Assembly (NCBI GenBank): GCA_028279405.1
Contig: JANQNU010000087.1
Coordinates: 124,001-188,000 of the forward strand
Direction of reading: 5' to 3'
Length of the DNA stretch: 64,000 bases
Source of the DNA: Phycisphaerae bacterium
GTDB taxonomy: Bacteria > Planctomycetota > Phycisphaerae > UBA1845 > Fen-1342
Below the pieces are notes generated by a model. The model saw only the letters and a list, made by a program, of their open reading frames with translations. It ran no database searches and was not told the origin of the DNA. A program made the translations under genes and the position numbers. This document shows, piece by piece, positions 1 through 64,000 of this stretch. Position 1 is the stretch's first letter; the number at the start of each line of letters is the position of its first letter.

Positions 1-2
1 AT

Positions 3-815
3 ATCGCTCCGACGAGTGCGATGAAAGGCCTGGTCGATGGCGCGTTCGTGCCGGTTGGGATCGTGGTGGCGGGCAATGATCTGCTCGTCGCGAATCAGCG
101 GGCGCTGGGGTCGCTCTCGATCTACGACGATCGCGCAATGGTCTCGGGGAACCTGACGCCCGATGCGATGATTGCGGGTACGAACACGGCGCTGCGCAAT
201 CCGCTGGCAATCGCCTACGATACGCGCGACGGTGCCGCATACGTTCTCGGCGCGCAGTCGGACGAGATCCTGGTGTTCGACAACGTGTATGGTCGCACCG
301 GCGACGTCGCTCCAACGCGGACGTTCCGCGCTCAGACGCTGACCGCGCCAATCGCGCTCACGGTCGACCACCATCGCTTGTTCGTTGCGGACGCGTCCGG
401 CGCGGTCTTCGTCTTCGATGACGCGCCCGCACTGGTCGGCGATGTCCAGCCGACGCACATCTTTACCATCGACGCGCCGCTGCGGGACCTCGTGCGGGAC
501 GTGGAAGTGCGCGACGAGACGCTCTACCTCCTCGATTCCGGCGGTCAGCTCCTGGCGTTTCCGATCGCGGAAATCACGAGCGGTGCACTGGCCCCGGCGC
601 GCACCATCGCGATCGCCGGCGCGGAAGCGCAATTCCTGACCGCGATCGAGATTGACCGCGAGGGTTTTGCGTATGTGCTCGATTTACTCAATGCCCGCGT
701 TCTGACGATGGATAACATCAGGTCGGCCGCGGGAACCGTGACGCCGACGCGTCAGTTGGCCGGAAACGCGACCGGCATGATCGGACCGGTGAGTCTTTAC
801 CTGTGGGAACGATGA
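3..815 (+). CDS. Beta-propeller/NHL-like repeat protein, 5' end outside the window
   Basis: The frame is open from the window edge, so the protein is probably truncated on its N-terminal side; the first ATG inside the window is at 21. About 270 residues are visible, ending in LYLWER. They contain repeated units of the form 'hydrophobic strand, DxxxGxxYVLD, VFDN/VFDD', with blade-like motifs such as IAYDTRDGAAYVLG and LFVADASGAVFVFDD. This is the pattern of NHL or other six-bladed beta-propellers that end up secreted or attached to other domains. No catalytic residues or membrane segments are visible. The function is unknown. It could equally be the C-terminal part of a larger secreted lipoprotein. 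Confidence 0.6.
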   Translation: MAPTSAMKGLVDGAFVPVGIVVAGNDLLVANQRALGSLSIYDDRAMVSGNLTPDAMIAGTNTALRNPLAIAYDTRDGAAYVLGAQSDEILVFDNVYGRTGDVAPTRTFRAQTLTAPIALTVDHHRLFVADASGAVFVFDDAPALVGDVQPTHIFTIDAPLRDLVRDVEVRDETLYLLDSGGQLLAFPIAEITSGALAPARTIAIAGAEAQFLTAIEIDREGFAYVLDLLNARVLTMDNIRSAAGTVTPTRQLAGNATGMIGPVSLYLWER

Positions 816-895
816 GTGTCCTTGCGGGAATGATCAGCATTTGCCGCGGAAATCGCGAAGAAACCGCGAAATCCGCCTCTGGTGGGAATCCGGCG

Positions 896-924
896 TTGCC
901 ACCGGGCAGGCCGGGTTCTAGACT
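896..924 (+). promoter_or_regulatory. Candidate sigma70-type promoter
   Basis: TTGCCA at 896-901 is followed after 17 nt by TAGACT at 919-924, five of six and four of six matches to consensus. The predicted start near 931 would give a transcript of about 300 nt ending at the strong terminator at 1196-1234. The motif match alone is weak evidence. The terminator downstream makes it more credible. Confidence 0.4.
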
Positions 925-1090
925 GAAATAGCAGGAGATGCGCGGGTGAGGAGCTGCCCAAAGTGCCGGGCAAGCCAGCCCCGAGGCAATCCTGCCGAGC
1001 GGCGTCGCGTAGACGCCGGGCGTTGGGTCCGTCGAAGACGTTCGGCGGACAGGTCAGGACCCAGTGGCCTTTAGATCACGGAGGCACAGC

Positions 1091-1129
1091 ATGGGAGTGT
1101 GGCCATTGAAAAAGGAGGTGATCCAGTGA
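1091..1129 (+). CDS. Micro-ORF 1 (12 codons)
   Basis: The frame reads MGVWPLKKEVIQ. It starts at ATG 1091, with GGAGG at 1080-1084 six bases upstream, which is ideal spacing. Its stop TGA (1127-1129) overlaps the GTG start of the next micro-ORF. Codons 7-12 double as the exceptional Shine-Dalgarno sequence of micro-ORF 2. No protein family is known to me. The peptide may matter only for its translation. The evidence is the ribosome-binding site and the coupled architecture. Confidence 0.35.
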   Translation: MGVWPLKKEVIQ

Positions 1130-1170
1130 GTAGTGATAAACCCCTGGCTGCCGGAGTGCAGCAGACGTAG
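1126..1170 (+). CDS. Micro-ORF 2 (14 codons) behind a perfect extended Shine-Dalgarno
   Basis: The frame reads (V/M)SSDKPLAAGVQQT, starting at GTG 1126 and ending with TAG 1168-1170. AAAGGAGGTGATCCAG at 1111-1126 ends at the G of the start codon. It is the exact reverse complement of the conserved 16S 3' tail, far longer than a normal 4-6 nt ribosome-binding site. The core GGAGG lies 7 nt before the GTG. Such perfect complementarity is unexpected by chance. The terminator follows 25 nt after the stop. The function is unknown. Confidence 0.35.
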   Translation: MSSDKPLAAGVQQT

Positions 1171-1195
1171 CTGCAACCAGCAGCCAACCTTACAA

Positions 1196-1234
1196 GCCCG
1201 TCGGCAACACCCCGTTGTCGACGGGCACTTTTTT
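1196..1234 (+). terminator. Intrinsic terminator
   Basis: A 13-bp stem starts GCCCGTCGGCAAC and ends GTTGTCGACGGGC, with one G-T wobble and the five-base loop ACCCC (1196-1226). AC plus six T residues follow, to 1234. This is one of the cleanest rho-independent terminators in the window. It ends the micro-ORF transcript before the gene at 1351. Confidence 0.85.
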
Positions 1235-1350
1235 GCGCCCGCAATCCGACCCGGCTGTTTTTTCCAACCCTCGTTCGCTTGCCAGTTCGCTTGCCCGACT
1301 TGCACAGCGCGTCGCCTTGTCCGCGTGCCGTTCCAGCATACAGTACGGGC

Positions 1351-1998
1351 ATGATCCGACTCCGGGTTGCGATTCTCGTCGGGGGACGCAGCATGCGAAT
1401 GGGCACGCCCAAGGCGCTGCTGCCATGGGGCAATGCGACCGTGCTCGAGCGAATCGTGGATGTCCTGTCCGCGGCCGATCCTGATGTCACGCTGGTTGGC
1501 GATCGTAATCCCTCGACTGACAACCCGGATGCGGGTTGGTCGGTCCCACCCGGGCTCGCGTCGCTGCCGTGGTTACCGGATGTGCCGGAAACCACGGGGC
1601 CTGTCGCGGGGATCGCGTCGGCGTTGCGTGCCGATCCGCGCGCAACTTGGCTGATCACCGCTTGCGACCTGCCGGCGATCTCTGGAGAAGCGGTGGCCTG
1701 GCTGCTGGAGGTTGCTCGCGAGACCTGGTCGGGTGTCGTCGAGCGGCCTGAGAACGCTGTCGACGCCATTCTGCCGCGGATTGTCACCGAGCGGGTCGAG
1801 CCGCTGTTCGCGATCTATGCTCCGAGCGCGCTCCCGCCGATCGAACGTCTGATCGGCACGGGGCAGCGGAGCCTTCAGCGGTTGGTCGATGTCGCGTGTG
1901 TGGCGACGCCGACCGTTCCGGTGCCACTACAGTCGGCGTGGACCAACGTGAATACACAAGTCGAATACGAACGTCTTCGCGCCCAACTCGGCGTTTGA
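1351..1998 (+). CDS. MobA/MocA-family nucleotidyltransferase
   Basis: A 215-aa single-domain protein of the MobA-like NTP transferase family (GT-A-like fold). The N-terminal loop LVGGRSMRMGTPKALL (residues 9-24, Lys21) is the nucleotide-binding signature. TTGPVAGI (81-88) and the metal-binding ITACDLPAI (102-110, Asp106) follow in the usual order. Family members attach GMP or CMP to molybdopterin. The MGTPKALLPWG variant is closer to MocA-like proteins than to classic MobA, whose motif has DK, so the nucleotide is uncertain. The ATG at 1351 places the first strand directly before the GG loop. Longer in-frame starts from 1279 would add an unlikely arginine-rich leader. No other molybdenum cofactor genes are nearby. 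Confidence 0.8.
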   Translation: MIRLRVAILVGGRSMRMGTPKALLPWGNATVLERIVDVLSAADPDVTLVGDRNPSTDNPDAGWSVPPGLASLPWLPDVPETTGPVAGIASALRADPRATWLITACDLPAISGEAVAWLLEVARETWSGVVERPENAVDAILPRIVTERVEPLFAIYAPSALPPIERLIGTGQRSLQRLVDVACVATPTVPVPLQSAWTNVNTQVEYERLRAQLGV

Positions 1999-2085
1999 TC
2001 CGCGCGCTTGCGTGTGGTCCGGGCTGGGGATAGCTTCACGGCTTGTGGCGTGGTATCGGGTCTATAAAGCAGAAGGGAGAAAACA

Positions 2086-2655
2086 ATGATCCGAACGAGG
2101 GTATTGTCTGTAGCTGCACTGTTGAGTTTGCCGTTGCTTGTCGGCTGCATGCCAAAAATGACGGTCGCTGAGATGAAGGCAATGATGCCGGGGCGACCGG
2201 CCGAACTTGACGCGCTCAACGCCTGGGTCGGCGAATGGGAATGGGAAGGTTCCGCGGACTTCGCCATGCTCGAGGCGCCGCTCAAGAGCAAGGGACTGAT
2301 GAAGACGCGTTGGGAAGGCGACGATCGGTACCTGGTGACCGACGGGAAGTGGAGCATGGAGGGCTTGGGGGAGATGATTGGTCACGAGACGTGGACCTAC
2401 GACTCCAAGTCCAAGAGGTATCGGTCGACGTGGGTCGACTCGATGGGCTCGAGCGGAACAGGCGAGGCGCGGCTTGATGCGGACACGAATACGTGGCACT
2501 TCAAAGCCAGCGCGTACACGCCGTTTGGCAAGAACAGTGCGATGGGCACAGCAGTGTTCCTCGACAACGACACGATCGAGTTGATGTGGTGCGAGATGAT
2601 GGGCATGACGAAGACGACCGAGATGCGTGCCGTCGCCAAGCGCGTCAGCCGCTGA
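2086..2655 (+). CDS. DUF1579-like lipoprotein
   Basis: A 189-aa protein with a lipoprotein signal peptide: a basic start (MIRTR), a hydrophobic stretch and the lipobox LVGC, with Cys21 as the expected lipidated residue. The mature part matches DUF1579-type proteins, which carry an LNAWVGEWEWEG start and repeated strands such as TWTYDSKSKRYRSTWVD. These are thought to form a small lipocalin-like barrel. The ribosome-binding site GAAGGGAG sits just before the ATG. A TATAAA box at 2063-2068 could be the -10 element of a short leader. The ligand is unknown. The gene is monocistronic. Confidence 0.75.
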   Translation: MIRTRVLSVAALLSLPLLVGCMPKMTVAEMKAMMPGRPAELDALNAWVGEWEWEGSADFAMLEAPLKSKGLMKTRWEGDDRYLVTDGKWSMEGLGEMIGHETWTYDSKSKRYRSTWVDSMGSSGTGEARLDADTNTWHFKASAYTPFGKNSAMGTAVFLDNDTIELMWCEMMGMTKTTEMRAVAKRVSR

Positions 2656-2697
2656 TCGGCGCGACGAAACCAGGGGGGATCCTGCCAAAAAACGGTG

Positions 2698-2755
2698 CCC
2701 CACCCCATCTTGGGGTGGGGAGTGGCACTGGCGGCTTGTCCGCCAAGTGTTGGGG
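2698..2755. repeat. Intergenic hairpin plus CACTGGC-type repeat copy
   Basis: CCCCACCCCA (2698-2707) and TGGGGTGGGG (2711-2720) form a perfect 10-bp inverted repeat with loop TCT. It is followed at 2725-2754 by a copy of the CACTGGC...TTGTCCGCCA...GTGTT element seen at several other intergenic sites in the window. It lies between convergent genes (plus-strand gene ending 2655, minus-strand gene ending 2802), so it may also act as a terminator. Confidence 0.6.
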
Positions 2756-2801
2756 ATTTCCCTACAGCATGTGGACCCCACACGCTCGAGCCGGCTTGGC
2801 G

Positions 2802-3365
2802 CTAAGGCGTGCGGTCCTTCGCGTCTTTGCGCACGATCTCGCCGCTCATGACGCCGCCGTAGTTGTTGCCGAACCAGGTACCGCAGTAATAGTCGCGGTA
2901 GAACATCACTCGTGCGGAGTATGTTCCGAGCCCCGGAAAAGCGATCTCATCGACCGTGAGGATCGGCGTGTCGCCGGCCCAGACGACGCGCAGACGGATC
3001 GGCAGCGTAACGTCGTTGTCGGCGTATTGAATGCGCGCCCGGATGATCCACCAGTCGTCTACTTCCTTGTGGGCCGAGACAATTTCGTAGCGTTCCGGCC
3101 GCGCCGCACCGAGCGGCTTGTGTGCCCGCAGGTCGTCCGACATTCGCCAGCTGCCCTTGAGCGTCGCGCCGCTGAGCATCTTCGACAGTTGTCGCTCGAG
3201 CGTCGCTTGGTCCGCGTTCGCCGGCTGCGAGCTCGGGGAGCTGTCGCGGGTCGCGCTGGGCACCGCTTCCGCGGCAGTGGCGTCGGTGCTCGACAGCGGC
3301 AGGCGTGTCGTAAGGGCCAGCACTTCGATGAATGCGGCCGGGACGATCCAATACAGATTCCGCAT
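2802..3365 (-). CDS. Conserved-looking hypothetical protein with N-terminal signal/anchor
   Basis: A 187-aa protein beginning MRNLYWIVPAAF, with a hydrophobic N-terminal segment of about 20 residues that could be a signal peptide or membrane anchor. A low-complexity Ala/Ser/Pro linker follows, then a globular beta-rich domain rich in Trp and Tyr (WWIIRARIQY, FYRDYYCGTWFGNNYGG). The ATG at 3365 is chosen because GGAG lies 7 nt upstream. Upstream in-frame ATGs at 3383 and 3467 have no such site. The C-terminal pattern recalls small planctomycete exported proteins, but I do not recognise the family. No catalytic motif is evident. Confidence 0.6.
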   Translation of the reverse strand: MRNLYWIVPAAFIEVLALTTRLPLSSTDATAAEAVPSATRDSSPSSQPANADQATLERQLSKMLSGATLKGSWRMSDDLRAHKPLGAARPERYEIVSAHKEVDDWWIIRARIQYADNDVTLPIRLRVVWAGDTPILTVDEIAFPGLGTYSARVMFYRDYYCGTWFGNNYGGVMSGEIVRKDAKDRTP

Positions 3366-3546
3366 GATGAAGCTCCAAACCATAATCAACGTTGGCTTGG
3401 CAATGATCATAGGGCGGATTCGCGTGTCGGGTAGGGGCAAATAGAGGAGAGCGACGCTAATGGGCACGGCCCACCGGGGGCCCGTATCCCCGATTCACCC
3501 GATCCTGCTGAATTCTGACGGTGGATGTGTAATAATCTATGGTTCC

Positions 3547-3936
3547 ATGGCGGATATTGCACTGAATCCGATGGTGGAATCGGTCCAGGTCGTTTCGCTG
3601 GAGATTCCGCTCGAGCGCCGATCCGCGATCGAGGAGTTCTACATCAAGCTGCTGGGGTTTGCGCCGTGGCCGTCGCGGATGCGAATACCCGGAGGGTGGG
3701 GCGTTTCCGACGGTCGCAACGGCATTCACTTTCCGTACCGCCACGATCCGACCGTGGACGCCCGCCGTCGTCGGCTCTCGTTGACGGTTGTTTCGCTGGA
3801 GGAACTCACGGAGCGCCTCGCCGAACGCGGCATTCCGTACCGTTTGTTCCGCGGATTGCTGACGGCGCATCGCGTCGTTCACGTCCACGATCCGGCCGGT
3901 CACCTGCTCGAGATCCGCGCGTCGACACGAATCTGA
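3547..3936 (+). CDS. VOC-superfamily (glyoxalase-like) protein
   Basis: A 129-aa protein with the two beta-alpha-beta-beta-beta halves of the vicinal oxygen chelate fold. The first half contains EFYIKLLGF. The second contains IPYRLFRG and ends with HVHDPAGHLLEIRA, the usual C-terminal strand carrying a metal-binding Glu. IHFPYRH in the middle could supply His ligands. VOC proteins include glyoxalase I, dioxygenases and resistance proteins, and the substrate cannot be read from the sequence. The ATG at 3547 is preferred over an upstream GTG-rich stretch. The gene ends 10 bp from the convergent serA. Confidence 0.7.
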   Translation: MADIALNPMVESVQVVSLEIPLERRSAIEEFYIKLLGFAPWPSRMRIPGGWGVSDGRNGIHFPYRHDPTVDARRRRLSLTVVSLEELTERLAERGIPYRLFRGLLTAHRVVHVHDPAGHLLEIRASTRI

Positions 3937-3945
3937 CCGGCGCGT

Positions 3946-5151
3946 CTACCCCGGCATCAACTCGGCCGCGAGCACGTTCTCGTGCCCCGAACGCAACTGT
4001 TCGAGCAGGTCGTCATTGGGGGCCGGGCTGAGCCGGATGTGGGCGCAAGCCGACTTGCCGCCGTCGAAGATCACGTGGTCCATTTCCTCGACGTTGATAT
4101 TCGCCTGGCTGATCAACGAGAACACGTGGGCCAATCCGCCGGGCCGGTTCCGCAAGCGCACGACCAGCAGGCTCGGCACCGGCTGCTCGTTGAGGTTCAC
4201 GCAGTTGAGGATCCGGTTGGTCGTCTTGAACTCCTTGACGATCCGTACGGTTTCGTCGGCGACCGCCCGCTGGGCCTCCGCGGTCGAAGCGCCGATGTGG
4301 TGTGTGACGTACAGGTTGGGGACGTCGATCAACGCTGTTTCGAAGGTCTTGGCGTCGGCGGCCGGCTCGTCGTTGAACACATCGATCGCCGCTCCGGCCA
4401 GTCGGCCTTCGCGCAGTGCGATCACCATCGCCTGTTCGTCGATGACGCTGGCCCGCGACGTGTTGATCAGGCACGCGCTCGGCTTCATTTCGCCGATCAT
4501 CTCGGAGTCGATGATGTGCTTGGTTCCACTGCCGCCGGGAACGTGGACGGTGACGAAGTCCGCCTCGCGCATCAGGTCGTCGGTCTCGGTTCGGCGGCAC
4601 TGCGGCAGATCGACCAGGCCCCGCGAGCGGCCCAGGTGCGTGTAGAGCACGTTCATCTCAAACGCCACGGCCCGTCGGGCCACTTCACTGCCGATTTTGC
4701 CGGCGCCGATGATGCCCAGCGTGCGTCCCTTGAGGCCGTTCGCCTTCGCTGAGTAGGCCTTCTTGTTCCAGGTACGGTTGCGGAAGTCGATCACGTTGTC
4801 GGGAATGCTGCGATCGAGGGACAGAATCATGCCCATCGTCAGTTCGGCAACGGCCACCGCATTCATCCCGGGGCAGTTTGCGACGCCGATGCCGTGCTCG
4901 CTGGCGGCGCCGACGTCGATGGTGTCGACGCCGGAACCGGCGCGCAGGATCATCCGCAGGCTGCGGGCGTTGTCGAGGATCGAAGCGGTCACCTTCGTCG
5001 ACCGGACGATGAGCACCGTCGGGTCGAACTCCGCGATCTTGGCGCCGAGCGCATCTTCCTTGAGTGAGGCGTCGGCCACCAGCTCGCTCGCCAGGCCGCG
5101 GAGCCGATCGACGCCCTCGGAATCGAATTTGTCAGCGATCAGGATCTTCAT
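3946..5151 (-). CDS. serA: D-3-phosphoglycerate dehydrogenase
   Basis: A 401-aa enzyme catalysing the first step of serine synthesis, 3-phosphoglycerate to 3-phosphohydroxypyruvate. The NAD-binding loop GIIGAGKIGSEVARR spans residues 146-160. The catalytic set is Arg233 (NTSRASVID), Glu262 (FNDEP) and His285 (HHIGAST). The C-terminal 75 residues (about 328-400) form an ACT domain starting LLVVRLRNRPGGLAHV, expected for allosteric serine sensing. The start at 5151 has GGGAG 7 nt upstream. The frame stays open upstream to 5265, and a GTG at 5205 with GAGGAG is a less likely alternative. A TATAAT box on the minus strand at 5382-5387 may drive it with a leader of about 220 nt. Confidence 0.93.
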   Translation of the reverse strand: MKILIADKFDSEGVDRLRGLASELVADASLKEDALGAKIAEFDPTVLIVRSTKVTASILDNARSLRMILRAGSGVDTIDVGAASEHGIGVANCPGMNAVAVAELTMGMILSLDRSIPDNVIDFRNRTWNKKAYSAKANGLKGRTLGIIGAGKIGSEVARRAVAFEMNVLYTHLGRSRGLVDLPQCRRTETDDLMREADFVTVHVPGGSGTKHIIDSEMIGEMKPSACLINTSRASVIDEQAMVIALREGRLAGAAIDVFNDEPAADAKTFETALIDVPNLYVTHHIGASTAEAQRAVADETVRIVKEFKTTNRILNCVNLNEQPVPSLLVVRLRNRPGGLAHVFSLISQANINVEEMDHVIFDGGKSACAHIRLSPAPNDDLLEQLRSGHENVLAAELMPG

Positions 5152-5544
5152 GGCATCACTCCCAAGCCGAAAAAGCACTCGCTCGCGGGCACCGGAGTAC
5201 GGCACGCCGCTCCTCGTCGGCGTCGCTGGCCGAGCCGGTACCGTCGCCGACGCACCGGAATCCATCCGGAGCCGTCCCGACGCATCAGCTCAGTCGTAGG
5301 GCCAGGTTACCGCCGCGTATGGGCGATCCGAGCGGGCGTGCCCCGTCGGGACGGGTCGCGTCGAATCGCAAGCACGAGCCCATTATAAGCGCCTTACGCA
5401 GACCGCAACAGGTGCCGAGTGACGCGCGAAGTACGCAGTGGGCGCGCATACCTCCGAACGTGCCTGGTAGGGACCATCGTCGGTGACGAGGTGCGATGGC
5501 GCCGAGCTTGGCGCAGGAAGCCCAGCGAGCGGGGAGGGTGATCC
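5152..5544. other. Gene-free stretch upstream of serA
   Basis: I see no convincing gene here. On the minus strand TATAAT (5387-5382) is preceded by TTGCGG (5408-5403) at 15-nt spacing, a plausible but imperfect promoter for serA. Long antisense open frames in this region have no family signature and look like GC-rich by-products. Confidence 0.4.
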
Positions 5545-6054
5545 TCAGGTGCTGATTCCGGCTTCTTCCATGTCCAGCAAGCGTTGCTTGAGGCCGAGTC
5601 CACCGGGTCCGGAGTAGCCGCCGAGGCCGCCGCAACTGTGGATGACGCGATGGCAGGGCACGATGGGCGCTACCGGATTGCGGCCCATGGCGCGTCCGAC
5701 GGCGCGGGCGGCGCCGGGGCGTCCCACCTGTGCCGCGAGCCCGCCGTAGGAGATCGTGTGCCCGTACCCGATCTGCCGGCAGGCATCCCAGATATCGCGT
5801 TCGAAATCGCTGCCGCCATCGATATCCAGTGTGACGTCGCCGAACGTCTCGGGGTCGCCGGCGTAGTATGCGCGGATCGCTCGGCGTAGGGCGCCGTTCG
5901 CGCGACCCGGCGTCGGTGCAGGATCGATCGATTCGAGCTGACGTTCCGCAGCCGATCGTCCGCGGACCGGCAGAAACGCGCGTCGCAACCCTTGCTTGGA
6001 CCAGACCACGGCCACGATCCCCATCGGCGTATCGATCAGTTCGTACTTCAGCAT
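5545..6054 (-). CDS. ogt: Methylated-DNA--protein-cysteine S-methyltransferase
   Basis: A 169-aa suicide DNA repair protein that removes alkyl groups from O6-alkylguanine by transfer to its own cysteine. The active site IVPCHRVIHS places the acceptor at Cys134. The DNA-binding helix-turn-helix segment RAVGRAMGRNPVAP precedes it, and GGLGGYSGGxxxK-type residues follow. The N-terminal about 75 residues form the RNase H-like domain usual in Ogt and the Ada C-terminus. The start at 6054 gives the typical length. A GGAG lies 9 nt upstream. There is no Ada regulatory domain. Confidence 0.9.
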   Translation of the reverse strand: MLKYELIDTPMGIVAVVWSKQGLRRAFLPVRGRSAAERQLESIDPAPTPGRANGALRRAIRAYYAGDPETFGDVTLDIDGGSDFERDIWDACRQIGYGHTISYGGLAAQVGRPGAARAVGRAMGRNPVAPIVPCHRVIHSCGGLGGYSGPGGLGLKQRLLDMEEAGIST

Positions 6055-6276
6055 CGTCTGCGTCTCCGTAGCTGTGAGATCGGTCGCTCCCGCCGCGAGT
6101 CCGCCAGGATCCGCCGAAAAACGGCATTCGTCTGGGCTCGGGCGCGACGCCTCTTTCCTGCCGGGCTTCCTTTCGCATAGAATAATCGTCCTCGGGCCGG
6201 GTGTGGACTCTCGAGGGATACGGAACAACGCTTTCCGGGCGGGCAAGCCGGTCGGAACAGCGGATGAGCGGACTGC

Positions 6277-7215
6277 GTGACGACATCGATCTCCAACCCA
6301 TTGACGACCCAGTGCGCGTCCTGTGGCGCTCGGCTGAAGCTGCCGATGCGCGCCGCGGGTAAGCGGATCCGCTGCCCGAAATGCAAGAATGCGTTCCAGG
6401 TCCGGTCCGCGGACGAAGCGACGACGACGCTGCTTCCCGAGCCGAACGCCGACGCGCTTCTGGAGGAACTCGCCGCGAAGGAAGGGGCGGCAAGCCTCGA
6501 CTACGCGTCGCACGTACTAGCACCGCCGCGGCTGCCCAGTGTTGCAGGACCCGTCGAAACGAAAGGCGCAGACGCTGGCCGTCGACGTGCGATCGGCGGC
6601 GGGGGTAACCTGCTCACCGGAATACTGGGTTGTGCGATCGGTGCCGCGGTGGGCGGGGGTGGCCTGACCGTCTTCTCGATCTTTACCGAGTTCTTCTATA
6701 CGCCGTTCACGCTGATCGTCCCCGTGACGGCCGGGCTCGGCATGGGGCTCGGCAATCGCGCCGGCGGCTACAACGCTGCCCTGCTCTCCGTGCTGATCAC
6801 CTTCATCGGGATCTTCGTGACGCGGCTCTTGATCTTCATGTTCGTTTCCCTGCCGATCGTGCTCGATAGCAAGGATATGAAGCAGAGTCTGGTGATCGTT
6901 GGAACCGTGTACGACGAATTCGAGGAGCAGGGCAAGCTGGATAGTGCCACGGAAGACGATTGGTACGACCGTATGGGCGAAGAGTCCGACCGCGTCGTGC
7001 ACCTGCCAAAGGACTGGCTGAACCGGGAAGCCAAGCCGTACCAGGAACGGTTGTTGAGCGACGAGGAGTTCGCCGACTACGCGGCGACCTATGACGAATC
7101 GATCAGCGCCGTCATTGGCATCGCTTTCATTTTTACGCTGTTCGATCTCTGGGACATCTTCGGACTGCCACTCAGCGTCTTCATCGCCTACAAGATGGGC
7201 GGCGCAAGCCCGTAA
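6277..7215 (+). CDS. Zinc-ribbon multi-pass membrane protein
   Basis: A 312-aa protein with a GTG start. Residues 13-36 form a zinc ribbon of the type CASCGxxLKLPxxxAGKRIRCPKC (Cys13, Cys16, Cys33, Cys36), an N-terminal module very common in planctomycete proteins. A variable acidic linker follows, then a glycine-rich hydrophobic cluster (about 110-190, probably three membrane segments). A soluble acidic region (about 195-270) with LPKDWLNREAKPYQERLLSDEEF comes next, then a final membrane hairpin near the C terminus. The function is unknown. The start codon has only a weak ribosome-binding site. Confidence 0.65.
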   Translation: MTTSISNPLTTQCASCGARLKLPMRAAGKRIRCPKCKNAFQVRSADEATTTLLPEPNADALLEELAAKEGAASLDYASHVLAPPRLPSVAGPVETKGADAGRRRAIGGGGNLLTGILGCAIGAAVGGGGLTVFSIFTEFFYTPFTLIVPVTAGLGMGLGNRAGGYNAALLSVLITFIGIFVTRLLIFMFVSLPIVLDSKDMKQSLVIVGTVYDEFEEQGKLDSATEDDWYDRMGEESDRVVHLPKDWLNREAKPYQERLLSDEEFADYAATYDESISAVIGIAFIFTLFDLWDIFGLPLSVFIAYKMGGASP

Positions 7216-7401
7216 TTACGATCGCACAGGGGTGCCAGCGCATCCGTGTGCCCAACGCATTCGTCGGGCGTACCTTTACAACGTCGTTGATCGCGGACGC
7301 CCATTGTTGCAGGCGCTTACCCTCGCGCTACCGGCTTAGTACAATGCCCCCATCAGGCAGTTCACGGATCGACCTGCCCGGAACACTGTTGGAGATACCG
7401 G

Positions 7402-9183
7402 TTGCTCGGGTATGACGCCTGGATCACCCTGATCGTGCTCGCGGTTGTGCTTGTCCTGCTGGTTCGCGGCCGCCTTCCAACCGACGCAATCCTCTTCGGC
7501 GCCACCGTGCTGCTGGCCGCCACCAACGTGATCAATGTCGATGAGTTCATCGCATTGCCCGCGAACGAGGCGTTGGTCACGATCGCCGCGCTGTTCGTCG
7601 TCGCGGCGGCGATGCGCGAAACCGGCGCGATCGATCGCATCAGTCGCTTGATGTTCGGCCGCGCGCGGACCGAGCTGGGGTTCATGATGCGCCTCGCGCC
7701 CCAGACCGCGATTCTGTCGGCGTTTCTCAACAACACCGCCGTCGTCGCGATGTTCCAGCGCCTGATTCTCGACTGGTGTCGGCGGCACGGTATCGCGCCT
7801 TCGCGCTTGCTGATGCCGCTCTCCTACTTCGCCATCATGGGCGGCACGTGCACGCTGATCGGAACCAGCACCAATCTGGTCGTGGGGGATCTCTTCCATC
7901 AGGCCGCGCTCGCGGAAGTCCGTTTTTGGGAGTTCGCGTGGGTTGGTGTGCCCTTCGTCCTCGTGGGGACGCTGTACGTTGCGACGGTCGGCCGCTGGCT
8001 TTTGCCGCGCCGCGCCGACCTCCTGCAGAACATCCGCGAGAGTGCCCGCGAATACCTCGTCGAGATGCGCGTCGGCAGCGATTGCACGCTGATCGGTAAG
8101 CGGGTCGAGGAGGCTGGCCTGCGACAGCTCCCGGGCCTCTTCCTGGTCGAGATCGAGCGCAACGGTCGCTTGATCGCCCCTGTGCGCCCCGACGAGATGC
8201 TGCTCGAGCAGGATCGGCTGACCTTTACCGGGATCGTGGAAAGCGTGGTCGAACTGGAGCGGATCCCCGGCTTGCGCCCTGCCGAACTGAATCTGCCGGA
8301 GAATCCGCAGCGCCGGTACTGCGAGGCGGTCGTTTCCTACACGTCGCCGTTGATCGGCCGCACGATTCGCGGCGCCAACTTCCGAGCGCTCTACAACGCG
8401 GTCGTGCTTGCCGTTCACCGCAGCGGCGAGCGTCTCAGCGGTCGTGTCGGCGACATCGTGCTCCAGCCGGGGGATACGCTACTGCTGCAGACCGGTCCGA
8501 ACTTCGCGGCGGCCCACCGCAATGACGCAGATTTCTACCTTGTCAGCGGGCTCGAAGATGCCCGTCCGGTGCGCCACACGCGGGCCTGGATCTCGTTTCT
8601 CGCGCTGGCGGCCCTGATCTGGGCGATGGTCAGCCGACAGGTACCTGTCCCCGTGGCGGCGTTGCTCGTCGCGGGAACGTTGATCGCGACGCGCTGCATC
8701 TCCAGCAGCGATGCCCGCCGATCGATCCAATGGAACATCCTGTTGACGCTGGTCGGCGCGTTCGGATTGGGCAAGGCCCTGGAAAACACCCACCTGGCGC
8801 GATATGCCGCCGAAGCGGTGGTCTCGGTCACGGCGGACTATGGGCCGACGGCCACGCTCGCCGCAGTCTATTTCATTGCGGTGATCCTGACGGAACTGCT
8901 CACCAACGCGGCGGCAGCGGTGATCGTCTTTCCCCTGGCCATCTCGGCCGCCCGGGCGCTGGAGGTGGAGCCGCTTCCGTTCGGGTTCGCCGTCGCGTTC
9001 GCGGCGTCGTCGGCGTTCTCGACGCCGATCGGCTACCAGACGCACATGATGGTTTTTGGACCCGGTCGCTACCGCTACACGGACTTCGTCAAGATCGGCG
9101 TTCCGCTCACCATCCTGCTGGGGCTGATCGCAATTTTTCTGATTCCCTTGATCTGGCCGTTTCACCTGCCCGCCCCGGGCTAG
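7402..9183 (+). CDS. SLC13/DASS-type anion transporter with two TrkA-C domains
   Basis: A 593-aa inner-membrane transporter. The N-terminal membrane half contains the substrate/sodium motif TLIGTSTNLVV. The C-terminal half contains the repeat-related TPIGYQTHMMV. Between them, roughly residues 205-390, lie two TrkA-C (RCK_C) domains, with ending motifs of the form LxxxDxLxxxG such as LQPGDTLLLQTG. This is the layout of bacterial SLC13 proteins assigned to sulfate, dicarboxylate or other anions. The substrate cannot be chosen from sequence. The TTG start at 7402 has GGAG 7 nt upstream and puts the first membrane helix immediately after MLGYDAW. A TACAAT box at 7340-7345 may be part of its promoter. 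Confidence 0.82.
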   Translation: MLGYDAWITLIVLAVVLVLLVRGRLPTDAILFGATVLLAATNVINVDEFIALPANEALVTIAALFVVAAAMRETGAIDRISRLMFGRARTELGFMMRLAPQTAILSAFLNNTAVVAMFQRLILDWCRRHGIAPSRLLMPLSYFAIMGGTCTLIGTSTNLVVGDLFHQAALAEVRFWEFAWVGVPFVLVGTLYVATVGRWLLPRRADLLQNIRESAREYLVEMRVGSDCTLIGKRVEEAGLRQLPGLFLVEIERNGRLIAPVRPDEMLLEQDRLTFTGIVESVVELERIPGLRPAELNLPENPQRRYCEAVVSYTSPLIGRTIRGANFRALYNAVVLAVHRSGERLSGRVGDIVLQPGDTLLLQTGPNFAAAHRNDADFYLVSGLEDARPVRHTRAWISFLALAALIWAMVSRQVPVPVAALLVAGTLIATRCISSSDARRSIQWNILLTLVGAFGLGKALENTHLARYAAEAVVSVTADYGPTATLAAVYFIAVILTELLTNAAAAVIVFPLAISAARALEVEPLPFGFAVAFAASSAFSTPIGYQTHMMVFGPGRYRYTDFVKIGVPLTILLGLIAIFLIPLIWPFHLPAPG

Positions 9184-9275
9184 ATCGTTCTGGTGGCCGG
9201 TCTACCGCAGCCCCGATTGATTCCGCTTCGGCTGCGCCCTATTGTAACGAGTCGCGACGCGTGGAAAGGAACCGG

Positions 9276-9464
9276 ATGGCCAAACCGTCGGCTGAACTGC
9301 TGGAGATACTCGTGTGCCCCGTTCCCGAGTGCCGTGCCGCATTGGTGCCGCACGATCAGGAACTGGTGTGCGCGGCATGTGGACTCCGGTATCCCTGCGA
9401 GGGAGCCTGGCCGACGTTGGTGCCGGAGGAGGCGCGTCCCGCGGAGAACCAGGAGGCCCGGTAA
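9276..9464 (+). CDS. Trm112-like zinc-ribbon protein
   Basis: A 62-aa protein of the Trm112/UPF0434 (YcaR) type. The core is LLEILVCPVPECRAALVPHD...LVCAACGLRYP, with Cys14 and Cys19 as one zinc-binding pair and Cys32 and Cys35 as the other. The next residues, YPCEGAWPTLVPEEA, are the conserved family tail. The first knuckle is CPxPEC, slightly longer than the usual CPxC. Such proteins are small partners or activators of methyltransferases in eukaryotes. The bacterial role is less clear. The start has GGAAAGGA five bases upstream. Confidence 0.75.
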   Translation: MAKPSAELLEILVCPVPECRAALVPHDQELVCAACGLRYPCEGAWPTLVPEEARPAENQEAR

Positions 9465-9590
9465 GGGCAATCGCGACGTGGCGCACTCGAGCGGCTTGGA
9501 CCGACGCGGGGCGCTCGTTCGTATGCCGCTCAGCTCGACGAACGGGATGCGGTCGGCGATGAGTCGTCGGAACTTGTTCCAGATGGGTCA

Positions 9591-10424
9591 ATGAAGAACC
9601 TGCAATACGCGATCATCAGCGATATCCATTCGAACCTTGAGGCGCTCCAGGCCGTGCTGCGGGACATCGAGAGCCGGGGGATCACGGAGATCGTCTGTCT
9701 CGGGGACGTGATCGGATACGGCCCCAATCCCCGCGAGTGCCTGGATCTCATCCGCAAGCACTGTCGTCTTTGTCTGATGGGCAACCACGATCATGCGGTC
9801 CTGTATGAGCCGACCAATTTCAATCTCGCTGCGGAGCGCGCGAGCTATTGGACACGTCGACTGCTCGAGGAGGAACCGGAGCGCGAAGTGCGTAACTCGC
9901 GCTGGGAATTCCTGGGTTCGCTCCCGATTCGCGTCAAGGAGCGTGACCTGCTCTACGTGCATGCCTCGCCGCGTCGGCCGATCAACGAATACATCTTTCC
10001 CGAGGATGTTTTCACCAACCCGCAGAAGGTGGTCGCGAACTTCGAGCGTCTCGACAGCAAGATCTGTTTCGTCGGCCACACGCACCAGCCCGGCGTCTTT
10101 CTCGATGATCCGTATTTTGACCCCCCGCACGAGCTACCGGATTCGCCTTACTACGAAATTGACGAAGAGCGGGCAATTGTGAACGTCGGCAGCGTCGGGC
10201 AGCCGCGTGACCGCGATCCGCGCGCCAGCTACGTGGTGATCCAACGTTCCGCCGACACGTTCGGCGACGACACGGACAGCATGGTCGCGGCGACGCTCGA
10301 ATGCAGCATCGAGCAGGTCGAGTTCGTTCGTGTCGAGTATGACATCGAAGCTACGGTGAAGAAGATCTTCGCCGAGCCCGAGTTGGATAACCTGCTGGGC
10401 AATCGACTCTACGAGGGGCGCTAG
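9591..10424 (+). CDS. Calcineurin-like metallophosphoesterase
   Basis: A 277-aa soluble enzyme with every motif of the metallophosphoesterase fold: SDIHSN (Asp11, His13), GDVIGYGPNP (Asp39), GNHDH (Asn65, His66) and, further on, VGHTHQP. The GDVIGYGPNP loop is characteristic of a subfamily related to YfcE and diadenosine tetraphosphatase-like proteins that is widespread in bacteria. It binds two metals and hydrolyses phosphomonoesters or phosphodiesters. The natural substrate is not known. The C-terminal about 50 residues are an extension of the subfamily. Confidence 0.85.
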   Translation: MKNLQYAIISDIHSNLEALQAVLRDIESRGITEIVCLGDVIGYGPNPRECLDLIRKHCRLCLMGNHDHAVLYEPTNFNLAAERASYWTRRLLEEEPEREVRNSRWEFLGSLPIRVKERDLLYVHASPRRPINEYIFPEDVFTNPQKVVANFERLDSKICFVGHTHQPGVFLDDPYFDPPHELPDSPYYEIDEERAIVNVGSVGQPRDRDPRASYVVIQRSADTFGDDTDSMVAATLECSIEQVEFVRVEYDIEATVKKIFAEPELDNLLGNRLYEGR

Positions 10425-10475
10425 AGACGAGAGTGGGGCGGGTTCAGATCCGCGCCGGACTGAGACGGCATGGCG

Positions 10476-10506
10476 CCCCAAGGGTGGGGCGGGCGTCTCG
10501 CCCGCC
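10476..10506. repeat. GC-rich hairpin repeat (family A)
   Basis: GGCGGGCG (10488-10495), loop TCT, CGCCCGCC (10499-10506) form a perfect 8-bp inverted repeat, preceded by CCCCAAGGGTGGGG. The same block recurs at 14449-14478, and in reverse orientation at 37310-37333. It sits between convergent genes, where it could terminate transcription, but it lacks a T tract. Confidence 0.7.
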
Positions 10507-10573
10507 AAGCGCCGGTTGCTGGACCGGGCTCGCACCGACGTCCCACTGCATCCACCGCATCGAGCCGCAGGCT

Positions 10574-12535
10574 TCACCACGGTTCGTGCGAAACCTCCAG
10601 GCGGCCCCCGGGCAGGCTTTCCAGGAAGCGCTTGCCATACGGCTTGCGGACGACGCGCGGGTCGAGCAGCACGACGATTCCCCGGTCGGATCGACTGCGG
10701 ATCAGGCGGCCGAATCCCTGCCGCAGCTTGAGCACCGCTTCCGGGAGTTGGTACGCGCTGAACGGGTTCTTCCCGGCCTGTCGCAGTCGGTCGATGCGGG
10801 CTTCGACCAGCGGACGGTCGGGCACCGCGAACGGCAGCTTGACGATGATGACGTTGGATAACGCTTCGCCGACCACGTCCACGCCTTGCCAGAAACTGTC
10901 CGTCCCGAACAGCGCGGCGCGCGGCGTCTCGCGAAACTGCTGCAACAGCTGGCTGCGCGGCACGGACGCCCCCTGCGTCAGGACGCTGAAGCCTTCCGAC
11001 TCCAGCTCCGCGCGAACCCGCTCCGCGACCTCGTTCAACATCCGATAGCTCGTGAACAGCACGAACGCTCGACCTTCGGTCATACGCAGATAGTGAATCG
11101 TCGCCCGAACGACCGCGTCGGTAAACGCCGGCGTGTTGGACGGGTCGGGCAGGCCGGCCTCGACGTGCAGCGTCACCTGCGACGAGAAGTCGAACGGCGA
11201 ACCCAGCTGCAGTGTCTCGGCGACCGGACACCCAACCTGGGCGCGCAGGTAGTCGAAGCCCGGGTCGGCAGCGTCCGTCAGCGTCGCACTGGTCAGCACG
11301 ACGCTTTCGCTGCGCTCGAACAACAGTTCGTTCAGCGTCGCACCGACCTCGAGCGGTGCGCAGCAGAGCGCGATCCGTCCGCGCGCGTCACGGCCGGCTT
11401 CGATCCAGAAAACGTGCTCCTCCAGGTCCAGACGGAGCACCGTGTCGACGGAATCCGCGAGCAGTGTCGCGCGCTCGAGTGCCGACCGCAGCTCAAAGCG
11501 ATCGTCTTCCTTGGGCAGTGTCTCCACCAGCGGCGTTAGTTGACTCACCAATCCTTCCAGCGCCGGTGTCAACTCGTTCTCGATCACATTCGCGCGGATC
11601 AGCCGACCGTTCGCCCGGCCTTCACGCTGCTGCCAGTCGCCGAGCGCACGAAAAAACCGCGTGCAGCTGCCGTGGGCCCGAACGACCGCGTCCCGATGAC
11701 GCTCGTCGCCCACCGCCGCCAGCAGCCCGCGCCCGCTCCGCTCGTTGAAGAGGCTCGCGAGCAAGAAATGCACCTGCGTATTCGTGATCGCGAGACCAAA
11801 CTGATCGCTAGCAATCGAGGCGAACGTGTGCGCTTCATCGATGATGACCAGATCGTACGACGGCAGCACGTTCGCGTTCTGCTTGCGCAAGAGAAGATCG
11901 GACAGCAGCAGCGCATGGTTAACCACCAACAGCTGCGCGGCTTCAGCACGTCGGCGGGCGCGCTGGTAGAAGCATTGCAGATACGTCGGGCAGCGTCGGC
12001 CAAAGCAGTTGTTGCTCTCGCTTCGGACCTTCTCCCAGACATCGATCGGCGGCACGACCGGCAGATCGCTCAGCGACCCATCTTCCGTTTCATACGCCCA
12101 GTCCTCGACTTCGTGCAAGGCCCGCAGCAGCGCCGTGCTGGTGAAGAGCTTGCTCTGTCGCTCACTGGCGGATTTGAGTCGCCGCAGGCCCACGTAGTTG
12201 TTGCGCCCTTTGACCAACTCGGCCCGCAAGTCGACACCCAGCGCCGTAGCGAGGAAGGGAATGTCCTTGTTGATGAGCTGCTCTTGCAGCGCGATCGTGT
12301 GTGTACTGATCAGCACGCGCCGCTCGTGCGCCAGGGCTTGCTCGATCGCTGGCAGCAGATACGCGAATGTCTTTCCGACGCCGGTACCGGCCTCCACGAC
12401 CAGATGATGCGGCGCCGTGAACGCGCGGTTCACCGCTTCAGCCATCGCTGCTTGCTGCGGGCGGGCTTCGAAGCCGGAGAGCCGCCCGGCTACAGGGCCG
12501 TCAGGTGAGAGCCAGTCATTGGTCAGCGCTGTCAC
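10574..12535 (-). CDS. DinG/XPD-type ATP-dependent helicase with incomplete Fe-S site
   Basis: A 653-aa superfamily 2 helicase. Walker A is AGTGVGKT (49-56), the DEAH box is at 233-236, and the C-terminal motifs include VLTSATL and QGFGRLIRS. The Fe-S domain normally has four cysteines. Three are present with the exact DinG spacing (Cys177, Cys182, Cys188). The first ligand, normally in a NYLC motif, is replaced by NYVG (Gly116). DinG proteins unwind damaged DNA and R-loops. The GTG start lies 4 nt after the stop of the upstream membrane-protein gene, so it is the last gene of a thiS-thiG operon. Confidence 0.85.
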   Translation of the reverse strand: MTALTNDWLSPDGPVAGRLSGFEARPQQAAMAEAVNRAFTAPHHLVVEAGTGVGKTFAYLLPAIEQALAHERRVLISTHTIALQEQLINKDIPFLATALGVDLRAELVKGRNNYVGLRRLKSASERQSKLFTSTALLRALHEVEDWAYETEDGSLSDLPVVPPIDVWEKVRSESNNCFGRRCPTYLQCFYQRARRRAEAAQLLVVNHALLLSDLLLRKQNANVLPSYDLVIIDEAHTFASIASDQFGLAITNTQVHFLLASLFNERSGRGLLAAVGDERHRDAVVRAHGSCTRFFRALGDWQQREGRANGRLIRANVIENELTPALEGLVSQLTPLVETLPKEDDRFELRSALERATLLADSVDTVLRLDLEEHVFWIEAGRDARGRIALCCAPLEVGATLNELLFERSESVVLTSATLTDAADPGFDYLRAQVGCPVAETLQLGSPFDFSSQVTLHVEAGLPDPSNTPAFTDAVVRATIHYLRMTEGRAFVLFTSYRMLNEVAERVRAELESEGFSVLTQGASVPRSQLLQQFRETPRAALFGTDSFWQGVDVVGEALSNVIIVKLPFAVPDRPLVEARIDRLRQAGKNPFSAYQLPEAVLKLRQGFGRLIRSRSDRGIVVLLDPRVVRKPYGKRFLESLPGGRLEVSHEPW

Positions 12536-12538
12536 CGC

Positions 12539-13066
12539 TCAGCCCGCGCGCGCCAACTGCTGCACGAACTCCCAGATGAACAACCCTACCACGAACAATG
12601 TTCCCACGATCACGATTGTCGAGAACGATGCGATGAACGTCGGTCCCTTGATCCACCCGTCGCGCATCGTCGCGATGATGTGCGGTCGTGCCAGCACGAG
12701 CATACTGATGACCAGCGCCGCCGACGTGATCGGAACGCTGATCGAATGCACGTAGCTGTAGATCCACAGACGACGACTGACCTCGCGCTCGCGCCCGCTC
12801 AGGTCGCGAATGAAATGCCCACGGACCACGTATGCGAGTGTGCCGTCTGGACGTTTGACCACTCCGCCGTTGTGCGCGTCGCCACCCAGGGCAGCGTAAC
12901 CGAGCGTATAGGCCAGAAAGTTCACCAGCCCCACCAGAATGATCCGAATACAGAGCTTGTTTCGCTGTCGACGCGGTAACCGATCGACCGGACATAGCGC
13001 GTCGTCAGTCGCAACGCGGATGCTGGTCAGCCCGTCGGCGACGGCCTTGTCGGACGGTGAATTCAC
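12539..13066 (-). CDS. Hypothetical membrane protein, three predicted helices
   Basis: A 175-aa protein with three hydrophobic segments: about residues 39-60 ([20 protein letters not shown]), 108-130 ([17 protein letters not shown]) and 145-170 ([21 protein letters not shown]). A soluble loop containing [14 protein letters not shown] separates the first two. Its GTG start overlaps the thiG stop (GTGA) and its stop lies 4 nt before the helicase start, so translation is coupled. I do not recognise the family. The operon position gives no clear functional clue. Confidence 0.6.
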
Positions 13067-13905
13067 GTACGGACTCCACTGGCCTCGATGAGGCCGGTCG
13101 TTGGCGAGGAGGCGTTCGCATACAGCTTCTTCGGGATCCGACCTGCATGGTACGCCAGGTATCCGGCTTCGAGTCCGTGCCGCATCGCATGTGCCATCGC
13201 GATCGGGTGCCGCGCCGACGCGATGCCCGTGTTGAGAAGCACGCCGTCCGCTCCCAGTTCCATCGCGATTGTTACGTCCGATGCGGTGCCCACACCGGCG
13301 TCCACGATCACCGGATAGCCTGCGTCGTCTCCCTTGAGCTCCTCGAGAATGATGCGGATGTTGTTCGCGTTGAGCACGCCCTGGCCGCTGCCGATCGGCG
13401 AACCCAGCGGCATGACGCTCGCGACGCCGGCCGCCTTCAGTTTCCGAGCCAGCACCGGGTCATCGTTCGAGTAGGCCAGCACGATGAAGTCTTCCGCCAG
13501 CAACGTCTCGGCAGCCCGCAACGTCTCGATCGGATCCGGCAGCAGCGTGCGCCGGTCGGCCAGGACCTCGAGCTTGACCCACCGTGCGCCGGCATTGCCC
13601 AGCCCCTCTAACAACTCCCGCCCCAGCCGCGCCGACCGCACCGCGTCCGCTGCATTGAAGCAACCGGCGGTGTTCGGCAGAACCGTGTATCGCTGCGTGT
13701 CGAGGAAGTCGAGCAGGCTCCTTCCGGCCTTGTCGATCAGACGCTCCCGACGAACCGCCACGGTCACCACCTCGCAGCCCGAAGCGTCCAACGCCGACTG
13801 CATCAGCTCGTAGTCTGGTTCGCCGTCGCGCAGGTACTTCCCCGTCCCCACGAACAGTCGTGATCGAAACGAAAACCCGCCGATCTCGAGTTGGGGAATA
13901 TCCAT
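13063..13905 (-). CDS. thiG: Thiazole synthase
   Basis: A 280-aa TIM-barrel enzyme that forms the thiazole phosphate of thiamine from 1-deoxyxylulose-5-phosphate, an imine of glycine and ThiS thiocarboxylate. Diagnostic segments include [10 protein letters not shown] near the N terminus, the phosphate and lysine region [34 protein letters not shown] and [11 protein letters not shown]. Its ATG overlaps the thiS stop (TGATG). Length and motif order are normal, and the C-terminal [13 protein letters not shown] matches ThiG. Confidence 0.95.
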
Positions 13906-14105
13906 CAGCCGCCTCCCACCAGTGTCACGATCTCGACTCGATCACCGGCCCGCAACGCCGTATCCGGAAATGCGGCACGCCGCACGAGTTGTTCGTTGAT
14001 TTCGACCGCGACCCGTTGCGGGTGTAGCTCGAACCGCGCGATCAAGTCCGCGACGGTTGCCGAATCATCGATCGTGGCATCTTGTCCGTTTACCTGTATC
14101 TGCAT
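13905..14105 (-). CDS. thiS: Sulfur carrier protein ThiS
   Basis: A 66-aa ubiquitin-like sulfur carrier. It begins MQIQVNGQ, contains [10 protein letters not shown] and [12 protein letters not shown], and ends VTLVGGG; the C-terminal diglycine is converted to a thiocarboxylate. ATG 14105 has GGAG six bases upstream. An ATG two codons earlier (14111) touches the GGAG and is less likely. It is directly coupled to thiG and donates sulfur to it. Confidence 0.92.
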
Positions 14106-14209
14106 CACCATCTCCGTTCCGGATTATAGGGGCGCCACGATCACAGGTGAAACCGGGCCGCCCTTGGGGCACTGTGCAATGCTCCGACTCGGCGCAATTA
14201 ACACCCACG

Positions 14210-14388
14210 AACGAGCCCCGAGCGCAAGCGAGGGGGGAGCAAGCTCCCTTTGCGAGGCCCGTGTCTACGCCACGGACCCCAGCGCGAATCAGACACTCAA
14301 CACAACGAGCCCCCGAGCGCAAGCGAGGGGGGGGAGCAAGCTCCCATGGTGAGGCAGGCGTCTACGCTTCCTGCCCTCGCAAGACGCT
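14210..14388. repeat. Degenerate copy of the 167-bp AACGAGCCCCGAGCG repeat
   Basis: It contains two tandem half-units beginning AACGAGCCCCGAGCGCAAGC, each followed by a GGGGGAGCAAGCTCCC hairpin and a GTCTACGC segment. The same order is found at 23975-24141 and 39549-39714, which match each other more closely than this copy. It shows no terminal inverted repeats and no transposase. Confidence 0.65.
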
Positions 14389-14400
14389 CGCATTTCGGGT

Positions 14401-14437
14401 GGCACTGGCAATGCCCCCTTGTCCGCCAGTGTTCGGG
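14401..14437. repeat. CACTGGC/TTGTCCGCCAGTG repeat (family B)
   Basis: GGCACTGGC and GCCAGTG(TT) form an inverted repeat around ATGCCCCCTTGTCC. Related copies lie at 2725-2754, 31870-31897, 39336-39364 and, reversed, 37351-37373, always between genes. Confidence 0.6.
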
Positions 14438-14448
14438 ACGTGCGCCAA

Positions 14449-14478
14449 CCCAAGGGTGGGGCGGGCGTCTCGCCCGCC
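14449..14478. repeat. GC-rich hairpin repeat (family A)
   Basis: CCCAAGGGTGGGGCGGGCG, TCT and CGCCCGCC repeat the block at 10476-10506 almost exactly. It lies about 20 bp beyond the stop codon of the minus-strand RND gene. Confidence 0.7.
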
Positions 14479-14496
14479 ATCAGTCACTCGGTTTCA

Positions 14497-17400
14497 CTAC
14501 ACCTGCGTCGGGGTCGGGCGCGGTGCAGCACCCGGTCGGAAGATTCGACCGATCCGGTACACGTCCTGGAGGATCATGTAGAACGCGGGCACCACGATCA
14601 GCGTGAGGACGGTCGCAAACAGGAGGCCGAAGCTGATCGAGATCGCCATCGGGATCAGGAACTTCGCCTGGAAACTCTGCTCCGCCATCAGGGGCGCCAG
14701 TCCGAGAATCGTCGTCAGCGAGGTCAGCAGAATCGGGCGCAGTCGACGGAGGCCGGCTGCCACAACGGCGTTCTGGATGGACTCGCCGTTCGCGACCAGC
14801 TTGTTGATGAACGACACAAGGATCAGCGAGTCGTTCACGACGATGCCGCTCAGCGCGACGAGGCCGATCACCGAGATAATCGTCAAGGGAAAGCCCATGA
14901 CGAAGTGTCCTGCCACTGCACCGATCAACCCGAAAGGCACGGCCGCCAACACGATGAACGGTTGTAAGTAGCTGCGGAAGAGGCCCGCCAGCATGACGTA
15001 GATCAACATGATCGCGATGAGGAAGTCGCGCCCCAATGAGCCAAAGGACTTGCGCGTCTCCAACTTGTTGCCTGCATACTGAATGTTGGTTCCCGGGAAT
15101 TTCTGCTCGAGTTGGTTCACCGTCGCGCGCAGCGTCTCCAGAACCTTGTCCGCGTTCGTGACATCGGCGTTGACGTCGGCCGAAACCGTGACTGCTCGGC
15201 GCTGGTTCACCCGATGCAGCGATGTGAAGCCGGTGGTTTCGCTCATGCGCGCTACTTCCGAGAGCGGGACCATGCTGCCGGACGGAGACTTGATCCGCAT
15301 TCCCTCCAGGTCGTAGATGCTTCGGCGTCGTGATTCGGGAAAACGCACGCGGATATCGACGTCTTCGGTGTCGCGCTGGATCGTGCGGGCGTCGATGCCG
15401 AAGAACGCGCCGCGCACTTCGGTGGCGATTGCCTGTGTCGTGAAGCCGGCCGGGCGGGCGCTGTCGAGCAGTGCCAACTGGATCTCCCTCCGACCGTCTT
15501 CATGGTCGTCGTCGATATCGAAGACGCCTTCGAATGTCGCCAGCTCCGTCTTCAGGACCTCCGCCGCTTGCAGAATCGCGTCGAAGTCGTCGCCGGCGAT
15601 CTCGATCTCGATTTCGGCGCCGGCCGGACCGCCGGACATCTCCTGGAAGCGCAGGGCATTCATTCCCGTAAGCTGCTTCGTACGCGAGCGCAAGTCGTTG
15701 ATAATCTTGTCGCTCGAGCGATCGCGTTTGTCGGTCGTCTCCAGTTCGATGATTGCCTGTGCGAGGTGCGATCGGGAGCTGGCCGTCGCGCCGCCCTCGT
15801 CTGCCTGGATCTGTGCACCCGCGAGCGAGAAGACGTTGCGAATTTCTGAGAAGGATTCCTTATCCAGAATGATCGACTCGATCTCGCGCAGCTTGTCGCT
15901 AGTCCGTTCGAGCGGGGTACCGATCGGCATCTCGAGATTCACGAGCAGCGTCTCGGCGTCCATTTTCTGAATGAACTGGAACTCGACCCGGTCGCCGGCG
16001 AGCATGCCGGCGCTGAGGATCATTGCCGACAGCAGGCCGGCGACGGTCACGTAGCGGTAGTGGATGCATCGGCGCAGCAGCCGTTCATAGCGTTTGCTGA
16101 TCATCTCGATCAGGAAGTGTCGTCGGCGGGCCACGATTCGCTCGCCGGGCGTCGCCATCGATTGGCCTCCGCCGTGAATGCTTTGGCGGATCGGTCGCAG
16201 CCACTCGCCGAGGTGGCACGGCAGGATCGAAAGCGATTCCAGCAGCGAAATCCCGAGGGCAAACATGACGATGATCGGCAGCACGCCGAAGAAATCGCCG
16301 ATGCGCCCCTCGATGAAGATTAACGGCATGAACGCACCGATCGTCGTACAGACCGCGACCAGCACCGGCCACGCTACCTCCTCGGCCCCCTTCACCGCGG
16401 CCACGTGCGGGTCTTCGCCGAGTTCGACGCGCGCATAGATGTTCTCGCCGACAACGATCGCGTCATCGACGATCAGTCCCAGCACGACGATCATGCCGAA
16501 CATGCTGATCAGGTTGAGCGACACGCCCATGAACGACATCAGCATCACCGTGCCGCACAACGAAATGACCAGGCCGGTCATCACCCAGAGCGCAACCCGC
16601 CAGTTCAGGAAGAAGAGCAGCGACAGGAATACCAGGATCAGGCCAAACAGTCCGTTCCGCTCTAGCAAATCGAGGCGATCCTCGACATATCGCGCCAGAT
16701 TGCTGTGGACCTCGAGCGCGAGTTCACTCGGATAGGGATTGCGTAGTGCTTCGTCGTAGATTTGCTGGGCGGCCGTCCGGAAACCCAACGCGTTCTTGAC
16801 CCGCGTGATGGCGTCGAGTTCGAATGGTTGCCCCAGCTTGCCCGCCACGAACGCCTTGACCCGGGCGGCGATGTCGATCGCGTCCTGACGGCTCGTCTTG
16901 TAGACCGTGATATCGACGGCCGGCTTGCCGTTGAACCGGCCCTCGATATCGACGTCCACGAATCCGTCCACGACCTGCCCCAGGTCGTCAACCCGGATGA
17001 TCCGCCCCGACGGCGTCGTCCGCACGATCGTGTCCTGGATGGTATCCGCCTGATCGCTCTCACCGAGCGTGCGGACCGCGACGTTCTCACCGGGCGCGCG
17101 AATCTGCCCCGCCGGCAGGTCGAGATTCGTCCGCCGAATCGCATCCGCGACCTCCGACAACGAAAGCTGGTACGCAACGAGCTTCTCCGGCTCGATCTCG
17201 ACCGACAGCTCCGCCTTGCGAATGCCGCCTTCCTCGACATCGGTGATGTCGGGCAGACGCAGCAGGTCGTCGCGCAGTTGCTGGCCGAGCGATTTGAGCG
17301 AATGCTCGTCGACGTCCCCGAAGATCGTTACCGAGATTACCGGGAGCCGCGGCTCGAACTTCGCAACCTGTGTTTCTTCCGCTTCCTCGGGCAGCTCGTC

Positions 17401-17754
17401 GCGCGGGATCGAATCGACGACGATCTCGAACTCGTTCACCTTCTGATCGAGATCCTTCACCTCGCTCGTGAGCTCGACCATGATCGTGCTCAGCCCTTCC
17501 GAGATGTTCGTATCGATCTTGTCGATGTACTCGATGTTCTTGATCGCTTCTTCGATCCGCTTCGAGATGCCCCGCTCGACCTCTTCGGGCGTGGCACCCG
17601 GGTACGGCGTGATGATCGAGATCGCGTTGGGGCGCGATTCGGGAAACATCTCGCGGACCAGCGTCGAACCGGCATAGAGCCCGCCGCCGATCAGTCCCCA
17701 CATCACGACGCCGACGAGCACGGGGTTGTTCACACTGTAACGTGGTAGCGACAT
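14497..17754 (-). CDS. RND-family efflux transporter (AcrB-like)
   Basis: A 1085-aa inner-membrane proton antiporter with the tandem RND architecture: a first membrane helix near residues 10-30, a large periplasmic domain, six helices from about residue 370 (LFGLILVFLSLLFFLNWRVALW), a second periplasmic domain, and a final helical bundle with AAVPFGLIGAVAGHFVMGFPL. The proton-relay region GLIVDDAIVVGENI matches the RND GxxxDDxIVVxEN motif. The substrate class cannot be fixed, although divergence from AcrB suggests an exporter of small organic compounds or lipids. The membrane fusion protein gene lies 30 bp upstream. No outer-membrane partner is adjacent, but a TolC-like gene exists at 53.5-55.3 kb. 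Confidence 0.9.
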   Translation of the reverse strand: MSLPRYSVNNPVLVGVVMWGLIGGGLYAGSTLVREMFPESRPNAISIITPYPGATPEEVERGISKRIEEAIKNIEYIDKIDTNISEGLSTIMVELTSEVKDLDQKVNEFEIVVDSIPRDELPEEAEETQVAKFEPRLPVISVTIFGDVDEHSLKSLGQQLRDDLLRLPDITDVEEGGIRKAELSVEIEPEKLVAYQLSLSEVADAIRRTNLDLPAGQIRAPGENVAVRTLGESDQADTIQDTIVRTTPSGRIIRVDDLGQVVDGFVDVDIEGRFNGKPAVDITVYKTSRQDAIDIAARVKAFVAGKLGQPFELDAITRVKNALGFRTAAQQIYDEALRNPYPSELALEVHSNLARYVEDRLDLLERNGLFGLILVFLSLLFFLNWRVALWVMTGLVISLCGTVMLMSFMGVSLNLISMFGMIVVLGLIVDDAIVVGENIYARVELGEDPHVAAVKGAEEVAWPVLVAVCTTIGAFMPLIFIEGRIGDFFGVLPIIVMFALGISLLESLSILPCHLGEWLRPIRQSIHGGGQSMATPGERIVARRRHFLIEMISKRYERLLRRCIHYRYVTVAGLLSAMILSAGMLAGDRVEFQFIQKMDAETLLVNLEMPIGTPLERTSDKLREIESIILDKESFSEIRNVFSLAGAQIQADEGGATASSRSHLAQAIIELETTDKRDRSSDKIINDLRSRTKQLTGMNALRFQEMSGGPAGAEIEIEIAGDDFDAILQAAEVLKTELATFEGVFDIDDDHEDGRREIQLALLDSARPAGFTTQAIATEVRGAFFGIDARTIQRDTEDVDIRVRFPESRRRSIYDLEGMRIKSPSGSMVPLSEVARMSETTGFTSLHRVNQRRAVTVSADVNADVTNADKVLETLRATVNQLEQKFPGTNIQYAGNKLETRKSFGSLGRDFLIAIMLIYVMLAGLFRSYLQPFIVLAAVPFGLIGAVAGHFVMGFPLTIISVIGLVALSGIVVNDSLILVSFINKLVANGESIQNAVVAAGLRRLRPILLTSLTTILGLAPLMAEQSFQAKFLIPMAISISFGLLFATVLTLIVVPAFYMILQDVYRIGRIFRPGAAPRPTPTQV

Positions 17755-17784
17755 GGCCCATTCCCTAACGGGTCCGTGAAACTT

Positions 17785-19083
17785 CTAGCGGTCGGAGTCG
17801 GCCTTACGCGCGGCCTGCACCCCCGGCGACGAGCTCTCCTGCTCAGCGCCCGCATGTGCCGATTCCGTCAGCCGGACCGGTGCGCCATCGAACAACGCGT
17901 CGAGGTTGGACGTGATCACCACCTGACCCGCGTCCAAACCCCCGATCACCGTGCGATCCACAAGGTTGCGGACCACGCGTACGTCGATCCGCCGGGCCGT
18001 CCCGTCGTCAAACAGGAACACCTGTCCGCGCTGCACGATCCGCCGCGGCACGATCACCACATCCGCGAGCGTTGGCCCGTCGATCCGGGCGCGCACGAAC
18101 ATGCCTGGAAGCAAGGGCGTTTGCTGCGAGCGGTTATCGACCTCGATGATTGCCGAAAACGTCCGCGATTGGCGGTCGGCGATCGGAGAGAGCCGCGCAA
18201 CGGCGCCCTGCCATACGATGTCGTCGCGCGTTTCCTGCAGGATCGCACAGCCCGCGCCCGTTCGAACGCGATCGTGCATTGATGCGGGCAACTCGAGAGC
18301 GATCTCCACCCGACTGCGGTCCACGATGGAAAAGAGCGCGGTTCCCACGAGCACTTGCTCGCCTCGCTCGAGGTTGACTTCGACGATTCGCCCGTCGAAC
18401 GGAGCGACGATCGTCGTTCGCTCGAGATCGAGTTCAGCGAGTTCGACGTCCGATTCGCGCAGCTTGATCGTCTCGCGCTGAATCGCGGTCCGTTCCGGCA
18501 ACAGCTCCAACTGATTTTCGAGCGTCTGCAGCGCGCGTGTCGCCTGCTCGTACGTGATGCGGAACTGGTCCAGCTCGCGGGAACTGGAGCGTCCCTGTTC
18601 CAGGAGGTCGCGAACCCGGTTGTACTCGCGCTCGGCGAGTTCGGCCTCGGTGCGCGCGATGCCGATCAGCCGATTAGTGTTCTCACGCTCGACGTCGATC
18701 TGGCGCAGCGCGGCCCGCTCGGCTTCGAGCTGACTCTTGGCACGCGCCAGTGCGGCCTGGTAGTCGCGTTCGTCAATTCGTGCAAGGACTTGTCCGTCGG
18801 TTACCGCAACACCGATCTCGAGCTCCGGCGCAACATCGACGATCGGTCCGCTGACCCGTGCGGTGACCTGGGCGGCGCGATGCGGCTCGGCCGAGCCGTA
18901 GCCGACGATCGGCTCGATGACCGTCTCGCGCTCCAGGTGCAGGCCGTCCACCGCCAACGTGGGCCGCGCATTCTGAACCTTCGGCGGTAGCGGCTTGGTC
19001 TCGACGAGCCCGTAGTACACGGTGCTCGCTCCGCCGACCAGAATGATGATGAGGACGAGCGAGAGAATAACTCGTTTCGTCAT
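17785..19083 (-). CDS. RND efflux membrane fusion protein (HlyD/AcrA-like)
   Basis: A 432-aa periplasmic adaptor anchored by one N-terminal helix (VILSLVLIIILVGGASTVYY). Order of parts: a barrel and lipoyl half (ITARVSGPIVDV-like segment), a long coiled-coil hairpin (about residues 95-200, ending EREYNRVRDLLEQGR...), the second lipoyl half (TIVAPFDGRIVEVNLERGEQV) and a C-terminal beta-barrel. It bridges the inner-membrane RND pump to an outer-membrane channel. ATG 19083 starts immediately before the membrane anchor. The frame is open further upstream without a ribosome-binding site. It is the first gene of the two-gene efflux operon. Confidence 0.9.
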   Translation of the reverse strand: MTKRVILSLVLIIILVGGASTVYYGLVETKPLPPKVQNARPTLAVDGLHLERETVIEPIVGYGSAEPHRAAQVTARVSGPIVDVAPELEIGVAVTDGQVLARIDERDYQAALARAKSQLEAERAALRQIDVERENTNRLIGIARTEAELAEREYNRVRDLLEQGRSSSRELDQFRITYEQATRALQTLENQLELLPERTAIQRETIKLRESDVELAELDLERTTIVAPFDGRIVEVNLERGEQVLVGTALFSIVDRSRVEIALELPASMHDRVRTGAGCAILQETRDDIVWQGAVARLSPIADRQSRTFSAIIEVDNRSQQTPLLPGMFVRARIDGPTLADVVIVPRRIVQRGQVFLFDDGTARRIDVRVVRNLVDRTVIGGLDAGQVVITSNLDALFDGAPVRLTESAHAGAEQESSSPGVQAARKADSDR

Positions 19084-19164
19084 TTGCGTGATCTTTGCTT
19101 CCAGAATACTTGGGGACTGCGGGGCACAATGCGACAATTCGCGAAGGCGCTCACGCCCGGATCG

Positions 19165-19200
19165 CCGACACGATTGTCGGAGGCCACTCCTTGGATTATA
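19165..19200 (-). promoter_or_regulatory. Candidate promoter and 16-bp palindromic operator of the RND operon
   Basis: On the minus strand TATAAT occupies 19200-19195, and a perfect palindrome CCGACA-CGAT-TGTCGG lies at 19165-19180, just past the predicted transcription start near 19188. No good -35 hexamer is seen at 17 nt. The palindrome is in the position expected for a repressor operator, but could also be a small hairpin in the leader. No regulator gene is adjacent. Confidence 0.4.
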
Positions 19201-19261
19201 GGGGATCCCGGCAAGGCAGCCACCGCGCCGTGTAACAACTTGTCCCCAGCAGCGGACCCGC

Positions 19262-20278
19262 ATGAAGACGCCAGTGATCCTTCATTTCGGCCCGACTCAC
19301 GACGATTCCCGGGGGTGTCGCGAACTTGCGGCGCTCTTCCGACATCCTTCCGTTTTTCGTCATCGAGTCTGGACAACGGAGACCACGGAAGGTTGGCCGC
19401 AGCCGTTGGCCGAAGTCATCGAAAGGCAGGAAAAGCTGCCGCCGACCGTGGCGCCCGAGGAGGCTGCGCTGATCCACGTCTGGCCCGGCGCTGACCAGCC
19501 ACCCGCCAGCACGATACCGGTGCTCGTGGAGTCTGACACCGACGCGAACGGAGAAGCCGGGGCTGATCGCTGCACACGATATCGGGCGTTGTCGGAGCGG
19601 GAATCACGGCCCTACGTCGCGGGAGGGCGCTCGGCCGTCGTGCCGGGCGTCGATCGCAAAGCCGAGCGGCGGTCGGTCACTCGGGACGCACTCGCAATCG
19701 ATTCCGAGGCGCCCGTCGCGATTATTCTGCCGCCGAGTCGCCGGGCGGCTCACACCTATCGCGCAGCCTGGTCGTTTCTGTTGGTTCAGAAAATCCTGCC
19801 CGTCGCTCGGCTGATCGTTCCGGGTGAGGGTCGCGAGGTCGAGCGGATTCGCTCGGTCTTGCGCGACATCGACCATCGGCAGGCGGCCCGGCTGACGAGC
19901 GATCGTATGCCGCTCACGGATCTGATCGAAGCCGCGGACGTTGCGATTCATCTCGGCAACCTGGAAGAGCCGACCGCAGAACTGGGCTTTGCGCTCGACG
20001 TTGGCGTTCCCTTGCTCCTCACGGAGCCCTGCTCGGCGTTGCTGGGGCTGACGTCGAGCGCTGTGTGGACTTGCGCTCGGCCGTCTCCGAAGGCGGTCTC
20101 GCGGGTGTTGCTGCGCGCGTTTTCGGAGGCTGACGGCGCTCGAGAACGGTCGGCGGCCGGCCGCGAGCAGTACTGGGAGCTGTGGGGACAGGCGCGCTTC
20201 GCGCAGCGCATGAGCGTGCTCTATCGAACGCTGCTCGGCATGCCGGTGGCCCCGGAGCATGCCGCCATCCTGGCATGA
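19262..20278 (+). CDS. Glycosyltransferase-like (GT-B) protein
   Basis: A 338-aa soluble protein. The C-terminal half resembles the nucleotide-sugar domain of group 1 glycosyltransferases: APVAIILPPSR, ARLIVPGEGREVERIRSVL, then LTDLIEAADVAIHLGNLEEPTAELGFALDVGVPLL, which corresponds to the usual donor-binding EPxGxxxxEAxAxGxPV region. The exact EPxG motif is altered to EPTAELGFA. The N-terminal half is short and lacks clear acceptor motifs. It is probably a glycosyltransferase or a degenerate relative, with unknown substrate. It is transcribed divergently from the efflux operon. Confidence 0.55.
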   Translation: MKTPVILHFGPTHDDSRGCRELAALFRHPSVFRHRVWTTETTEGWPQPLAEVIERQEKLPPTVAPEEAALIHVWPGADQPPASTIPVLVESDTDANGEAGADRCTRYRALSERESRPYVAGGRSAVVPGVDRKAERRSVTRDALAIDSEAPVAIILPPSRRAAHTYRAAWSFLLVQKILPVARLIVPGEGREVERIRSVLRDIDHRQAARLTSDRMPLTDLIEAADVAIHLGNLEEPTAELGFALDVGVPLLLTEPCSALLGLTSSAVWTCARPSPKAVSRVLLRAFSEADGARERSAAGREQYWELWGQARFAQRMSVLYRTLLGMPVAPEHAAILA

Positions 20279-20396
20279 GGCGCGTCTCTTGCCGTCTGTA
20301 CCCGGGGCGCGACCGCCATGCCGCTGGGCCGACTTCCGCTCCACGGCTATGCTACCGGGACAGCACTCGTTCGGGCCCGCAAAGGAGCTGAGAAGG

Positions 20397-21527
20397 ATGG
20401 CGTTTCCACGTGTACTGAAGGAAGTTCTGAGTCTGCCAACGGCGCCCTTCGCCGAAGGGTACGTGATCGAGTACGTGCAGCGCTTCTGCGACGTTCTGTC
20501 GGGCGTCGACGTGACCGAAGACGAGCATGGCAACCTCTTGGCGACGTATCGATGCGATCCGCACGACCGAACGCCGGTGGTCTTTACGGCGCACATGGAC
20601 CACCCGGGCTTCGTCGCGCTGGAGATGTCCAATCCGCGTACCGTGCGCGCCGCTTTTCGGGGCTGGGTGGAGTCGGACTACTTCGTCGGTACCAAGGTCC
20701 GCTTCTGGTCTGACGGTGGTTGGGTTCGCGGAAAGATCACCAGGATTCTCAAGGAGGCCAAGGTCTACCGCATGATCGGCCGAACGAGCCGGCCGGAAGA
20801 GGTCCGGATCGAGGTGTCCAAGCCGGTTGCTCCGGGCTCACCCGGGATGTGGGACCTGCCCGACCCGCAGTTGCGGGATGGTAAGGTTTACGCCCGCGGC
20901 TGCGACGACATGACCGGCGTCGCGTCGATGCTCGAACTGCTGAGACGATTGAGTCGCAAGCAGGTGCGCGGCCACTGCTATTGCCTCTTCACGCGCGCCG
21001 AGGAGGTCGGGTTCATCGGGGCCATCGGTGCAGCCAAGTCGGGAACGATTCCGAGCGGGCTGCCGATCGTCGCAATCGAGAACAGCAAGGAACTCCCCAG
21101 CGCACGAATGGGCGACGGGCCGATCCTGCGCGTCGGAGACAAGTCCAGCATCTTCACGCCGGACGTGACCGCGTATTGTGAGCGCGTGGGACGCGCGCTG
21201 GAACGCCGACGCCCGCGGTTTCGGATGCAGCGCAAACTGATGGACGGCGGGACCTGCGAATCAACCGCCTTCGTCGCGTACGGCTACCCAGCCACCGGCG
21301 TTTGCGTCGCGCTCGGGAACTACCACAACATGAATGAGAAACGTCGACGAATCGCGAGCGAGTACATCGCGCTCGACGACTGGCGGCGAATGGTCGACTG
21401 GTTCGAGGCGTTGGTGCTGGACGAGACGGGTTACGCGGCAGCGCCGGACCGCGTTCGGGAAGGACTCGACCAGCGTTTCGCGGCCCAGCGGGCGCTGTTG
21501 ACCACGGGGCAAGCGGCGCATGCCTGA
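20397..21527 (+). CDS. M42-family zinc aminopeptidase-like protein
   Basis: A 376-aa cytosolic metallopeptidase. The metal ligands and catalytic residues are visible: TAHMDHPG (His66, Asp68), RGCDDMTG (Asp170/Asp171) and TRAEEVGFIG (Glu202 as general base, Glu203 as ligand). The insertion domain between the first two blocks (GTKVRFWSDGGWVRGKI) is the PDZ-like dimerisation domain typical of M42 enzymes. The start at 20397 has AAGGAG upstream; an earlier in-frame ATG at 20259 would add an improbable leader. Its last codons overlap the polX start by 8 bp. Confidence 0.82.
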   Translation: MAFPRVLKEVLSLPTAPFAEGYVIEYVQRFCDVLSGVDVTEDEHGNLLATYRCDPHDRTPVVFTAHMDHPGFVALEMSNPRTVRAAFRGWVESDYFVGTKVRFWSDGGWVRGKITRILKEAKVYRMIGRTSRPEEVRIEVSKPVAPGSPGMWDLPDPQLRDGKVYARGCDDMTGVASMLELLRRLSRKQVRGHCYCLFTRAEEVGFIGAIGAAKSGTIPSGLPIVAIENSKELPSARMGDGPILRVGDKSSIFTPDVTAYCERVGRALERRRPRFRMQRKLMDGGTCESTAFVAYGYPATGVCVALGNYHNMNEKRRRIASEYIALDDWRRMVDWFEALVLDETGYAAAPDRVREGLDQRFAAQRALLTTGQAAHA

Positions 21528-23265
21528 GTCACTTACGAACGCCGACGTGGCGCGCGCATTCGAGGAACTCGCGGACCTGATGGAGATCGCCGGCGAGGAG
21601 GGATTCCGGCTCGTCTCCTACCGCCGCGTTGCGCGCACGATCGACGACCTGCCGACCGACATCAAGGAAATCGCAGACCGAGGCGAACTCGGCAAGCTTC
21701 CAGGCGTCGGCAAGTCATCGGTGCAGAAGATTGAGCAACTCCTCTCGACCGGCCGCCTGGCGCAGCGCGACGAGCTCGCGCGCAGCGTGCCGGAAACGCT
21801 GCTCGCATTGCGTGCCATTCCCAATCTGGGTCCCAAGAAGATCGCCATCCTCTGGCGCGAGCGTAGTATCGCGACGCTCGACGACCTGCGAACGGCACTG
21901 GCGGACGACGGGCTCGCGGGCCTGAAAGGCTTCGGCCCCAAGAGCGTCGAGCAACTTCGGCAGGGGATTGCCTTCCTCGAACGTTCGAGCGGCCGCAGCC
22001 TGTTGCACATCGCTGCCGCGGTCGCAGAGCGCGTGCGGGTGTTCATTGCACGCCTGCCGGGTGTCCAGCGGGTCGAAATCGCCGGCTCGCTCCGACGTGG
22101 CCAGGAGACGATCGGTGACGTCGACCTGCTTTGCATTGCTGACGATGGAACCGCGATCATCGAGCGTTTCGTGGAGATGCCGGAGGTCACCGCGGTATTG
22201 GGCGCCGGTTCGACCAAGGGGTCCGTGCGCTACGCCTTCGACGAAGACCGGACGGTTCAGGTGGACCTGCGGGTCGTTCCTGAAGAGTCGTTCGGAGCTG
22301 CGTGGCAATACTTCACGGGAAGCAAGGAGCACAACGTTCGATTGCGCGAGCGGGCCGTCAAGCAGGGCTGGAGTCTCAACGAGTACGGTTTGACCGCCGG
22401 CGAAACCGTGCTGGCTTCGCGGTCGGAAGAGGAGATCTATGCGAAGCTCGAGTTACCGTGGATCCCGCCGGAACTGCGCGAAGATCGCGGCGAGTTCCAG
22501 ATCCAGACGCTACCCGAGTTGGTTTCGCTGGCCGACATTCGTGGCGATCTGCACATGCACACGACCGCGAGCGATGGAAAGAACACGATCGAAGAGATGA
22601 TCGGCGCTGCGGTGGAACGTGGCTACGCGTACATCTGCATCACCGACCATTCGCAAAGCTCGATCGTCGCCAACGGCCTTTCGGTCGAACGCCTGATGCA
22701 GCACATCCAGGATGTCCGGTCCGCTGCCCGTTCGTTCCCCGCGATCACCGTCTGGGTCGGCGCCGAAGTGGACATTCTTGCTGACGGGGCGCTCGACTAT
22801 CCGGATGACGTGCTGGCCCAGCTCGATTGGGTCGTGGCGTCCGTTCACGTCGGAATGACCAAGGATATCGAGGTGAACACGCAGCGCGTGCTGACCGCGA
22901 TGCGCAACCCGTATGTCAACCTGCTCGGACATCCGAGCGGTCGGCTGCTCGGTCGGCGCGAGGCGATGCCGCTCGATATGTCTGCGGTGGTCCGCGTCGC
23001 CGCCGAGACCGGTACGGCGCTGGAGATCAACGCCTCCCCCAACCGGATCGATCTGAAAGACACGCACGCTCGGCTGGCACAAGAAGCTGGCGCCGTGCTC
23101 TGTATCGACACGGACGCGCATCGGACGGTGCAGTTCGACCTGATGCGTTTTGGCGTGCTCGCCGCGCGGCGCGCATGGCTGACGAAGAATGACGTGCTCA
23201 ACACCCAGTCCGCGGACGCGATCCGGAAATTCGTCGAACGGAAGCGATCCGGCGCGAGGAAGTGA
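21520..23265 (+). CDS. polX: DNA polymerase/3'-5' exonuclease PolX
   Basis: A 581-aa repair polymerase. The N-terminal 8-kDa domain with helix-hairpin-helix motifs ([28 protein letters not shown]) is followed by the family X nucleotidyltransferase palm. The palm carries [17 protein letters not shown], whose Asp pair lies about residues 200-202, and later VQVDLRVV. From about residue 345 a PHP phosphoesterase domain supplies the exonuclease: [25 protein letters not shown] and IDTDAH. It acts in base-excision repair. It overlaps the previous gene by 8 bp, so the two are probably co-transcribed. Confidence 0.93.
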
Positions 23266-23272
23266 GGAACCG

Positions 23273-23890
23273 GTGATCTACGACATTACGCCTCCGGTAA
23301 GTCCGGCGCTGAACGTTTGGCCGAACGATACTCCTCCGGCGCGAGAGGTGTTGCTGGACATGCAACGTGGTGACAACCTGACGCTCTCCACCCTGCGAAC
23401 GACGGTGCACGTCGGCGCTCATGCGGACGCGCCGAGTCACTACGGTCGCGACAGCGAGCCGATCGAGTCGCGCGATTTGGACCATTACCTGGGACCCTGT
23501 CAGGTCATCCGCGTCAGTGCCCGGCGCGGAACACGAATCGAACGGTCGGCGTTGCCCCCGAAGCTCGCAGCGGAGCGGATTCTGTTGGCAACCGGCACAT
23601 TTCCCGACCCGCTGGCGTGGAACGAGGACTTCGCCGCGCTGGCTCCGGCGCTGGTAGACGCGTTGCACGAGGAAGGCGTTCGAACGATTGGCGTCGATGT
23701 CCCGAGCGTCGACCTCTTCCATTCCAAGGACCTGCCGGCCCACCAGCGATTTCTGGCCAACGACATGGCGATTCTCGAAGGTCTGGTGCTCGACGATGTC
23801 CCGGAAGGCGTCTACGAACTGATCGCGCTACCGCTGAAGCTGGTCGGCTTCGACGCCAGCCCGGTACGCGCCATATTGCGAACGATCTGA
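23273..23890 (+). CDS. kynB: Cyclase-family hydrolase, probable kynurenine formamidase
   Basis: A 205-aa metal-dependent hydrolase of the cyclase family. The metal motif HVGAHADAPSHY (His46, His50, Asp52, His56) and the opening IYDITPPVSPALNVWPNDTP match KynB, which converts N-formylkynurenine to kynurenine in tryptophan breakdown. GVDVPSVD and PLKLVGFDASPVRAIL near the C terminus also fit. The GTG start at 23273 has GAGG upstream and lies 7 bp after polX. No other kynurenine pathway gene is near, so another amide or lactone substrate remains possible. Confidence 0.75.
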   Translation: MIYDITPPVSPALNVWPNDTPPAREVLLDMQRGDNLTLSTLRTTVHVGAHADAPSHYGRDSEPIESRDLDHYLGPCQVIRVSARRGTRIERSALPPKLAAERILLATGTFPDPLAWNEDFAALAPALVDALHEEGVRTIGVDVPSVDLFHSKDLPAHQRFLANDMAILEGLVLDDVPEGVYELIALPLKLVGFDASPVRAILRTI

Positions 23891-23974
23891 GTGCGAACCC
23901 AAGGGTGGGGGACGCGTTTCGCGCAGCAAGTCTATGTTCCTCCAGGGTAGACCCTTGGGCACCACGTCCGCCAT

Positions 23975-24141
23975 TGACCGCTCGCTCGCGCTCGCGGCTC
24001 GCACTGGCGCCCCTCGGCCACACAACGAGCCTCGAGCGCGAGCGAGGGGGGGAGCAAGCTCCCTTTGCGAGGCCTGTGTCTACGCCACAGGCCCCGGCGC
24101 GAGCCAAACACCAAACACAACGAGCCCCGAGCGCGAGCGAG
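23975..24141. repeat. 167-bp intergenic repeat, copy 1
   Basis: Starts TGACCGCTCGCT and ends CGAGCGCGAGCGAG. It is nearly identical over its full length to 39549-39714. Internal inverted repeats (GGGAGCAAGCTCCC; CCTGTGTCTACGCCACAGG) should fold as RNA. It lies in the 363-bp gap between kynB and the histidine operon promoter. No coding function is apparent. Confidence 0.85.
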
Positions 24142-24172
24142 GGGATCAAAGGGGCGCGAGACGCGCATGGTG

Positions 24173-24193
24173 CCCCACCCTTCTCGGGTGGGG
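24173..24193. repeat. GC-rich hairpin repeat variant
   Basis: CCCCACCC, loop TTCTC, GGGTGGGG form a perfect 8-bp inverted repeat. It is related to the hairpin at 2698-2720 and to the family A blocks. It lies between kynB and the his promoter and may isolate the two units. Confidence 0.6.
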
Positions 24194-24253
24194 GACGCGC
24201 TTATTAAGATCGACCGTTGCCGGTGCTCAAGGACCAGTGATGCGAAGTAGCGC

Positions 24254-24282
24254 TTGACAGTTGACGGGTTGGTTGCTAGAGT
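24254..24282 (+). promoter_or_regulatory. Promoter of the histidine operon
   Basis: TTGACA at 24254-24259, a perfect -35 hexamer, is followed after 17 nt by TAGAGT at 24277-24282 (four of six). The predicted start near 24289 falls on the ATG of the leader peptide at 24290, so the leader would be translated from a leaderless or nearly leaderless message. Confidence 0.6.
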
Positions 24283-24289
24283 TATGGAA

Positions 24290-24346
24290 ATGAAACGGAA
24301 CATGTTCCATCTTGGCCATCATCACCACCATCACCATCCCAGGTGA
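24290..24346 (+). CDS. hisL: Histidine operon leader peptide
   Basis: An 18-codon frame, MKRNMFHLGHHHHHHHPR, with seven consecutive histidine codons plus one earlier. It lies just upstream of an intrinsic terminator and hisG. This is the classic arrangement of his attenuation known from enterobacteria: ribosome stalling on His codons when charged tRNA-His is scarce prevents terminator formation. An in-frame ATG also exists at 24284, and another at 24302 would give a 14-residue version that still contains all the histidines. No strong Shine-Dalgarno is present. Confidence 0.85.
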   Translation: MKRNMFHLGHHHHHHHPR

Positions 24347-24387
24347 GTCGGCGATGTTGTGCCTTGATGGATAAGGATATCAGCAAC

Positions 24388-24420
24388 AAACGTCGGCTCT
24401 GGCCGGCGTTTTTTGTTTGT
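24388..24420 (+). terminator. his operon attenuator terminator
   Basis: AAACGTCGGC (24388-24397), loop TCTG, GCCGGCGTTT (24402-24411) with one wobble, then TTTGTTTGT. TGTTG at 24355-24359 can pair with CAACA at 24384-24388, which would compete with the base of the terminator and act as antiterminator. A ribosome stalled on the His codons (24317-24337) would leave 24355-24359 free. The arrangement fits transcription attenuation. Pairing energies were not computed. Confidence 0.75.
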
Positions 24421-24471
24421 TGATTTTCCGCCCTACGCCGACCGGAGCCCTTCAAAGAGTGAGGAGTCGGC

Positions 24472-25341
24472 GTGGTTCCCCCAGCATCCACCATTCAGTT
24501 CGCGATCCCCAAGGGTCGAATGTATGCCGAAGTGTCCCGGCTTCTCGAGGACGCGGGCATTCGCATCACGGTCACGGCGCGCGATTACCGTCCGTTGATC
24601 GGAATCCCTGATTTCACGGTCAAGATCCTCAAGCCCCGCGCGATCGTCGAGATGTTGGCGGCAGGTGCGCGTGACCTCGGCTTTGCCGGTGCGGATTGGG
24701 TCGCAGAATCGGGCGCCGAGCTCGTTGAGCTGCTCGATACCGGCCTGGATCCGGTTCGGTTGGTCGCCGCGGCGCCCCGTTCGATCCTTGCGGCCGGCGG
24801 TCTGCCCGATCGTCCGCTGGTAGTCGCGACCGAATACGTCGGTCTGGCGCAGCGCTGGGTCGACTCCGGGGGGATCCAAGCGACGCTGCTGCGTTCCTAC
24901 GGCGCGACGGAAGTGCTTCCGCCGGAGGACGCGGATTGCATTGTCGACAACACTGCCTCCGGCGCGACGTTGACACAAAACAGTCTCGAAGTGCTCGACG
25001 TCCTGATGGAATCGTCGACGCGACTCTATGCGTCGCCGCGTGCGCTGGATCTTTCGGAGAAACGGGAGCGAATCGAACGATTCGTGATGCTGGTGCGTTC
25101 CGTGCTTGAAGCGCGCAAGCGCGTGATGCTCGAGCTCAACGTCCCGGCTGATCGGCTCGAGCGGGTGATCGAGGTGTTGCCGTGCATGCGCGAGCCGACG
25201 ATCGCCCGGCTGCACGCGTCGGATGACTACGCGGTCAAGGCAGCGGTGCTGCGGAACCAGCTGCCGCGGGTGATCCCTTCGATCAAGGTCCGTGGCGGAA
25301 CGGACATCGTCGTGACTACGCCGGAACAGATTGTCGTTTGA
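24472..25341 (+). CDS. hisG: ATP phosphoribosyltransferase, long form
   Basis: A 289-aa enzyme for the first committed step of histidine synthesis, joining ATP and PRPP. The N-terminal segment IQFAIPKGRMYAEVSRLL and LGFAGADWVAES match HisG. The phosphate-binding P-loop lies in ADCIVDNTASGATL. The final about 75 residues (VMLELNVPADRLERVIEVLPCMREPT...) are the regulatory C-terminal domain of the long form, so it should be feedback-inhibited by histidine and not need HisZ. The GTG start has GAGGAG just upstream. It is the first structural gene after the attenuator. Confidence 0.93.
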   Translation: MVPPASTIQFAIPKGRMYAEVSRLLEDAGIRITVTARDYRPLIGIPDFTVKILKPRAIVEMLAAGARDLGFAGADWVAESGAELVELLDTGLDPVRLVAAAPRSILAAGGLPDRPLVVATEYVGLAQRWVDSGGIQATLLRSYGATEVLPPEDADCIVDNTASGATLTQNSLEVLDVLMESSTRLYASPRALDLSEKRERIERFVMLVRSVLEARKRVMLELNVPADRLERVIEVLPCMREPTIARLHASDDYAVKAAVLRNQLPRVIPSIKVRGGTDIVVTTPEQIVV

Positions 25342-25355
25342 AAGGAGTCGCTGCG

Positions 25356-27122
25356 ATGTGTGAACGTGCCACCGCCGCGATCGAGATCACGCCGGCCGAA
25401 CGAATCGGTGCGCTGCGACCGTACGCGCCGCCGGCGCCGCGCGGGCGGATCGACCTGCGGCTGGATAGCAATGAAGGGCCGGGTCTCGACGAGCGCGTGA
25501 CCCGCATGTTGGAAGCGATCGATCCCGAGCGGATTCGTCGCTATCCCCAGGCGTCTGCCCTGGAGTCGGACCTCGCCGCGCGGTGGGAGGTGGAGCCGGC
25601 GCGGGTGGTCGTGACGAATGGTGCGGACGACGCGATCGACCGTGTCTGTCGCGCGGTCCTTGAGCCGCGGCGCGAGTTGCTCTATCACGATCCGACCTTC
25701 GAAATGATCCCGCGCAGCGGCCAGCTCAGTGGCGCGTTGCTCCAGTCGGTTCGCTGGCGGCGTGGTCCGTTTCCGGTCGGGGCCTTCATGGAGCGCATCA
25801 CGTCGACGACAAAGCTGATTGGGTTGGTCTCGCCAAACAACCCGACGGGGCAGATCATTCCCACTGACGAGATTCTGGCGATCGTTGACGCGGCCCGTAC
25901 GGTCGGTGCGGTCGTATTGGTCGATCTGGCGTACGCTCCGTTTGCGGATGAGGATCCGACGCCGGTGTTGCTGGAGCAGTCGAACGTCGTCGTGGTGCGA
26001 ACGTTCTCGAAGTCCAGCAGTCTCGCTGGGTTGCGGGTGGGCTACGCGATTGCGCCGCCGGCCATTGCCCGTTGGCTGCGGATCGTCGGCGGTCCCTATC
26101 CGACATCGAGCGTCTCGCTCGCATTGGCGGCGACGTGCCTGGCACGTGGCGCGCGGTGGAACGATGACGGACAGCTCACGCAGATTCGTCGCGAGCGACG
26201 ACGCCTCAGTGTCCTGCTCGAATCGCTCGGTGCGGAGGTATTCCCGTCGCAGGCCAACTTCGTGCTGGCGACATTCACCGACGCGCCATTGGTGCGCGAC
26301 GGGTTGGGCGCGCTCGGTATCGCGGTCCGGACGTTCCCGCGCCGGGATCTTGGAAACTGCGTGCGGATTACGTTGCCGGCAAGTCCCTGCGACTTCGATC
26401 GACTGACTGCGGGCCTGCGGAGTGTGCTGCGCCCGGAGGCGCTGTTGCTGGACCTCGACGGTGTGCTGGCCGATGTGAGCGGCTCGTACCGACAAGCGAT
26501 CATCGAAACCGCAAGCAGTTTCGGCGTCACGATCACGGAGGACGACATCACGCGCGCCAAGCAGGTCGGCGACGCCAACAATGATTGGTTGCTGACCCAG
26601 CGCCTGGTCGCGGATCGTTTGTCCGATCGCGGCGCGGCGCCGGACGCGGTGCCGACGCTCGCGGAGGTGACGCGCCGTTTTCAGTCGTGCTACCTGGGGA
26701 GCGAGGCCGAGCCGGGGCTGTGCGCCCGGGAAACGCTGATTCCGTCCGCGAAGCTGCTGGCGCGCTTAGCGACACGGATTCCGCTCGCGATCGTGACCGG
26801 CAGGCCGCGCGCCGAGGCCGTGTGGTTCCTGGAGCGCTGCGGCTTGTCAGGATTGTTCCGAACGATTGTCGCGATGGAGGACGCGCCGCGCAAGCCGTCG
26901 CCGGTGCCGGTGCAGCGCGCTCTGGAGCGGCTGGGCGTGGATTCGGCCTGGATGGTGGGGGATACGCCGGACGATATTCAGGCGGCGCGCGCCGCCGGCG
27001 TCGTGCCGCTAGGCGTGGTCTCACCGTGCGACGATCCGCAACTCGGACGCGAGATGCTGTTGGCCGGAGGTGCCGCACGCGTCCTCCAGAACCTCGATCA
27101 GTTGGAAGGGATGCTGCCATGA
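25356..27122 (+). CDS. hisC: HisC-HAD fusion: histidinol-phosphate aminotransferase plus HAD phosphatase
   Basis: A 588-aa two-domain protein. Residues 1-358 are a class I/II PLP aminotransferase of the HisC type: YPQASALESDLA, SPNNPTGQI (159-167), DLAYAPF, and FSKSSSLAGLRVGY with PLP Lys219. Residues 361-588 are a HAD-superfamily phosphatase: LLDLDGVLAD (Asp366, Asp368), TGR (481-483), Lys513 and GDTPDD (535-540). The two domains would catalyse consecutive steps, transamination to histidinol phosphate and its dephosphorylation. No other histidinol phosphatase is in the operon, because HisB lacks the phosphatase half. ATG 25356 has AAAGGAG 8 nt upstream; an in-frame TTG at 25338 is less likely. 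Its stop overlaps the hisB start (ATGA). Confidence 0.9.
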   Translation: MCERATAAIEITPAERIGALRPYAPPAPRGRIDLRLDSNEGPGLDERVTRMLEAIDPERIRRYPQASALESDLAARWEVEPARVVVTNGADDAIDRVCRAVLEPRRELLYHDPTFEMIPRSGQLSGALLQSVRWRRGPFPVGAFMERITSTTKLIGLVSPNNPTGQIIPTDEILAIVDAARTVGAVVLVDLAYAPFADEDPTPVLLEQSNVVVVRTFSKSSSLAGLRVGYAIAPPAIARWLRIVGGPYPTSSVSLALAATCLARGARWNDDGQLTQIRRERRRLSVLLESLGAEVFPSQANFVLATFTDAPLVRDGLGALGIAVRTFPRRDLGNCVRITLPASPCDFDRLTAGLRSVLRPEALLLDLDGVLADVSGSYRQAIIETASSFGVTITEDDITRAKQVGDANNDWLLTQRLVADRLSDRGAAPDAVPTLAEVTRRFQSCYLGSEAEPGLCARETLIPSAKLLARLATRIPLAIVTGRPRAEAVWFLERCGLSGLFRTIVAMEDAPRKPSPVPVQRALERLGVDSAWMVGDTPDDIQAARAAGVVPLGVVSPCDDPQLGREMLLAGGAARVLQNLDQLEGMLP

Positions 27123-27841
27123 ACCCCGACGGGCGCAACGCCGTTTCACGTGAAACATCGCAACCGCGCGAGCCGAATGACGACGTTTCACGTGAAACAA
27201 CCGTAACGGTGGAGATCGCCAAACGTGTTTCACGTGGAACAAGTTCGCTCCCAGCGCGTCGTGCCAGCGTCTCGCGCGAAACGCGTGAAACGCGCGTGCA
27301 GGTCGAGTTGGCGCTGGACGGATGCGGCGACGTGGCGGCTGCCACCGGCCTCGGTTTCCTCGATCACATGCTTACGGCGCTCGGCCGACATGCACGCTTC
27401 GATCTCTCGCTCGACTGTTGCGGCGATCTCGCGGTCGATGACCATCATACGGTCGAGGATTGCGCGTTGGCGTTGGGTGAGGCGCTGGATCGGGCCCTGG
27501 CGGACCGGAGCGGTATCGCGCGGTTCGGATACGCCTATGCCCCCTTGGACGAGGCGTTGACCCGCGTCGTCGTGGATTTCTCGGGTCGTCCATATGCGTC
27601 GGTCGCGTTGTCGCTCGTGCGAGATTCGATCGGGGATGTCGCGAGCGAGAACCTCGTGCACTTCTTCCGTTCCCTCGCGATCGGGGCGCGTTGCACGTTG
27701 CATGTCGATCTACAGCGCGGAGAGAACGATCATCACAAGGTGGAGTCGGCGTTCAAGGCGCTGGCGCTCGCGCTGGCCCAGGCCGTCGCGCCGGTTGGCG
27801 ATCCGAATACGATTCCCTCAACGAAGGGGGTGCTCGCGTGA
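27119..27841 (+). CDS. hisB: Imidazoleglycerol-phosphate dehydratase with 50-residue N-terminal extension
   Basis: A 240-aa protein. The dehydratase core starts about residue 48 (RRASVSRETRETRVQVELALDG), contains the metal motifs DDHHTVED (107-114) and later NDHHKVES, and has normal family length from there. The preceding 47 residues are an unusual extension. It is built on a 14-residue period in which VSRET, VSRET and VSRGT (residues 9-13, 23-27, 37-41) lead into the native VSRET (51-55). At DNA level these codons are parS-type palindromes. ATG 27119 is chosen for its ATGA overlap with hisC and GGAAGG upstream. An internal GTG at 27209 lacks a ribosome-binding site. The core converts imidazoleglycerol phosphate to imidazoleacetol phosphate. 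Confidence 0.93.
   Translation: MNPDGRNAVSRETSQPREPNDDVSRETTVTVEIAKRVSRGTSSLPARRASVSRETRETRVQVELALDGCGDVAAATGLGFLDHMLTALGRHARFDLSLDCCGDLAVDDHHTVEDCALALGEALDRALADRSGIARFGYAYAPLDEALTRVVVDFSGRPYASVALSLVRDSIGDVASENLVHFFRSLAIGARCTLHVDLQRGENDHHKVESAFKALALALAQAVAPVGDPNTIPSTKGVLA
27142..27157. other. parS-type ParB-binding site 1
   Basis: CGTTTCACGTGAAACA matches the bacterial parS consensus TGTTNCACGTGAAACA at 15 of 16 positions and contains the perfect palindrome GTTTCACGTGAAAC. It lies inside the hisB coding sequence (codons 9-13). Confidence 0.85.
27184..27199. other. parS-type ParB-binding site 2
   Basis: Identical 16-mer to site 1, exactly 42 bp downstream, in codons 23-27 of hisB. The 42-bp step equals four turns of B-DNA, so the sites face the same side. 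Confidence 0.85.
27226..27241. other. parS-type ParB-binding site 3 (exact consensus)
   Basis: TGTTTCACGTGGAACA is the exact reverse complement of the Bacillus subtilis parS TGTTCCACGTGAAACA. It is again 42 bp after site 2. A decayed fourth copy (CGTCTCGCGCGAAACG, four changes from site 1) follows at 27268-27283, in the first conserved segment of the dehydratase core. Confidence 0.9.
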
Positions 27842-28461
27842 TCGTGGACCGCGTGACCATTGTTCAAACGAACGTGGCGAACATGGCCTCGGTGACCGCC
27901 GCGTTCGAGCGACTCGGCGTGCAGGTCGTGTCGACGGACGATCCGGATCAGATCGCGTCGGCCCGGTGCATCGTCCTGCCCGGCGTCGGCAGTTTCAGTG
28001 CGGGCATGCAGCGCCTGCGATCCGCGAACCTCGTCGATGCGCTTGCGACGCGGATCCGCGATCGGCGTCCGACGCTTGCGATCTGTCTGGGCTTACAGCT
28101 CCTGTGTACGAACTCGGAGGAGTCGGCTGGAATCGACGGATTGGGCGTCGTTGACGCGACCGTTACCCGGTTCCCCGCAAGCTGTTGTGTGCCGCAGTTC
28201 GGCTGGAACGAGGTTCGTCCCGGAGCGAAACACACGCTTCTCAAGCCGGGGTTTGCTTACTTCGCGAACTCCTATCGGCTCGCGAACGTTCCGGGATCCT
28301 GGTCGGTTTCGTTCGCGGATCACGGTGGGCCGTTCGTCGCTGCGATCGAGGACGGTCCCGTGCTGGCGTGCCAGTTCCATCCCGAACTGTCTGCCGATTG
28401 GGGCCGCGAGTTGCTCTGTCGCTGGTTGGCGCGGTGTGCGTCGGAGGTGGTGCCGTGTTAA
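27838..28461 (+). CDS. hisH: Imidazole glycerol phosphate synthase, glutaminase subunit
   Basis: A 207-aa class I glutamine amidotransferase that feeds ammonia to HisF. The nucleophile is Cys83 in LAICLGLQLL. His181 and Glu183 in ACQFHPELS complete the triad. LPGVGSFSAGM holds the oxyanion-side loop. The usual YFVHSY segment reads YFANSY here. The GTG start overlaps the hisB stop (GTGA). The neighbouring hisF encodes its partner. Confidence 0.93.
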   Translation: MIVDRVTIVQTNVANMASVTAAFERLGVQVVSTDDPDQIASARCIVLPGVGSFSAGMQRLRSANLVDALATRIRDRRPTLAICLGLQLLCTNSEESAGIDGLGVVDATVTRFPASCCVPQFGWNEVRPGAKHTLLKPGFAYFANSYRLANVPGSWSVSFADHGGPFVAAIEDGPVLACQFHPELSADWGRELLCRWLARCASEVVPC

Positions 28462-29216
28462 CCAAGCGGGTCATCCCCTGCCTCGACGTTCGCGACGGCC
28501 GAATCGTCAAGGGCGTTCAATTCTCGGACCTCCGCGACGCCGGCGATCCAGCGACGCGAGCCGCGGCCTATCAACGTCAGGGTGCCGACGAGATTGTGAT
28601 CCTCGATGTTTCCGCCACGCTCGAAGCGCGGCAGGCGGCACTCGAGACGGTGCGCGCCGTTCGGCGCGTGCTGTCGATTCCGCTGACCGTCGGCGGCGGA
28701 CTACGGACCTGTGCGGATGCGGAGCAACTGCTGGCAGCGGGAGCCGACAAGGTTGCGGTGAATACCGCGGCCGTCGATCGACCGGCAATCCTCACCGAAC
28801 TCGCGGAAGCCTTCGGCGTGCAATGTACCGTGCTTGCGATTGACGCCGCGCGCGTGGCGGATGGAGCGGCGCAATGGGAGGTCGTTACACACGCCGGGCA
28901 AACGCGTACCGGACGTTCGGCTCCGGATTGGGCCTCAGAAGGGGTCGATCGCGGCGCCGGCGAGATCCTGCTCACGAGCTGGGACCGCGACGGTTCGCGT
29001 TCCGGGTACGACCTGATGCTGATCGATGCTGTTGCGCGGCGCGTGTCGGTGCCGATCATCGCGTCCGGCGGAGCGGCCTCAGCCGACCACATGGTGGCAG
29101 CGTTGCAATGCGGGGCGGACGCGGTGTTGGCCGCGTCGGTGTTTCATGATGGAGAGTTTACGGTCGGCGACATCAAGCAGACGCTGGCCGACGCAGGGAC
29201 GGCGGTGCGACGATGA
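28455..29216 (+). CDS. hisF: Imidazole glycerol phosphate synthase, cyclase subunit
   Basis: A 253-aa TIM barrel that closes the imidazole ring and releases AICAR. The opening LTKRVIPCLDVRDGRIVKG carries catalytic Asp11. The second catalytic Asp lies in VLAIDAARV. GGGLR and IASGGAAS are the phosphate-binding loops. The GTG start has GGAGGTGG upstream and overlaps the end of hisH by 7 bp. The stop overlaps the next start by 4 bp, so the whole operon is translationally coupled. Confidence 0.95.
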   Translation: MLTKRVIPCLDVRDGRIVKGVQFSDLRDAGDPATRAAAYQRQGADEIVILDVSATLEARQAALETVRAVRRVLSIPLTVGGGLRTCADAEQLLAAGADKVAVNTAAVDRPAILTELAEAFGVQCTVLAIDAARVADGAAQWEVVTHAGQTRTGRSAPDWASEGVDRGAGEILLTSWDRDGSRSGYDLMLIDAVARRVSVPIIASGGAASADHMVAALQCGADAVLAASVFHDGEFTVGDIKQTLADAGTAVRR

Positions 29217-30544
29217 TGATTCCTTCGATCGATTTGATGAACGGCAATGCTGTGCAGCTTGTCGAAGGTCGCGAAAAGGTGCTCGATGCCGGTGACCCAC
29301 GGCCGCTCGCGGAGCGTTTCGGCCGCATCGGCGAGATCGCCGTAATCGACCTCGACGCGGCGCTCGGGCGCGGGTCCAACGCGCCGCTGATCCGCGAGCT
29401 GCTCGAAATCGCGCCGTGCCGCGTCGGAGGGGGAATTCGCGACGTTGCGTCCGCCGTCCGGTGGCTCGATGCGGGCGCCAGCAAGGTCATTCTGGGGACC
29501 GCGGCGCGACCCGACGTACTGCGCGAGTTGCCGCGCGACCGGACCATCGCGGCGCTCGATGCCCGTCACGATCAGGTGGTCGTGGACGGCTGGCGCACAA
29601 AAACGAGCGCGACCGTCGTGGAACGGATGGACGCGTTGCGCGAGTACGTCTCCGGGTTCCTGGTCACGTTCGTCGAACAGGAAGGTCGGATGCGCGGTTT
29701 ACCGTTCGACCGCGTCCGTGAACTGGTTGCACGTGCCGGTGATGCCCGCGTAACGGTTGCCGGCGGAGTGAAGTCCGCAGACGAGATCGGAGCGGCGGAC
29801 GCCGACGGGGCCGACGTGCAGGTCGGCATGGCGCTCTACAGCGGCGCGTTCGATCTCGCGGACGGTTTCTGTGCCGCATTGCGAAGCGATCGAGCCGACG
29901 GCCTTTGGCCGACGATCGTTGCAGACGAGTCCGGCGTCGCACTCGGTCTGGCCTACTCCAGTCGGGAGAGTATTCGCGCAGCGCTGGAGACCGGGCGCGG
30001 TACCTACTACTCGCGCAGTCGCGGCGGTCTGTGGGAAAAGGGCGCCAGCTCCGGCAACACGCAGGATCTGTTGCGGATCGACGTCGACTGCGATCGGGAT
30101 GCGCTTCGTTTCACCGTTCGGCAGCATGGCGACGGGTTCTGCCACGAAGGTAGTGCAACCTGTTTCGGTGAGATGCGCGGTCTTGGGGCGCTGCAGCGCA
30201 CGCTGCGCGACCGGATCGCGGCGCCGCCGACCGGATCGTACACGGCTCGGCTGATTGGCGATCCCGCGTTGTTGCGGGCAAAGCTTGTGGAGGAGGCCCT
30301 GGAGTTGGCAGCGGCCCGGACGGCGCGGGACGCGGCTTGGGAAGCAGCGGACCTGTTCTACTTCGGGATGGTTGCCGCGTTACGGCAGGGGGCGACGCTG
30401 GAAGGCATTGCTGACCAGCTCGATCGCAGGCAAATGACGGTCACGCGTCGGCGCGGCGACGCAAAGACGCTTGAAAAGCTCACCACTGAATGCGAGGACC
30501 GAGCGGTCGCTCCCGTCATGGTGCCGGGGAGGCAGACCGGATGA
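29213..30544 (+). CDS. hisA: Triple fusion HisA-HisI-HisE
   Basis: A 443-aa three-domain protein. Residues 1-225 are the HisA isomerase barrel (IPSIDLMNG with Asp7, VGGGIRD, Asp116 in IAALDARHD, VAGGVKS). Residues 229-320 are the HisI cyclohydrolase, with YYSRSRGGLWEKG, metal ligands DVDCDRD (292-296) and CHEGSATC (310-317). Residues 326-412 are the HisE pyrophosphatase, with KLVEEALEL (357-365) and EAADLFYF. Thus one polypeptide would carry steps 2, 3 and 4 of the pathway. HisI-HisE fusions are common, but adding HisA in front is not an arrangement I know as standard. All catalytic residues appear intact. hisD starts within its stop codon. Confidence 0.92.
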   Translation: MMIPSIDLMNGNAVQLVEGREKVLDAGDPRPLAERFGRIGEIAVIDLDAALGRGSNAPLIRELLEIAPCRVGGGIRDVASAVRWLDAGASKVILGTAARPDVLRELPRDRTIAALDARHDQVVVDGWRTKTSATVVERMDALREYVSGFLVTFVEQEGRMRGLPFDRVRELVARAGDARVTVAGGVKSADEIGAADADGADVQVGMALYSGAFDLADGFCAALRSDRADGLWPTIVADESGVALGLAYSSRESIRAALETGRGTYYSRSRGGLWEKGASSGNTQDLLRIDVDCDRDALRFTVRQHGDGFCHEGSATCFGEMRGLGALQRTLRDRIAAPPTGSYTARLIGDPALLRAKLVEEALELAAARTARDAAWEAADLFYFGMVAALRQGATLEGIADQLDRRQMTVTRRRGDAKTLEKLTTECEDRAVAPVMVPGRQTG

Positions 30545-31818
30545 GTACGCTACGACGAGTTTCGGCGGAAGCGGTTGCGGCTGCTTGTCGGAGTGCGGTC
30601 GATCCCGCGACGCTGGCGCGTGCCCGGGAGATCGTCGACGATGTTCGCACGCATGGTATCGATGCGGTTCGACGATATGCAGTCCAGTTCGGCGAGCGTC
30701 TTGCGGATGAGCCGCTGGTGCTGGGTCCGGATGTGCTGGCTCGAGCGCTAGCAGAGACGCCGACCGAGGAGCGGGCGCTGCTGGAGCGGACGGCGGCCCG
30801 GATCGAACGCTTCGCGACTGCGCAGCGACAAGCGCTGCACGACGTGACCGTGGACGTTCCGGGTGGCCAGGCCGGCCACACCGTGGTCCCGATTTCGGCG
30901 GTCGGCTGTTATGCGCCCGGGGGGCGTTATCCGTTGCCGTCGTCGGTGCTGATGACGGCGCTGACGGCACGTGTTGCGGGTTGCCCGCGGGTCGTGGTTG
31001 CGTCGCCGGGGGCGTCGCGAACGATGCTGGCGGCGGCGGCATTGAGTGGAGCGGATCAGTTTTTGGCGGTCGGCGGCGCGCACGCGATCGCTGCCCTGGC
31101 GTTTGGGATGGAGGGGATGGCGCCCTGCGATTCGATCGTCGGCCCGGGGAATCGTTGGGTTACGATGGCCAAGCACTTGCTCGTCGGCACGGTGGGGATC
31201 GACATGCTGGCGGGGCCATCGGAATTGCTCGTGTTGGCGGATGGAGCCGCCGACCCGGCCCTCATCGCAGCGGACCTGCTCGCGCAGGCCGAGCACGATG
31301 TGGATGCCGTCCCGATGCTTGTGGCGACGAGCGCGGCGGTGGTCGAGGCGGTGGAGCAAGCGCTCTCGCTTCAATTGCCGAAACTGCCGACCCGCGCCGT
31401 CGCCCGTCAAGCACTCTCCAACGGCTGGGCCTGCGTCGTGCCGGACGTTCCTACGGCGATCCGGCTCGCAAATCGAATTGCCCCAGAGCACCTGCAGATC
31501 ATGACGGAGGATGCGTCGCACGTCGCGCAGGCCATTCGCACCGCCGGCGCAATTTTCGTCGGCGCTGATACTGCCGAGGTCTTTGGGGATTACGGTGCAG
31601 GACCGAACCATACGCTGCCGACCGGTGGGGCGGCGCGCTTCCAGTCGGCGCTCTCGGTTCAGCACTTCGTTCGATTCCAGACCTGGCTGCGGATCGATGA
31701 CAGTGACCGCGCGGACGAGGTACGCGCGGACGCGAGACGCTTGGCGGAGATTGAAGGGCTGACCGGGCATGCGGCTGCGGCTGGTTACCGCGGCGGCAGA
31801 CGTCGCGTTTCGGGTTAG
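30541..31818 (+). CDS. hisD: Histidinol dehydrogenase
   Basis: A 425-aa zinc enzyme that oxidises L-histidinol to L-histidine in two NAD-dependent steps. Landmarks: GCYAPGGRYPLPSS, VGPGNRWVTMAK, DMLAGPSELLV, AQAEHDVDA (catalytic/metal region), RIAPEHLQI, and the C-terminal DYGAGPNHTLPTGG with a conserved His. Length is normal. The start has GGGGAGG upstream and overlaps the previous stop (ATGA). It is the last gene of the operon; no clear terminator follows. Confidence 0.95.
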   Translation: MSTLRRVSAEAVAAACRSAVDPATLARAREIVDDVRTHGIDAVRRYAVQFGERLADEPLVLGPDVLARALAETPTEERALLERTAARIERFATAQRQALHDVTVDVPGGQAGHTVVPISAVGCYAPGGRYPLPSSVLMTALTARVAGCPRVVVASPGASRTMLAAAALSGADQFLAVGGAHAIAALAFGMEGMAPCDSIVGPGNRWVTMAKHLLVGTVGIDMLAGPSELLVLADGAADPALIAADLLAQAEHDVDAVPMLVATSAAVVEAVEQALSLQLPKLPTRAVARQALSNGWACVVPDVPTAIRLANRIAPEHLQIMTEDASHVAQAIRTAGAIFVGADTAEVFGDYGAGPNHTLPTGGAARFQSALSVQHFVRFQTWLRIDDSDRADEVRADARRLAEIEGLTGHAAAAGYRGGRRRVSG

Positions 31819-31869
31819 GTGACTGCGCAGTTCGGCGCGCGCATTGCGCGAGCTGACGCAGTCCAATGA

Positions 31870-31897
31870 GCCACTGGTGCCCTTGTCCACCAGTTGC
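31870..31897. repeat. CACTGGC-type repeat (family B) copy
   Basis: CCACTGGTG and CACCAGTTG flank CCCTTGTC, a diverged copy of the family B inverted repeat, in the gap between hisD and the malic enzyme gene. Confidence 0.45.
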
Positions 31898-32032
31898 ATG
31901 GGCGTGGAGGCGGGCAGGAGGCGCGCCTCCACGCCATCTTGCGTTCGACGTGGAGCGGCGTCGACGGAGTCCTCGGTATGGCGTTTGCATGCGCAACAGG
32001 GTGGGGTTGTACCTCTGGCCGGAGGCTTGGTC

Positions 32033-33733
32033 ATGACGACGATTCCGATGACGCAGGATGCGGGTGTTCGTCGCGTTCCGTTCACCGGTGCTCGGCTGCT
32101 GCACGAGCCGCTCTACAACAAGGATGCGGCGTTCAGCACGCAGGAGCGCGACGCGCTGGGCCTTAACGGCTTGCTGCCGCCAACGCCGATGTCGATCGCC
32201 GAGCAGGCGACGCTGGAGTTGGAGCATTTGCGTGACAAGCGTGACGATCTGGAAAAGTTCATCGGGCTGATTGCGTTGCAGGACCGCAACGAGACGCTCT
32301 TCTACCGCGTACTGGTTGAGAATCTCGGCGAGTTGATGCCGATCGTCTATACGCCGACGGTCGGTCAGGCGTGCCAGAAGTTCAGCCACATCTTCCGTCG
32401 AGCGCGCGGGATCTGGTTGACGCCGAACGATATCGACCGGATTCCGGAGGTGTTGCGGAATGCGCCGTATGACGACGTTCGGATCATCGTCGCGACCGAC
32501 AACGATCGGATTCTGGGGCTCGGCGACCAGGGTGCCGGCGGGATGGGGATCCCGATTGGCAAGTTGGCGTTGTATTGCGCCGGGGCGGGGATTCACCCGT
32601 CCCAGACGCTCCCGATCAGCCTTGACGTCGGGACTGACAATGCCGAGCTGCTCGACGATCCGTACTATGTGGGCTATCGGCAGCGACGTCTGCGGGGGTC
32701 GGCGTACGACGAATTCATCGAGGCGTTCGTTGAAGGGGTGCTGGAAGTCTTCCCGCGGGCGCTGTTGCAGTGGGAGGATTTTCGGAAAGCGAACGCGTTT
32801 CGAATTCTCGATCGTTACCACAAGCGTATCACGAGTTTCAATGATGACATTCAGGGGACGGCGGCGGTTGTCCTGGCGGGGATCTGGTCGGCGCTGCGGA
32901 TCACGGGGGCATCGCTTGGTGACCAGCGAATTCTCTACGTCGGATCGGGGGCGGCGGGGGTTGGTATCGGGCGGTTGGTGCGGTCGGCACTACGCGCGGA
33001 CGGCGTTCCGGAGGATGTGATTCAGCGCGCGCAGGTCTTTCTGGATTCCCAGGGTCTGCTTTATGAAGGACGTCAGATCACCGATGAGCACAAGCGCGAG
33101 TTCGCGCTGTCGCTCGAGCAGACGCGTGCGTACGGGTTCGATGACGACGGGCCTTGGGATTTGTTGTCGGTTATCGAGCGGGTGCAGCCGACGATTCTGG
33201 TCGGAACGACGGCCCGGCCCGGAACGTTCACGGAGTCGGTCGTGCGCACAATGGCGCGGCATTGTGAGCGGCCGATCATTCTGCCGCTGAGCAACCCGAC
33301 ATCGAAGGCGGAGTGTACGCCGGCCGAGGCCATTGCTTGGACCGATGGGCGCGCGATTCTCGCGACCGGGAGTCCGTTCGGGCCGGTGCGATATGCCGGG
33401 CGGACGTTCGAGATCGGCCAGGGCAACAATGTTTTCGTCTTCCCCGGAATCGGGCTGGGCGCGATTCTCTCGGAGACACGAGAGGTGAGCGATTCGTTGT
33501 TTCTGACGGCTGCACGAACGCTGGCCGACTTCGTTCCCGCGAGTCGCCTTGAACAGGGTGCCGTTTATCCCGAGCAGCAAGCGCTACGCGCGGTCAGCGC
33601 GCGGATTGCGGCGGCGGTGATTCGTCAAGCGCGCGATGAGCGACTCGGGCGAATGGTTCCCGACCGTGAAGTGGAGGCGCTCGTGGCCGGGAACATGTGG
33701 TACCCGGACTATCATCCGTACGTAGGGCCGTAG
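32033..33733 (+). CDS. maeA: NAD-dependent malic enzyme (long MaeA type)
   Basis: A 566-aa enzyme that oxidatively decarboxylates L-malate to pyruvate. Signature segments: [13 protein letters not shown] (malate site), [35 protein letters not shown] (metal and catalytic Asp) and the dinucleotide fold [30 protein letters not shown] and ATGSPFGPV follow. The length matches the MaeA/SfcA class, and a malolactic role is less likely outside lactic bacteria. ATG 32033 has CCGGAGG 7 nt upstream; the open frame extends upstream to 31844 through repeat sequence. Confidence 0.92.
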
Positions 33734-33779
33734 GCATTGCCTGCGGCGGATGCGGCAGATGGCGCAGTTGTGCCGGTGC

Positions 33780-34673
33780 TTACTGGATCGGCTGGTCGGG
33801 CGATCTTGCAGGCGCGTAGATCTTCGCGGCGAGTCGGACGAGTTCTCGCATGTCCTCGGCGTAGCCAAAGTAACTCATTCGAGCGCGCATTTCTGATGTC
33901 AGCGCGCGGCCTCCGACGAGCACTTGAATTCCGAGTTCGCGCGCGTGCTGAGCGAGCCCGCCGTAGTCGTTCAAGAATTGCGCTGTCGATTCGACATGGC
34001 TGACACTGAGCCAGAGAAGATCCGGCTGCACGTCGGTGCAGGCTTGCACCAGAGTGTGAACCGGATGCCCGCAGCCGTAAGATTGGGCGCGCCATCCGGC
34101 TTCGCGCAGTACCGTCTCGACCATCATCGTCGGGAGCATATACAGGTCGCCGGCGAGCGTTCCGCCGATGGCGCGGGGTGCATTTGCATCGGGGGCGGGC
34201 AGGGTGGCACACAATCGATGCAACTCGCGCAATGCGAGTTCTACCGCTCGGCGCTCTTCGTAGATCGCTGTTGTGCCGGAGGCAAACTGGTTCCCGATTT
34301 GGTGAAAGACCGGTGTGATGTAGCGATCGAGAATGTCAACGGCACTCTCGCCGGCCAGATACAAGCCGAAGATGATACTGCGAATCTCCTGCTCGCGCCC
34401 GATATCAAAGGCTTGTTGCAGTCTTTCGTGCAGGTCGGATGACGCCTGTTGCAGCAGCGCGTGCGTTGTCGGCAGGCCGAGGATGGACGGGCGGACGACG
34501 TCCATCTTCTGGGCGCGAACGAACTGGATGACGCCGTTGGTCGGTAGCCGGCGGTGGCCGCCGGGCGTACGAACCGCTGGTAGCAATCCTTGGTCACACC
34601 ATCGTTTCAGCGATGCTTCGGAAACGCCGAGGGCCCGCGCGGCTTGTCGAGTTGTCAGGACATCAAGGTTCAT
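33780..34673 (-). CDS. CarH-like regulator (MerR-type HTH plus B12-binding-type fold) with lost cobalamin ligand
   Basis: A 297-aa transcription regulator. Residues 5-45 (LTTRQAARALGVSEASLKRW...TPGGHRR) are a MerR/excisionase-type winged HTH. A helical domain (about 80-160) and a Rossmann-like B12-binding fold (about 165-285; LAGDLYMLPTMMVETVLREAGW) follow. This is the layout of CarA/CarH/LitR. In cobalamin sensors the motif is E/DxHxxG; here it is Asp176-Leu-Tyr178-Met-Leu-Pro181, lacking the histidine ligand and the glycine. It therefore probably does not bind B12 in the usual base-off mode, as proposed for some CarA-like paralogues. It is transcribed divergently from the selenoprotein candidate. 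Confidence 0.8.
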   Translation of the reverse strand: MNLDVLTTRQAARALGVSEASLKRWCDQGLLPAVRTPGGHRRLPTNGVIQFVRAQKMDVVRPSILGLPTTHALLQQASSDLHERLQQAFDIGREQEIRSIIFGLYLAGESAVDILDRYITPVFHQIGNQFASGTTAIYEERRAVELALRELHRLCATLPAPDANAPRAIGGTLAGDLYMLPTMMVETVLREAGWRAQSYGCGHPVHTLVQACTDVQPDLLWLSVSHVESTAQFLNDYGGLAQHARELGIQVLVGGRALTSEMRARMSYFGYAEDMRELVRLAAKIYAPARSPDQPIQ

Positions 34674-34725
34674 TGAACGAGCAGAATTCTAGCCGCTTGA
34701 TAACAAGTGCCAACGGAAAATATCG

Positions 34726-34744
34726 ATTTCGTAAATTGCGAAAT
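34726..34744. promoter_or_regulatory. Candidate operator in the regulator/redoxin intergenic region
   Basis: ATTTCG and CGAAAT form a perfect inverted repeat separated by TAAATTG, in an AT-rich block unlike the rest of the window. A TTGACA on the minus strand (34752-34747) adjoins it. It is a plausible autoregulatory site for the divergent CarH-like protein. Confidence 0.4.
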
Positions 34745-34804
34745 GTTGTCAAATGAGGGTGACGACGCGCGCGCATCGACAGAGAAATGATAAATCGGTG
34801 ATAA

Positions 34805-34832
34805 TTGACACGGTCAAAGGCGACGCTAGATT
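34805..34832 (+). promoter_or_regulatory. Promoter of the redoxin gene
   Basis: TTGACA (34805-34810), 16-nt spacer, TAGATT (34827-34832). The predicted start near 34839 gives a leader of about 54 nt before ATG 34893. Confidence 0.5.
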
Positions 34833-34892
34833 AGCCGTTGGGTCACGGTGTTTCGGGCCGGCCACGCGGTGCTGCGCTGTAACGGAGTCACG

Positions 34893-35663
34893 ATGCCAGA
34901 TGCGCCGATCGATACGGATCCAGTGAAGCGACGATTGTGGCTCGTGCTGCTGGGCCTGGGCCTGATTGTGCTGAGTCCGGTCGGTTGGGCCTGGACGCTC
35001 GACGATGCGCTGCTGCAGCGGACGGGGCTCGTGATGTGGCTGGTGATGGGAATGGGATTGGCTGCCAGCCTGGTTGCGGCCCGTGGTGATTCGCGCGCCC
35101 GAACGCGAGTGCTCGCGACGGCGAATCTGGTTCTCGTCTCGTTGGCGGTCGTGGGGTTCTTTGGCTTGACGAAGCTGCCGGCGCCGGATGCGTTTTCTGA
35201 GGTGCGGCACATACCGGAATTCGAGCTCCCGGATCATACGGGGACGATGCGGTCGCTGGCGGATCTGTTGCGTGACGGATCGCTCCTGCTCGTGTTTTAC
35301 CGTGGTCATTGGTGACTTTCGTGCAATGCGGAACTCCGCGGGCTCGGAGGCATCACACCCGGTTTGAAGCGTCTTGGCGTCGCGATCGCGGCGATCAGCG
35401 TCGATTCGCCGCGCGAATCGCGGAGGGTTGTCGACCGGAATCGCTTACCGTTTCCAATTCTCGCCGACGAGTCGCGTGATCTGGTCCGGACGCTGGGTCT
35501 GTTGCATCGTGGCGGCGGCCCGGGTGGCGAAGACATCGCGATCCCCACGCTGCTGCTGATCGACCCTGCTCGCGGGATCCGCTGGCGATTCGTCTCTGAT
35601 CGAATCCAGAATCGAATGTCCGCCGGGGACGTTTTGGTTCGGGTCCAGGAGGCGCTTCAGTAG
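34893..35663 (+). CDS. Probable selenocysteine-containing membrane redoxin (AhpC/TSA-like), TGA read as Sec141
   Basis: Read through the TGA at 35313-35315, this frame gives one 256-aa protein. Three N-terminal hydrophobic segments (about 14-34, 46-64, 74-94) precede a thioredoxin-fold redoxin domain with PEFELPDHTG, LLLVFYRGHW-U-LSC-NAEL, AIAAISVDSP, FPILADES and PTLLLIDP. Relatives read FYRGxWCPxC, so the TGA falls exactly on the catalytic cysteine, leaving a U-x-x-C motif (Sec141, Cys144). Both halves are in the same frame and no other stop interrupts them. The ATG at 34893 has GGAG five bases upstream. A hairpin just after the TGA (35334-35349) fits a bacterial SECIS. The alternative is a pseudogene by nonsense mutation; domain conservation on both sides argues against it. 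Confidence 0.8.
35334..35349 (+). promoter_or_regulatory. Candidate bacterial SECIS element
   Basis: CTCCG (35334-35338), loop CGGGCT, CGGAG (35345-35349). The loop begins 23 nt after the TGA and has G at its second position. Bacterial SECIS elements lie just downstream of UGA in the coding region with a short GC stem and a G near the start of the apical loop. An overlapping alternative stem GCGG/CCGC (35328-35339) exists. Confidence 0.55.
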
Positions 35664-35703
35664 CACTGGCCAATGTTGCTGCGTCCGTGGGGGTGGGGCT
35701 GCA

Positions 35704-37161
35704 CTACCGGGGGTGTTCCAGCAGTTCGTAGAGCACGTTGTCGGCGAAAGCCGGGTCGCGGGTCATGCCCAGGTGGTTGCTGAACACGAATGACACCTGA
35801 TCCCATTGGATCGGGGACCTGAGGGCCGGCTGCCATTCGGCCGCGATTCGCTCGTCGAGTAGCGCACTGGCGCGGGTGACGGTTCCGTCGCCGGGCCACC
35901 AGTCGACTGCGGTCAGCGCTCCGCTTCGCGGTTCGAGCTTGGCGATCGCGCTGGTCGGGATGGCGTCGCCGGCGAAGAGCACGAGTCGCGTGCCGGGCGT
36001 CGTGGCTGATGGCTGGTCCAGGGCAGCGTGGAATTGTCGAGCGCGCGTCAGGCATTTTTCGAGGTGATCCAGCGCGATCGCCCGACGTGCTTCCGACGAT
36101 TCGACCTCGGGCAACAGTTGTTGCAGCACGGCATCCTGCGCGGGGTCGGCCAGGCCCCAGCGCCGGTGTTTCCATTGCGAAACCGAATACAGATCGCGGA
36201 CGGGCTCATCTTCCACGACGCTGCGGACGGGTTCGTGCCGCTCGCGTGGAAGTAGCTGGTAGATCGACGGCATGGTGCCGAGGACCGCGGCGGGGTAGTC
36301 CGGCAGCAACGGTCCAATCTCCTTGCCGTGTGCGAGGTCGAGCAGTGCCTGGAGCGAGCCGGCGTTGGGCGTACCCACCATGATCAAGCGGTCCACATGT
36401 TGTGCCCCGTCCCAGGTTGGTGTCGGGACGCTACCGTCGGCAGGGAGGTCGCGGTCGCCGAAGCGAAGGTAATAGTGCGCAACCAGGCCGCCCATCGAAT
36501 GCGCGACGATGTCGAAACGCACGTCGGGATTCGACACGCCGAGACGTTGCTGGAGCTGCTGTGCGACGTAGGCCCGCTTCTCCTGGATGAACGCGTGTAA
36601 ACGTCGAGCGTTTTCGACGTTGTCACGTCGCCAGTCATAGTCGAACTGGAAGCAGGTGTAATGATCGGCGCCATAGTCGATTGCGCCGGCCTCGCCTAGC
36701 GACTGGTCGCGATAGCCGCCGGCACCGAGTGTCAGCAGCAGCTGCCGGTAGGCGTCCAGGGTAAGCGGGAGGCCGAGCAGGGCTAGCTTGAGCCGATCCA
36801 GAGCGCCATCGTTGACCACGTCGTCGCGTAGTTCGCGGAGCGGGAGCGAACGTTGCATCGGCAGCGCGAGGGCGCGTGCGTTTCGCGCCTTGCGCGGATC
36901 GGCAGAACCACCACCGAATGCGCCCCAGACGACTCGGCGGCTGTCACCTTCGACCAGGCGTGAGCCGAGGATTCCCGGGATGACGATCACCGCGTTGCGG
37001 TCAGGCCCGTGGTACATCGCGGCACGGTTATAGAGATTGTCGATGCGCGGGGTCGCGTGGGTCTCGCAACCGATGATGGCAGATCCGAACAAAAGGGCCG
37101 CGACGAGCGGCAACGCGCGGCTTGCAGATCGATGGACGCGCCAGGTGGCCAAGCGATACAT
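35704..37161 (-). CDS. LCAT-like alpha/beta-hydrolase lipoprotein
   Basis: A 485-aa exported lipoprotein: signal peptide with lipobox AIIGC (Cys32). The mature part resembles lecithin:cholesterol acyltransferases and related lipases: IVIPGILGSRLV (58-70, lid and oxyanion region), FDYDWR, the nucleophile elbow VAHSMGG (Ser222), VDWWPGDGTVT with the acid residue, and FSNHLGMTRD with the catalytic His. It likely hydrolyses or transfers acyl chains at the outer membrane or periplasm. The substrate is unknown. The gene stands alone. Confidence 0.78.
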   Translation of the reverse strand: MYRLATWRVHRSASRALPLVAALLFGSAIIGCETHATPRIDNLYNRAAMYHGPDRNAVIVIPGILGSRLVEGDSRRVVWGAFGGGSADPRKARNARALALPMQRSLPLRELRDDVVNDGALDRLKLALLGLPLTLDAYRQLLLTLGAGGYRDQSLGEAGAIDYGADHYTCFQFDYDWRRDNVENARRLHAFIQEKRAYVAQQLQQRLGVSNPDVRFDIVAHSMGGLVAHYYLRFGDRDLPADGSVPTPTWDGAQHVDRLIMVGTPNAGSLQALLDLAHGKEIGPLLPDYPAAVLGTMPSIYQLLPRERHEPVRSVVEDEPVRDLYSVSQWKHRRWGLADPAQDAVLQQLLPEVESSEARRAIALDHLEKCLTRARQFHAALDQPSATTPGTRLVLFAGDAIPTSAIAKLEPRSGALTAVDWWPGDGTVTRASALLDERIAAEWQPALRSPIQWDQVSFVFSNHLGMTRDPAFADNVLYELLEHPR

Positions 37162-37483
37162 GGTCGGCTCCCGTTTGAAGCTGGCGTTGCTTCCGTGGAC
37201 GATGCTGACGAATCCTACTCGTACACGCGATTCGCGAGAAGGCGACTTGGATGCCCTCTGCTAGGAGCGCGTCAGCGAGTTTCGCAGGGTAGAACCCCGG
37301 GGTACGGGAGCGGGCGAGACGCCCGCCCCACCCTGGTAAACGCACGGCTCGAACACTGGCGGACAGGCTTGTCGTGTGCGTCGAGGGGCGTCGGGCGATC
37401 CGGTTGTGGCTGGCCGTCATTGGCGTGGTTGCGCTATAATCCGCTCAAAACCGATTCCCCCCAACTCTCAAGAAGAGGCGTAC
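37162..37483. other. Gene-free spacer with reversed repeats and trxB -10 box
   Basis: The 322-bp gap between divergent genes contains a reversed GC-rich hairpin (GCGGGCG-AGA-CGCCCGC, 37310-37326, followed by CCCACCC) and a reversed CACTGGC-type copy (37351-37373). TATAAT at 37435-37440 is a likely -10 element for trxB, start near 37447, without a good -35 hexamer. Confidence 0.6.
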
Positions 37484-38452
37484 ATGAGCGTGGAGAAAGT
37501 TGTCATCGTCGGATCCGGACCTGCAGGATTGACCGCTGCGATTTATGCAGCCCGGGCAGCGCTGAAGCCGCTCATGTTCGAGGGGTTCTCGGCCGGCGGG
37601 CTGATTCCCGGTGGACAGCTGATGTTCACGACGGACGTCGAGAACTACCCCGGGTTTCCGGAAGGTGTCATGGGGCCGAAGATGATGAAGATGTTCCGCG
37701 ATCAGGCCGAGCGCTTCGGGACGCGGTTCATTCGCGAAGACGTGACCCAGGTCGACCTGTCGAAGCGGCCGTTCACGGTTCGCAGCGACGAGAACGAGGT
37801 TCAGGCCCATTCCGTCATCATCTCCACGGGCGCCCGGGCCAACTGGCTCGAGTTGCCGAACGAGCAGCGGCTGGCGAAGGCTGGCGGCGGCGTATCCGCG
37901 TGCGCGGTCTGTGACGGGGCGTTGCCGGTCTTTCGCGATCAGGAGCTGGTCGTCGTCGGCGGAGGTGATTCCGCAGTCGAGGAGGCGAGTTATCTGACCA
38001 AGTTCGCTCGCAAGGTCTACTTGGTCCATCGTCGCGATGCGCTGCGTGCGAGCCAGATCATGCAGGAACGGGCCTTCAAGTTGGTCGAGGAGGGCAAGCT
38101 CGAGATCGTCTGGGATACGCAGGTCACAGATGTGCTCGGGGATGAGTTCATTTCAGGCGTGGAGCTGCAGAATATCAAGAACAACGAGACACGTGAGTTC
38201 CCGTGCAAGGGGCTGTTTCTGGCGATCGGGCACACGCCGAACACGGAGCTGTTCAAGGAGTTCCTCGACCTCGACGATGGCAAGTACATCAAGCTGAAGA
38301 CCCCTGGCCGGAGCTTTACGAACGTGGACGGTGTTTTCGCCGCCGGCGATGTTGCGGACCATATCTATCGTCAGGCAGTGACGGCTGCCGGGACCGGTTG
38401 CATGGCCGCGATCGACGCGGAGCGCTGGTTGGCGGCACAGGGAATCGAATGA
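37484..38452 (+). CDS. trxB: Thioredoxin reductase
   Basis: A 322-aa FAD flavoprotein that transfers electrons from NADPH to thioredoxin. FAD-binding GSGPAGLTAAIYAARA (10-25), redox-active CAVC (Cys140, Cys143; most relatives have CATC), NADPH loop VVVGGGDSAVEEASYL and the C-terminal FAD motif GVFAAGDVAD. It is the low-molecular-weight type without a C-terminal redox tail. It has AGAGG upstream. Its stop overlaps the start of the next gene. It lies 2 kb from the candidate selenoredoxin, though in a separate transcription unit. Confidence 0.95.
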   Translation: MSVEKVVIVGSGPAGLTAAIYAARAALKPLMFEGFSAGGLIPGGQLMFTTDVENYPGFPEGVMGPKMMKMFRDQAERFGTRFIREDVTQVDLSKRPFTVRSDENEVQAHSVIISTGARANWLELPNEQRLAKAGGGVSACAVCDGALPVFRDQELVVVGGGDSAVEEASYLTKFARKVYLVHRRDALRASQIMQERAFKLVEEGKLEIVWDTQVTDVLGDEFISGVELQNIKNNETREFPCKGLFLAIGHTPNTELFKEFLDLDDGKYIKLKTPGRSFTNVDGVFAAGDVADHIYRQAVTAAGTGCMAAIDAERWLAAQGIE

Positions 38453-39300
38453 CCGGACGCGACGCCATCTATTTGTTCGCGCTGGGCGGGACGCTTTTCG
38501 TGAGCGGTACCGGCTGTGTGCCGATGGCGTTGCTTCAGGAATCCATCATTTTTCCACGACACCTGACGGGACCGGCGGTAAAGACGCCGCAGGACCCGCG
38601 CATCAAGCAGGTCTTCCTGGGAACGGACGACGACGAGCAGGTCGAAGCGTGGTTCATCCGCGGGCGCGGCCGCTCTGAGAAACGTCCCGGGCCCACGATT
38701 ATCTATCTGCACGGCAACGGCGAGTTGATTCACTGGTGCGTGGGGGTCGTGGCCCCGTATGCACGGGCCGGGTTCAACGTGCTGTTGCCGGAGTATCGCG
38801 GATACGGCAACTGTACCGGCGTGCCGTCGCAGGAAGCGATTACGCGCGATATGACGATGTTCTACGACTGGTTGGCGGATAATCCGCTCGTGAGCGAGAG
38901 CGCGATCATCGTCCATGGCCGATCGCTCGGCGGCGGGGTGGCCGCCCAGCTCGCACAACGCCGACCCATTCGGGCACTCATCCTCGAATCGACCTTCTAC
39001 AGCCTCGCAGAGTTTGCCCTTACTTTCCTGCTGCCAGAATGGATGTGTCGGCACCCCTTTCGGACGGCTGACGCAGTTGCGGACCTCGATATTCCGATCC
39101 TCATCATCCACGGACGGCGCGATCTGATCGTCCCGTTCGATCATGCCAAGCGCCTACACGAACGAATCCCGAACTCGGCGCTCGTGGAACTGGATGCCGA
39201 GCACAACGACATGCAGAAGTGTTGCGGCCGAGACTACTGGGTCTCGATCGCGCGGTTTCTGCGCGATGTCGGGGTCCGGGATCGCGGGCGAAGACGGTAG
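38449..39300 (+). CDS. Alpha/beta-hydrolase of the BEM46/YqkD type
   Basis: A 283-aa serine hydrolase. N-terminal hydrophobic segment (about 6-23, ending SGTGC, a poor lipobox) suggests membrane attachment. Catalytic domain: TIIYLHGNGE (oxyanion), PEYRGYG, nucleophile HGRSLGGG (Ser159), IIHGRRDLIVPF (acid) and DAEHNDM (His). The layout matches BEM46/FrsA-like hydrolases of unknown substrate. The ATGA overlap couples it to trxB. Confidence 0.78.
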   Translation: MTGRDAIYLFALGGTLFVSGTGCVPMALLQESIIFPRHLTGPAVKTPQDPRIKQVFLGTDDDEQVEAWFIRGRGRSEKRPGPTIIYLHGNGELIHWCVGVVAPYARAGFNVLLPEYRGYGNCTGVPSQEAITRDMTMFYDWLADNPLVSESAIIVHGRSLGGGVAAQLAQRRPIRALILESTFYSLAEFALTFLLPEWMCRHPFRTADAVADLDIPILIIHGRRDLIVPFDHAKRLHERIPNSALVELDAEHNDMQKCCGRDYWVSIARFLRDVGVRDRGRRR

Positions 39301-39335
39301 GCACTTTCGAGCCTTAAGACACTGGCGTTCGGGCG

Positions 39336-39364
39336 GCACTGGCGCCTTGTCCGCTAGTGTTCGG
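39336..39364. repeat. CACTGGC-type repeat (family B) copy
   Basis: GGCACTGGCGCCTTGTCCGC followed by TAGTGTTCGG repeats the element at 14401-14437. A second, shorter inverted repeat with the same half-site (CACTGGTAGC-AA-GCTACCAGTG, 39428-39449, perfect 10 bp) follows. Confidence 0.6.
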
Positions 39365-39548
39365 AGCGTGCGCTTGGATTCGAGCGCTATTAACTGACTC
39401 GGCGATTCCGGCCCAGCATCCTCATAACACTGGTAGCAAGCTACCAGTGCCACCCGAACACGAACGAGCTCGGAGCGCAAGGCCACGGTCCCTTTGTCGT
39501 GCGCATCTTGAACCCGTCGCTTGCAAGCGACGGGTCCGGGTCACGCGC

Positions 39549-39714
39549 TGACCGCTCGCTAGCGCTCGCGGCTCGCACTGGCGCCCTCGGCCACACAACG
39601 AGCGCCGAGCGCGAGCGAGGGGGGGAGCAAGCTCCCCTTGCGAGGCCTGTGTCTACGCCACAGGCCCCGGCGCGAACCAGACACCAAACACAACGAGCCC
39701 CGAGCGCGAGCGAG
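39549..39714. repeat. 167-bp intergenic repeat, copy 2
   Basis: Nearly identical to 23975-24141, in the same orientation, with the same start TGACCGCTCGCT and the same internal hairpins. It fills most of the 464-bp gene-free gap before prmC. Confidence 0.85.
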
Positions 39715-39764
39715 TGGGCAGTGGCGTCTCGTCGCGCCGCGATGCTTTTGCTATAGTTGCGTGG

Positions 39765-40688
39765 ATGAGCGTAGCGGAAGCACAGCCATGGACGGTGTCG
39801 CGATTGCTCGCGTGGACGCGCGGCTATTTCGAGCGACAGGGTTTGGATTCGCCGCGGCTTTGCGCGGAGATTTTGCTGGCCGATGCACTCGATTGCGATC
39901 GAATCCATCTGTTTACCCGCTTCGATCATACGCCGGAGGAAGCCGTGCTGACGCGGTTTCGGGAGCGCGTGCAGCGTGCCGCTACCGGCTATCCGATCGC
40001 GTATCTGATCGGCTACAAGGAGTTCTTCTCGCTACGGTTCGCCGTGACGCCGGAGGTTTTGATTCCGCGTCCGGAGACCGAGGTGCTGGTCGAACGCACG
40101 ATCGGTCTGGTCCGGGAAGCCGGGCTCGAGACCGCGACGATTCTCGACATCGGGACGGGCAGCGGCTGCATTGCGGTGGCACTCGCGAAGCACCTCCCAG
40201 GCGTGCGGATCACGGCCGGCGATGTTTCGGCCGCGGCTCTGAAAGTGGCACGCGAGAATGCCGACCGACATGGCTTGGGTGACCGCATCACGTTCGTCGA
40301 GAGTGACCTCTTCGCGCCCCTTTCGGCCGACTTCGTGGACGGTGTCGACATCATCGTCAGCAATCCGCCGTACCTGGCGACAGAGAGCGAGACGGTGGAT
40401 GCGGGGGTGCGTGACCACGAGCCGCCCGGCGCCCTGTTCGGCGGCGCTGATGGTTTTGCGGTAATCCGCAGACTCTTGGCGGAAGCGCCGGGGGTCTTGC
40501 GGCCGGGTGGGCACCTGTTGTTCGAGATCGCGTTTGACCAGTCAGCGGCCGTTGGGGCTCTCCTGGCAGACGATCTCTGGTACGATGTCCGCTGCTATCG
40601 GGATGCGCTCGGTCACGAGCGCGTGATGCACGTTCGACTGCTTGATCGCGAGCAACCGCCGCGGGCCGAGAGTGAGGAAACTTCGTGA
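39765..40688 (+). CDS. prmC: Peptide chain release factor N5-glutamine methyltransferase
   Basis: A 307-aa SAM-dependent enzyme that methylates the GGQ glutamine of release factors. A helical N-terminal domain (1-90, YLIGYKEFF) is followed by the Rossmann methyltransferase with PRPETEVLVE, LDIGTGSGCIAVALA (127-141) and the substrate motif SNPPYLA (NPPY 200-203). The start at 39765 lies about 8 bases after TATAGT (39752-39757), so the message may be nearly leaderless. murA starts within its stop codon. Confidence 0.93.
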   Translation: MSVAEAQPWTVSRLLAWTRGYFERQGLDSPRLCAEILLADALDCDRIHLFTRFDHTPEEAVLTRFRERVQRAATGYPIAYLIGYKEFFSLRFAVTPEVLIPRPETEVLVERTIGLVREAGLETATILDIGTGSGCIAVALAKHLPGVRITAGDVSAAALKVARENADRHGLGDRITFVESDLFAPLSADFVDGVDIIVSNPPYLATESETVDAGVRDHEPPGALFGGADGFAVIRRLLAEAPGVLRPGGHLLFEIAFDQSAAVGALLADDLWYDVRCYRDALGHERVMHVRLLDREQPPRAESEETS

Positions 40689-41965
40689 GCTTGCCTTTTT
40701 TCGAGATCAACGGGGGCAACCGGCTGCGCGGCACAGTTCGAATCAGCGGTGCCAAGAACGCGGCCTTGCCGATCATGGCCGCTTCAATCCTGTGCGAAGG
40801 TGAAGTTGTTCTGCGGGATATCCCTCGCGTCGCTGACGTCGAGTCGTTGTGCGAACTGCTTCAGAAGCTCGGTGTCGAGACCACTTGGATCGAAGACAAC
40901 GCGCTTCGGCTGATCGTTCGCGACGAGATGAACTGTAAAGCGGAGTACGACATCGTTCGCAAGATGCGGGCGTCGATCTGCGTGTTGGGCCCGCTGATCG
41001 CGAAGCGTCAAAAGGCGCAGGTCTCGATGCCCGGCGGCTGCGCAATCGGGGACCGACCTGTGAACCTGCATTTGCGGGCCATGGAGCGGCTGGGCGCGGA
41101 TCTCGACCTGGTGGGTGGGGACATCGTTGCGCGTGCCAAGAAACTGGTGGGTACCGAAATGTTCCTCGGCGGGCGGTTCGGCTCGACCGTGCTCGGGACC
41201 GCTAACGCGATGATGGCGGCGGCGCTGGCGGACGGCGTTACGGTGATCGAGATGGCAGCCTGCGAGCCGGAAGTGGCGGACTTGGCCAACTTTCTGAACC
41301 AGTGTGGTGCATCGATCTCCGGGCAAGGGACGCCGCGCATTATTGTGGAGGGGGTGAAGGAACTGCACGGCTGCGAGTATCGCATCATTCCCGATCGGAT
41401 CGAGGCCGGGACGTTCATGGTTGCTGCAGCGCTGACGAACGGCGATCTCAAGATCGAGAACGTTCGGCTGGATCACCTGATGGCATTCGTCGACTGCCTG
41501 AGCGGTGTCGGCGTGCATGTCGAAAAAACGACGCTCGGTGCCGAGGTCACTTCATCGCGTCGCTTGGAGCCCGTGGAGGTGACGACTCAGCCGTTTCCCG
41601 GGTTTCCGACCGATCTGCAAGCGCAACTTATGACGTTGCTCTGTCTGGCCGACGGCAACAGCGTGATCACCGACAAGATCTTCCCCGATCGCTTCATGCA
41701 CGTGCCGGAGCTGGCGCGGATGGGCGCCCAACTGCGGCGCGAGGGCGGGACCGTCATCATCGAAGGGGTCAAACGACTGATCGGCGCGCCGGTCATGGCG
41801 TCGGATCTGCGCGCTTCGGCGGCGCTGGTGCTCGCCGGTCTCGTGGCGCGGGGTACGACCCGCGTCAACCGGATCTACCACCTCGCGCGCGGCTACGAGC
41901 GAATGGACGAAAAGCTGCGAGCCGTGGGCGGCGATATCCAGCTGCACCCGGAAGGCGGCGTTTAG
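40685..41965 (+). CDS. murA: UDP-N-acetylglucosamine 1-carboxyvinyltransferase
   Basis: A 426-aa enzyme for the first step of peptidoglycan precursor synthesis, adding enolpyruvate to UDP-GlcNAc. SGAKNAALPIMAA (21-33) binds UDP-GlcNAc. Cys119 in MPGGCAIGDRPV is the active-site cysteine attacked by fosfomycin, so the enzyme should be of the sensitive type. DLRASAALVLAGLVARG and the C-terminal YERMDEKL match MurA. The GTG start overlaps the prmC stop. The gene indicates peptidoglycan synthesis in this organism. Confidence 0.95.
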   Translation: MSLPFFEINGGNRLRGTVRISGAKNAALPIMAASILCEGEVVLRDIPRVADVESLCELLQKLGVETTWIEDNALRLIVRDEMNCKAEYDIVRKMRASICVLGPLIAKRQKAQVSMPGGCAIGDRPVNLHLRAMERLGADLDLVGGDIVARAKKLVGTEMFLGGRFGSTVLGTANAMMAAALADGVTVIEMAACEPEVADLANFLNQCGASISGQGTPRIIVEGVKELHGCEYRIIPDRIEAGTFMVAAALTNGDLKIENVRLDHLMAFVDCLSGVGVHVEKTTLGAEVTSSRRLEPVEVTTQPFPGFPTDLQAQLMTLLCLADGNSVITDKIFPDRFMHVPELARMGAQLRREGGTVIIEGVKRLIGAPVMASDLRASAALVLAGLVARGTTRVNRIYHLARGYERMDEKLRAVGGDIQLHPEGGV

Positions 41966-42064
41966 GTATGGGTTCCGCCGACGGCATCACACCAACGTGA
42001 CGAGCGGTCGAGGTGCGTTTCTTGAAGGGAGCGCGCCCTTCTGCGGGCCCGGCAAAGAACCGAT

Positions 42065-42088
42065 GCGCCGGACCGACTCGTCCGGCGC
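42065..42088. terminator. Hairpin between convergent genes
   Basis: GCGCCGGAC, loop CGACTC, GTCCGGCGC form a perfect 9-bp stem between the ends of murA and the aldehyde dehydrogenase. There is no T tract on either strand, so it is a weak terminator candidate. Confidence 0.4.
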
Positions 42089-42118
42089 TCCGCTGACCGA
42101 AATGCGTCGGTGGTTCGG

Positions 42119-43669
42119 CTACAACTTCTCGGTGATCGATTTCCCTTGCATGAACAGCGCGAGGTAGTCTCGTCCGCCGGCTTTGCTGTCGGTTCCGGAC
42201 ATGTTGAACCCGCCGAACGGCTGAACGTCGACGAGCGCCCCGGTGCATTTGCGATTGAAGTACAGGTTGCCGACGTGGAACTCGTGCCGGGCGCGCTCGA
42301 GCCGAAACCGGTCGTTGGAGTAGAGGGCGCCGGTCAGGCCGTACTCGGTTCCATTGGCAATTGCGAGTCCGTCGTCGAAGTTGTTGGCCTTGATCACCGC
42401 CAGCACCGGGCCGAAGATCTCTTCCTGGGCGATACGCGCGTTGCGATCGACGCCGGCGATGATTGTCGGCGGAATGAAGTACCCAGTGGATGGGATGCTA
42501 CCGTCAGCGAGTGCGACGCTGCCTTCCTGCTTGCCGACGTTGATGTACTCGCTGATTTTGCCGAAGGCGTTCTTGTCGATGACGGCGCCCATGAAGAAGT
42601 TCTCGTTCGACGTGGTGTCGCCGACCGTCAGCTTACGGGAGCCCTCCACCACGCGTTCGAGCACAGCATCGTAGACGTCCTGATGCAGAATGGCGCGGGA
42701 GCACGCCGAGCACTTTTGTCCCTGAAAGCCGAAGGCGCTGGCCACGATCCCGTCAGCGGCGGCATCGATGTCGGCCGTTTCGTCGACGACGATGCAGTCC
42801 TTGCCGCCCATTTCGAGCACGCTGCGTTTGAGCCACAACTGACCCGGGACGACCTTGCCGCATTTCTCAAAGATGCCGAGTCCGACGTCACGGCTGCCGG
42901 TGAATGAGACGAAGCGGGTCTGCGGGTGTTCGACGATCGTGTTGCCGACCTCGCTGCCGGGTCCGGGGATGAAGTTGAGCACGCCGGCGGGCAGGCCGGC
43001 CTCTTCAAGGATCTCGACCATCTTGGCAGCGATCACCGGCGACGTGCTGGCCGGCTTGAGCACGACCGTATTGCCGGCGACGATCGCGGCGCTGGTCATC
43101 CCGGTGCAGATGGCGAGCGGGAAGTTCCACGGCGGGATAACCGCGCCGACGCCGAGCGGGATGTAGCGGAATTCGTTGTCCTCACCCGGAAACGGCGTGA
43201 CCGGTAGCGCTCCGCCGAGCCGAATCATCTCGCGGGCGTAGAAATCGAGGAAGTCGATCGTCTCACAGACGTCGGCGTAGGCCTCGATCCAGCTTTTGGA
43301 GACCTCGTAGACCATCCATGCGGACAGCTCGTAGAGTCGGCGGCGCATGATCGCGGCGGCCTTGAAGAGCACGCGGGCGCGCGTCTCCGGGTCCACCCGA
43401 CTCCAGGTCTTGAACGTCTCGGAAGCAATGCGGATCGCCTGCTGGGCGTGGTCGCTGGTGGCCTTGGAAACGCTCCCGATCACGGTTTCGGGGTTCGCGG
43501 GGCTGATCGACTCGATCCGCGCGTCGGTCATGATCGACTCGCCGCCGATGCGCAGGGGGTACTCGCGGCCGAGCTGCGCTTTGACGTCGCGCAACGCGGC
43601 AATCATCAGGTCGCGCGGGCCGCTCTCGGCGAAGTTGACATACGGCTCCGGGCGATAGGGCATCAACAT
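42119..43669 (-). CDS. L-glutamate gamma-semialdehyde (P5C) dehydrogenase-type enzyme
   Basis: A 516-aa NAD-dependent aldehyde dehydrogenase of the RocA/PutA-C subgroup: PPWNFPLAICTGM, FTGSRDVGLGIFE, catalytic Glu286 in LEMGGKD, catalytic Cys320 in GQKCSACSR, and the C-terminal QEEIFGPVLAV and GGFNMSGTDSKAGG. The N-terminal YVNFAES and YPLRIGGE fit the P5C dehydrogenase family, which converts glutamate semialdehyde to glutamate in proline breakdown. No proline dehydrogenase is in the window. ATG 43669 has GGAGG 5 nt upstream; ATG 43663 is possible. A long upstream open frame is not coding. Confidence 0.88.
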   Translation of the reverse strand: MLMPYRPEPYVNFAESGPRDLMIAALRDVKAQLGREYPLRIGGESIMTDARIESISPANPETVIGSVSKATSDHAQQAIRIASETFKTWSRVDPETRARVLFKAAAIMRRRLYELSAWMVYEVSKSWIEAYADVCETIDFLDFYAREMIRLGGALPVTPFPGEDNEFRYIPLGVGAVIPPWNFPLAICTGMTSAAIVAGNTVVLKPASTSPVIAAKMVEILEEAGLPAGVLNFIPGPGSEVGNTIVEHPQTRFVSFTGSRDVGLGIFEKCGKVVPGQLWLKRSVLEMGGKDCIVVDETADIDAAADGIVASAFGFQGQKCSACSRAILHQDVYDAVLERVVEGSRKLTVGDTTSNENFFMGAVIDKNAFGKISEYINVGKQEGSVALADGSIPSTGYFIPPTIIAGVDRNARIAQEEIFGPVLAVIKANNFDDGLAIANGTEYGLTGALYSNDRFRLERARHEFHVGNLYFNRKCTGALVDVQPFGGFNMSGTDSKAGGRDYLALFMQGKSITEKL

Positions 43670-43853
43670 GACAGCCTCCGTGAGGTTCAGACGTTTTTTC
43701 GGGGCGGCAGGGGCGCACGCCCAGCTCGCGGACGCCAGTATATCCGCCGACCCGCGGCTTGTTGAGCGGGGACGGGAAGGGGGCGTCCCCGGGGCAGTTG
43801 GCGCTGCGGTCGTCGTGCTGTCGGCGATGTTCCCGGCGCCGTCGTGTCTTCGC

Positions 43854-46800
43854 TTACGTTGTTGTTGCCGCTGGCGGTGCCGTTGCTTCAACGGTCGGCG
43901 ATTGCTCGGCGTTCTGGAACAAGGCGCGAATCTGGTCCAGCAGAACGTTCGGCTCGAGCAAGCGCTTGGGCAGTCGCCAATGGACCGTCTTCGCGTCCGG
44001 AACGCGCGGCGATCCGGGCCCGGACGAGAACAACGGCTGGACGCGATTCAGGTCCTCGATCGCGAAGATCACGTCGGGCTCGTCGAGTACCAGCGATCGT
44101 ACGCCCCATTCCCGCGCGAGGACGCGAATCTCCGCCATTTTCAGCAACGTTTCGAGCGCGTCGGGCAACGGTCCGTATGCGTCGCGTACGTCGTCGCGCA
44201 ACGTCGCGACGTCAGGCGCGGTTCGGCACAACGTCAGTCGTCGATAGACCTCCATGCGCTGCCGGTCGGAACGGATGTAGCCCCGCGGGATCACCGCAGT
44301 GATGCCCAGGTCGAGATTGATCGGTCGATGATGCGCCGCCGGCTCGTTGCGCAGACGGCGGGTAGCCTGGTCCAGCAGTTCGCAATACAACTCGTAGCCG
44401 ACCGCCTCGATGTTCCCGGACTGCTCGGCCCCGAGAATGTTGCCGGCGCCGCGGATCTCGAGATCGCGCATCGCAATCTGGAATCCGGCACCGAGATCGC
44501 TGTAGCGTTCGATGGCCTTGAGCCGTTTGGCGGCCTGCTCGTTGACGCTTTGTTTCTTCGAGAGCAGCAGATAGCAATAGGCGCGGTGGTTCGAACGGCC
44601 GACGCGGCCGCGCAACTGATGCAGCTCGGCCAGACCGAAGCGGTCCGCGCGATTGATAAAGATCGTATTGGCCGACGCGATGTCGATGCCCGACTCGACA
44701 ATGGTCGTTGCGACCAGCACGTCGGCTTCTTTGCGGAGGAAGCGGAGCATCACGTCCTCCAGTTCGTGGCCGTGCATTTGTCCGTGACCGACGACGACGC
44801 GCGCTTCGGGCACGAGTGCGCGAACGTGGTTGGCGATCTGCTCGATGTCGCGGACGAAGTTGTGGATAAAGAAGACCTGACCGTCGCGATTCATCTCTCG
44901 TACGATCGCGTCACGAATCAGCCGGTCGTCCCAGCTCCGAACCTGCGTCACGATCGCACGGCGATCCATCGGCGGCGTCGCGAGCGATGAGATGTCACGA
45001 ATGCCGAGCAACGACATATGCAACGTTCGCGGGATCGGCGTCGCACTCAGCGTGAGCACGTCCACCGTGGTCCGCAACTTCTTGAGTCGCTCCTTGGCCT
45101 CCACGCCGAAGCGTTGCTCTTCGTCGATCACAACCAGCCCGAGGTCCGCGAAACGAACGTCCGGCGACAAGAGCCGGTGCGTGCCGATCAGGATGTCGAC
45201 CTGACCCTTGCGGGCGCGTTCGATGATCTGGGTCTGTTCTTTCTTCGAACGGAATCGCGATAGCGCCTCGATCGAAAATGGATACTCTGACAGCCGATCC
45301 CGGAACGTCTGCTCGTGTTGCTCGGCGAGGACGGTTGTCGGCACGAGCACCGCCGCCTGTTTGCCGTACTCGACGACCTTGAACGCCGCCCGGATTGCGA
45401 GTTCGGTCTTCCCGAAGCCGACGTCGCCGCACAGCAGGCGATCCATGGGCCGCGGGCGCTGCATGTCCTTCTTGATCTCCGCGAGCGCCCGCAGTTGATC
45501 CTCGGTTTCGTTGTACAGGAAGGAGCCCTCGAACTCCTGTTGCCAATGGGTGTCCTGTGGCCACGCGATCCCCGGCAGGCTGGCGCGATCCGCCTGGATT
45601 GCGAGCAGTTCAGCGGCCAGGTCCGCGACCGATTCTTCGACCCGTCGTTTGGTCCGGCTCCAGCTTTGGCCGCCTAGCTTGCTGAGCGTGGCACTGCCCT
45701 TCTTGCCGCCGATGTACTTTTGAACGAGGTGAATCTGGCTTACGGGGACGTGTACGAACGCCTGGTCGGCGAATTCGAGCAGCAGGTACTCGTTCGAGCC
45801 GCCTGACGCGCCGGCGTTTCGTTCTTTGGCGTCGAGCGTCTTCAGGCCCCGGAAGCGCCCGATGCCGTGCTGGATGTGAACGACGAAGTCGTTGACCTGC
45901 AGGTCGAAGAAGCTATCGATCGGGCGCGCCGGCGCGACCCGTCGCAACGTGCGGCGCGGTCGTTGGCGTCGAAACAGTTCATGGCTCGGAAGGTAGGCCT
46001 GGTCCGTCCATTGGAAGCCTTGGTGCAACAAGCCGACGACCGATGTGACGCGGGCGGGATCGACCTCATTCTCGCGGAGAAGCTCGTCGCAGCGCTCTTT
46101 TTCCGGTGGGTTCTCACAGGCCACACAGATCCGCGCCGCGGTACTCAGCTCCGCGAGCGACGCGATCGCGTCACCGGCACGGTGCTCGAACTGCGGCAGA
46201 CTCTGAACGGCGAGCTCGATGTGATCGGGACCGTCTTGAACGAAGCGGCGCAGGTGAAGCGCGCGGAAGTCCAGTGTTCGAGCCAGGATCGCGTCCGGCG
46301 TGAACAGTCCGGTGCGCTCTCCGAGCCGACGGAGTAGCGCCCGCGCGATCTCCTGCGTTTCTTCGGGCTCTTGAATGGCAACGAGCGTTTCGGGTGGCAA
46401 GAGGGCCAGGAAGCTGGTGGTTGCGGTCGGATCATCGGTCGTGCCGGCGGCGATCGTTCGGCTCGGCAGCCCGACGCCGTGCAGGCGTTCGATGCTGCGC
46501 TGGGTTCCGGTTTCGATAAGACGAACCGATTCCAATTGATCGTCAAAGAACTCGAGCCGGACCGGGTGCGTCAACGCTTCGGAGTAGACGTCGATGATGC
46601 CGCCGCGGAAGGCGTAGTCGCCGGGATGTTCGACCGCGTCACCACGACGGAAACCCGACGTTTCGAGCCACTCGACCAGTGCCGTCGGCTCGATCTGTTG
46701 GCCGACCTGAAGGTGTCGCGTGGCCTGCTCGATCGCAGTCCGACTGGGTACCGGCTGCAACAGTGCCAGCATCGGCGCGACGATCCGTGCCGGATTCGGA

Positions 46801-47186
46801 TCAGCTTTGGCGGAATTCGAGGCCTCCAGCAGATCGAGACAGAGTCGCAGGCGTTCGCCGACGAGTTCGTCGGACGCATCCGACTCCCCGGGCAGCGATT
46901 CGAGCGGCGGTAGAAAGTCGGGCGCGTTGCCCAAAGCGGTCTCGATGTCGTCACGACAATCGTCCGCTTCTTCGGAATGGGCCGTTACGTAGAGCAACGG
47001 CCGTTGGAGCTGGTCGGCAACCAGTGCCGCGAGTACGGGCGCAGCGGACCCCCACAGCCCTTCGGCGGATACCGGGCCCTCGCCGGCACGAATCCGCTCG
47101 ATCAGGTGCGCTACGCGACTATCTTCGCGAATCGGGTCGAACCGAATCACAGCATCCAATTCTATCGGCTCGGCCACCATTTCCAC
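43854..47186 (-). CDS. mfd: Transcription-repair coupling factor
   Basis: An 1110-aa DNA translocase that removes RNA polymerase stalled at lesions and recruits UvrA. Order: UvrB-like N-terminal region (HPGDYAFRGGIIDVYS), RNA polymerase interaction domain around residues 400-470 (NDFVVHIQHGIGRFRGL), then the RecG-like motor with Walker A CGDVGFGKTE, DEEQRFGV and LTLSATPIPRTLH, the TRG region, and the C-terminal regulatory domain. The C-terminal about 20 residues are an Ala/Thr-rich tail. The start is GTG 47186 or ATG 47180 two codons later; neither has a strong ribosome-binding site. Confidence 0.95.
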   Translation of the reverse strand: MEMVAEPIELDAVIRFDPIREDSRVAHLIERIRAGEGPVSAEGLWGSAAPVLAALVADQLQRPLLYVTAHSEEADDCRDDIETALGNAPDFLPPLESLPGESDASDELVGERLRLCLDLLEASNSAKADPNPARIVAPMLALLQPVPSRTAIEQATRHLQVGQQIEPTALVEWLETSGFRRGDAVEHPGDYAFRGGIIDVYSEALTHPVRLEFFDDQLESVRLIETGTQRSIERLHGVGLPSRTIAAGTTDDPTATTSFLALLPPETLVAIQEPEETQEIARALLRRLGERTGLFTPDAILARTLDFRALHLRRFVQDGPDHIELAVQSLPQFEHRAGDAIASLAELSTAARICVACENPPEKERCDELLRENEVDPARVTSVVGLLHQGFQWTDQAYLPSHELFRRQRPRRTLRRVAPARPIDSFFDLQVNDFVVHIQHGIGRFRGLKTLDAKERNAGASGGSNEYLLLEFADQAFVHVPVSQIHLVQKYIGGKKGSATLSKLGGQSWSRTKRRVEESVADLAAELLAIQADRASLPGIAWPQDTHWQQEFEGSFLYNETEDQLRALAEIKKDMQRPRPMDRLLCGDVGFGKTELAIRAAFKVVEYGKQAAVLVPTTVLAEQHEQTFRDRLSEYPFSIEALSRFRSKKEQTQIIERARKGQVDILIGTHRLLSPDVRFADLGLVVIDEEQRFGVEAKERLKKLRTTVDVLTLSATPIPRTLHMSLLGIRDISSLATPPMDRRAIVTQVRSWDDRLIRDAIVREMNRDGQVFFIHNFVRDIEQIANHVRALVPEARVVVGHGQMHGHELEDVMLRFLRKEADVLVATTIVESGIDIASANTIFINRADRFGLAELHQLRGRVGRSNHRAYCYLLLSKKQSVNEQAAKRLKAIERYSDLGAGFQIAMRDLEIRGAGNILGAEQSGNIEAVGYELYCELLDQATRRLRNEPAAHHRPINLDLGITAVIPRGYIRSDRQRMEVYRRLTLCRTAPDVATLRDDVRDAYGPLPDALETLLKMAEIRVLAREWGVRSLVLDEPDVIFAIEDLNRVQPLFSSGPGSPRVPDAKTVHWRLPKRLLEPNVLLDQIRALFQNAEQSPTVEATAPPAATTT

Positions 47187-47368
47187 GTTTTCTCGATTTT
47201 CGACCGGCGCTATCGAATACCATGTCGGATCAGGCCGGCTCCGCGGGCGACATTCGCGGGCCGGCGCTGTGGATACGTGCTTCGATGGGTGTGTGGACGA
47301 TCTGCGCCCCCCCCGGTCGGGGACAATGTCGCGTTCGGTTGCTGGGCGCGAGACGAGGAGAAAATCCG

Positions 47369-47602
47369 ATGAAGAGTCCCGGCGTTGCTGCCGTCTTGTG
47401 CTTTTTCTACTGTGGTTTGGGTCAGATCTATAACGGGCAGATCGCCAAGGGGATCCTTCTTTTTTGCGCGTACAGCTTGAGCCTCGGATTGATGCTGGTC
47501 CTGATCGGGTTCGTGCTGGCCCCGCTGCTCTGGATCTATGGGATGTATGACGCGTACTCGACGGCTGAGGCGCACAATCGGCGTTCCTTCGGCGTCCGAT
47601 AA
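47369..47602 (+). CDS. TM2-domain membrane protein
   Basis: A 77-aa protein with two membrane helices. It carries the TM2 pattern: PGVAAVLCFFYCGLGQIYNG followed by QIAKGILLF, then a second helix (LMLVLIGFVLAPLLWIYGMYDAY). TM2 proteins have no settled function. ATG 47369 has AGGAG 8 nt upstream. The C-terminal basic tail (AEHNRRSFGVR-like) should be cytoplasmic. Confidence 0.8.
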   Translation: MKSPGVAAVLCFFYCGLGQIYNGQIAKGILLFCAYSLSLGLMLVLIGFVLAPLLWIYGMYDAYSTAEAHNRRSFGVR

Positions 47603-47729
47603 GCCACGCGCGAGAGGGGTTGGCTGCCCTGGATGTGGCGGCTAATATTCCTGAGATCGTCTATTGGCGGCGCCGATAACGATTACTGTGTCGCGATCGG
47701 GGCAATTGGACCAGTGCAAGAGGTTTGGC

Positions 47730-48293
47730 GTGATCCGAACTCGGTTTGTAGCGTTCGTTGTCGGTCTATGGGTTGTGCTGGGCGGTGGCTGCACGAACAC
47801 GGACCTCTTCGTCAATCTCACTTCGGAGCGGGCGGGTAACTTCACGGCGCAGTTCGTGAACAGCACTCGGTTCCGGGCGAGTTTCACGTTCGGCACGTGG
47901 GATTCGTTCGATCGCGTTCCGCCGGGGGCAGCCGACGTCCAGCAACTGCGAGTTGAGGGGCAGACGGCCAGTGCCCCGGTGACGCTGCAGTGTCGTCGGA
48001 ACCTTGCTATTGGCACGGGTGAGCTGATCGAGCGGGCGCTCGACAATGACTTCGACGATTCCGCCAATTTCGACGCAGATGCTTTTAACATGGTCGTGAA
48101 TTTCTCTTCGGCGCCGCTCGGATCGGATGCGGAGGCGTTGCCGACGGCTGGCACGGCGGACGGTCGTGAGCTGTTGTTGGGCGTCGACTACACCTGTGCC
48201 GACTTGGTCATTTTCACTTTTGTCGACGACCCCGATGCGCCCGGTGGTTTTCGAATCGACTTCTCGGTATTGATCGACGCCGAGGATAGCTGA
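47730..48293 (+). CDS. Putative exported lipoprotein, function unknown
   Basis: A 187-aa protein from GTG 47730 (AGAGG six bases upstream). The N terminus IRTRFVAFVVGLWVVLGGGC is a signal peptide with a glycine-rich, non-canonical lipobox. The mature part begins TNTDLFVNLTSERAGNFTAQF and has beta-rich segments such as ASFTFGTWDSFDRVPPG, two further cysteines and an acidic C terminus. It resembles in style the lipoprotein at 61717-62739 (both speak of statements like 'FVN.T', 'VPPGA..VQQL'), but similarity is limited. No known family recognised. Confidence 0.6.
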   Translation: MIRTRFVAFVVGLWVVLGGGCTNTDLFVNLTSERAGNFTAQFVNSTRFRASFTFGTWDSFDRVPPGAADVQQLRVEGQTASAPVTLQCRRNLAIGTGELIERALDNDFDDSANFDADAFNMVVNFSSAPLGSDAEALPTAGTADGRELLLGVDYTCADLVIFTFVDDPDAPGGFRIDFSVLIDAEDS

Positions 48294-48431
48294 TCGTTCG
48301 TATCTAGAGCCGGTTTTCGGACCCTCGGGTAACGTTCTCGAGGCAACGGGACGGTGCTGCGCGCTGCGGGCCGTCTGCGCCTAACGTATGTATCCGGTTG
48401 GACTTATCGTGATTGGAGTTCGAAAGTCTGC

Positions 48432-48460
48432 TTGAACACCGGGTGGCTTTCCCGTATGAT
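48432..48460 (+). promoter_or_regulatory. Strong promoter of the HU gene
   Basis: TTGAAC (48432-48437), 17-nt spacer, TATGAT (48455-48460), both close to consensus. The predicted start near 48467 gives a leader of about 90 nt. Confidence 0.65.
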
Positions 48461-48557
48461 GGCCCAACGGGCTGGAGGGTCGTTTAACGCCGCCCGGGTG
48501 CAGACTATGTTCGGATGACCGACCGTCGGGAAATCGGCGGTTCTGGGGAAGGCGATA

Positions 48558-48941
48558 ATGTCGAAGACCGTCACCAAGAAGGATCTCGTAGACCGAATCG
48601 CTGAGCAGACCAACTCGAAGCGCGTGCTGGTCAAGAAGATCGTTCAGATTTTCCTCGATGAGATCGTTGACGAGCTGGGTCAAGGTAACCGCTTGGAGTT
48701 TCGGGACTTCGGCGTGTTCGAAATCCGGGAACGGGCGGCTCGACAGGCGCAGAATCCGAAGACGATGGAAAAGGTCGTCGTCCCTCCGAAGCGAACCGTC
48801 AAGTTCAAGGTCGGACGTTTGATGAAAGATCGTCTGCACGCGGACTTGCCGACCGAGACGCGTCCGTTGCGGTCAGCGCCGCCGACACACTCCTACTCGC
48901 CGACGGCACCGACGCTGACGCCGTCGCACGACGGGCACTAG
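48558..48941 (+). CDS. HU/IHF-family DNA-binding protein with C-terminal tail
   Basis: A 127-aa nucleoid protein. The core of about 93 residues is a standard HU fold: MSKTVTKKDLVDRIAEQTN, the helical dimerisation region, the signature NRLEFRDFGVFEIRER, and the arm tip AARQAQNPKTMEKVVVPP containing the intercalating proline. The remaining about 34 residues (PTETRPLRSAPPTHSYSPTA...) form a disordered Pro/Thr/Ser-rich tail not present in typical HU. The ribosome-binding site GGGGAAGG precedes ATG. It bends and compacts DNA. The strong promoter agrees with abundant expression. Confidence 0.92.
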   Translation: MSKTVTKKDLVDRIAEQTNSKRVLVKKIVQIFLDEIVDELGQGNRLEFRDFGVFEIRERAARQAQNPKTMEKVVVPPKRTVKFKVGRLMKDRLHADLPTETRPLRSAPPTHSYSPTAPTLTPSHDGH

Positions 48942-49057
48942 CGCGAGCGGTACGATCGGTTCCGCGTTATCCCGCGATTCGTCTTCAAAATGGTGGACCT
49001 AGCCGACTTCCAGTGCACTGGCGGAGAAGGTGCCGTGCGCTCTCCCGATTGGCGAAC

Positions 49058-49948
49058 TCAGGCTGTCTCGCCCCGGCTTGTGGTAGGGACTGGCTCGGCG
49101 ATCGTCTTGCCCGGGGTCGGCTCGTCCGGTTCGAGTGGTGGGTAGCCGAGCGCTTCCAGTGTGGCGCCGGCGATTTTTTGCGCGATTCTCGTTTCGTCTC
49201 CGGTCAGCGGCTCGGGTGGGACGTATCCCGAGTTCGAGTGTCCGTTTGCGGCCTGTCCGTCGAAAGTGTTGACGCGGTGGCTGAAAAGGCTGCGGTCGAT
49301 GCCGGCTACACCCACGAATGCCTCGAGCGTTTGAGCGGCGCGCTCCGCATCCTTCACCAATTCTTCATATCGGAGTCGGAGCAGGCGCTGGCTTGGCGGG
49401 GCAGCGAGCATGTACGTCACGTTGGCGCACCATCCCTCGGTGACGTGGGCGACTCGGCCTGAGCCGGCTAGCCATTTGCGCGCTTTGTACGATCGCAGGA
49501 CGTCGCGGAGGTGGCGGTAGATGAAGATGAATCGCGCTTTGGGAAACACTTGGAACAGTACGCTGCTGACGGTCGGAGCGATCAGCGGGTTTTTGATCCC
49601 CCAGCGGTCGAAGCCGTCACGGCGGGCGCTTTCCTCGTAACTTTGGGCGACGCGACAGATGTTCTCGACGATGGCGCGGGCATAGGCTTCGGGGTCGGGC
49701 CAGATCGAGCTCGACCAGAAGTCGTAGTCGCCGCCGAGCAGCTTCAGGCGGGCCTCATTCAGCTTTGGTGCGACGGTGGAGATCTCGAGCAGGTGACTGG
49801 GGAGCTTGTTGACCAGCATGCTATTCTCGCCATAAACCACCATCTTACGGGTCGAGTTCAGCAATCGTTGCAGCAGGGTGATGCCGCAGCGGGCTGCTGG
49901 CGAGATGATGAACACGGGGGCGCAGTCGCTGATGCCCAGCGATGACAT
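49058..49948 (-). CDS. Sulfotransferase-family protein
   Basis: A 296-aa enzyme of the PAPS-dependent sulfotransferase family. The 5'-phosphosulfate loop is IISPAARCGITLLQRLL (the usual Arg-Ser/Gly-Gly/Thr pattern). The 3'-phosphate site is FIFIYRHLRDVLRSY. Both elements are in the right order and distance. Planctomycetes have many such enzymes for sulfating sugars or peptides. The acceptor is unknown. ATG 49948 has GGGAGG six bases upstream. The C-terminal Pro-rich tail is disordered. Confidence 0.78.
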   Translation of the reverse strand: MSSLGISDCAPVFIISPAARCGITLLQRLLNSTRKMVVYGENSMLVNKLPSHLLEISTVAPKLNEARLKLLGGDYDFWSSSIWPDPEAYARAIVENICRVAQSYEESARRDGFDRWGIKNPLIAPTVSSVLFQVFPKARFIFIYRHLRDVLRSYKARKWLAGSGRVAHVTEGWCANVTYMLAAPPSQRLLRLRYEELVKDAERAAQTLEAFVGVAGIDRSLFSHRVNTFDGQAANGHSNSGYVPPEPLTGDETRIAQKIAGATLEALGYPPLEPDEPTPGKTIAEPVPTTSRGETA

Positions 49949-49970
49949 GACGTTCCTCCCAGCAGGCTGG

Positions 49971-50162
49971 ATGGTGGGCGGGACCCGGCGTTTGTGCGGT
50001 CTATGCCTGATCGCTCTTTTCGGCTGCGCGGGCCTCCGGGCTTCTCGAATGCGGAGCGAAGGCGCGGATCAGGCGCGATCGGCTGAGACGGGGCGGCGCG
50101 TGGGAGAGCGACGGGCGGGGTTTTTCGGTTTTCCGGGGCCGGCGATCGGGTTCCGTATCTAG
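49971..50162 (+). CDS. Possible small lipoprotein, low confidence
   Basis: A 63-residue frame, MVGGTRRLCGLCLIALFGC then a charged Arg-rich stretch ending in GFFGFPGPAIGFRI. The start has a basic residue pair, a hydrophobic core and a canonical LFGC lipobox, which is why it is listed. No homologue is known to me and the ribosome-binding site is weak. It occupies the 380-bp gap between the sulfotransferase and moxR genes, where nothing else was recognised. Confidence 0.25.
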   Translation: MVGGTRRLCGLCLIALFGCAGLRASRMRSEGADQARSAETGRRVGERRAGFFGFPGPAIGFRI

Positions 50163-50328
50163 GAGTAGGCGTCGGAAACGGTCGGGTGGGGCGTGGTAGC
50201 GTGCGTGTCGGGGGCGGTCGGTCTACAATGCCGGCCGATAAGCGACTGCGGCCGGGGACGCCGGGGCGTTCGTGCCATGGGGGCGCGGGCAGTCGTGCGG
50301 TCAGGGATCCAGGTTTCGGGAGTGACGG

Positions 50329-51342
50329 ATGGCACCAGGCGCGCAGGTCGAGCAGCAAGTTGCCGAGTTTCGCGATCAGTTTGAGAAGCTCCGCGCCGAG
50401 ATCGGCAAGATGATCGTGGGGCACCAGGAGATCGTCGATGGCGTTCTGACCTGCTTGTTCGCGGGTGGGCACGCGTTGCTGGAGGGTGTGCCGGGGCTGG
50501 GGAAGACGCTGCTGATTCGGACGATGTCCGAAGCGCTCGCGCTCGAGTTCTCGCGAATTCAGTTTACGCCTGACCTGATGCCGGCGGATATCCTCGGGAC
50601 CAACATCATCGTCGAGGACCCGCAGAGCGGGCGGCGCAGCTTCGAGTTCCAGCGTGGCCCGATCTTCGCGCAAATGGTGCTCGCGGACGAGATCAACCGG
50701 GCGACGCCAAAGACACAGTCAGCGCTGCTCGAAGCGATGCAGGAGAAGAGTGTGACGGCGGGGGGGGAGCACTTCAAGCTTCAAGCGCCGTTCTTCGTGA
50801 TGGCGACGCAAAACCCGATCGAGCAGGAGGGAACGTACCCGCTGCCCGAGGCGCAGCTCGACCGGTTCTTCTTCAAGCTGATCGTGGGCTACTCCAGTCG
50901 AGACGAGCTCAAACTGATCCTGGACCGCACGACTGCGGGTTATCGGCCGGACATCGCGCCGGTGCTGAGTGGAGAGCGGATCGTCGCCGCCCAGGATTTG
51001 GTCCGACAGGTCGTGATTGCACCGCACGTCCAGGATTACCTGATCCGCGTCGTGCTTGCGACGCATCCGAGCGGTGCCTTTGCGACGCCGTCTGTGAACA
51101 AGTACGTGCGTTGGGGTTCGAGTCCGCGCGGTGCGCAGGCGTTGACCCTGGCGTCGAAGATCAATGCGATGCTTGATGGACGCTACAACGTCAGCTTCGA
51201 AGACGTCAAGAAAGCGGCGCTGCCTGCCCTGCGGCATCGGTTGTTGTTGAACTTCGAGGGCGAGGCCGAAGGGCTCAGCACCGATTTCGTACTCAACGAT
51301 ATTCTCGAACAGGTCAAGACGTCCACCAGCGAGGCGGCGTAG
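50329..51342 (+). CDS. MoxR-family AAA+ ATPase
   Basis: A 337-aa chaperone-like ATPase. Walker A GVPGLGKT (53-60), Walker B VLADEINRATPKTQSALLEAMQE, sensor region FVMATQNPIEQEGTYPLPEAQLDRF, and the C-terminal AAA lid. MoxR proteins mature or activate partner proteins, usually with a DUF58/VWA protein encoded next door. Here no such partner is adjacent: a convergent glycosyltransferase gene follows. ATG 50329 has GGGAG six bases upstream. Confidence 0.9.
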   Translation: MAPGAQVEQQVAEFRDQFEKLRAEIGKMIVGHQEIVDGVLTCLFAGGHALLEGVPGLGKTLLIRTMSEALALEFSRIQFTPDLMPADILGTNIIVEDPQSGRRSFEFQRGPIFAQMVLADEINRATPKTQSALLEAMQEKSVTAGGEHFKLQAPFFVMATQNPIEQEGTYPLPEAQLDRFFFKLIVGYSSRDELKLILDRTTAGYRPDIAPVLSGERIVAAQDLVRQVVIAPHVQDYLIRVVLATHPSGAFATPSVNKYVRWGSSPRGAQALTLASKINAMLDGRYNVSFEDVKKAALPALRHRLLLNFEGEAEGLSTDFVLNDILEQVKTSTSEAA

Positions 51343-51399
51343 CTCGGCCTCAGCAGCTGATGTGCGGCGGCGCCCATCGTTATTGTGGTGGTTGCTCTG

Positions 51400-53496
51400 C
51401 TAGCCGCGCAGTTGCTTGAGTCGCTTCTCGACGATGGCGCGGAAGGGGTCGTCTTTCGGTAGGGCGTCATATAGCCGCTGAAGGACGCGGCGACCTTCCG
51501 ACCGCTGCCCGTTGATCAGCAGCGCCTCGGCGAAGTTCATGTTCGTCTGTACCGCGCGCGGTTCCAGCTGGTACGCACGCCGGGCGTGCTCGAGTGCCGC
51601 TTGCTTGTCCTCATCCTGTAACAGCACGACCAGATTGGTGTGCACGAGCCAGTTGTCCGGGTCGAGCCGGACGGCGCGCCGCATGGCCTCCAGTGCCTTC
51701 TCGTACTCCAGCGTCGCCAGATAGGCCTCACCAAGGAGCCGAACGGCGCGCGGGTCGTCCGGATGGGTCTCGACGTAGGGCTCGAGTAGCGCGACGGCCT
51801 CTTCGCCCCGCGTGGCGCGGAGCAGTTGTTCGGCGCGGTCGAGGGGATCATTTGCCAACGGCTGGGTAGTTGGAGCGCCGGTCGGATCGGTCGCCGCCAG
51901 CTCGTTGAGCATTCTGCGGGACTTGCGATCGTTGGGAACGATCAGCAAGGCGGTTTCGAGGTCACGCCGCGCTTTTTCGTTCTGTCCGAGCACGGCGTGG
52001 GCGACCGCGCGCGTCCGGAGCGCGGACGCGTAACGTGGGTACATCGACAGCGCGCGATCGAGGTAGGTCAGTGCTTCCCGGGCTTGGGGCGCTTGTTGTT
52101 CCGGCGACAGGCGCGGGATCGCGGCCAGCAGTTCGCTGGCGTGGACGGCATTCGCCTCGACACATTGCGGGAACGTTGCGACGTCGCGGGCGAATAGCGC
52201 CGCGTTCGACGACCAGTCCCAACCGCGATCGACCATTCGCACGCCGAGCGCTACGACGATCGCCCCGGCGATCGTCGGCATCAGCCGTGCGAGTCGCCTA
52301 GTGGTCGACGCCGATCGGCGGTGTACGAGCAACCCGAGTTGGGTCACCAGCACGAGCGCCGGAACGGAAGGCCAGTATAAGAGCCGCTCGGCGAGCGTGA
52401 CGCCGATGAGCAGGACGGTGTTGGAAATGAGTACGTAGCTTGCGAGGAACACCGTTGCGGAAAGCGCGATGACTCGCCACGGCCCTTCCGTTCGACGCCA
52501 CCCCAGAAGCGCGACCACCAGGATAGCGGCCGTCGCGATGCCGAGCAGGGTAGACACTCCCGGGCCGGCGTCGGGGTCTACGATCGCGAGTCCGTAGTTG
52601 CAGCAGAGTTTTTGAGGGATCACCAGCAGGCGCGCGTAGTGCCCGAGGACGTCGAACGGAAGCCAGAGTCGCTCCACGCCCTCGGACATCACGATCACAT
52701 TGGCGATCGCGCCCGGGAGCCGGTCGCGGATCAGGTGCCCTTCAAGGGCCGCGATTCGCGCGGGGAAGTAGATGAGCAACGGCAACGCCAAGCCAGCTCC
52801 GGCCAGCGCGAGCCGTTTCCCCGACATGCGGTAGCACCAGAAAAGAAGAATCAATGCGATCGGCACGTAGCTGATCGTCGATTCCTTGCACAAGAGGGCT
52901 GCCAGGAAAAGTGGCAGGCTGGCCACCAGACGCGCCGCTGTCGGGCCGCTGCGGCCGGTCAGCAACACCAACAGCGCTATCAGCAAGAAGAGCGTTGTAA
53001 GAATCTCGGCCCGCCCGACGACGTTCGCAACCGCCTCGGCATGAACCGGATGGACCGCGAACAGCAATGCCGACCAAAACGCGAGCAGAGGATCGTCGAA
53101 CAGTCGCAGGACCAGGCGCCACACGAGTCCGCAGACAAGCGCGTGCATCAGGACATTGGTCAGGTGGAACCCGCGCGGGTCGAGTCCGTGGGCGGCGTAG
53201 TTCAAGGCGAACGTGAACATCGTCAGCGGGCGATAGAGCCGATCGCGCTTCTTCCCCAGAATCGCGTCCTCGTCGTCTTCGAGCGGCTTCCACCAGTCGG
53301 TCAAAAAAATGGCGCGCAGGTCCGTCAGATCGCGGATTCGCGGATTCTCCTGGACGATGAAATGGTCGTCGTAGACAAAATCGTTCCCGATCGACGGCAA
53401 GCCAACCAGTAGACCCGCCAGCATCGGCAGCCAGGGGCCGACCCATCGTACGCCGGCCGCCCTCGATCGCGCCGGTCGAGGCTCCGGTGTCGACAT
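51400..53496 (-). CDS. TMTC-like GT-C glycosyltransferase with TPR tail
   Basis: A 698-aa membrane protein. The N-terminal about 440 residues form a multi-pass GT-C domain with GNDFVYDDHFIVQENP (the Asp pair expected in the first extracytoplasmic loop) and FAVHPVHAEAVANVVGRAE, features of the TMTC/DUF1736 O-mannosyltransferase group. The rest carries TPR repeats, for example EALTYLDRALSMYPRYASALRTRA and KALEAMRRAVRLDPDNWLVH. It probably glycosylates exported proteins using a lipid-linked donor. Its ATG overlaps the stop of the upstream TolC-like gene by one base. Confidence 0.8.
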   Translation of the reverse strand: MSTPEPRPARSRAAGVRWVGPWLPMLAGLLVGLPSIGNDFVYDDHFIVQENPRIRDLTDLRAIFLTDWWKPLEDDEDAILGKKRDRLYRPLTMFTFALNYAAHGLDPRGFHLTNVLMHALVCGLVWRLVLRLFDDPLLAFWSALLFAVHPVHAEAVANVVGRAEILTTLFLLIALLVLLTGRSGPTAARLVASLPLFLAALLCKESTISYVPIALILLFWCYRMSGKRLALAGAGLALPLLIYFPARIAALEGHLIRDRLPGAIANVIVMSEGVERLWLPFDVLGHYARLLVIPQKLCCNYGLAIVDPDAGPGVSTLLGIATAAILVVALLGWRRTEGPWRVIALSATVFLASYVLISNTVLLIGVTLAERLLYWPSVPALVLVTQLGLLVHRRSASTTRRLARLMPTIAGAIVVALGVRMVDRGWDWSSNAALFARDVATFPQCVEANAVHASELLAAIPRLSPEQQAPQAREALTYLDRALSMYPRYASALRTRAVAHAVLGQNEKARRDLETALLIVPNDRKSRRMLNELAATDPTGAPTTQPLANDPLDRAEQLLRATRGEEAVALLEPYVETHPDDPRAVRLLGEAYLATLEYEKALEAMRRAVRLDPDNWLVHTNLVVLLQDEDKQAALEHARRAYQLEPRAVQTNMNFAEALLINGQRSEGRRVLQRLYDALPKDDPFRAIVEKRLKQLRG

Positions 53497-55328
53497 CAGT
53501 CGAGGACTTTGACGTGGTTGTAGTCGAGCAGCGTCCCCTTCGCTCGCTCGAGATCGACGAGCGCGGTGGTGTATTGGACGACAATCTGGAGCAGACGCGA
53601 GCGCGTGTTGTTCAGGTTCTCTACCGTCCGCAGCTCGGTGTCCAGGTAGGCGGGGTCGATCCGCTGCGTTCGTGCCTGGAACGCGCGCAGGTTGCGCTCC
53701 GCAGCATCCACCGCATCAAGCTGCGTGGGGACCTGGGCATAGCGCACGAGCAGCAGGCGAACCGCGCGATTCACCTCGAAGATGATGTTGTCCATCACTT
53801 GCTGGAGTTGCAGAACGGACTGCGATTCGCGATTGCGCGCGGCGCGTTCGGCGGCCTTCGCCGCCCGGTTGCCCAGCGGAATTGCAAAGTTGATACCGAC
53901 GGTGTACGAGCGGAACCGATTTGACGACGCACGGTCGATGCTCTCGTTCGGCGAGTCCTCGACGCCCTCGACCGTGTACTGCACCGTCACGTCGAACTGC
54001 GGCAGCGTCCGGTTCTTCGCAACGTGCGTCTGAATCCGCGCGATGTCGATCGAACTCCGCGCCTGCCGGATCTCGCTTCGACGCTCGAGCGCCGTCCGCA
54101 CGTCGGCAAACTGGTCTACCGCAAGCGGGACGCACAGCGGATCGTCGATCGGAATGATCTCGAGCGAGCGCGACAGCGGAAGCTCGGGGTCGTTCATCAG
54201 GTTCTTGAGGTTGTCCTCCGCGTCGCGCACCAGGCGGAACGTTTCCTGCAACTCGACGACACGCTGTTCCCAGCGCGACTTCGAGTTCTGGATCTCCACT
54301 TCGGTCGCGTCGAGCGGCTTGCGGGCCACCGTGTTCTCATACGTAATCCGGTTGTACGCGACGGTCTCAGCCAGAATCGCCACGTTGCGGCGCGCCTCGA
54401 CCAGACTCCAGTAGGCTGCTTCGACGTCCCGTAGCGTGTCTCGCGTCTGCTGAATGAACTGCTCGACCGCGATGTCGCGCTCGGCGCGGCGAATGTTGAT
54501 CTGTGCTCGGTTCACGTCCAGTCCGAAGCCGCGCAGCAACGGCTGCCGCAACTCGGCCACGAACGTCGTCGTGAACACGGGATTGATGACCTGGAACGGA
54601 AAGTCAGTGAAGACCCGCTGGTGTCGGACCGTCGTGCTGACCTGCATACCGGTGGGCAACAGCTGTCTCAATCCCATCGAACCGAGACGCGTATCGCTTT
54701 GGCCCGTATCGAAGTCGGTCGCGACGGCGCGGTCCTGATTGGCATAGTTGGCATCCAGGAAGAACTCCGCATCGAACGCCGCCTCGGCCTCGACGAGCTG
54801 CGCCGCGCTGATCGCGGGGTTGTAGGATTCGACCCGAATCCGATAGCTGTTGGCCAACGTTCGCTGAATGCACTCGAACAGCGAAAGCTCGTACTGCGTG
54901 GATCGGCGGAACTGCCGAAGGTGGTTCAACGCCACCCCAATGACCCGCTCGTAGTTCGAGATGACCAACTCCTCGCGATTGGTTTGACGCAAATCGCTGA
55001 GCCGTCGACCGAACATCTCTTCCATCTGCTCGGGGTCGGGGATCTGAGCCAGGACGTCCGCCGGCGACGGCGGTTTGCGGTCTTTGCCTTCGGGGTCGTA
55101 TAGGCCCGCGATCAGGCCCTCTTTGGCCGCGCCATCCTGCTCGACGCCCGACATCGGCTCCAGGTTCTCGACATATCGGGCGTAGCGCGGCGTCGCCGAA
55201 GCTGCCGCCGACCGTTCGGCATGATCGATCAACATGCGGTCGCGGTAAGCCGCAACCGCCGAATCGACGCTATCGAAATCGCCTGCCTGACATCCAAGCA
55301 GGACCAGGCAACAAACAAGCTGAATCAT
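53496..55328 (-). CDS. TolC-like outer-membrane efflux lipoprotein
   Basis: A 610-aa outer-membrane channel subunit. Signal peptide with lipobox VLLGC (Cys15 from ATG 55328). After an acidic N-terminal region, two OEP repeats of long coiled-coil helices follow, for example ISAAQLVEAEAAFDAEFFLDANY, LRDVEAAYWSLVEARRNVAIL and LERRSEIRQARSSIDIARIQTHVAKNRTLPQFD. This matches the outer-membrane efflux family. It may serve the RND pump at 14.5-19.1 kb, although the genes are unlinked. An in-frame ATG at 55412, only 4 nt after the predicted transcription start, would add 28 residues ahead of the signal peptide. Confidence 0.85.
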   Translation of the reverse strand: MIQLVCCLVLLGCQAGDFDSVDSAVAAYRDRMLIDHAERSAAASATPRYARYVENLEPMSGVEQDGAAKEGLIAGLYDPEGKDRKPPSPADVLAQIPDPEQMEEMFGRRLSDLRQTNREELVISNYERVIGVALNHLRQFRRSTQYELSLFECIQRTLANSYRIRVESYNPAISAAQLVEAEAAFDAEFFLDANYANQDRAVATDFDTGQSDTRLGSMGLRQLLPTGMQVSTTVRHQRVFTDFPFQVINPVFTTTFVAELRQPLLRGFGLDVNRAQINIRRAERDIAVEQFIQQTRDTLRDVEAAYWSLVEARRNVAILAETVAYNRITYENTVARKPLDATEVEIQNSKSRWEQRVVELQETFRLVRDAEDNLKNLMNDPELPLSRSLEIIPIDDPLCVPLAVDQFADVRTALERRSEIRQARSSIDIARIQTHVAKNRTLPQFDVTVQYTVEGVEDSPNESIDRASSNRFRSYTVGINFAIPLGNRAAKAAERAARNRESQSVLQLQQVMDNIIFEVNRAVRLLLVRYAQVPTQLDAVDAAERNLRAFQARTQRIDPAYLDTELRTVENLNNTRSRLLQIVVQYTTALVDLERAKGTLLDYNHVKVLD

Positions 55329-55422
55329 GGTGATTTTCCGTCGCAGGAAAGCACGGCACGGCGCCAGCACCGCGAGTCCGTACGCGCGAGACCGCGAAGA
55401 TACAAAACCCATAGTGGGGGCG

Positions 55423-55451
55423 AATATAGGACGCGCTCACCGGAGTGTCAA
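55423..55451 (-). promoter_or_regulatory. Strong promoter of the TolC-like gene
   Basis: On the minus strand TTGACA (55451-55446), 17-nt spacer, TATATT (55428-55423): perfect -35 and five-of-six -10. The predicted start is near 55416. The rest of the 409-bp gap up to the tRNA holds no recognisable gene. Confidence 0.7.
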
Positions 55452-55668
55452 TCGGCCACAGATTCCGACGAGTCGATGTACCACTCCCGCAGTTGAGCAT
55501 GTTTTCGATCGGTCGGTGGAGGGTTATTGCGGTAGGCGAAAAAAAGTGGGCCGGCGGCTGGGACGTGCGGGGGGGGACACGTACGCCAACGCAGTCCGGC
55601 CCGGGGATCATTTAATCATTGCAAAAGTACAGTAGGCGACCTCCTGCGACTTTGCAAGCGTTTCGACG

Positions 55669-55692
55669 AAAAAAAGCGAATTTTGTACCGCT
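55669..55692 (-). terminator. Weak terminator after tRNA-Gln
   Basis: Downstream of the tRNA on the minus strand AGCG-loop-CGCT (55692-55675) is followed by seven T residues (55675-55669). The stem is only 4 bp. Confidence 0.3.
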
Positions 55693-55737
55693 ACGTCCAC
55701 TGTTATCGCACTACCTGTTTTCGCGCACTGTTGCGCA

Positions 55738-55808
55738 CTGGGGATCCAGGATTCGAACCTGGACTAACTGATCCAGAGTCAGTCGTGCTGCCGTTACACT
55801 AATCCCCA
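55738..55808 (-). tRNA. tRNA-Gln (anticodon CTG)
   Basis: A 71-nt cloverleaf. The acceptor stem TGGGGAT pairs with ATCCCCA, discriminator G at 55738. The D arm is GTG...CAC. The anticodon stem ACTGA/TCAGT holds loop CTCTGGA with anticodon CTG. The T arm is CCAGG-TTCGAAT-CCTGG. The 3' CCA is not encoded and must be added. It reads CAG codons. Confidence 0.95.
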
Positions 55809-55855
55809 AGGGATCGGTCAACAGTCGCGTAGTCTAGGCGGCACCCCATGACGAT

Positions 55856-56767
55856 TCAACCCCGGGTGTCGTCCGCGAGGCTCAAATCCTCACCATCGGT
55901 GATCCCCTGGAGGTCCCTGAAGGCGTCGCCGACCAGGCTGATACCGAGTAGCGTCAGCGTTAGCGCCGAGCCGGGGAAGACGATCCGCCACCAGTCGACA
56001 CGGATTGGGTTCAGCGCCTGTACACCTTCGGCGACGAGCGAACCCCATGTCGCTTGTGGTGCCTGAATGCCGACTCCGAGGAAGCTGAGGAAGGACTCTT
56101 GCAGGATCGCTTGTGGTACCGCCAACGTTCCGAAGACGGCGATTGTTCCCGCCAGATTGGGGAGAATGTGGCGAACGATGATGCGGTGCGTCGGCGCACC
56201 GGTGGCGCGCGCCGCTTCGATGAACGCACGGGCACGTAGCGCGAGCACCTCGCCGCGCACGACCCGCGCTACGGTAAGCCAGCTGACGCCGCCGATCGCC
56301 AGGGCCAGCACGACGAACCGCGACCATTCGCTACCGAGCGCCGTGGCTTCGCGCAGCCATGCGCCGAGCGAGACCGTCAGCAGCATGACCAGTAGCATGT
56401 AGGGCAGTGCGAAGAGCACGTCCACGATCCGCATCAGAACTGCATCGACTCGGCCGCCGAGATACCCGGCCACGGCGCCGTAGCCGGTGCCGATCGCCAC
56501 GGCAACCGCTGCGGCGGCGACCCCCAGCGTGAGCGAGATGGCGCCGCCGTAAAGCAGACGTGCCAGCAGATCACGGCCGAGATCGTCGGTCCCGAACGGG
56601 TGGGCCCACGAAGGGGGCTGCGAAGCATGTGCCAGCTGCTGTCGTCGCATGCTGTGGCGAGTGTGGTTGAGGCTCATGAAGCAGGGCACCGCCAGCGCGA
56701 GCAGGAGCAACGCGCCGGTCAAGCCGGAGGGGTGTCGGGCGAACCTGCTTACCCAGCGTAATCGCAT
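55856..56767 (-). CDS. ABC transporter permease, OppC/DppC type
   Basis: A 303-aa inner-membrane subunit of a peptide/nickel-type ABC importer. N-terminal helix (GLTGALLLLALAVPCFMSL), the conserved periplasmic segment HPFGTDDLGRDLLARLLYG, further helices, the EAA loop EAARATGAPTHRIIVRHILPNLAG for contact with the ATPase, and LSFLGVGIQAPQATWG. No other subunits are in the window; the first permease usually lies just upstream. ATG 56767 is chosen to begin just before the first helix. Confidence 0.85.
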   Translation of the reverse strand: MRLRWVSRFARHPSGLTGALLLLALAVPCFMSLNHTRHSMRRQQLAHASQPPSWAHPFGTDDLGRDLLARLLYGGAISLTLGVAAAAVAVAIGTGYGAVAGYLGGRVDAVLMRIVDVLFALPYMLLVMLLTVSLGAWLREATALGSEWSRFVVLALAIGGVSWLTVARVVRGEVLALRARAFIEAARATGAPTHRIIVRHILPNLAGTIAVFGTLAVPQAILQESFLSFLGVGIQAPQATWGSLVAEGVQALNPIRVDWWRIVFPGSALTLTLLGISLVGDAFRDLQGITDGEDLSLADDTRG

Positions 56768-56832
56768 GCGGCGCAGGGTAGCGGGGCGGCAGCGATCGTT
56801 GAAGGGCGGTCTGTGTCGCGGCTGGTGGTTTC

Positions 56833-56860
56833 TTGACACGGATGTCTCCTGCGCTACACT
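56833..56860 (+). promoter_or_regulatory. Promoter of lptF
   Basis: TTGACA (56833-56838), 16-nt spacer, TACACT (56855-56860). The start near 56867 gives a 57-nt leader to ATG 56924. Confidence 0.5.
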
Positions 56861-56923
56861 GGCACGATTCCGGCGCGCTTGCTGCGAGGGTGGGCGCGAC
56901 TGACCCCGCTGTCGAGTCCATCC

Positions 56924-58624
56924 ATGATGTGGTCCCTGCATGGCTACTTTTTGCGCGAGTTGCTGAAGACGTTCGCACTCGCGCTGCTGGCGATGACCGG
57001 GATGCTCGTGATGGCCGGCGGGCTCTACAACGTCGTGCGGCTGGAAGGGATCACCGCGGCCGATCTATTGCCGCTGGCGCCGTTGCTGTTGCCGGTGGCG
57101 GTCCTGCTTGCGATGCCGATGGCGGCTTTGCTGGCCGGTACACTCACTTATGGGCGGTTTGCGGCGGACAACGAGTTCGTGGCTTGTCGGGCGGCGGGGG
57201 TCAACATTCACTGGATGTTCGCGTCGCCGTTGGCGTTAGCGGCGTTCGTCACGGTGTGCCTGATCGTGGCCCAGAATCATCTGCTGCCGAACCTGTTCTA
57301 CCGCGTGGATCGTTATGCGCGCAACAACCTGCGGGACATCGCCGCGAGGCGACTCGAGAGCCGCGGGTTCGTGGACTATATCAGTTCGGGCGAGGGGACT
57401 TCGGGGGAGGACTATCTGCTGACGGCGGATCGGGTGCGCACGCCGACGGACGATCAATTGCGCGACGCCAACTTCCTCGTCGACGGGCAGATCAAGTATC
57501 TGGTGCTGTATTCGCCGCTCTTCTTGCAGCGTGACAAGAATGACAACCTGGTGCGCTACATCACCGCGGAAATGGGCATGTGCATGTTCGATGCACGGAC
57601 CGACCCGTTGCAGGTAACGGTTTACGTGCACGACGCACATGATTTCGAAGGTGACGGGTCGGCATTCATCGAGCAGCAGACGATCGGGCCGTTTGATCTG
57701 GCGCTCAAGAGCCGACAACGGCCGACCTTCATGGATCTCAACACGCTCACAGGATGGTTGCAGCGTCCCTGGGAGGGGTACAAGGTCCGGGACAAGTACG
57801 GCGACTTCCGCAACAAACTCGCGGCGGCGCTGCTGGCGGACGAGGCCCGCGACGCTGTCGATGGGGATCGGACACTGCGGTTGGCAGACCGGGGCGATCG
57901 CACGTATGCGTTGCGCGCGGCGCGCGTGCGCACGGGGCGCTCGGTTACGTTCGAGGACGTGACGTTGGTGGAAGAACGCGCCGACGGCACGGAACTGGCA
58001 ACCTATGCGGCCCAACTGGCCACGTTGTCGATCCGTGCTCCGCGGTCCGATCGGATCACCATCGGCGATCCGTCCGCTCGGCGTGATCGCGAGATCGTTC
58101 TGCGTTTACAGGAGACGCCGGAGCAGCCGGTGTATCGTCAGGATCGTCGGGCACAGACGCGCGAGGAGTTGGGATCGCAAACGTTTGAGGAGTTGCAGTT
58201 TCCGGAGGAGGTCCGCACACGGCTCTCGGCGACGGAACCGGCGCGCCTTCTGGATCCGACGGTCCCGTTGCCGTCGCGCTCCGAGGAGTTGGCCGCGAGT
58301 CGAGCCAAGCTGATTCAATCGGCTGATCGGATGCGGGCCAAGATTGACGCGCTGATTCATTTTCGTTTCGGAATCTCGTTGAGCATTCTGGTGACCGTCG
58401 TGATGGGGGCGGCCCTCGGCGTGATTTTCCGTGGCGCTCAATTACTTGCGGCGTTTGGGCTCGCGTTCGTGCCTGCGGCGGCGGTCGTGCTGGTGCTCGT
58501 GGTAGGCCGATCGATTGGCGAGAAGCCGGGGACGGCCGGGCTGGGCATTGTGATGATGTGGACCGGGCTGGTCGCTGCGGCGCTTCTCAATACATTGACG
58601 GTCCGCCTCGGGGTCAAACGATGA
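56924..58624 (+). CDS. lptF: LPS export permease LptF, enlarged
   Basis: A 566-aa member of the LptF/LptG (YjgP/YjgQ) family, which with LptB extracts lipopolysaccharide from the inner membrane. Three N-terminal helices (about 13-130; the coupling region with LAGTLTYGRFAADNEFVACRAAGVN), a periplasmic beta-jellyroll, and three C-terminal helices from about residue 485 (FRFGISLSILVTVVMGAALGVIFRG). Typical LptF is about 360 aa; here the periplasmic region is about 200 residues longer, containing DYLLTADRVRTPTDDQL and many charged segments. ATG 56924 or 56927. Stop overlaps lptG (ATGA). Confidence 0.85.
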   Translation: MMWSLHGYFLRELLKTFALALLAMTGMLVMAGGLYNVVRLEGITAADLLPLAPLLLPVAVLLAMPMAALLAGTLTYGRFAADNEFVACRAAGVNIHWMFASPLALAAFVTVCLIVAQNHLLPNLFYRVDRYARNNLRDIAARRLESRGFVDYISSGEGTSGEDYLLTADRVRTPTDDQLRDANFLVDGQIKYLVLYSPLFLQRDKNDNLVRYITAEMGMCMFDARTDPLQVTVYVHDAHDFEGDGSAFIEQQTIGPFDLALKSRQRPTFMDLNTLTGWLQRPWEGYKVRDKYGDFRNKLAAALLADEARDAVDGDRTLRLADRGDRTYALRAARVRTGRSVTFEDVTLVEERADGTELATYAAQLATLSIRAPRSDRITIGDPSARRDREIVLRLQETPEQPVYRQDRRAQTREELGSQTFEELQFPEEVRTRLSATEPARLLDPTVPLPSRSEELAASRAKLIQSADRMRAKIDALIHFRFGISLSILVTVVMGAALGVIFRGAQLLAAFGLAFVPAAAVVLVLVVGRSIGEKPGTAGLGIVMMWTGLVAAALLNTLTVRLGVKR

Positions 58625-59691
58625 TGACGATCATCGACCGTTACGTGTTGCGCGCGTTCCTGGGCGGCTACGCCATCCTGCTCGGCGTAGGGCTCACGCT
58701 CTATGTCCTGATCGATCTGTTCCTCAACCTCGACGACTTTACGGCTGAGGGGACGCTTCCTCTGTGGACCGCGTTCGGCTACATGGTCGACTATTACCGC
58801 TACAACCTGCCGCTGTTTTTTGCGCAACTGACGGGTCCGATGATGGGGGTCTCTGCGGGTTTCGCGCTGGCGGTGATGTTGCGCAACAACGAGATGGTTC
58901 CGCTCGCGGCCTCGGGGATGCCGTTGCAACGTCTGGTGGTCCCGCTAGCGGTCGGGTCGGTGCTGCTGGTCGGTCTCTCGGTCGCCAATCGAGAGATTCT
59001 GATTCCGCGCATCGCGCCGAAGATCGCTCGTCAGCGGGACGATGTTGCCGGTTTTCGTACGCGCGCCTTGCGCTTTGCGCGTGATGATGAAGGTCGCCGA
59101 ATGACGGCCAAGGATCTGAATGTTGCCACGGGCGAGTTGCGCGGCCTCTACATCGTTGAACCGGCCCGCGACAATGGGCAGGGCGATATCATCCGGGCCG
59201 ATCGGGCGCGGTATGACGCTGAGCAGGAGGTCTGGCTGTTGGAGCGCGGCGTTCGAATCCGTTTCGAGGATCGCGTGCAGAACATTCCGATCAGTCGCTA
59301 CGCGTTCGGCTTGACGCCCGCGGAACTGGTACTGCGTCGGTCGAGCGAGTGGTCCGGGTTGTTGAGCTTTCGGCAGTTGGACGAGCTCAGCCGCCGGCCG
59401 TCGATGCCGAACAGCGCGCAAATCGCGCAAACGCGTTATAATCGCCTGACGGAACCGTTGATCCAGTGGATCCTGTTGGCGCTGTCGCTGCCGTTCTTCC
59501 TCACGCGCGAGCCCACGCACGTGTTGAACGCCGGCGGCAAGGCGCTGGCGCTCGCTGGCGCGTTCTTTGCGGTGACGTTCGTGTCGCAGGAGCTCGCCAG
59601 CGGTTTGTGGCAGTCGCGTCTTGCGGCCGGGCTGCCGATCATCCTATTCGGTCCGCTGGCCATTCTGAAACTCATGAGCGCGAAGACCTGA
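58621..59691 (+). CDS. lptG: LPS export permease LptG
   Basis: A 356-aa partner of LptF of standard length. The N terminus IIDRYVLRAFLGGYAILLGVGLTLYVLIDLF and the coupling segment GFALAVMLRNNEMVPLAASGMPLQRL are diagnostic. A periplasmic region with YIVEPARDNGQGDIIRADRARYD and three C-terminal helices follow. ATP hydrolysis by LptB would drive the pair to hand lipopolysaccharide to LptC/LptA. The start overlaps the lptF stop. The response regulator gene follows after 1 bp. Confidence 0.9.
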   Translation: MMTIIDRYVLRAFLGGYAILLGVGLTLYVLIDLFLNLDDFTAEGTLPLWTAFGYMVDYYRYNLPLFFAQLTGPMMGVSAGFALAVMLRNNEMVPLAASGMPLQRLVVPLAVGSVLLVGLSVANREILIPRIAPKIARQRDDVAGFRTRALRFARDDEGRRMTAKDLNVATGELRGLYIVEPARDNGQGDIIRADRARYDAEQEVWLLERGVRIRFEDRVQNIPISRYAFGLTPAELVLRRSSEWSGLLSFRQLDELSRRPSMPNSAQIAQTRYNRLTEPLIQWILLALSLPFFLTREPTHVLNAGGKALALAGAFFAVTFVSQELASGLWQSRLAAGLPIILFGPLAILKLMSAKT

Positions 59692-59692
59692 C

Positions 59693-60379
59693 ATGCCACA
59701 TGTTCTGATCATCGAGGACGAGCCTGATCTTGCGATGGGGCTCCGCGACAATCTCGAGTTCGAAGGGTACACCGTCACGCATGCTGCGGACGGGGAGCAG
59801 GGGCTGGCGGCGATGCGCGAGGCCGCGGCCGACCTGATCGTGCTCGACATCATGCTGCCCGGCATCGACGGCTTCGAGGTTTGTCGGCGGATGCGTGAGG
59901 CGGGGCATACGATGCCGATCATCATCCTCAGCGCCCGCGGTCAGGAGATCGACAAGGTTCGGGGTCTCGAGTTGGGTGCCGACGACTATGTCACCAAGCC
60001 GTTTAGTTTGCGCGAGTTGCTTGCGCGGGTCAGCGCGGCGTTGCGCCGGGCTGGTCAGCCGGTAGCGAACGAGCAGGCGCGGATCAATGTGGGCGACCGG
60101 GTGATCGACTTAACGCGGCAGAAGGTGGTGTTGCCGGACAAGGCCGAAGTCCCGCTGGGATACTACGAGTCGGAGATCCTGCGGATCCTGATCGAGCACG
60201 TCGGAGAGGCCGTTCATCGGAGTGAGCTGCTCGAGCGCATCTGGGGCACTGGTGTGTACCCGGCTGATCGCACGGTTGACAACCACATTGTCAGTCTGCG
60301 GCGCAAGCTCGAGCCGGACGCGAAGAAGCCGCGACACATTCTGACCGCACACGCGGTGGGCTACAAACTCGTCCTGTAG
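59693..60379 (+). CDS. OmpR-family response regulator
   Basis: A 228-aa two-component regulator. Receiver domain with phospho-acceptor Asp52 (LIVLDIMLPG) and Lys102 (YVTKPFSLREL), then an OmpR/PhoB winged helix with RIWGTGVYPADRTVDNHIVSLRRKLEPD. It directly follows lptG, so it may be co-transcribed with the LPS export genes. No sensor kinase is adjacent. The target genes are unknown. Confidence 0.9.
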   Translation: MPHVLIIEDEPDLAMGLRDNLEFEGYTVTHAADGEQGLAAMREAAADLIVLDIMLPGIDGFEVCRRMREAGHTMPIIILSARGQEIDKVRGLELGADDYVTKPFSLRELLARVSAALRRAGQPVANEQARINVGDRVIDLTRQKVVLPDKAEVPLGYYESEILRILIEHVGEAVHRSELLERIWGTGVYPADRTVDNHIVSLRRKLEPDAKKPRHILTAHAVGYKLVL

Positions 60380-60412
60380 TCGGGGACGCGAAGGGCACGC
60401 GTCACGGAGCGT

Positions 60413-60790
60413 TTATTCCAGCGCGAGTCGGTTGCGAATGCGCTCGAGCAGATCGAGCTTGTTCACCGGCTTGGAGATGAAGTCATCGGCGCCGCATTCG
60501 CGGGCGCGCTCTTCATCGCCAACCTCGTTCAGCGCCGTAACCATGATGATCGGGATGCTGCGCGTGCGTTCGTCCTGTTTGAGTTGCGTGCAGACTTCGT
60601 AGCCGCTGCGCTTGGGCATCATGATGTCGAGCAGGATCAGGTCCGGGCGTGCGTTCTCGACGGCCGTCAGCGTCGCTTCACCGTCGGCGGCCAGCTGTGT
60701 GCGGACCGGCAGGGCTTCGAGGTAGGCTTCGAGCAGTTCGAGGATCTGGGGGTTGTCATCCGCAATCAGCACCAAGGGCCGGTCGTCCAT
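60413..60790 (-). CDS. Single-domain response regulator receiver protein
   Basis: A 125-aa CheY-like receiver with no output domain: acidic DDN near residues 11-13, phospho-acceptor Asp55 (LILLDIMMPKRSG) and Lys107 (FISKPVNKLDLL). It may relay or sequester phosphate. ATG 60790 has GGGAG 7 nt upstream; a GTG one codon earlier is possible. Its start nearly touches the stop of the gene at 60794, so the two form a unit. Confidence 0.88.
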   Translation of the reverse strand: MDDRPLVLIADDNPQILELLEAYLEALPVRTQLAADGEATLTAVENARPDLILLDIMMPKRSGYEVCTQLKQDERTRSIPIIMVTALNEVGDEERARECGADDFISKPVNKLDLLERIRNRLALE

Positions 60791-60793
60791 CAC

Positions 60794-61486
60794 TCATCTC
60801 CCATAGCGTTCATCTGCTCGGGACAGTTTGGCGGAAAGCAGCGCGTCGTGCAATTTGCGTAGGCTGGCATCCCGGCTTCCCGCGAGGCGTCGCAACAACC
60901 GTTGCAGGTCCTCGAAGTCGTCCACGTCTTCCCAGCCGTCGACTTCGTCCAGTCGCAGTCCGGCATCCTCTGCGGCGCGGCGGGTCTGGTCCGCGACCTC
61001 GGACGTGCCCCAGTCGATCCCGTGAAACAGCGCGGGCAGTGGCCGTGCGACGCCGACCAGGCAGTATCCGCCGTCAGCGCTAGGGCTGATCACCGCATCC
61101 GCGCCGCTCTGCAGGGCGCCTCCGGCCGCTCGTACCAGCGTCACGGGCAGGTCGGGCGCGTCTACACCCAGGAAGAGCGTCGGCTCGCCGAAGGTCTGCC
61201 AGGCACGCGCCGTGAGGCGCTTCAGCCGATCTCCGAGATCGCCAGATCCCTGAGTCCATACGTCCGCGAAGCCCGGCCAACGCCGCGCTGCGGCCGTCGC
61301 CGCCTCGTCCGGCGTAATGGCCAGGATGCATGGTCCGACGGCCCACGAGAGCAGTCGCTCGACAAACGTTTCGAGCATGAGCTGATAGCAACGTGCGGCT
61401 TGCTGATCCCCAACTGTCGCTGCGAGTCGCGTTTTGACGCGCCCGATTGCACATTCTTTTGCGACCAGGACTGTCGTAAGCGCCAT
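60794..61486 (-). CDS. TIGR04282/DUF2064-type glycosyltransferase-like protein
   Basis: A 230-aa GT-A-like protein. AKECAIGRVKTRLA near the N terminus replaces a nucleotide-binding loop, LGVDAPDLP carries the DxD-like acid, and SADGGYCLVGV matches the family. Such proteins are related to nucleotidyltransferases and sugar transferases; a biochemical role is not established. ATG 61486 has GGGGGAG upstream. The frame is open for 63 more codons upstream without such a site. Confidence 0.75.
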   Translation of the reverse strand: MALTTVLVAKECAIGRVKTRLAATVGDQQAARCYQLMLETFVERLLSWAVGPCILAITPDEAATAAARRWPGFADVWTQGSGDLGDRLKRLTARAWQTFGEPTLFLGVDAPDLPVTLVRAAGGALQSGADAVISPSADGGYCLVGVARPLPALFHGIDWGTSEVADQTRRAAEDAGLRLDEVDGWEDVDDFEDLQRLLRRLAGSRDASLRKLHDALLSAKLSRADERYGR

Positions 61487-61716
61487 CAGCGGCTCCCCCG
61501 TCGATCCGGACGCAGGCAGTCGCTCCGGCTCCGCATCGGCTCCCCAGGGGGTGCCGGGCGGCGACTGGGAGCGCCGCGGCGCGGGGTCGGGCCGTGGCCT
61601 GCCGCCTTGTCGGAAACCTGGGGGCTGGATATAGTTACGCGGATAGTCGAGGCCTGAATGGGCGAAGCCAGGCAAAAGACCCTCCCGACCCTCGCTGTGA
61701 AACTGGAGTACGGCGA

Positions 61717-62739
61717 ATGATGCATCATCGAATCGTGCGGACCGTCGTCGCGGCCATGGGCTCCTTTGCTGTCGTGATCGTTTTCGGTTGCGCAGCGGGC
61801 GGCACCGGCTTTGAGTTTCTGGGCAGCCCGTTCAACAACTTGGCCGGCGGTGGCACCATCGGCGGAAACGTCGGCAACACAGGGGTGGGCGGCGGTGGCG
61901 GCGCCGGCGGCGGGTCTTCGCGCGACTTCGTCGACCCGTGCACCGAGACGCAGAGCCGCAAGTTCATCCGCATCTCGATGCGGAACCAATCCGAGGACTT
62001 CATTCATTACTTCCTGTTCCTTGTCGCATTCGTAGCAACGGATACCGGAGAGGGATCGGTTTGTCAGGATGATATCGGACTCTATGAGTCTTTTGGTTAC
62101 AACCTGATCCCCGAGGGTAGCGAGCAGTCTTTCGGCAATTTCTGCATCGAAGGGCCGGCGTTGACTTATTTCCATCGCAATGGCCAGTTTTCGGCGGGCG
62201 GCACAGGCGGGGCGCTCGCGTCCGCGATCTCGCCGGCGCAGGGGACGACGCCGACGTTTGATACGTTCTTCAACAGTGCGGGTGCGATGGTTCCGGTTCC
62301 GGACCAGATCATCTTCCACAATCCGGGCACAGGCGAAGGGGCCCAGCTCAAAATCAGTCGTAACGCGACCGCTCCGTGCGACGTGTTGATTGTTGCTGGC
62401 GATCCGGAATGTCTGCAAGACTCGTTCTACTACGTGGACGATATCGATCTGATTGTCGGCTCGGACGCGCTGGGGATTGGATCGGGGCGGCGCGTTCCGG
62501 GTGAGGTCCAGGGGACCGGTTGCAGTTGTCTGGGCACGAATGTTCCGGCGCAGCTTCTTGCACCTTCGGGTGAAACTGCCTCCGGGGCGCGGTGCAACGA
62601 GTTCCTGCGCGGCGGGACGATCCAGTACGTCTTCATTCGGGAGGACACGAATCCGCCGATTCCGCAGTTGCTCTGGCGGGTGACGGACTCTACCGGCGTC
62701 GTCTCGCACGAGTTTGACCCGCGGGCCAACATCCAGTAG
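61717..62739 (+). CDS. Exported lipoprotein with glycine-rich linker
   Basis: A 340-aa lipoprotein. Signal peptide HHRIVRTVVAAMGSFAVVIVFGC gives the lipidated Cys at about residue 25. A Gly-rich linker (about 44-68, GGNVGNTGVGGGGGAGGG) links it to a beta-rich globular region with cysteines in FCIEG, DPECLQD and GCSCLGTN, and YVFIREDTNPPIPQLLWRV. No catalytic motif is apparent and I do not recognise the family. ATG 61717 has GGAG 8 nt upstream. The C terminus ends SHEFDPRANIQ. Confidence 0.65.
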   Translation: MMHHRIVRTVVAAMGSFAVVIVFGCAAGGTGFEFLGSPFNNLAGGGTIGGNVGNTGVGGGGGAGGGSSRDFVDPCTETQSRKFIRISMRNQSEDFIHYFLFLVAFVATDTGEGSVCQDDIGLYESFGYNLIPEGSEQSFGNFCIEGPALTYFHRNGQFSAGGTGGALASAISPAQGTTPTFDTFFNSAGAMVPVPDQIIFHNPGTGEGAQLKISRNATAPCDVLIVAGDPECLQDSFYYVDDIDLIVGSDALGIGSGRRVPGEVQGTGCSCLGTNVPAQLLAPSGETASGARCNEFLRGGTIQYVFIREDTNPPIPQLLWRVTDSTGVVSHEFDPRANIQ

Positions 62740-62975
62740 TTCGGCGGCTCACTGGTAGGCCCGTGGTCGGTTCCGGTCCTCGGAGGGGGGTGGGGCTGGT
62801 TGGCGGGCCGTCCAATTTTGAGACTGCAGTGCCGTTCGGGGGGGCAACACACCGATACCGTTAACAATGGGGTGCGGCCGCGTTGTGCTTGACGTGCTGC
62901 GCGCGGTGTGCCACCCTCTTCGAGGTATCCGTTGCGTTTGGTCTGGATGGTCCGAAACCGGGCTCGCGAGTATCT

Positions 62976-64000
62976 ATGCCACGTTTGTCACCCGCCGAAA
63001 CGACGCTGGTCCGGCTCCTTCCGCGAATCGAGGCACGGTTCGCGACGCAGGTCGACCCTGCGGAGTGGGAGAGCTATGTCGCCCGTTTGCGCCGGCATTT
63101 CCCGGTCTTGTTCGGGCATCTTCAGACGCTCTATGCGCAACATTACGACTTTTTCTATCACCTCGAGCAGATCCTGATTTCGATCACGGAGATGTGGCTC
63201 GCACGATCGGACGAGCTGAAGGCGTTGGACGCGCGCCGGGAGTCCGATCCGCACTGGTACCAATCGAACCACATGATTGGTGCGATGTGTTACGTCGACC
63301 TGTTCGCCGGAGATCTCGACGGATTGCGGCAGAACATCGCGTACTTTACCGAGCTGGGCATCACCTACCTGCACCTCATGCCGGTCTTCAAGGTTCCCGA
63401 CGGCGACAACGACGGCGGCTATGCGGTCAGCAGCTATCGGGAAGTGGACGTCGAGTTGGGGACGATGGAGCAGCTTGCTGAGTTGGCGCGGGAGTTGCGC
63501 AATCGAGGTCTTTCGCTCTCGCTCGACTTCGTGTTCAACCACACGTCCGACGAGCACGAGTGGGCCCAGCGGGCCCTTGCCGGCGACGAGGAGTATCAGG
63601 ACTACTACCGGATGTTCCCGGACCGAACGATGCCGGACAAGTACGAGCAGAGTATCGGCGAGGTCTTCCCGGATGAGCGGCCCGGCTGCTTCACGTATCG
63701 TAACCGGCTGCGCAAGTGGGTCTGGACGACGTTCTACAACTACCAGTGGGATCTGAACTACGAGAACCCCACCGTGTTCAACAGAATGCTGGAGGAGATG
63801 CTGTTTCTGGCCAACCAGGGTGTCGAGATTCTGCGGCTCGATGCGGTCGCGTTTCTTTGGAAGCGGCTGGGGACCGACTGCCAGAACTTGCCGGAAGCGC
63901 ACATCATCATTCAGGCATTCAACGCAGCGGTGCGGATCGCGGCGCCCGCGATGGTCTTCAAGTCGGAGGCGATCGTTCATCCGGACGAAGTGCGGAAGTA
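62976..64000 (+). CDS. Amylosucrase, 3' end outside the window
   Basis: The first 341 residues of a GH13 amylosucrase, which makes alpha-1,4-glucan from sucrose and releases fructose. The N-terminal helical domain (residues about 1-95) is followed by the (beta/alpha)8 barrel: GAMCYVDLFAGDLDGLRQNI, TYLHLMPVFKVPDGDNDGGY, DFVFNHTSDEHEWAQRAL, the nucleophile Asp289 in LRLDAVAFLWKRLG, and general acid Glu331 in VFKSEAIVHP. Close agreement with the Neisseria enzyme in these blocks distinguishes it from maltogenic relatives. ATG 62976 is used because the sequence fits from residue 2; upstream ribosome-binding signal is weak. The remaining about 300 residues lie beyond the window. Confidence 0.9.
   Translation, partial: MPRLSPAETTLVRLLPRIEARFATQVDPAEWESYVARLRRHFPVLFGHLQTLYAQHYDFFYHLEQILISITEMWLARSDELKALDARRESDPHWYQSNHMIGAMCYVDLFAGDLDGLRQNIAYFTELGITYLHLMPVFKVPDGDNDGGYAVSSYREVDVELGTMEQLAELARELRNRGLSLSLDFVFNHTSDEHEWAQRALAGDEEYQDYYRMFPDRTMPDKYEQSIGEVFPDERPGCFTYRNRLRKWVWTTFYNYQWDLNYENPTVFNRMLEEMLFLANQGVEILRLDAVAFLWKRLGTDCQNLPEAHIIIQAFNAAVRIAAPAMVFKSEAIVHPDEVRK

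Follow-up and report, generated by a model that had tools for sequence, protein, structure and literature searches.

The window analysed here is a 64,000-nucleotide stretch of DNA, positions 124001-188000 of contig C23 in genome G000 (5.63 Mb, 95.5% complete). On its forward strand, at 34893..35663, lies a gene that we interpret as encoding a selenoprotein, a membrane-anchored AhpC-TSA/redoxin-domain protein. Its coding frame (34893-35660, closed by a TAG stop at 35661-35663) yields 256 amino acids if the lone in-frame stop, TGA at 35313-35315, is read as selenocysteine (Sec141), and a likely Shine-Dalgarno motif, GGAG at 34884..34887, stands 5 nt 5' of the ATG. The N-terminal part (34893..35190) is predicted from hydropathy and AlphaFold2 helices to form three membrane helices, and is followed by an AhpC-TSA domain of peroxiredoxin fold (PF00578; residues 106-231, 35208..35585), whose profile match spans the TGA with 81.1 bits against a cut-off of 26 (E = 8.2e-23). 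The putative Sec codon occupies position 1 of a UxxC motif, in the context FYRGHW-U-LSC-NAEL, with its partner Cys144 encoded by the TGC at 35322..35324; shortly 3' of it, a SECIS-like hairpin extends over 35326..35353 (MFE -8.5 kcal/mol for 35325-35354).

The initial annotation had described a frame starting at 34893 and broken solely by this TGA, with Cys144 intact and with both flanks in one frame and matching a redoxin fold. The recomputed frame agrees in each respect: Cys144 is invariant in the family alignment, the domain match runs across the TGA, and GC content by codon position is equal on either side (0.70/0.46/0.74 5' of the TGA and 0.71/0.50/0.70 3' of it), so that both halves look coding in a single frame.

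The gene is adjoined divergently by a regulator with a MerR-type HTH and a B12-binding domain (window 33780-34673, reverse strand). A trxB gene lies about 1.7 kb downstream (37376-38452), behind an LCAT-like gene on the opposite strand, and we therefore do not claim an operon. A conserved gene neighbourhood that would name a substrate or partner was sought among relatives and not found. Elsewhere in the window, a HisA-HisI-HisE fusion (29213-30544, forward strand) joins His_biosynth, PRA-CH and PRA-PH within a single frame of 443 aa, with hisD next after it (30490-31818).

The genome encodes the machinery that selenocysteine insertion would require. All four genes that the initial annotation proposed searching for are present above curated cut-offs: selA (554.9 bits, cut-off 267.9), selB (278.6, cut-off 242.25), selD (372.7, cut-off 125) and selC (66.5, cut-off 47), the last of these on the same contig at 200494-200588, about 12.5 kb beyond the window end, with CUUCAAA in the anticodon loop of the tRNA-Sec. 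The selD gene is itself UGA-coded, at CAG-U-AGK (L017, G000:C92:136693-137619), and a second AhpC-TSA gene with an in-frame TGA, at TTYRAFW-U-PFC (L162:405-1415; G000:C12:25404-26414), is likely another UxxC selenoprotein.

TGA terminates 20 of the 36 long ORFs within the window; it is therefore an ordinary stop in this genome too, and recoding must be specific. This bears on the idea that the TGA is a sequencing error or a reassigned codon (for example TGA = Trp), which draws on its being one base from TGC, TGT and TGG. We give that idea almost no credence, as the TGA agrees across independent assemblies, the same triplet closes the 20 ORFs just mentioned, no TGA interrupts the reading frame of selA or of selB, and the replacement found in relatives is Cys, not Trp.

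Conservation of the Sec column among relatives

Among 27 genomes of the same family we identified five homologues in other genera (37-44% identity), all of which contain a single TGA, placed in FYRG[HF]W-U-xxC. Across the phylum, matches occur in 56 of 392 genomes and carry TGA in 43. A search across 84,980 species genomes, run with X at the Sec column to avoid selecting for TGA, returned 80 loci, the nearest in Phycisphaerae and other Planctomycetota, followed by Myxococcota, Acidobacteriota, Verrucomicrobiota and further groups. In plasmid and phage collections there were distant redoxins only, or no match. At the exact motif column, TGA occurs in 101 of 112 relatives from many phyla and a Cys codon in the remaining 11 (the 112 include some genes counted twice as separate loci). 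Homologues thus show either residue at this column, as the initial annotation had suggested checking; its statement that relatives read FYRGxWCPxC holds for the Cys forms, but the nearest relatives have U.

If the window gene were an AhpC-TSA pseudogene, disabled by a nonsense TGA, it would equally present an in-frame TGA, and recoding is here predicted from sequence. Such decay is nevertheless extremely improbable: the same TGA column is retained at 30-50% identity over genera and phyla (101 sequences), coding periodicity goes on 3' of the TGA, all Sec genes are present in the genome, and no further stops or frameshifts were seen in the gene itself or in close homologues, where the initial annotation had named TGA at unrelated positions and accumulated frameshifts as the mark of a pseudogene.

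The tree places the window protein in a Planctomycetota clade (30 rows, support 99/96) that has Sec throughout, and the Cys forms fall mainly in a separate group. One Cys form, L152 (match 2603-3016), has TGC in FYRGHWCPFC and three predicted membrane helices and is nested among Sec forms; it retains the downstream hairpin (GCTGCAGGATCTGCAGC) and is likely a Sec-to-Cys change. Three Desulfobulbaceae sequences (L135, L136 and L140) read FYRGGW-U-PYC, show no predicted membrane helices and sit inside the mostly-Cys group, apparently a separate Sec/Cys exchange.

A tRNA-Sec was detected in 41 of the 43 phylum genomes with a TGA homologue and in 190 of the other 349 (Fisher p = 3e-8, a value that overstates independence because the genomes are related). 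The two TGA genomes in which it was not detected, G240 (67% complete) and G215 (88% complete), are both incomplete assemblies.

The SECIS-like hairpin

The hairpin is built from a CTCCG stem at 35334-35338, beginning 18 nt past the TGA, paired with CGGAG at 35345-35349 around the loop CGGGCT (CGGGCU in RNA; 35339-35344, 23 nt past the TGA), and is extended by outer pairing of ATGC with GCAT (35326-35329/35350-35353). The coordinates and both spacings in the initial annotation were exact on recheck. Its further claim that the hairpin lies within the bacterial SECIS range also stands: the bacterial model, as quoted in PMC13188914, specifies a loop of 3-9 nt with G in positions 1-2, a stem of 4-16 bp, a distance of 16-37 nt from the UGA and an MFE of -7.5 or lower, and the window hairpin has a 6-nt loop with G at position 2, 5 bp, 23 nt and -8.5. 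Taken by itself, the window hairpin does not stand out from its synonymous shuffles (p = 0.51), other folded stretches around it form competing structures of similar energy, and Rfam at gathering cut-offs gave no SECIS match in the window. Support for the putative RNA element comes from the set of relatives rather than from the window sequence by itself.

Among those relatives, the best hairpin of TGA members exceeds those of their synonymous shuffles in strength (mean z -1.54 over 93 members), and that of Cys members does not (mean z -0.02, n = 11). Codon choice in the members with an ELxGLG motif, whose loops are mostly GGUC or CGGGCU, is strongly restricted: all 26 use CTC for Leu +7 (p = 7e-18 against a background of 0.22), and 21 of the 26 use GGA for Gly +11 (background 0.10), with backgrounds taken from the sampled rest of the same members' genes. 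Where CAA (Gln) has replaced CGA (Arg), the Leu codon opposite is CTT in place of CTC in 3/3 distinct sequences, and compensatory pairs are seen as G-C (24) or A-U (3) at one position and C-G (26) or U-A (1) at another. ELQGLQ-type members combine CAA with TTG (12) or CAG with CTG (3) and never mix them, both changes being synonymous. In the counted structure 93% of cells are paired, against 34-64% in slid versions, and two pairs have changed on both sides; on the covariation score, one slid version falls slightly above the counted structure. With their synonymous compensatory changes and the hairpin-bearing Cys form L152, the relatives offer clean natural material for studying how bacterial SECIS elements evolve.

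Predicted fold, topology and mechanism

An AlphaFold2 model built with 39 family members has a mean pLDDT of 95.8 and, together with hydropathy, places long helices at about residues 10-34, 46-65 and 69-92, followed by the peroxiredoxin-like domain. Compared with the PDB, residues 100-256 match peroxiredoxins with Z up to 22.9, Bcp/PrxQ and AhpE being nearest, and Sec141 is modelled immediately N-terminal of helix 142-153. In peroxiredoxin alignments Sec141 falls in the Thr/Ser column of (T/S)xxC and Cys144 in the column of the peroxidatic Cys, so that a UxxC of the thioredoxin-like type sits on a fold of the peroxiredoxin type. The proposal in the initial annotation that the TGA replaces the catalytic cysteine stands when judged against the CxxC relatives and thioredoxin-type chemistry, but the position is not that of the classical peroxidatic Cys. 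Both the Sec and the Cys positions of the ULSC motif are invariant in the family alignment, and beyond the TGA there is little or no variation at C144, E147, L148, D192, W231 and R241.

The combination of a three-helix membrane part with a redoxin domain, thought at first to be unusual, is conserved across relatives and standard in the clade. Lys and Arg per loop average 2.38, 1.23, 3.67 and 1.0 over 52 three-helix members; by the positive-inside rule this distribution favours an N-in/C-out orientation, and the redox domain is accordingly predicted to be extracytoplasmic. Several distant Sec relatives (L067, L072, L079, L075 and L080) look lipoprotein-like by eye, in agreement with an envelope function. 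The family occurs widely among uncultured Planctomycetota and their relatives, and its membrane-anchored form is nearly always Sec: sampled members with two or more predicted helices comprise 57 with TGA and 1 with Cys, a ratio that suggests a preference for selenium chemistry at the cell envelope.

The ORF that ends at the TGA encodes a 140-residue product holding the complete three-helix membrane part, and Sec insertion is generally inefficient at low selenium; both would fit regulated truncation, with this short product as the main one and the UGA as a selenium-dependent switch. We consider this very unlikely, given that the six residues listed above are conserved past the TGA and that the full protein is made by the Cys forms, including the three-helix L152 (TGC) among the Sec forms.

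Comparison across genomes shows an intact gene, a conserved Sec column, the Sec machinery, a conserved hairpin and a predicted fold, and we hold it highly probable that the window gene is a functional selenoprotein gene whose TGA at 35313-35315 codes for Sec at the active site. Sec insertion itself, and the topology, chemistry, substrate and partner described below, we infer. The UGA would be decoded by SelB with Sec-tRNA(Sec), steered by the hairpin immediately 3' of it. The three-helix N-terminal anchor, oriented N-in/C-out, would hold the peroxiredoxin-fold domain outside the cytoplasm, with the U-x-x-C active site where the domain's first main helix begins. There, in the mechanism we think most likely, the Sec141 selenolate would attack a disulfide or peroxide substrate, and Cys144 would resolve the intermediate to give an intramolecular selenenyl-sulfide, which would be re-reduced by a thioredoxin-like partner. 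We regard this extracytoplasmic UxxC mechanism as reasonably likely, and predict that the protein, tethered to the cytoplasmic membrane, most likely works as a thiol oxidoreductase or a thiol peroxidase that depends on Sec.

Relation to known selenoproteins and redoxins

Selenoproteins of the Prx-like UxxC kind have been known since 2005, when 22 sequences were reported in a Sargasso Sea survey (PMC1088965); 225 sequences of 'Prx-like 1' were later reported in the GOS survey (PMC2398784), and a 2026 review counts Prx-like UxxC among predicted selenoproteins of high confidence (PMC13188914). The window gene is a sound new member of this kind. Like the Prx-like thiol:disulfide oxidoreductases (PF00578, UxxC/UxxU), it scores above the PF00578 cut-off, carries Sec for the first Cys of CxxC, with Cys-containing relatives at that position, and has a SECIS-like hairpin within the published constraints close 3' of the UGA, in a genome with Sec machinery; the comparison was made with the published description of the family, whose representative is WP_010940744.1. 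It differs in its three conserved membrane helices, a membrane part going unmentioned in the accessible portions of PMC1088965, PMC2398784 and PMC13188914. In the literature searched, which lacked most subscription journals and is for that reason weak evidence of novelty, we found no description of a membrane-anchored UxxC redoxin.

Whether the sequences form an undescribed subfamily, defined by a three-helix anchor and a predicted extracytoplasmic UxxC redoxin, with Sec in all Planctomycetota clade members sampled and with further members in Myxococcota, Acidobacteriota and Verrucomicrobiota, we judge to be an even call. If it is so, they would represent an envelope redox enzyme that depends on selenium. 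Ordinary annotation would split or truncate the window gene and its counterparts in many bacteria.

Among NCBIfam models, that of the SelL-related redox protein (NF040769), a Prx-like redoxin, is matched by 39/39 aligned members, more than any other, but the window protein reaches 51.5 bits against its cut-off of 120. SelL proper has UxxU, and the window protein UxxC. With the Sec peroxiredoxins (PF00578, TxxU) the window protein shares the peroxiredoxin fold (Bcp-type 5epf and 3hjp at Z of about 22.8); in those proteins, however, Sec is the peroxidatic residue, whereas here Sec lies in the Thr/Ser column and Cys144 in the peroxidatic one. The peroxiredoxin-like selenoprotein of cd02970 has UxxS, in contrast to ULSC in the window. 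Finally, ResA/TlpA proteins are membrane-tethered and extracytoplasmic with a CxxC-type active site, features that the window protein shares by prediction. The anchor of ResA is one helix, compared with three here; the window protein scores 34.3 bits with the ResA model (NF002854, cut-off 170), and its best fold matches are to Bcp/PrxQ and AhpE.
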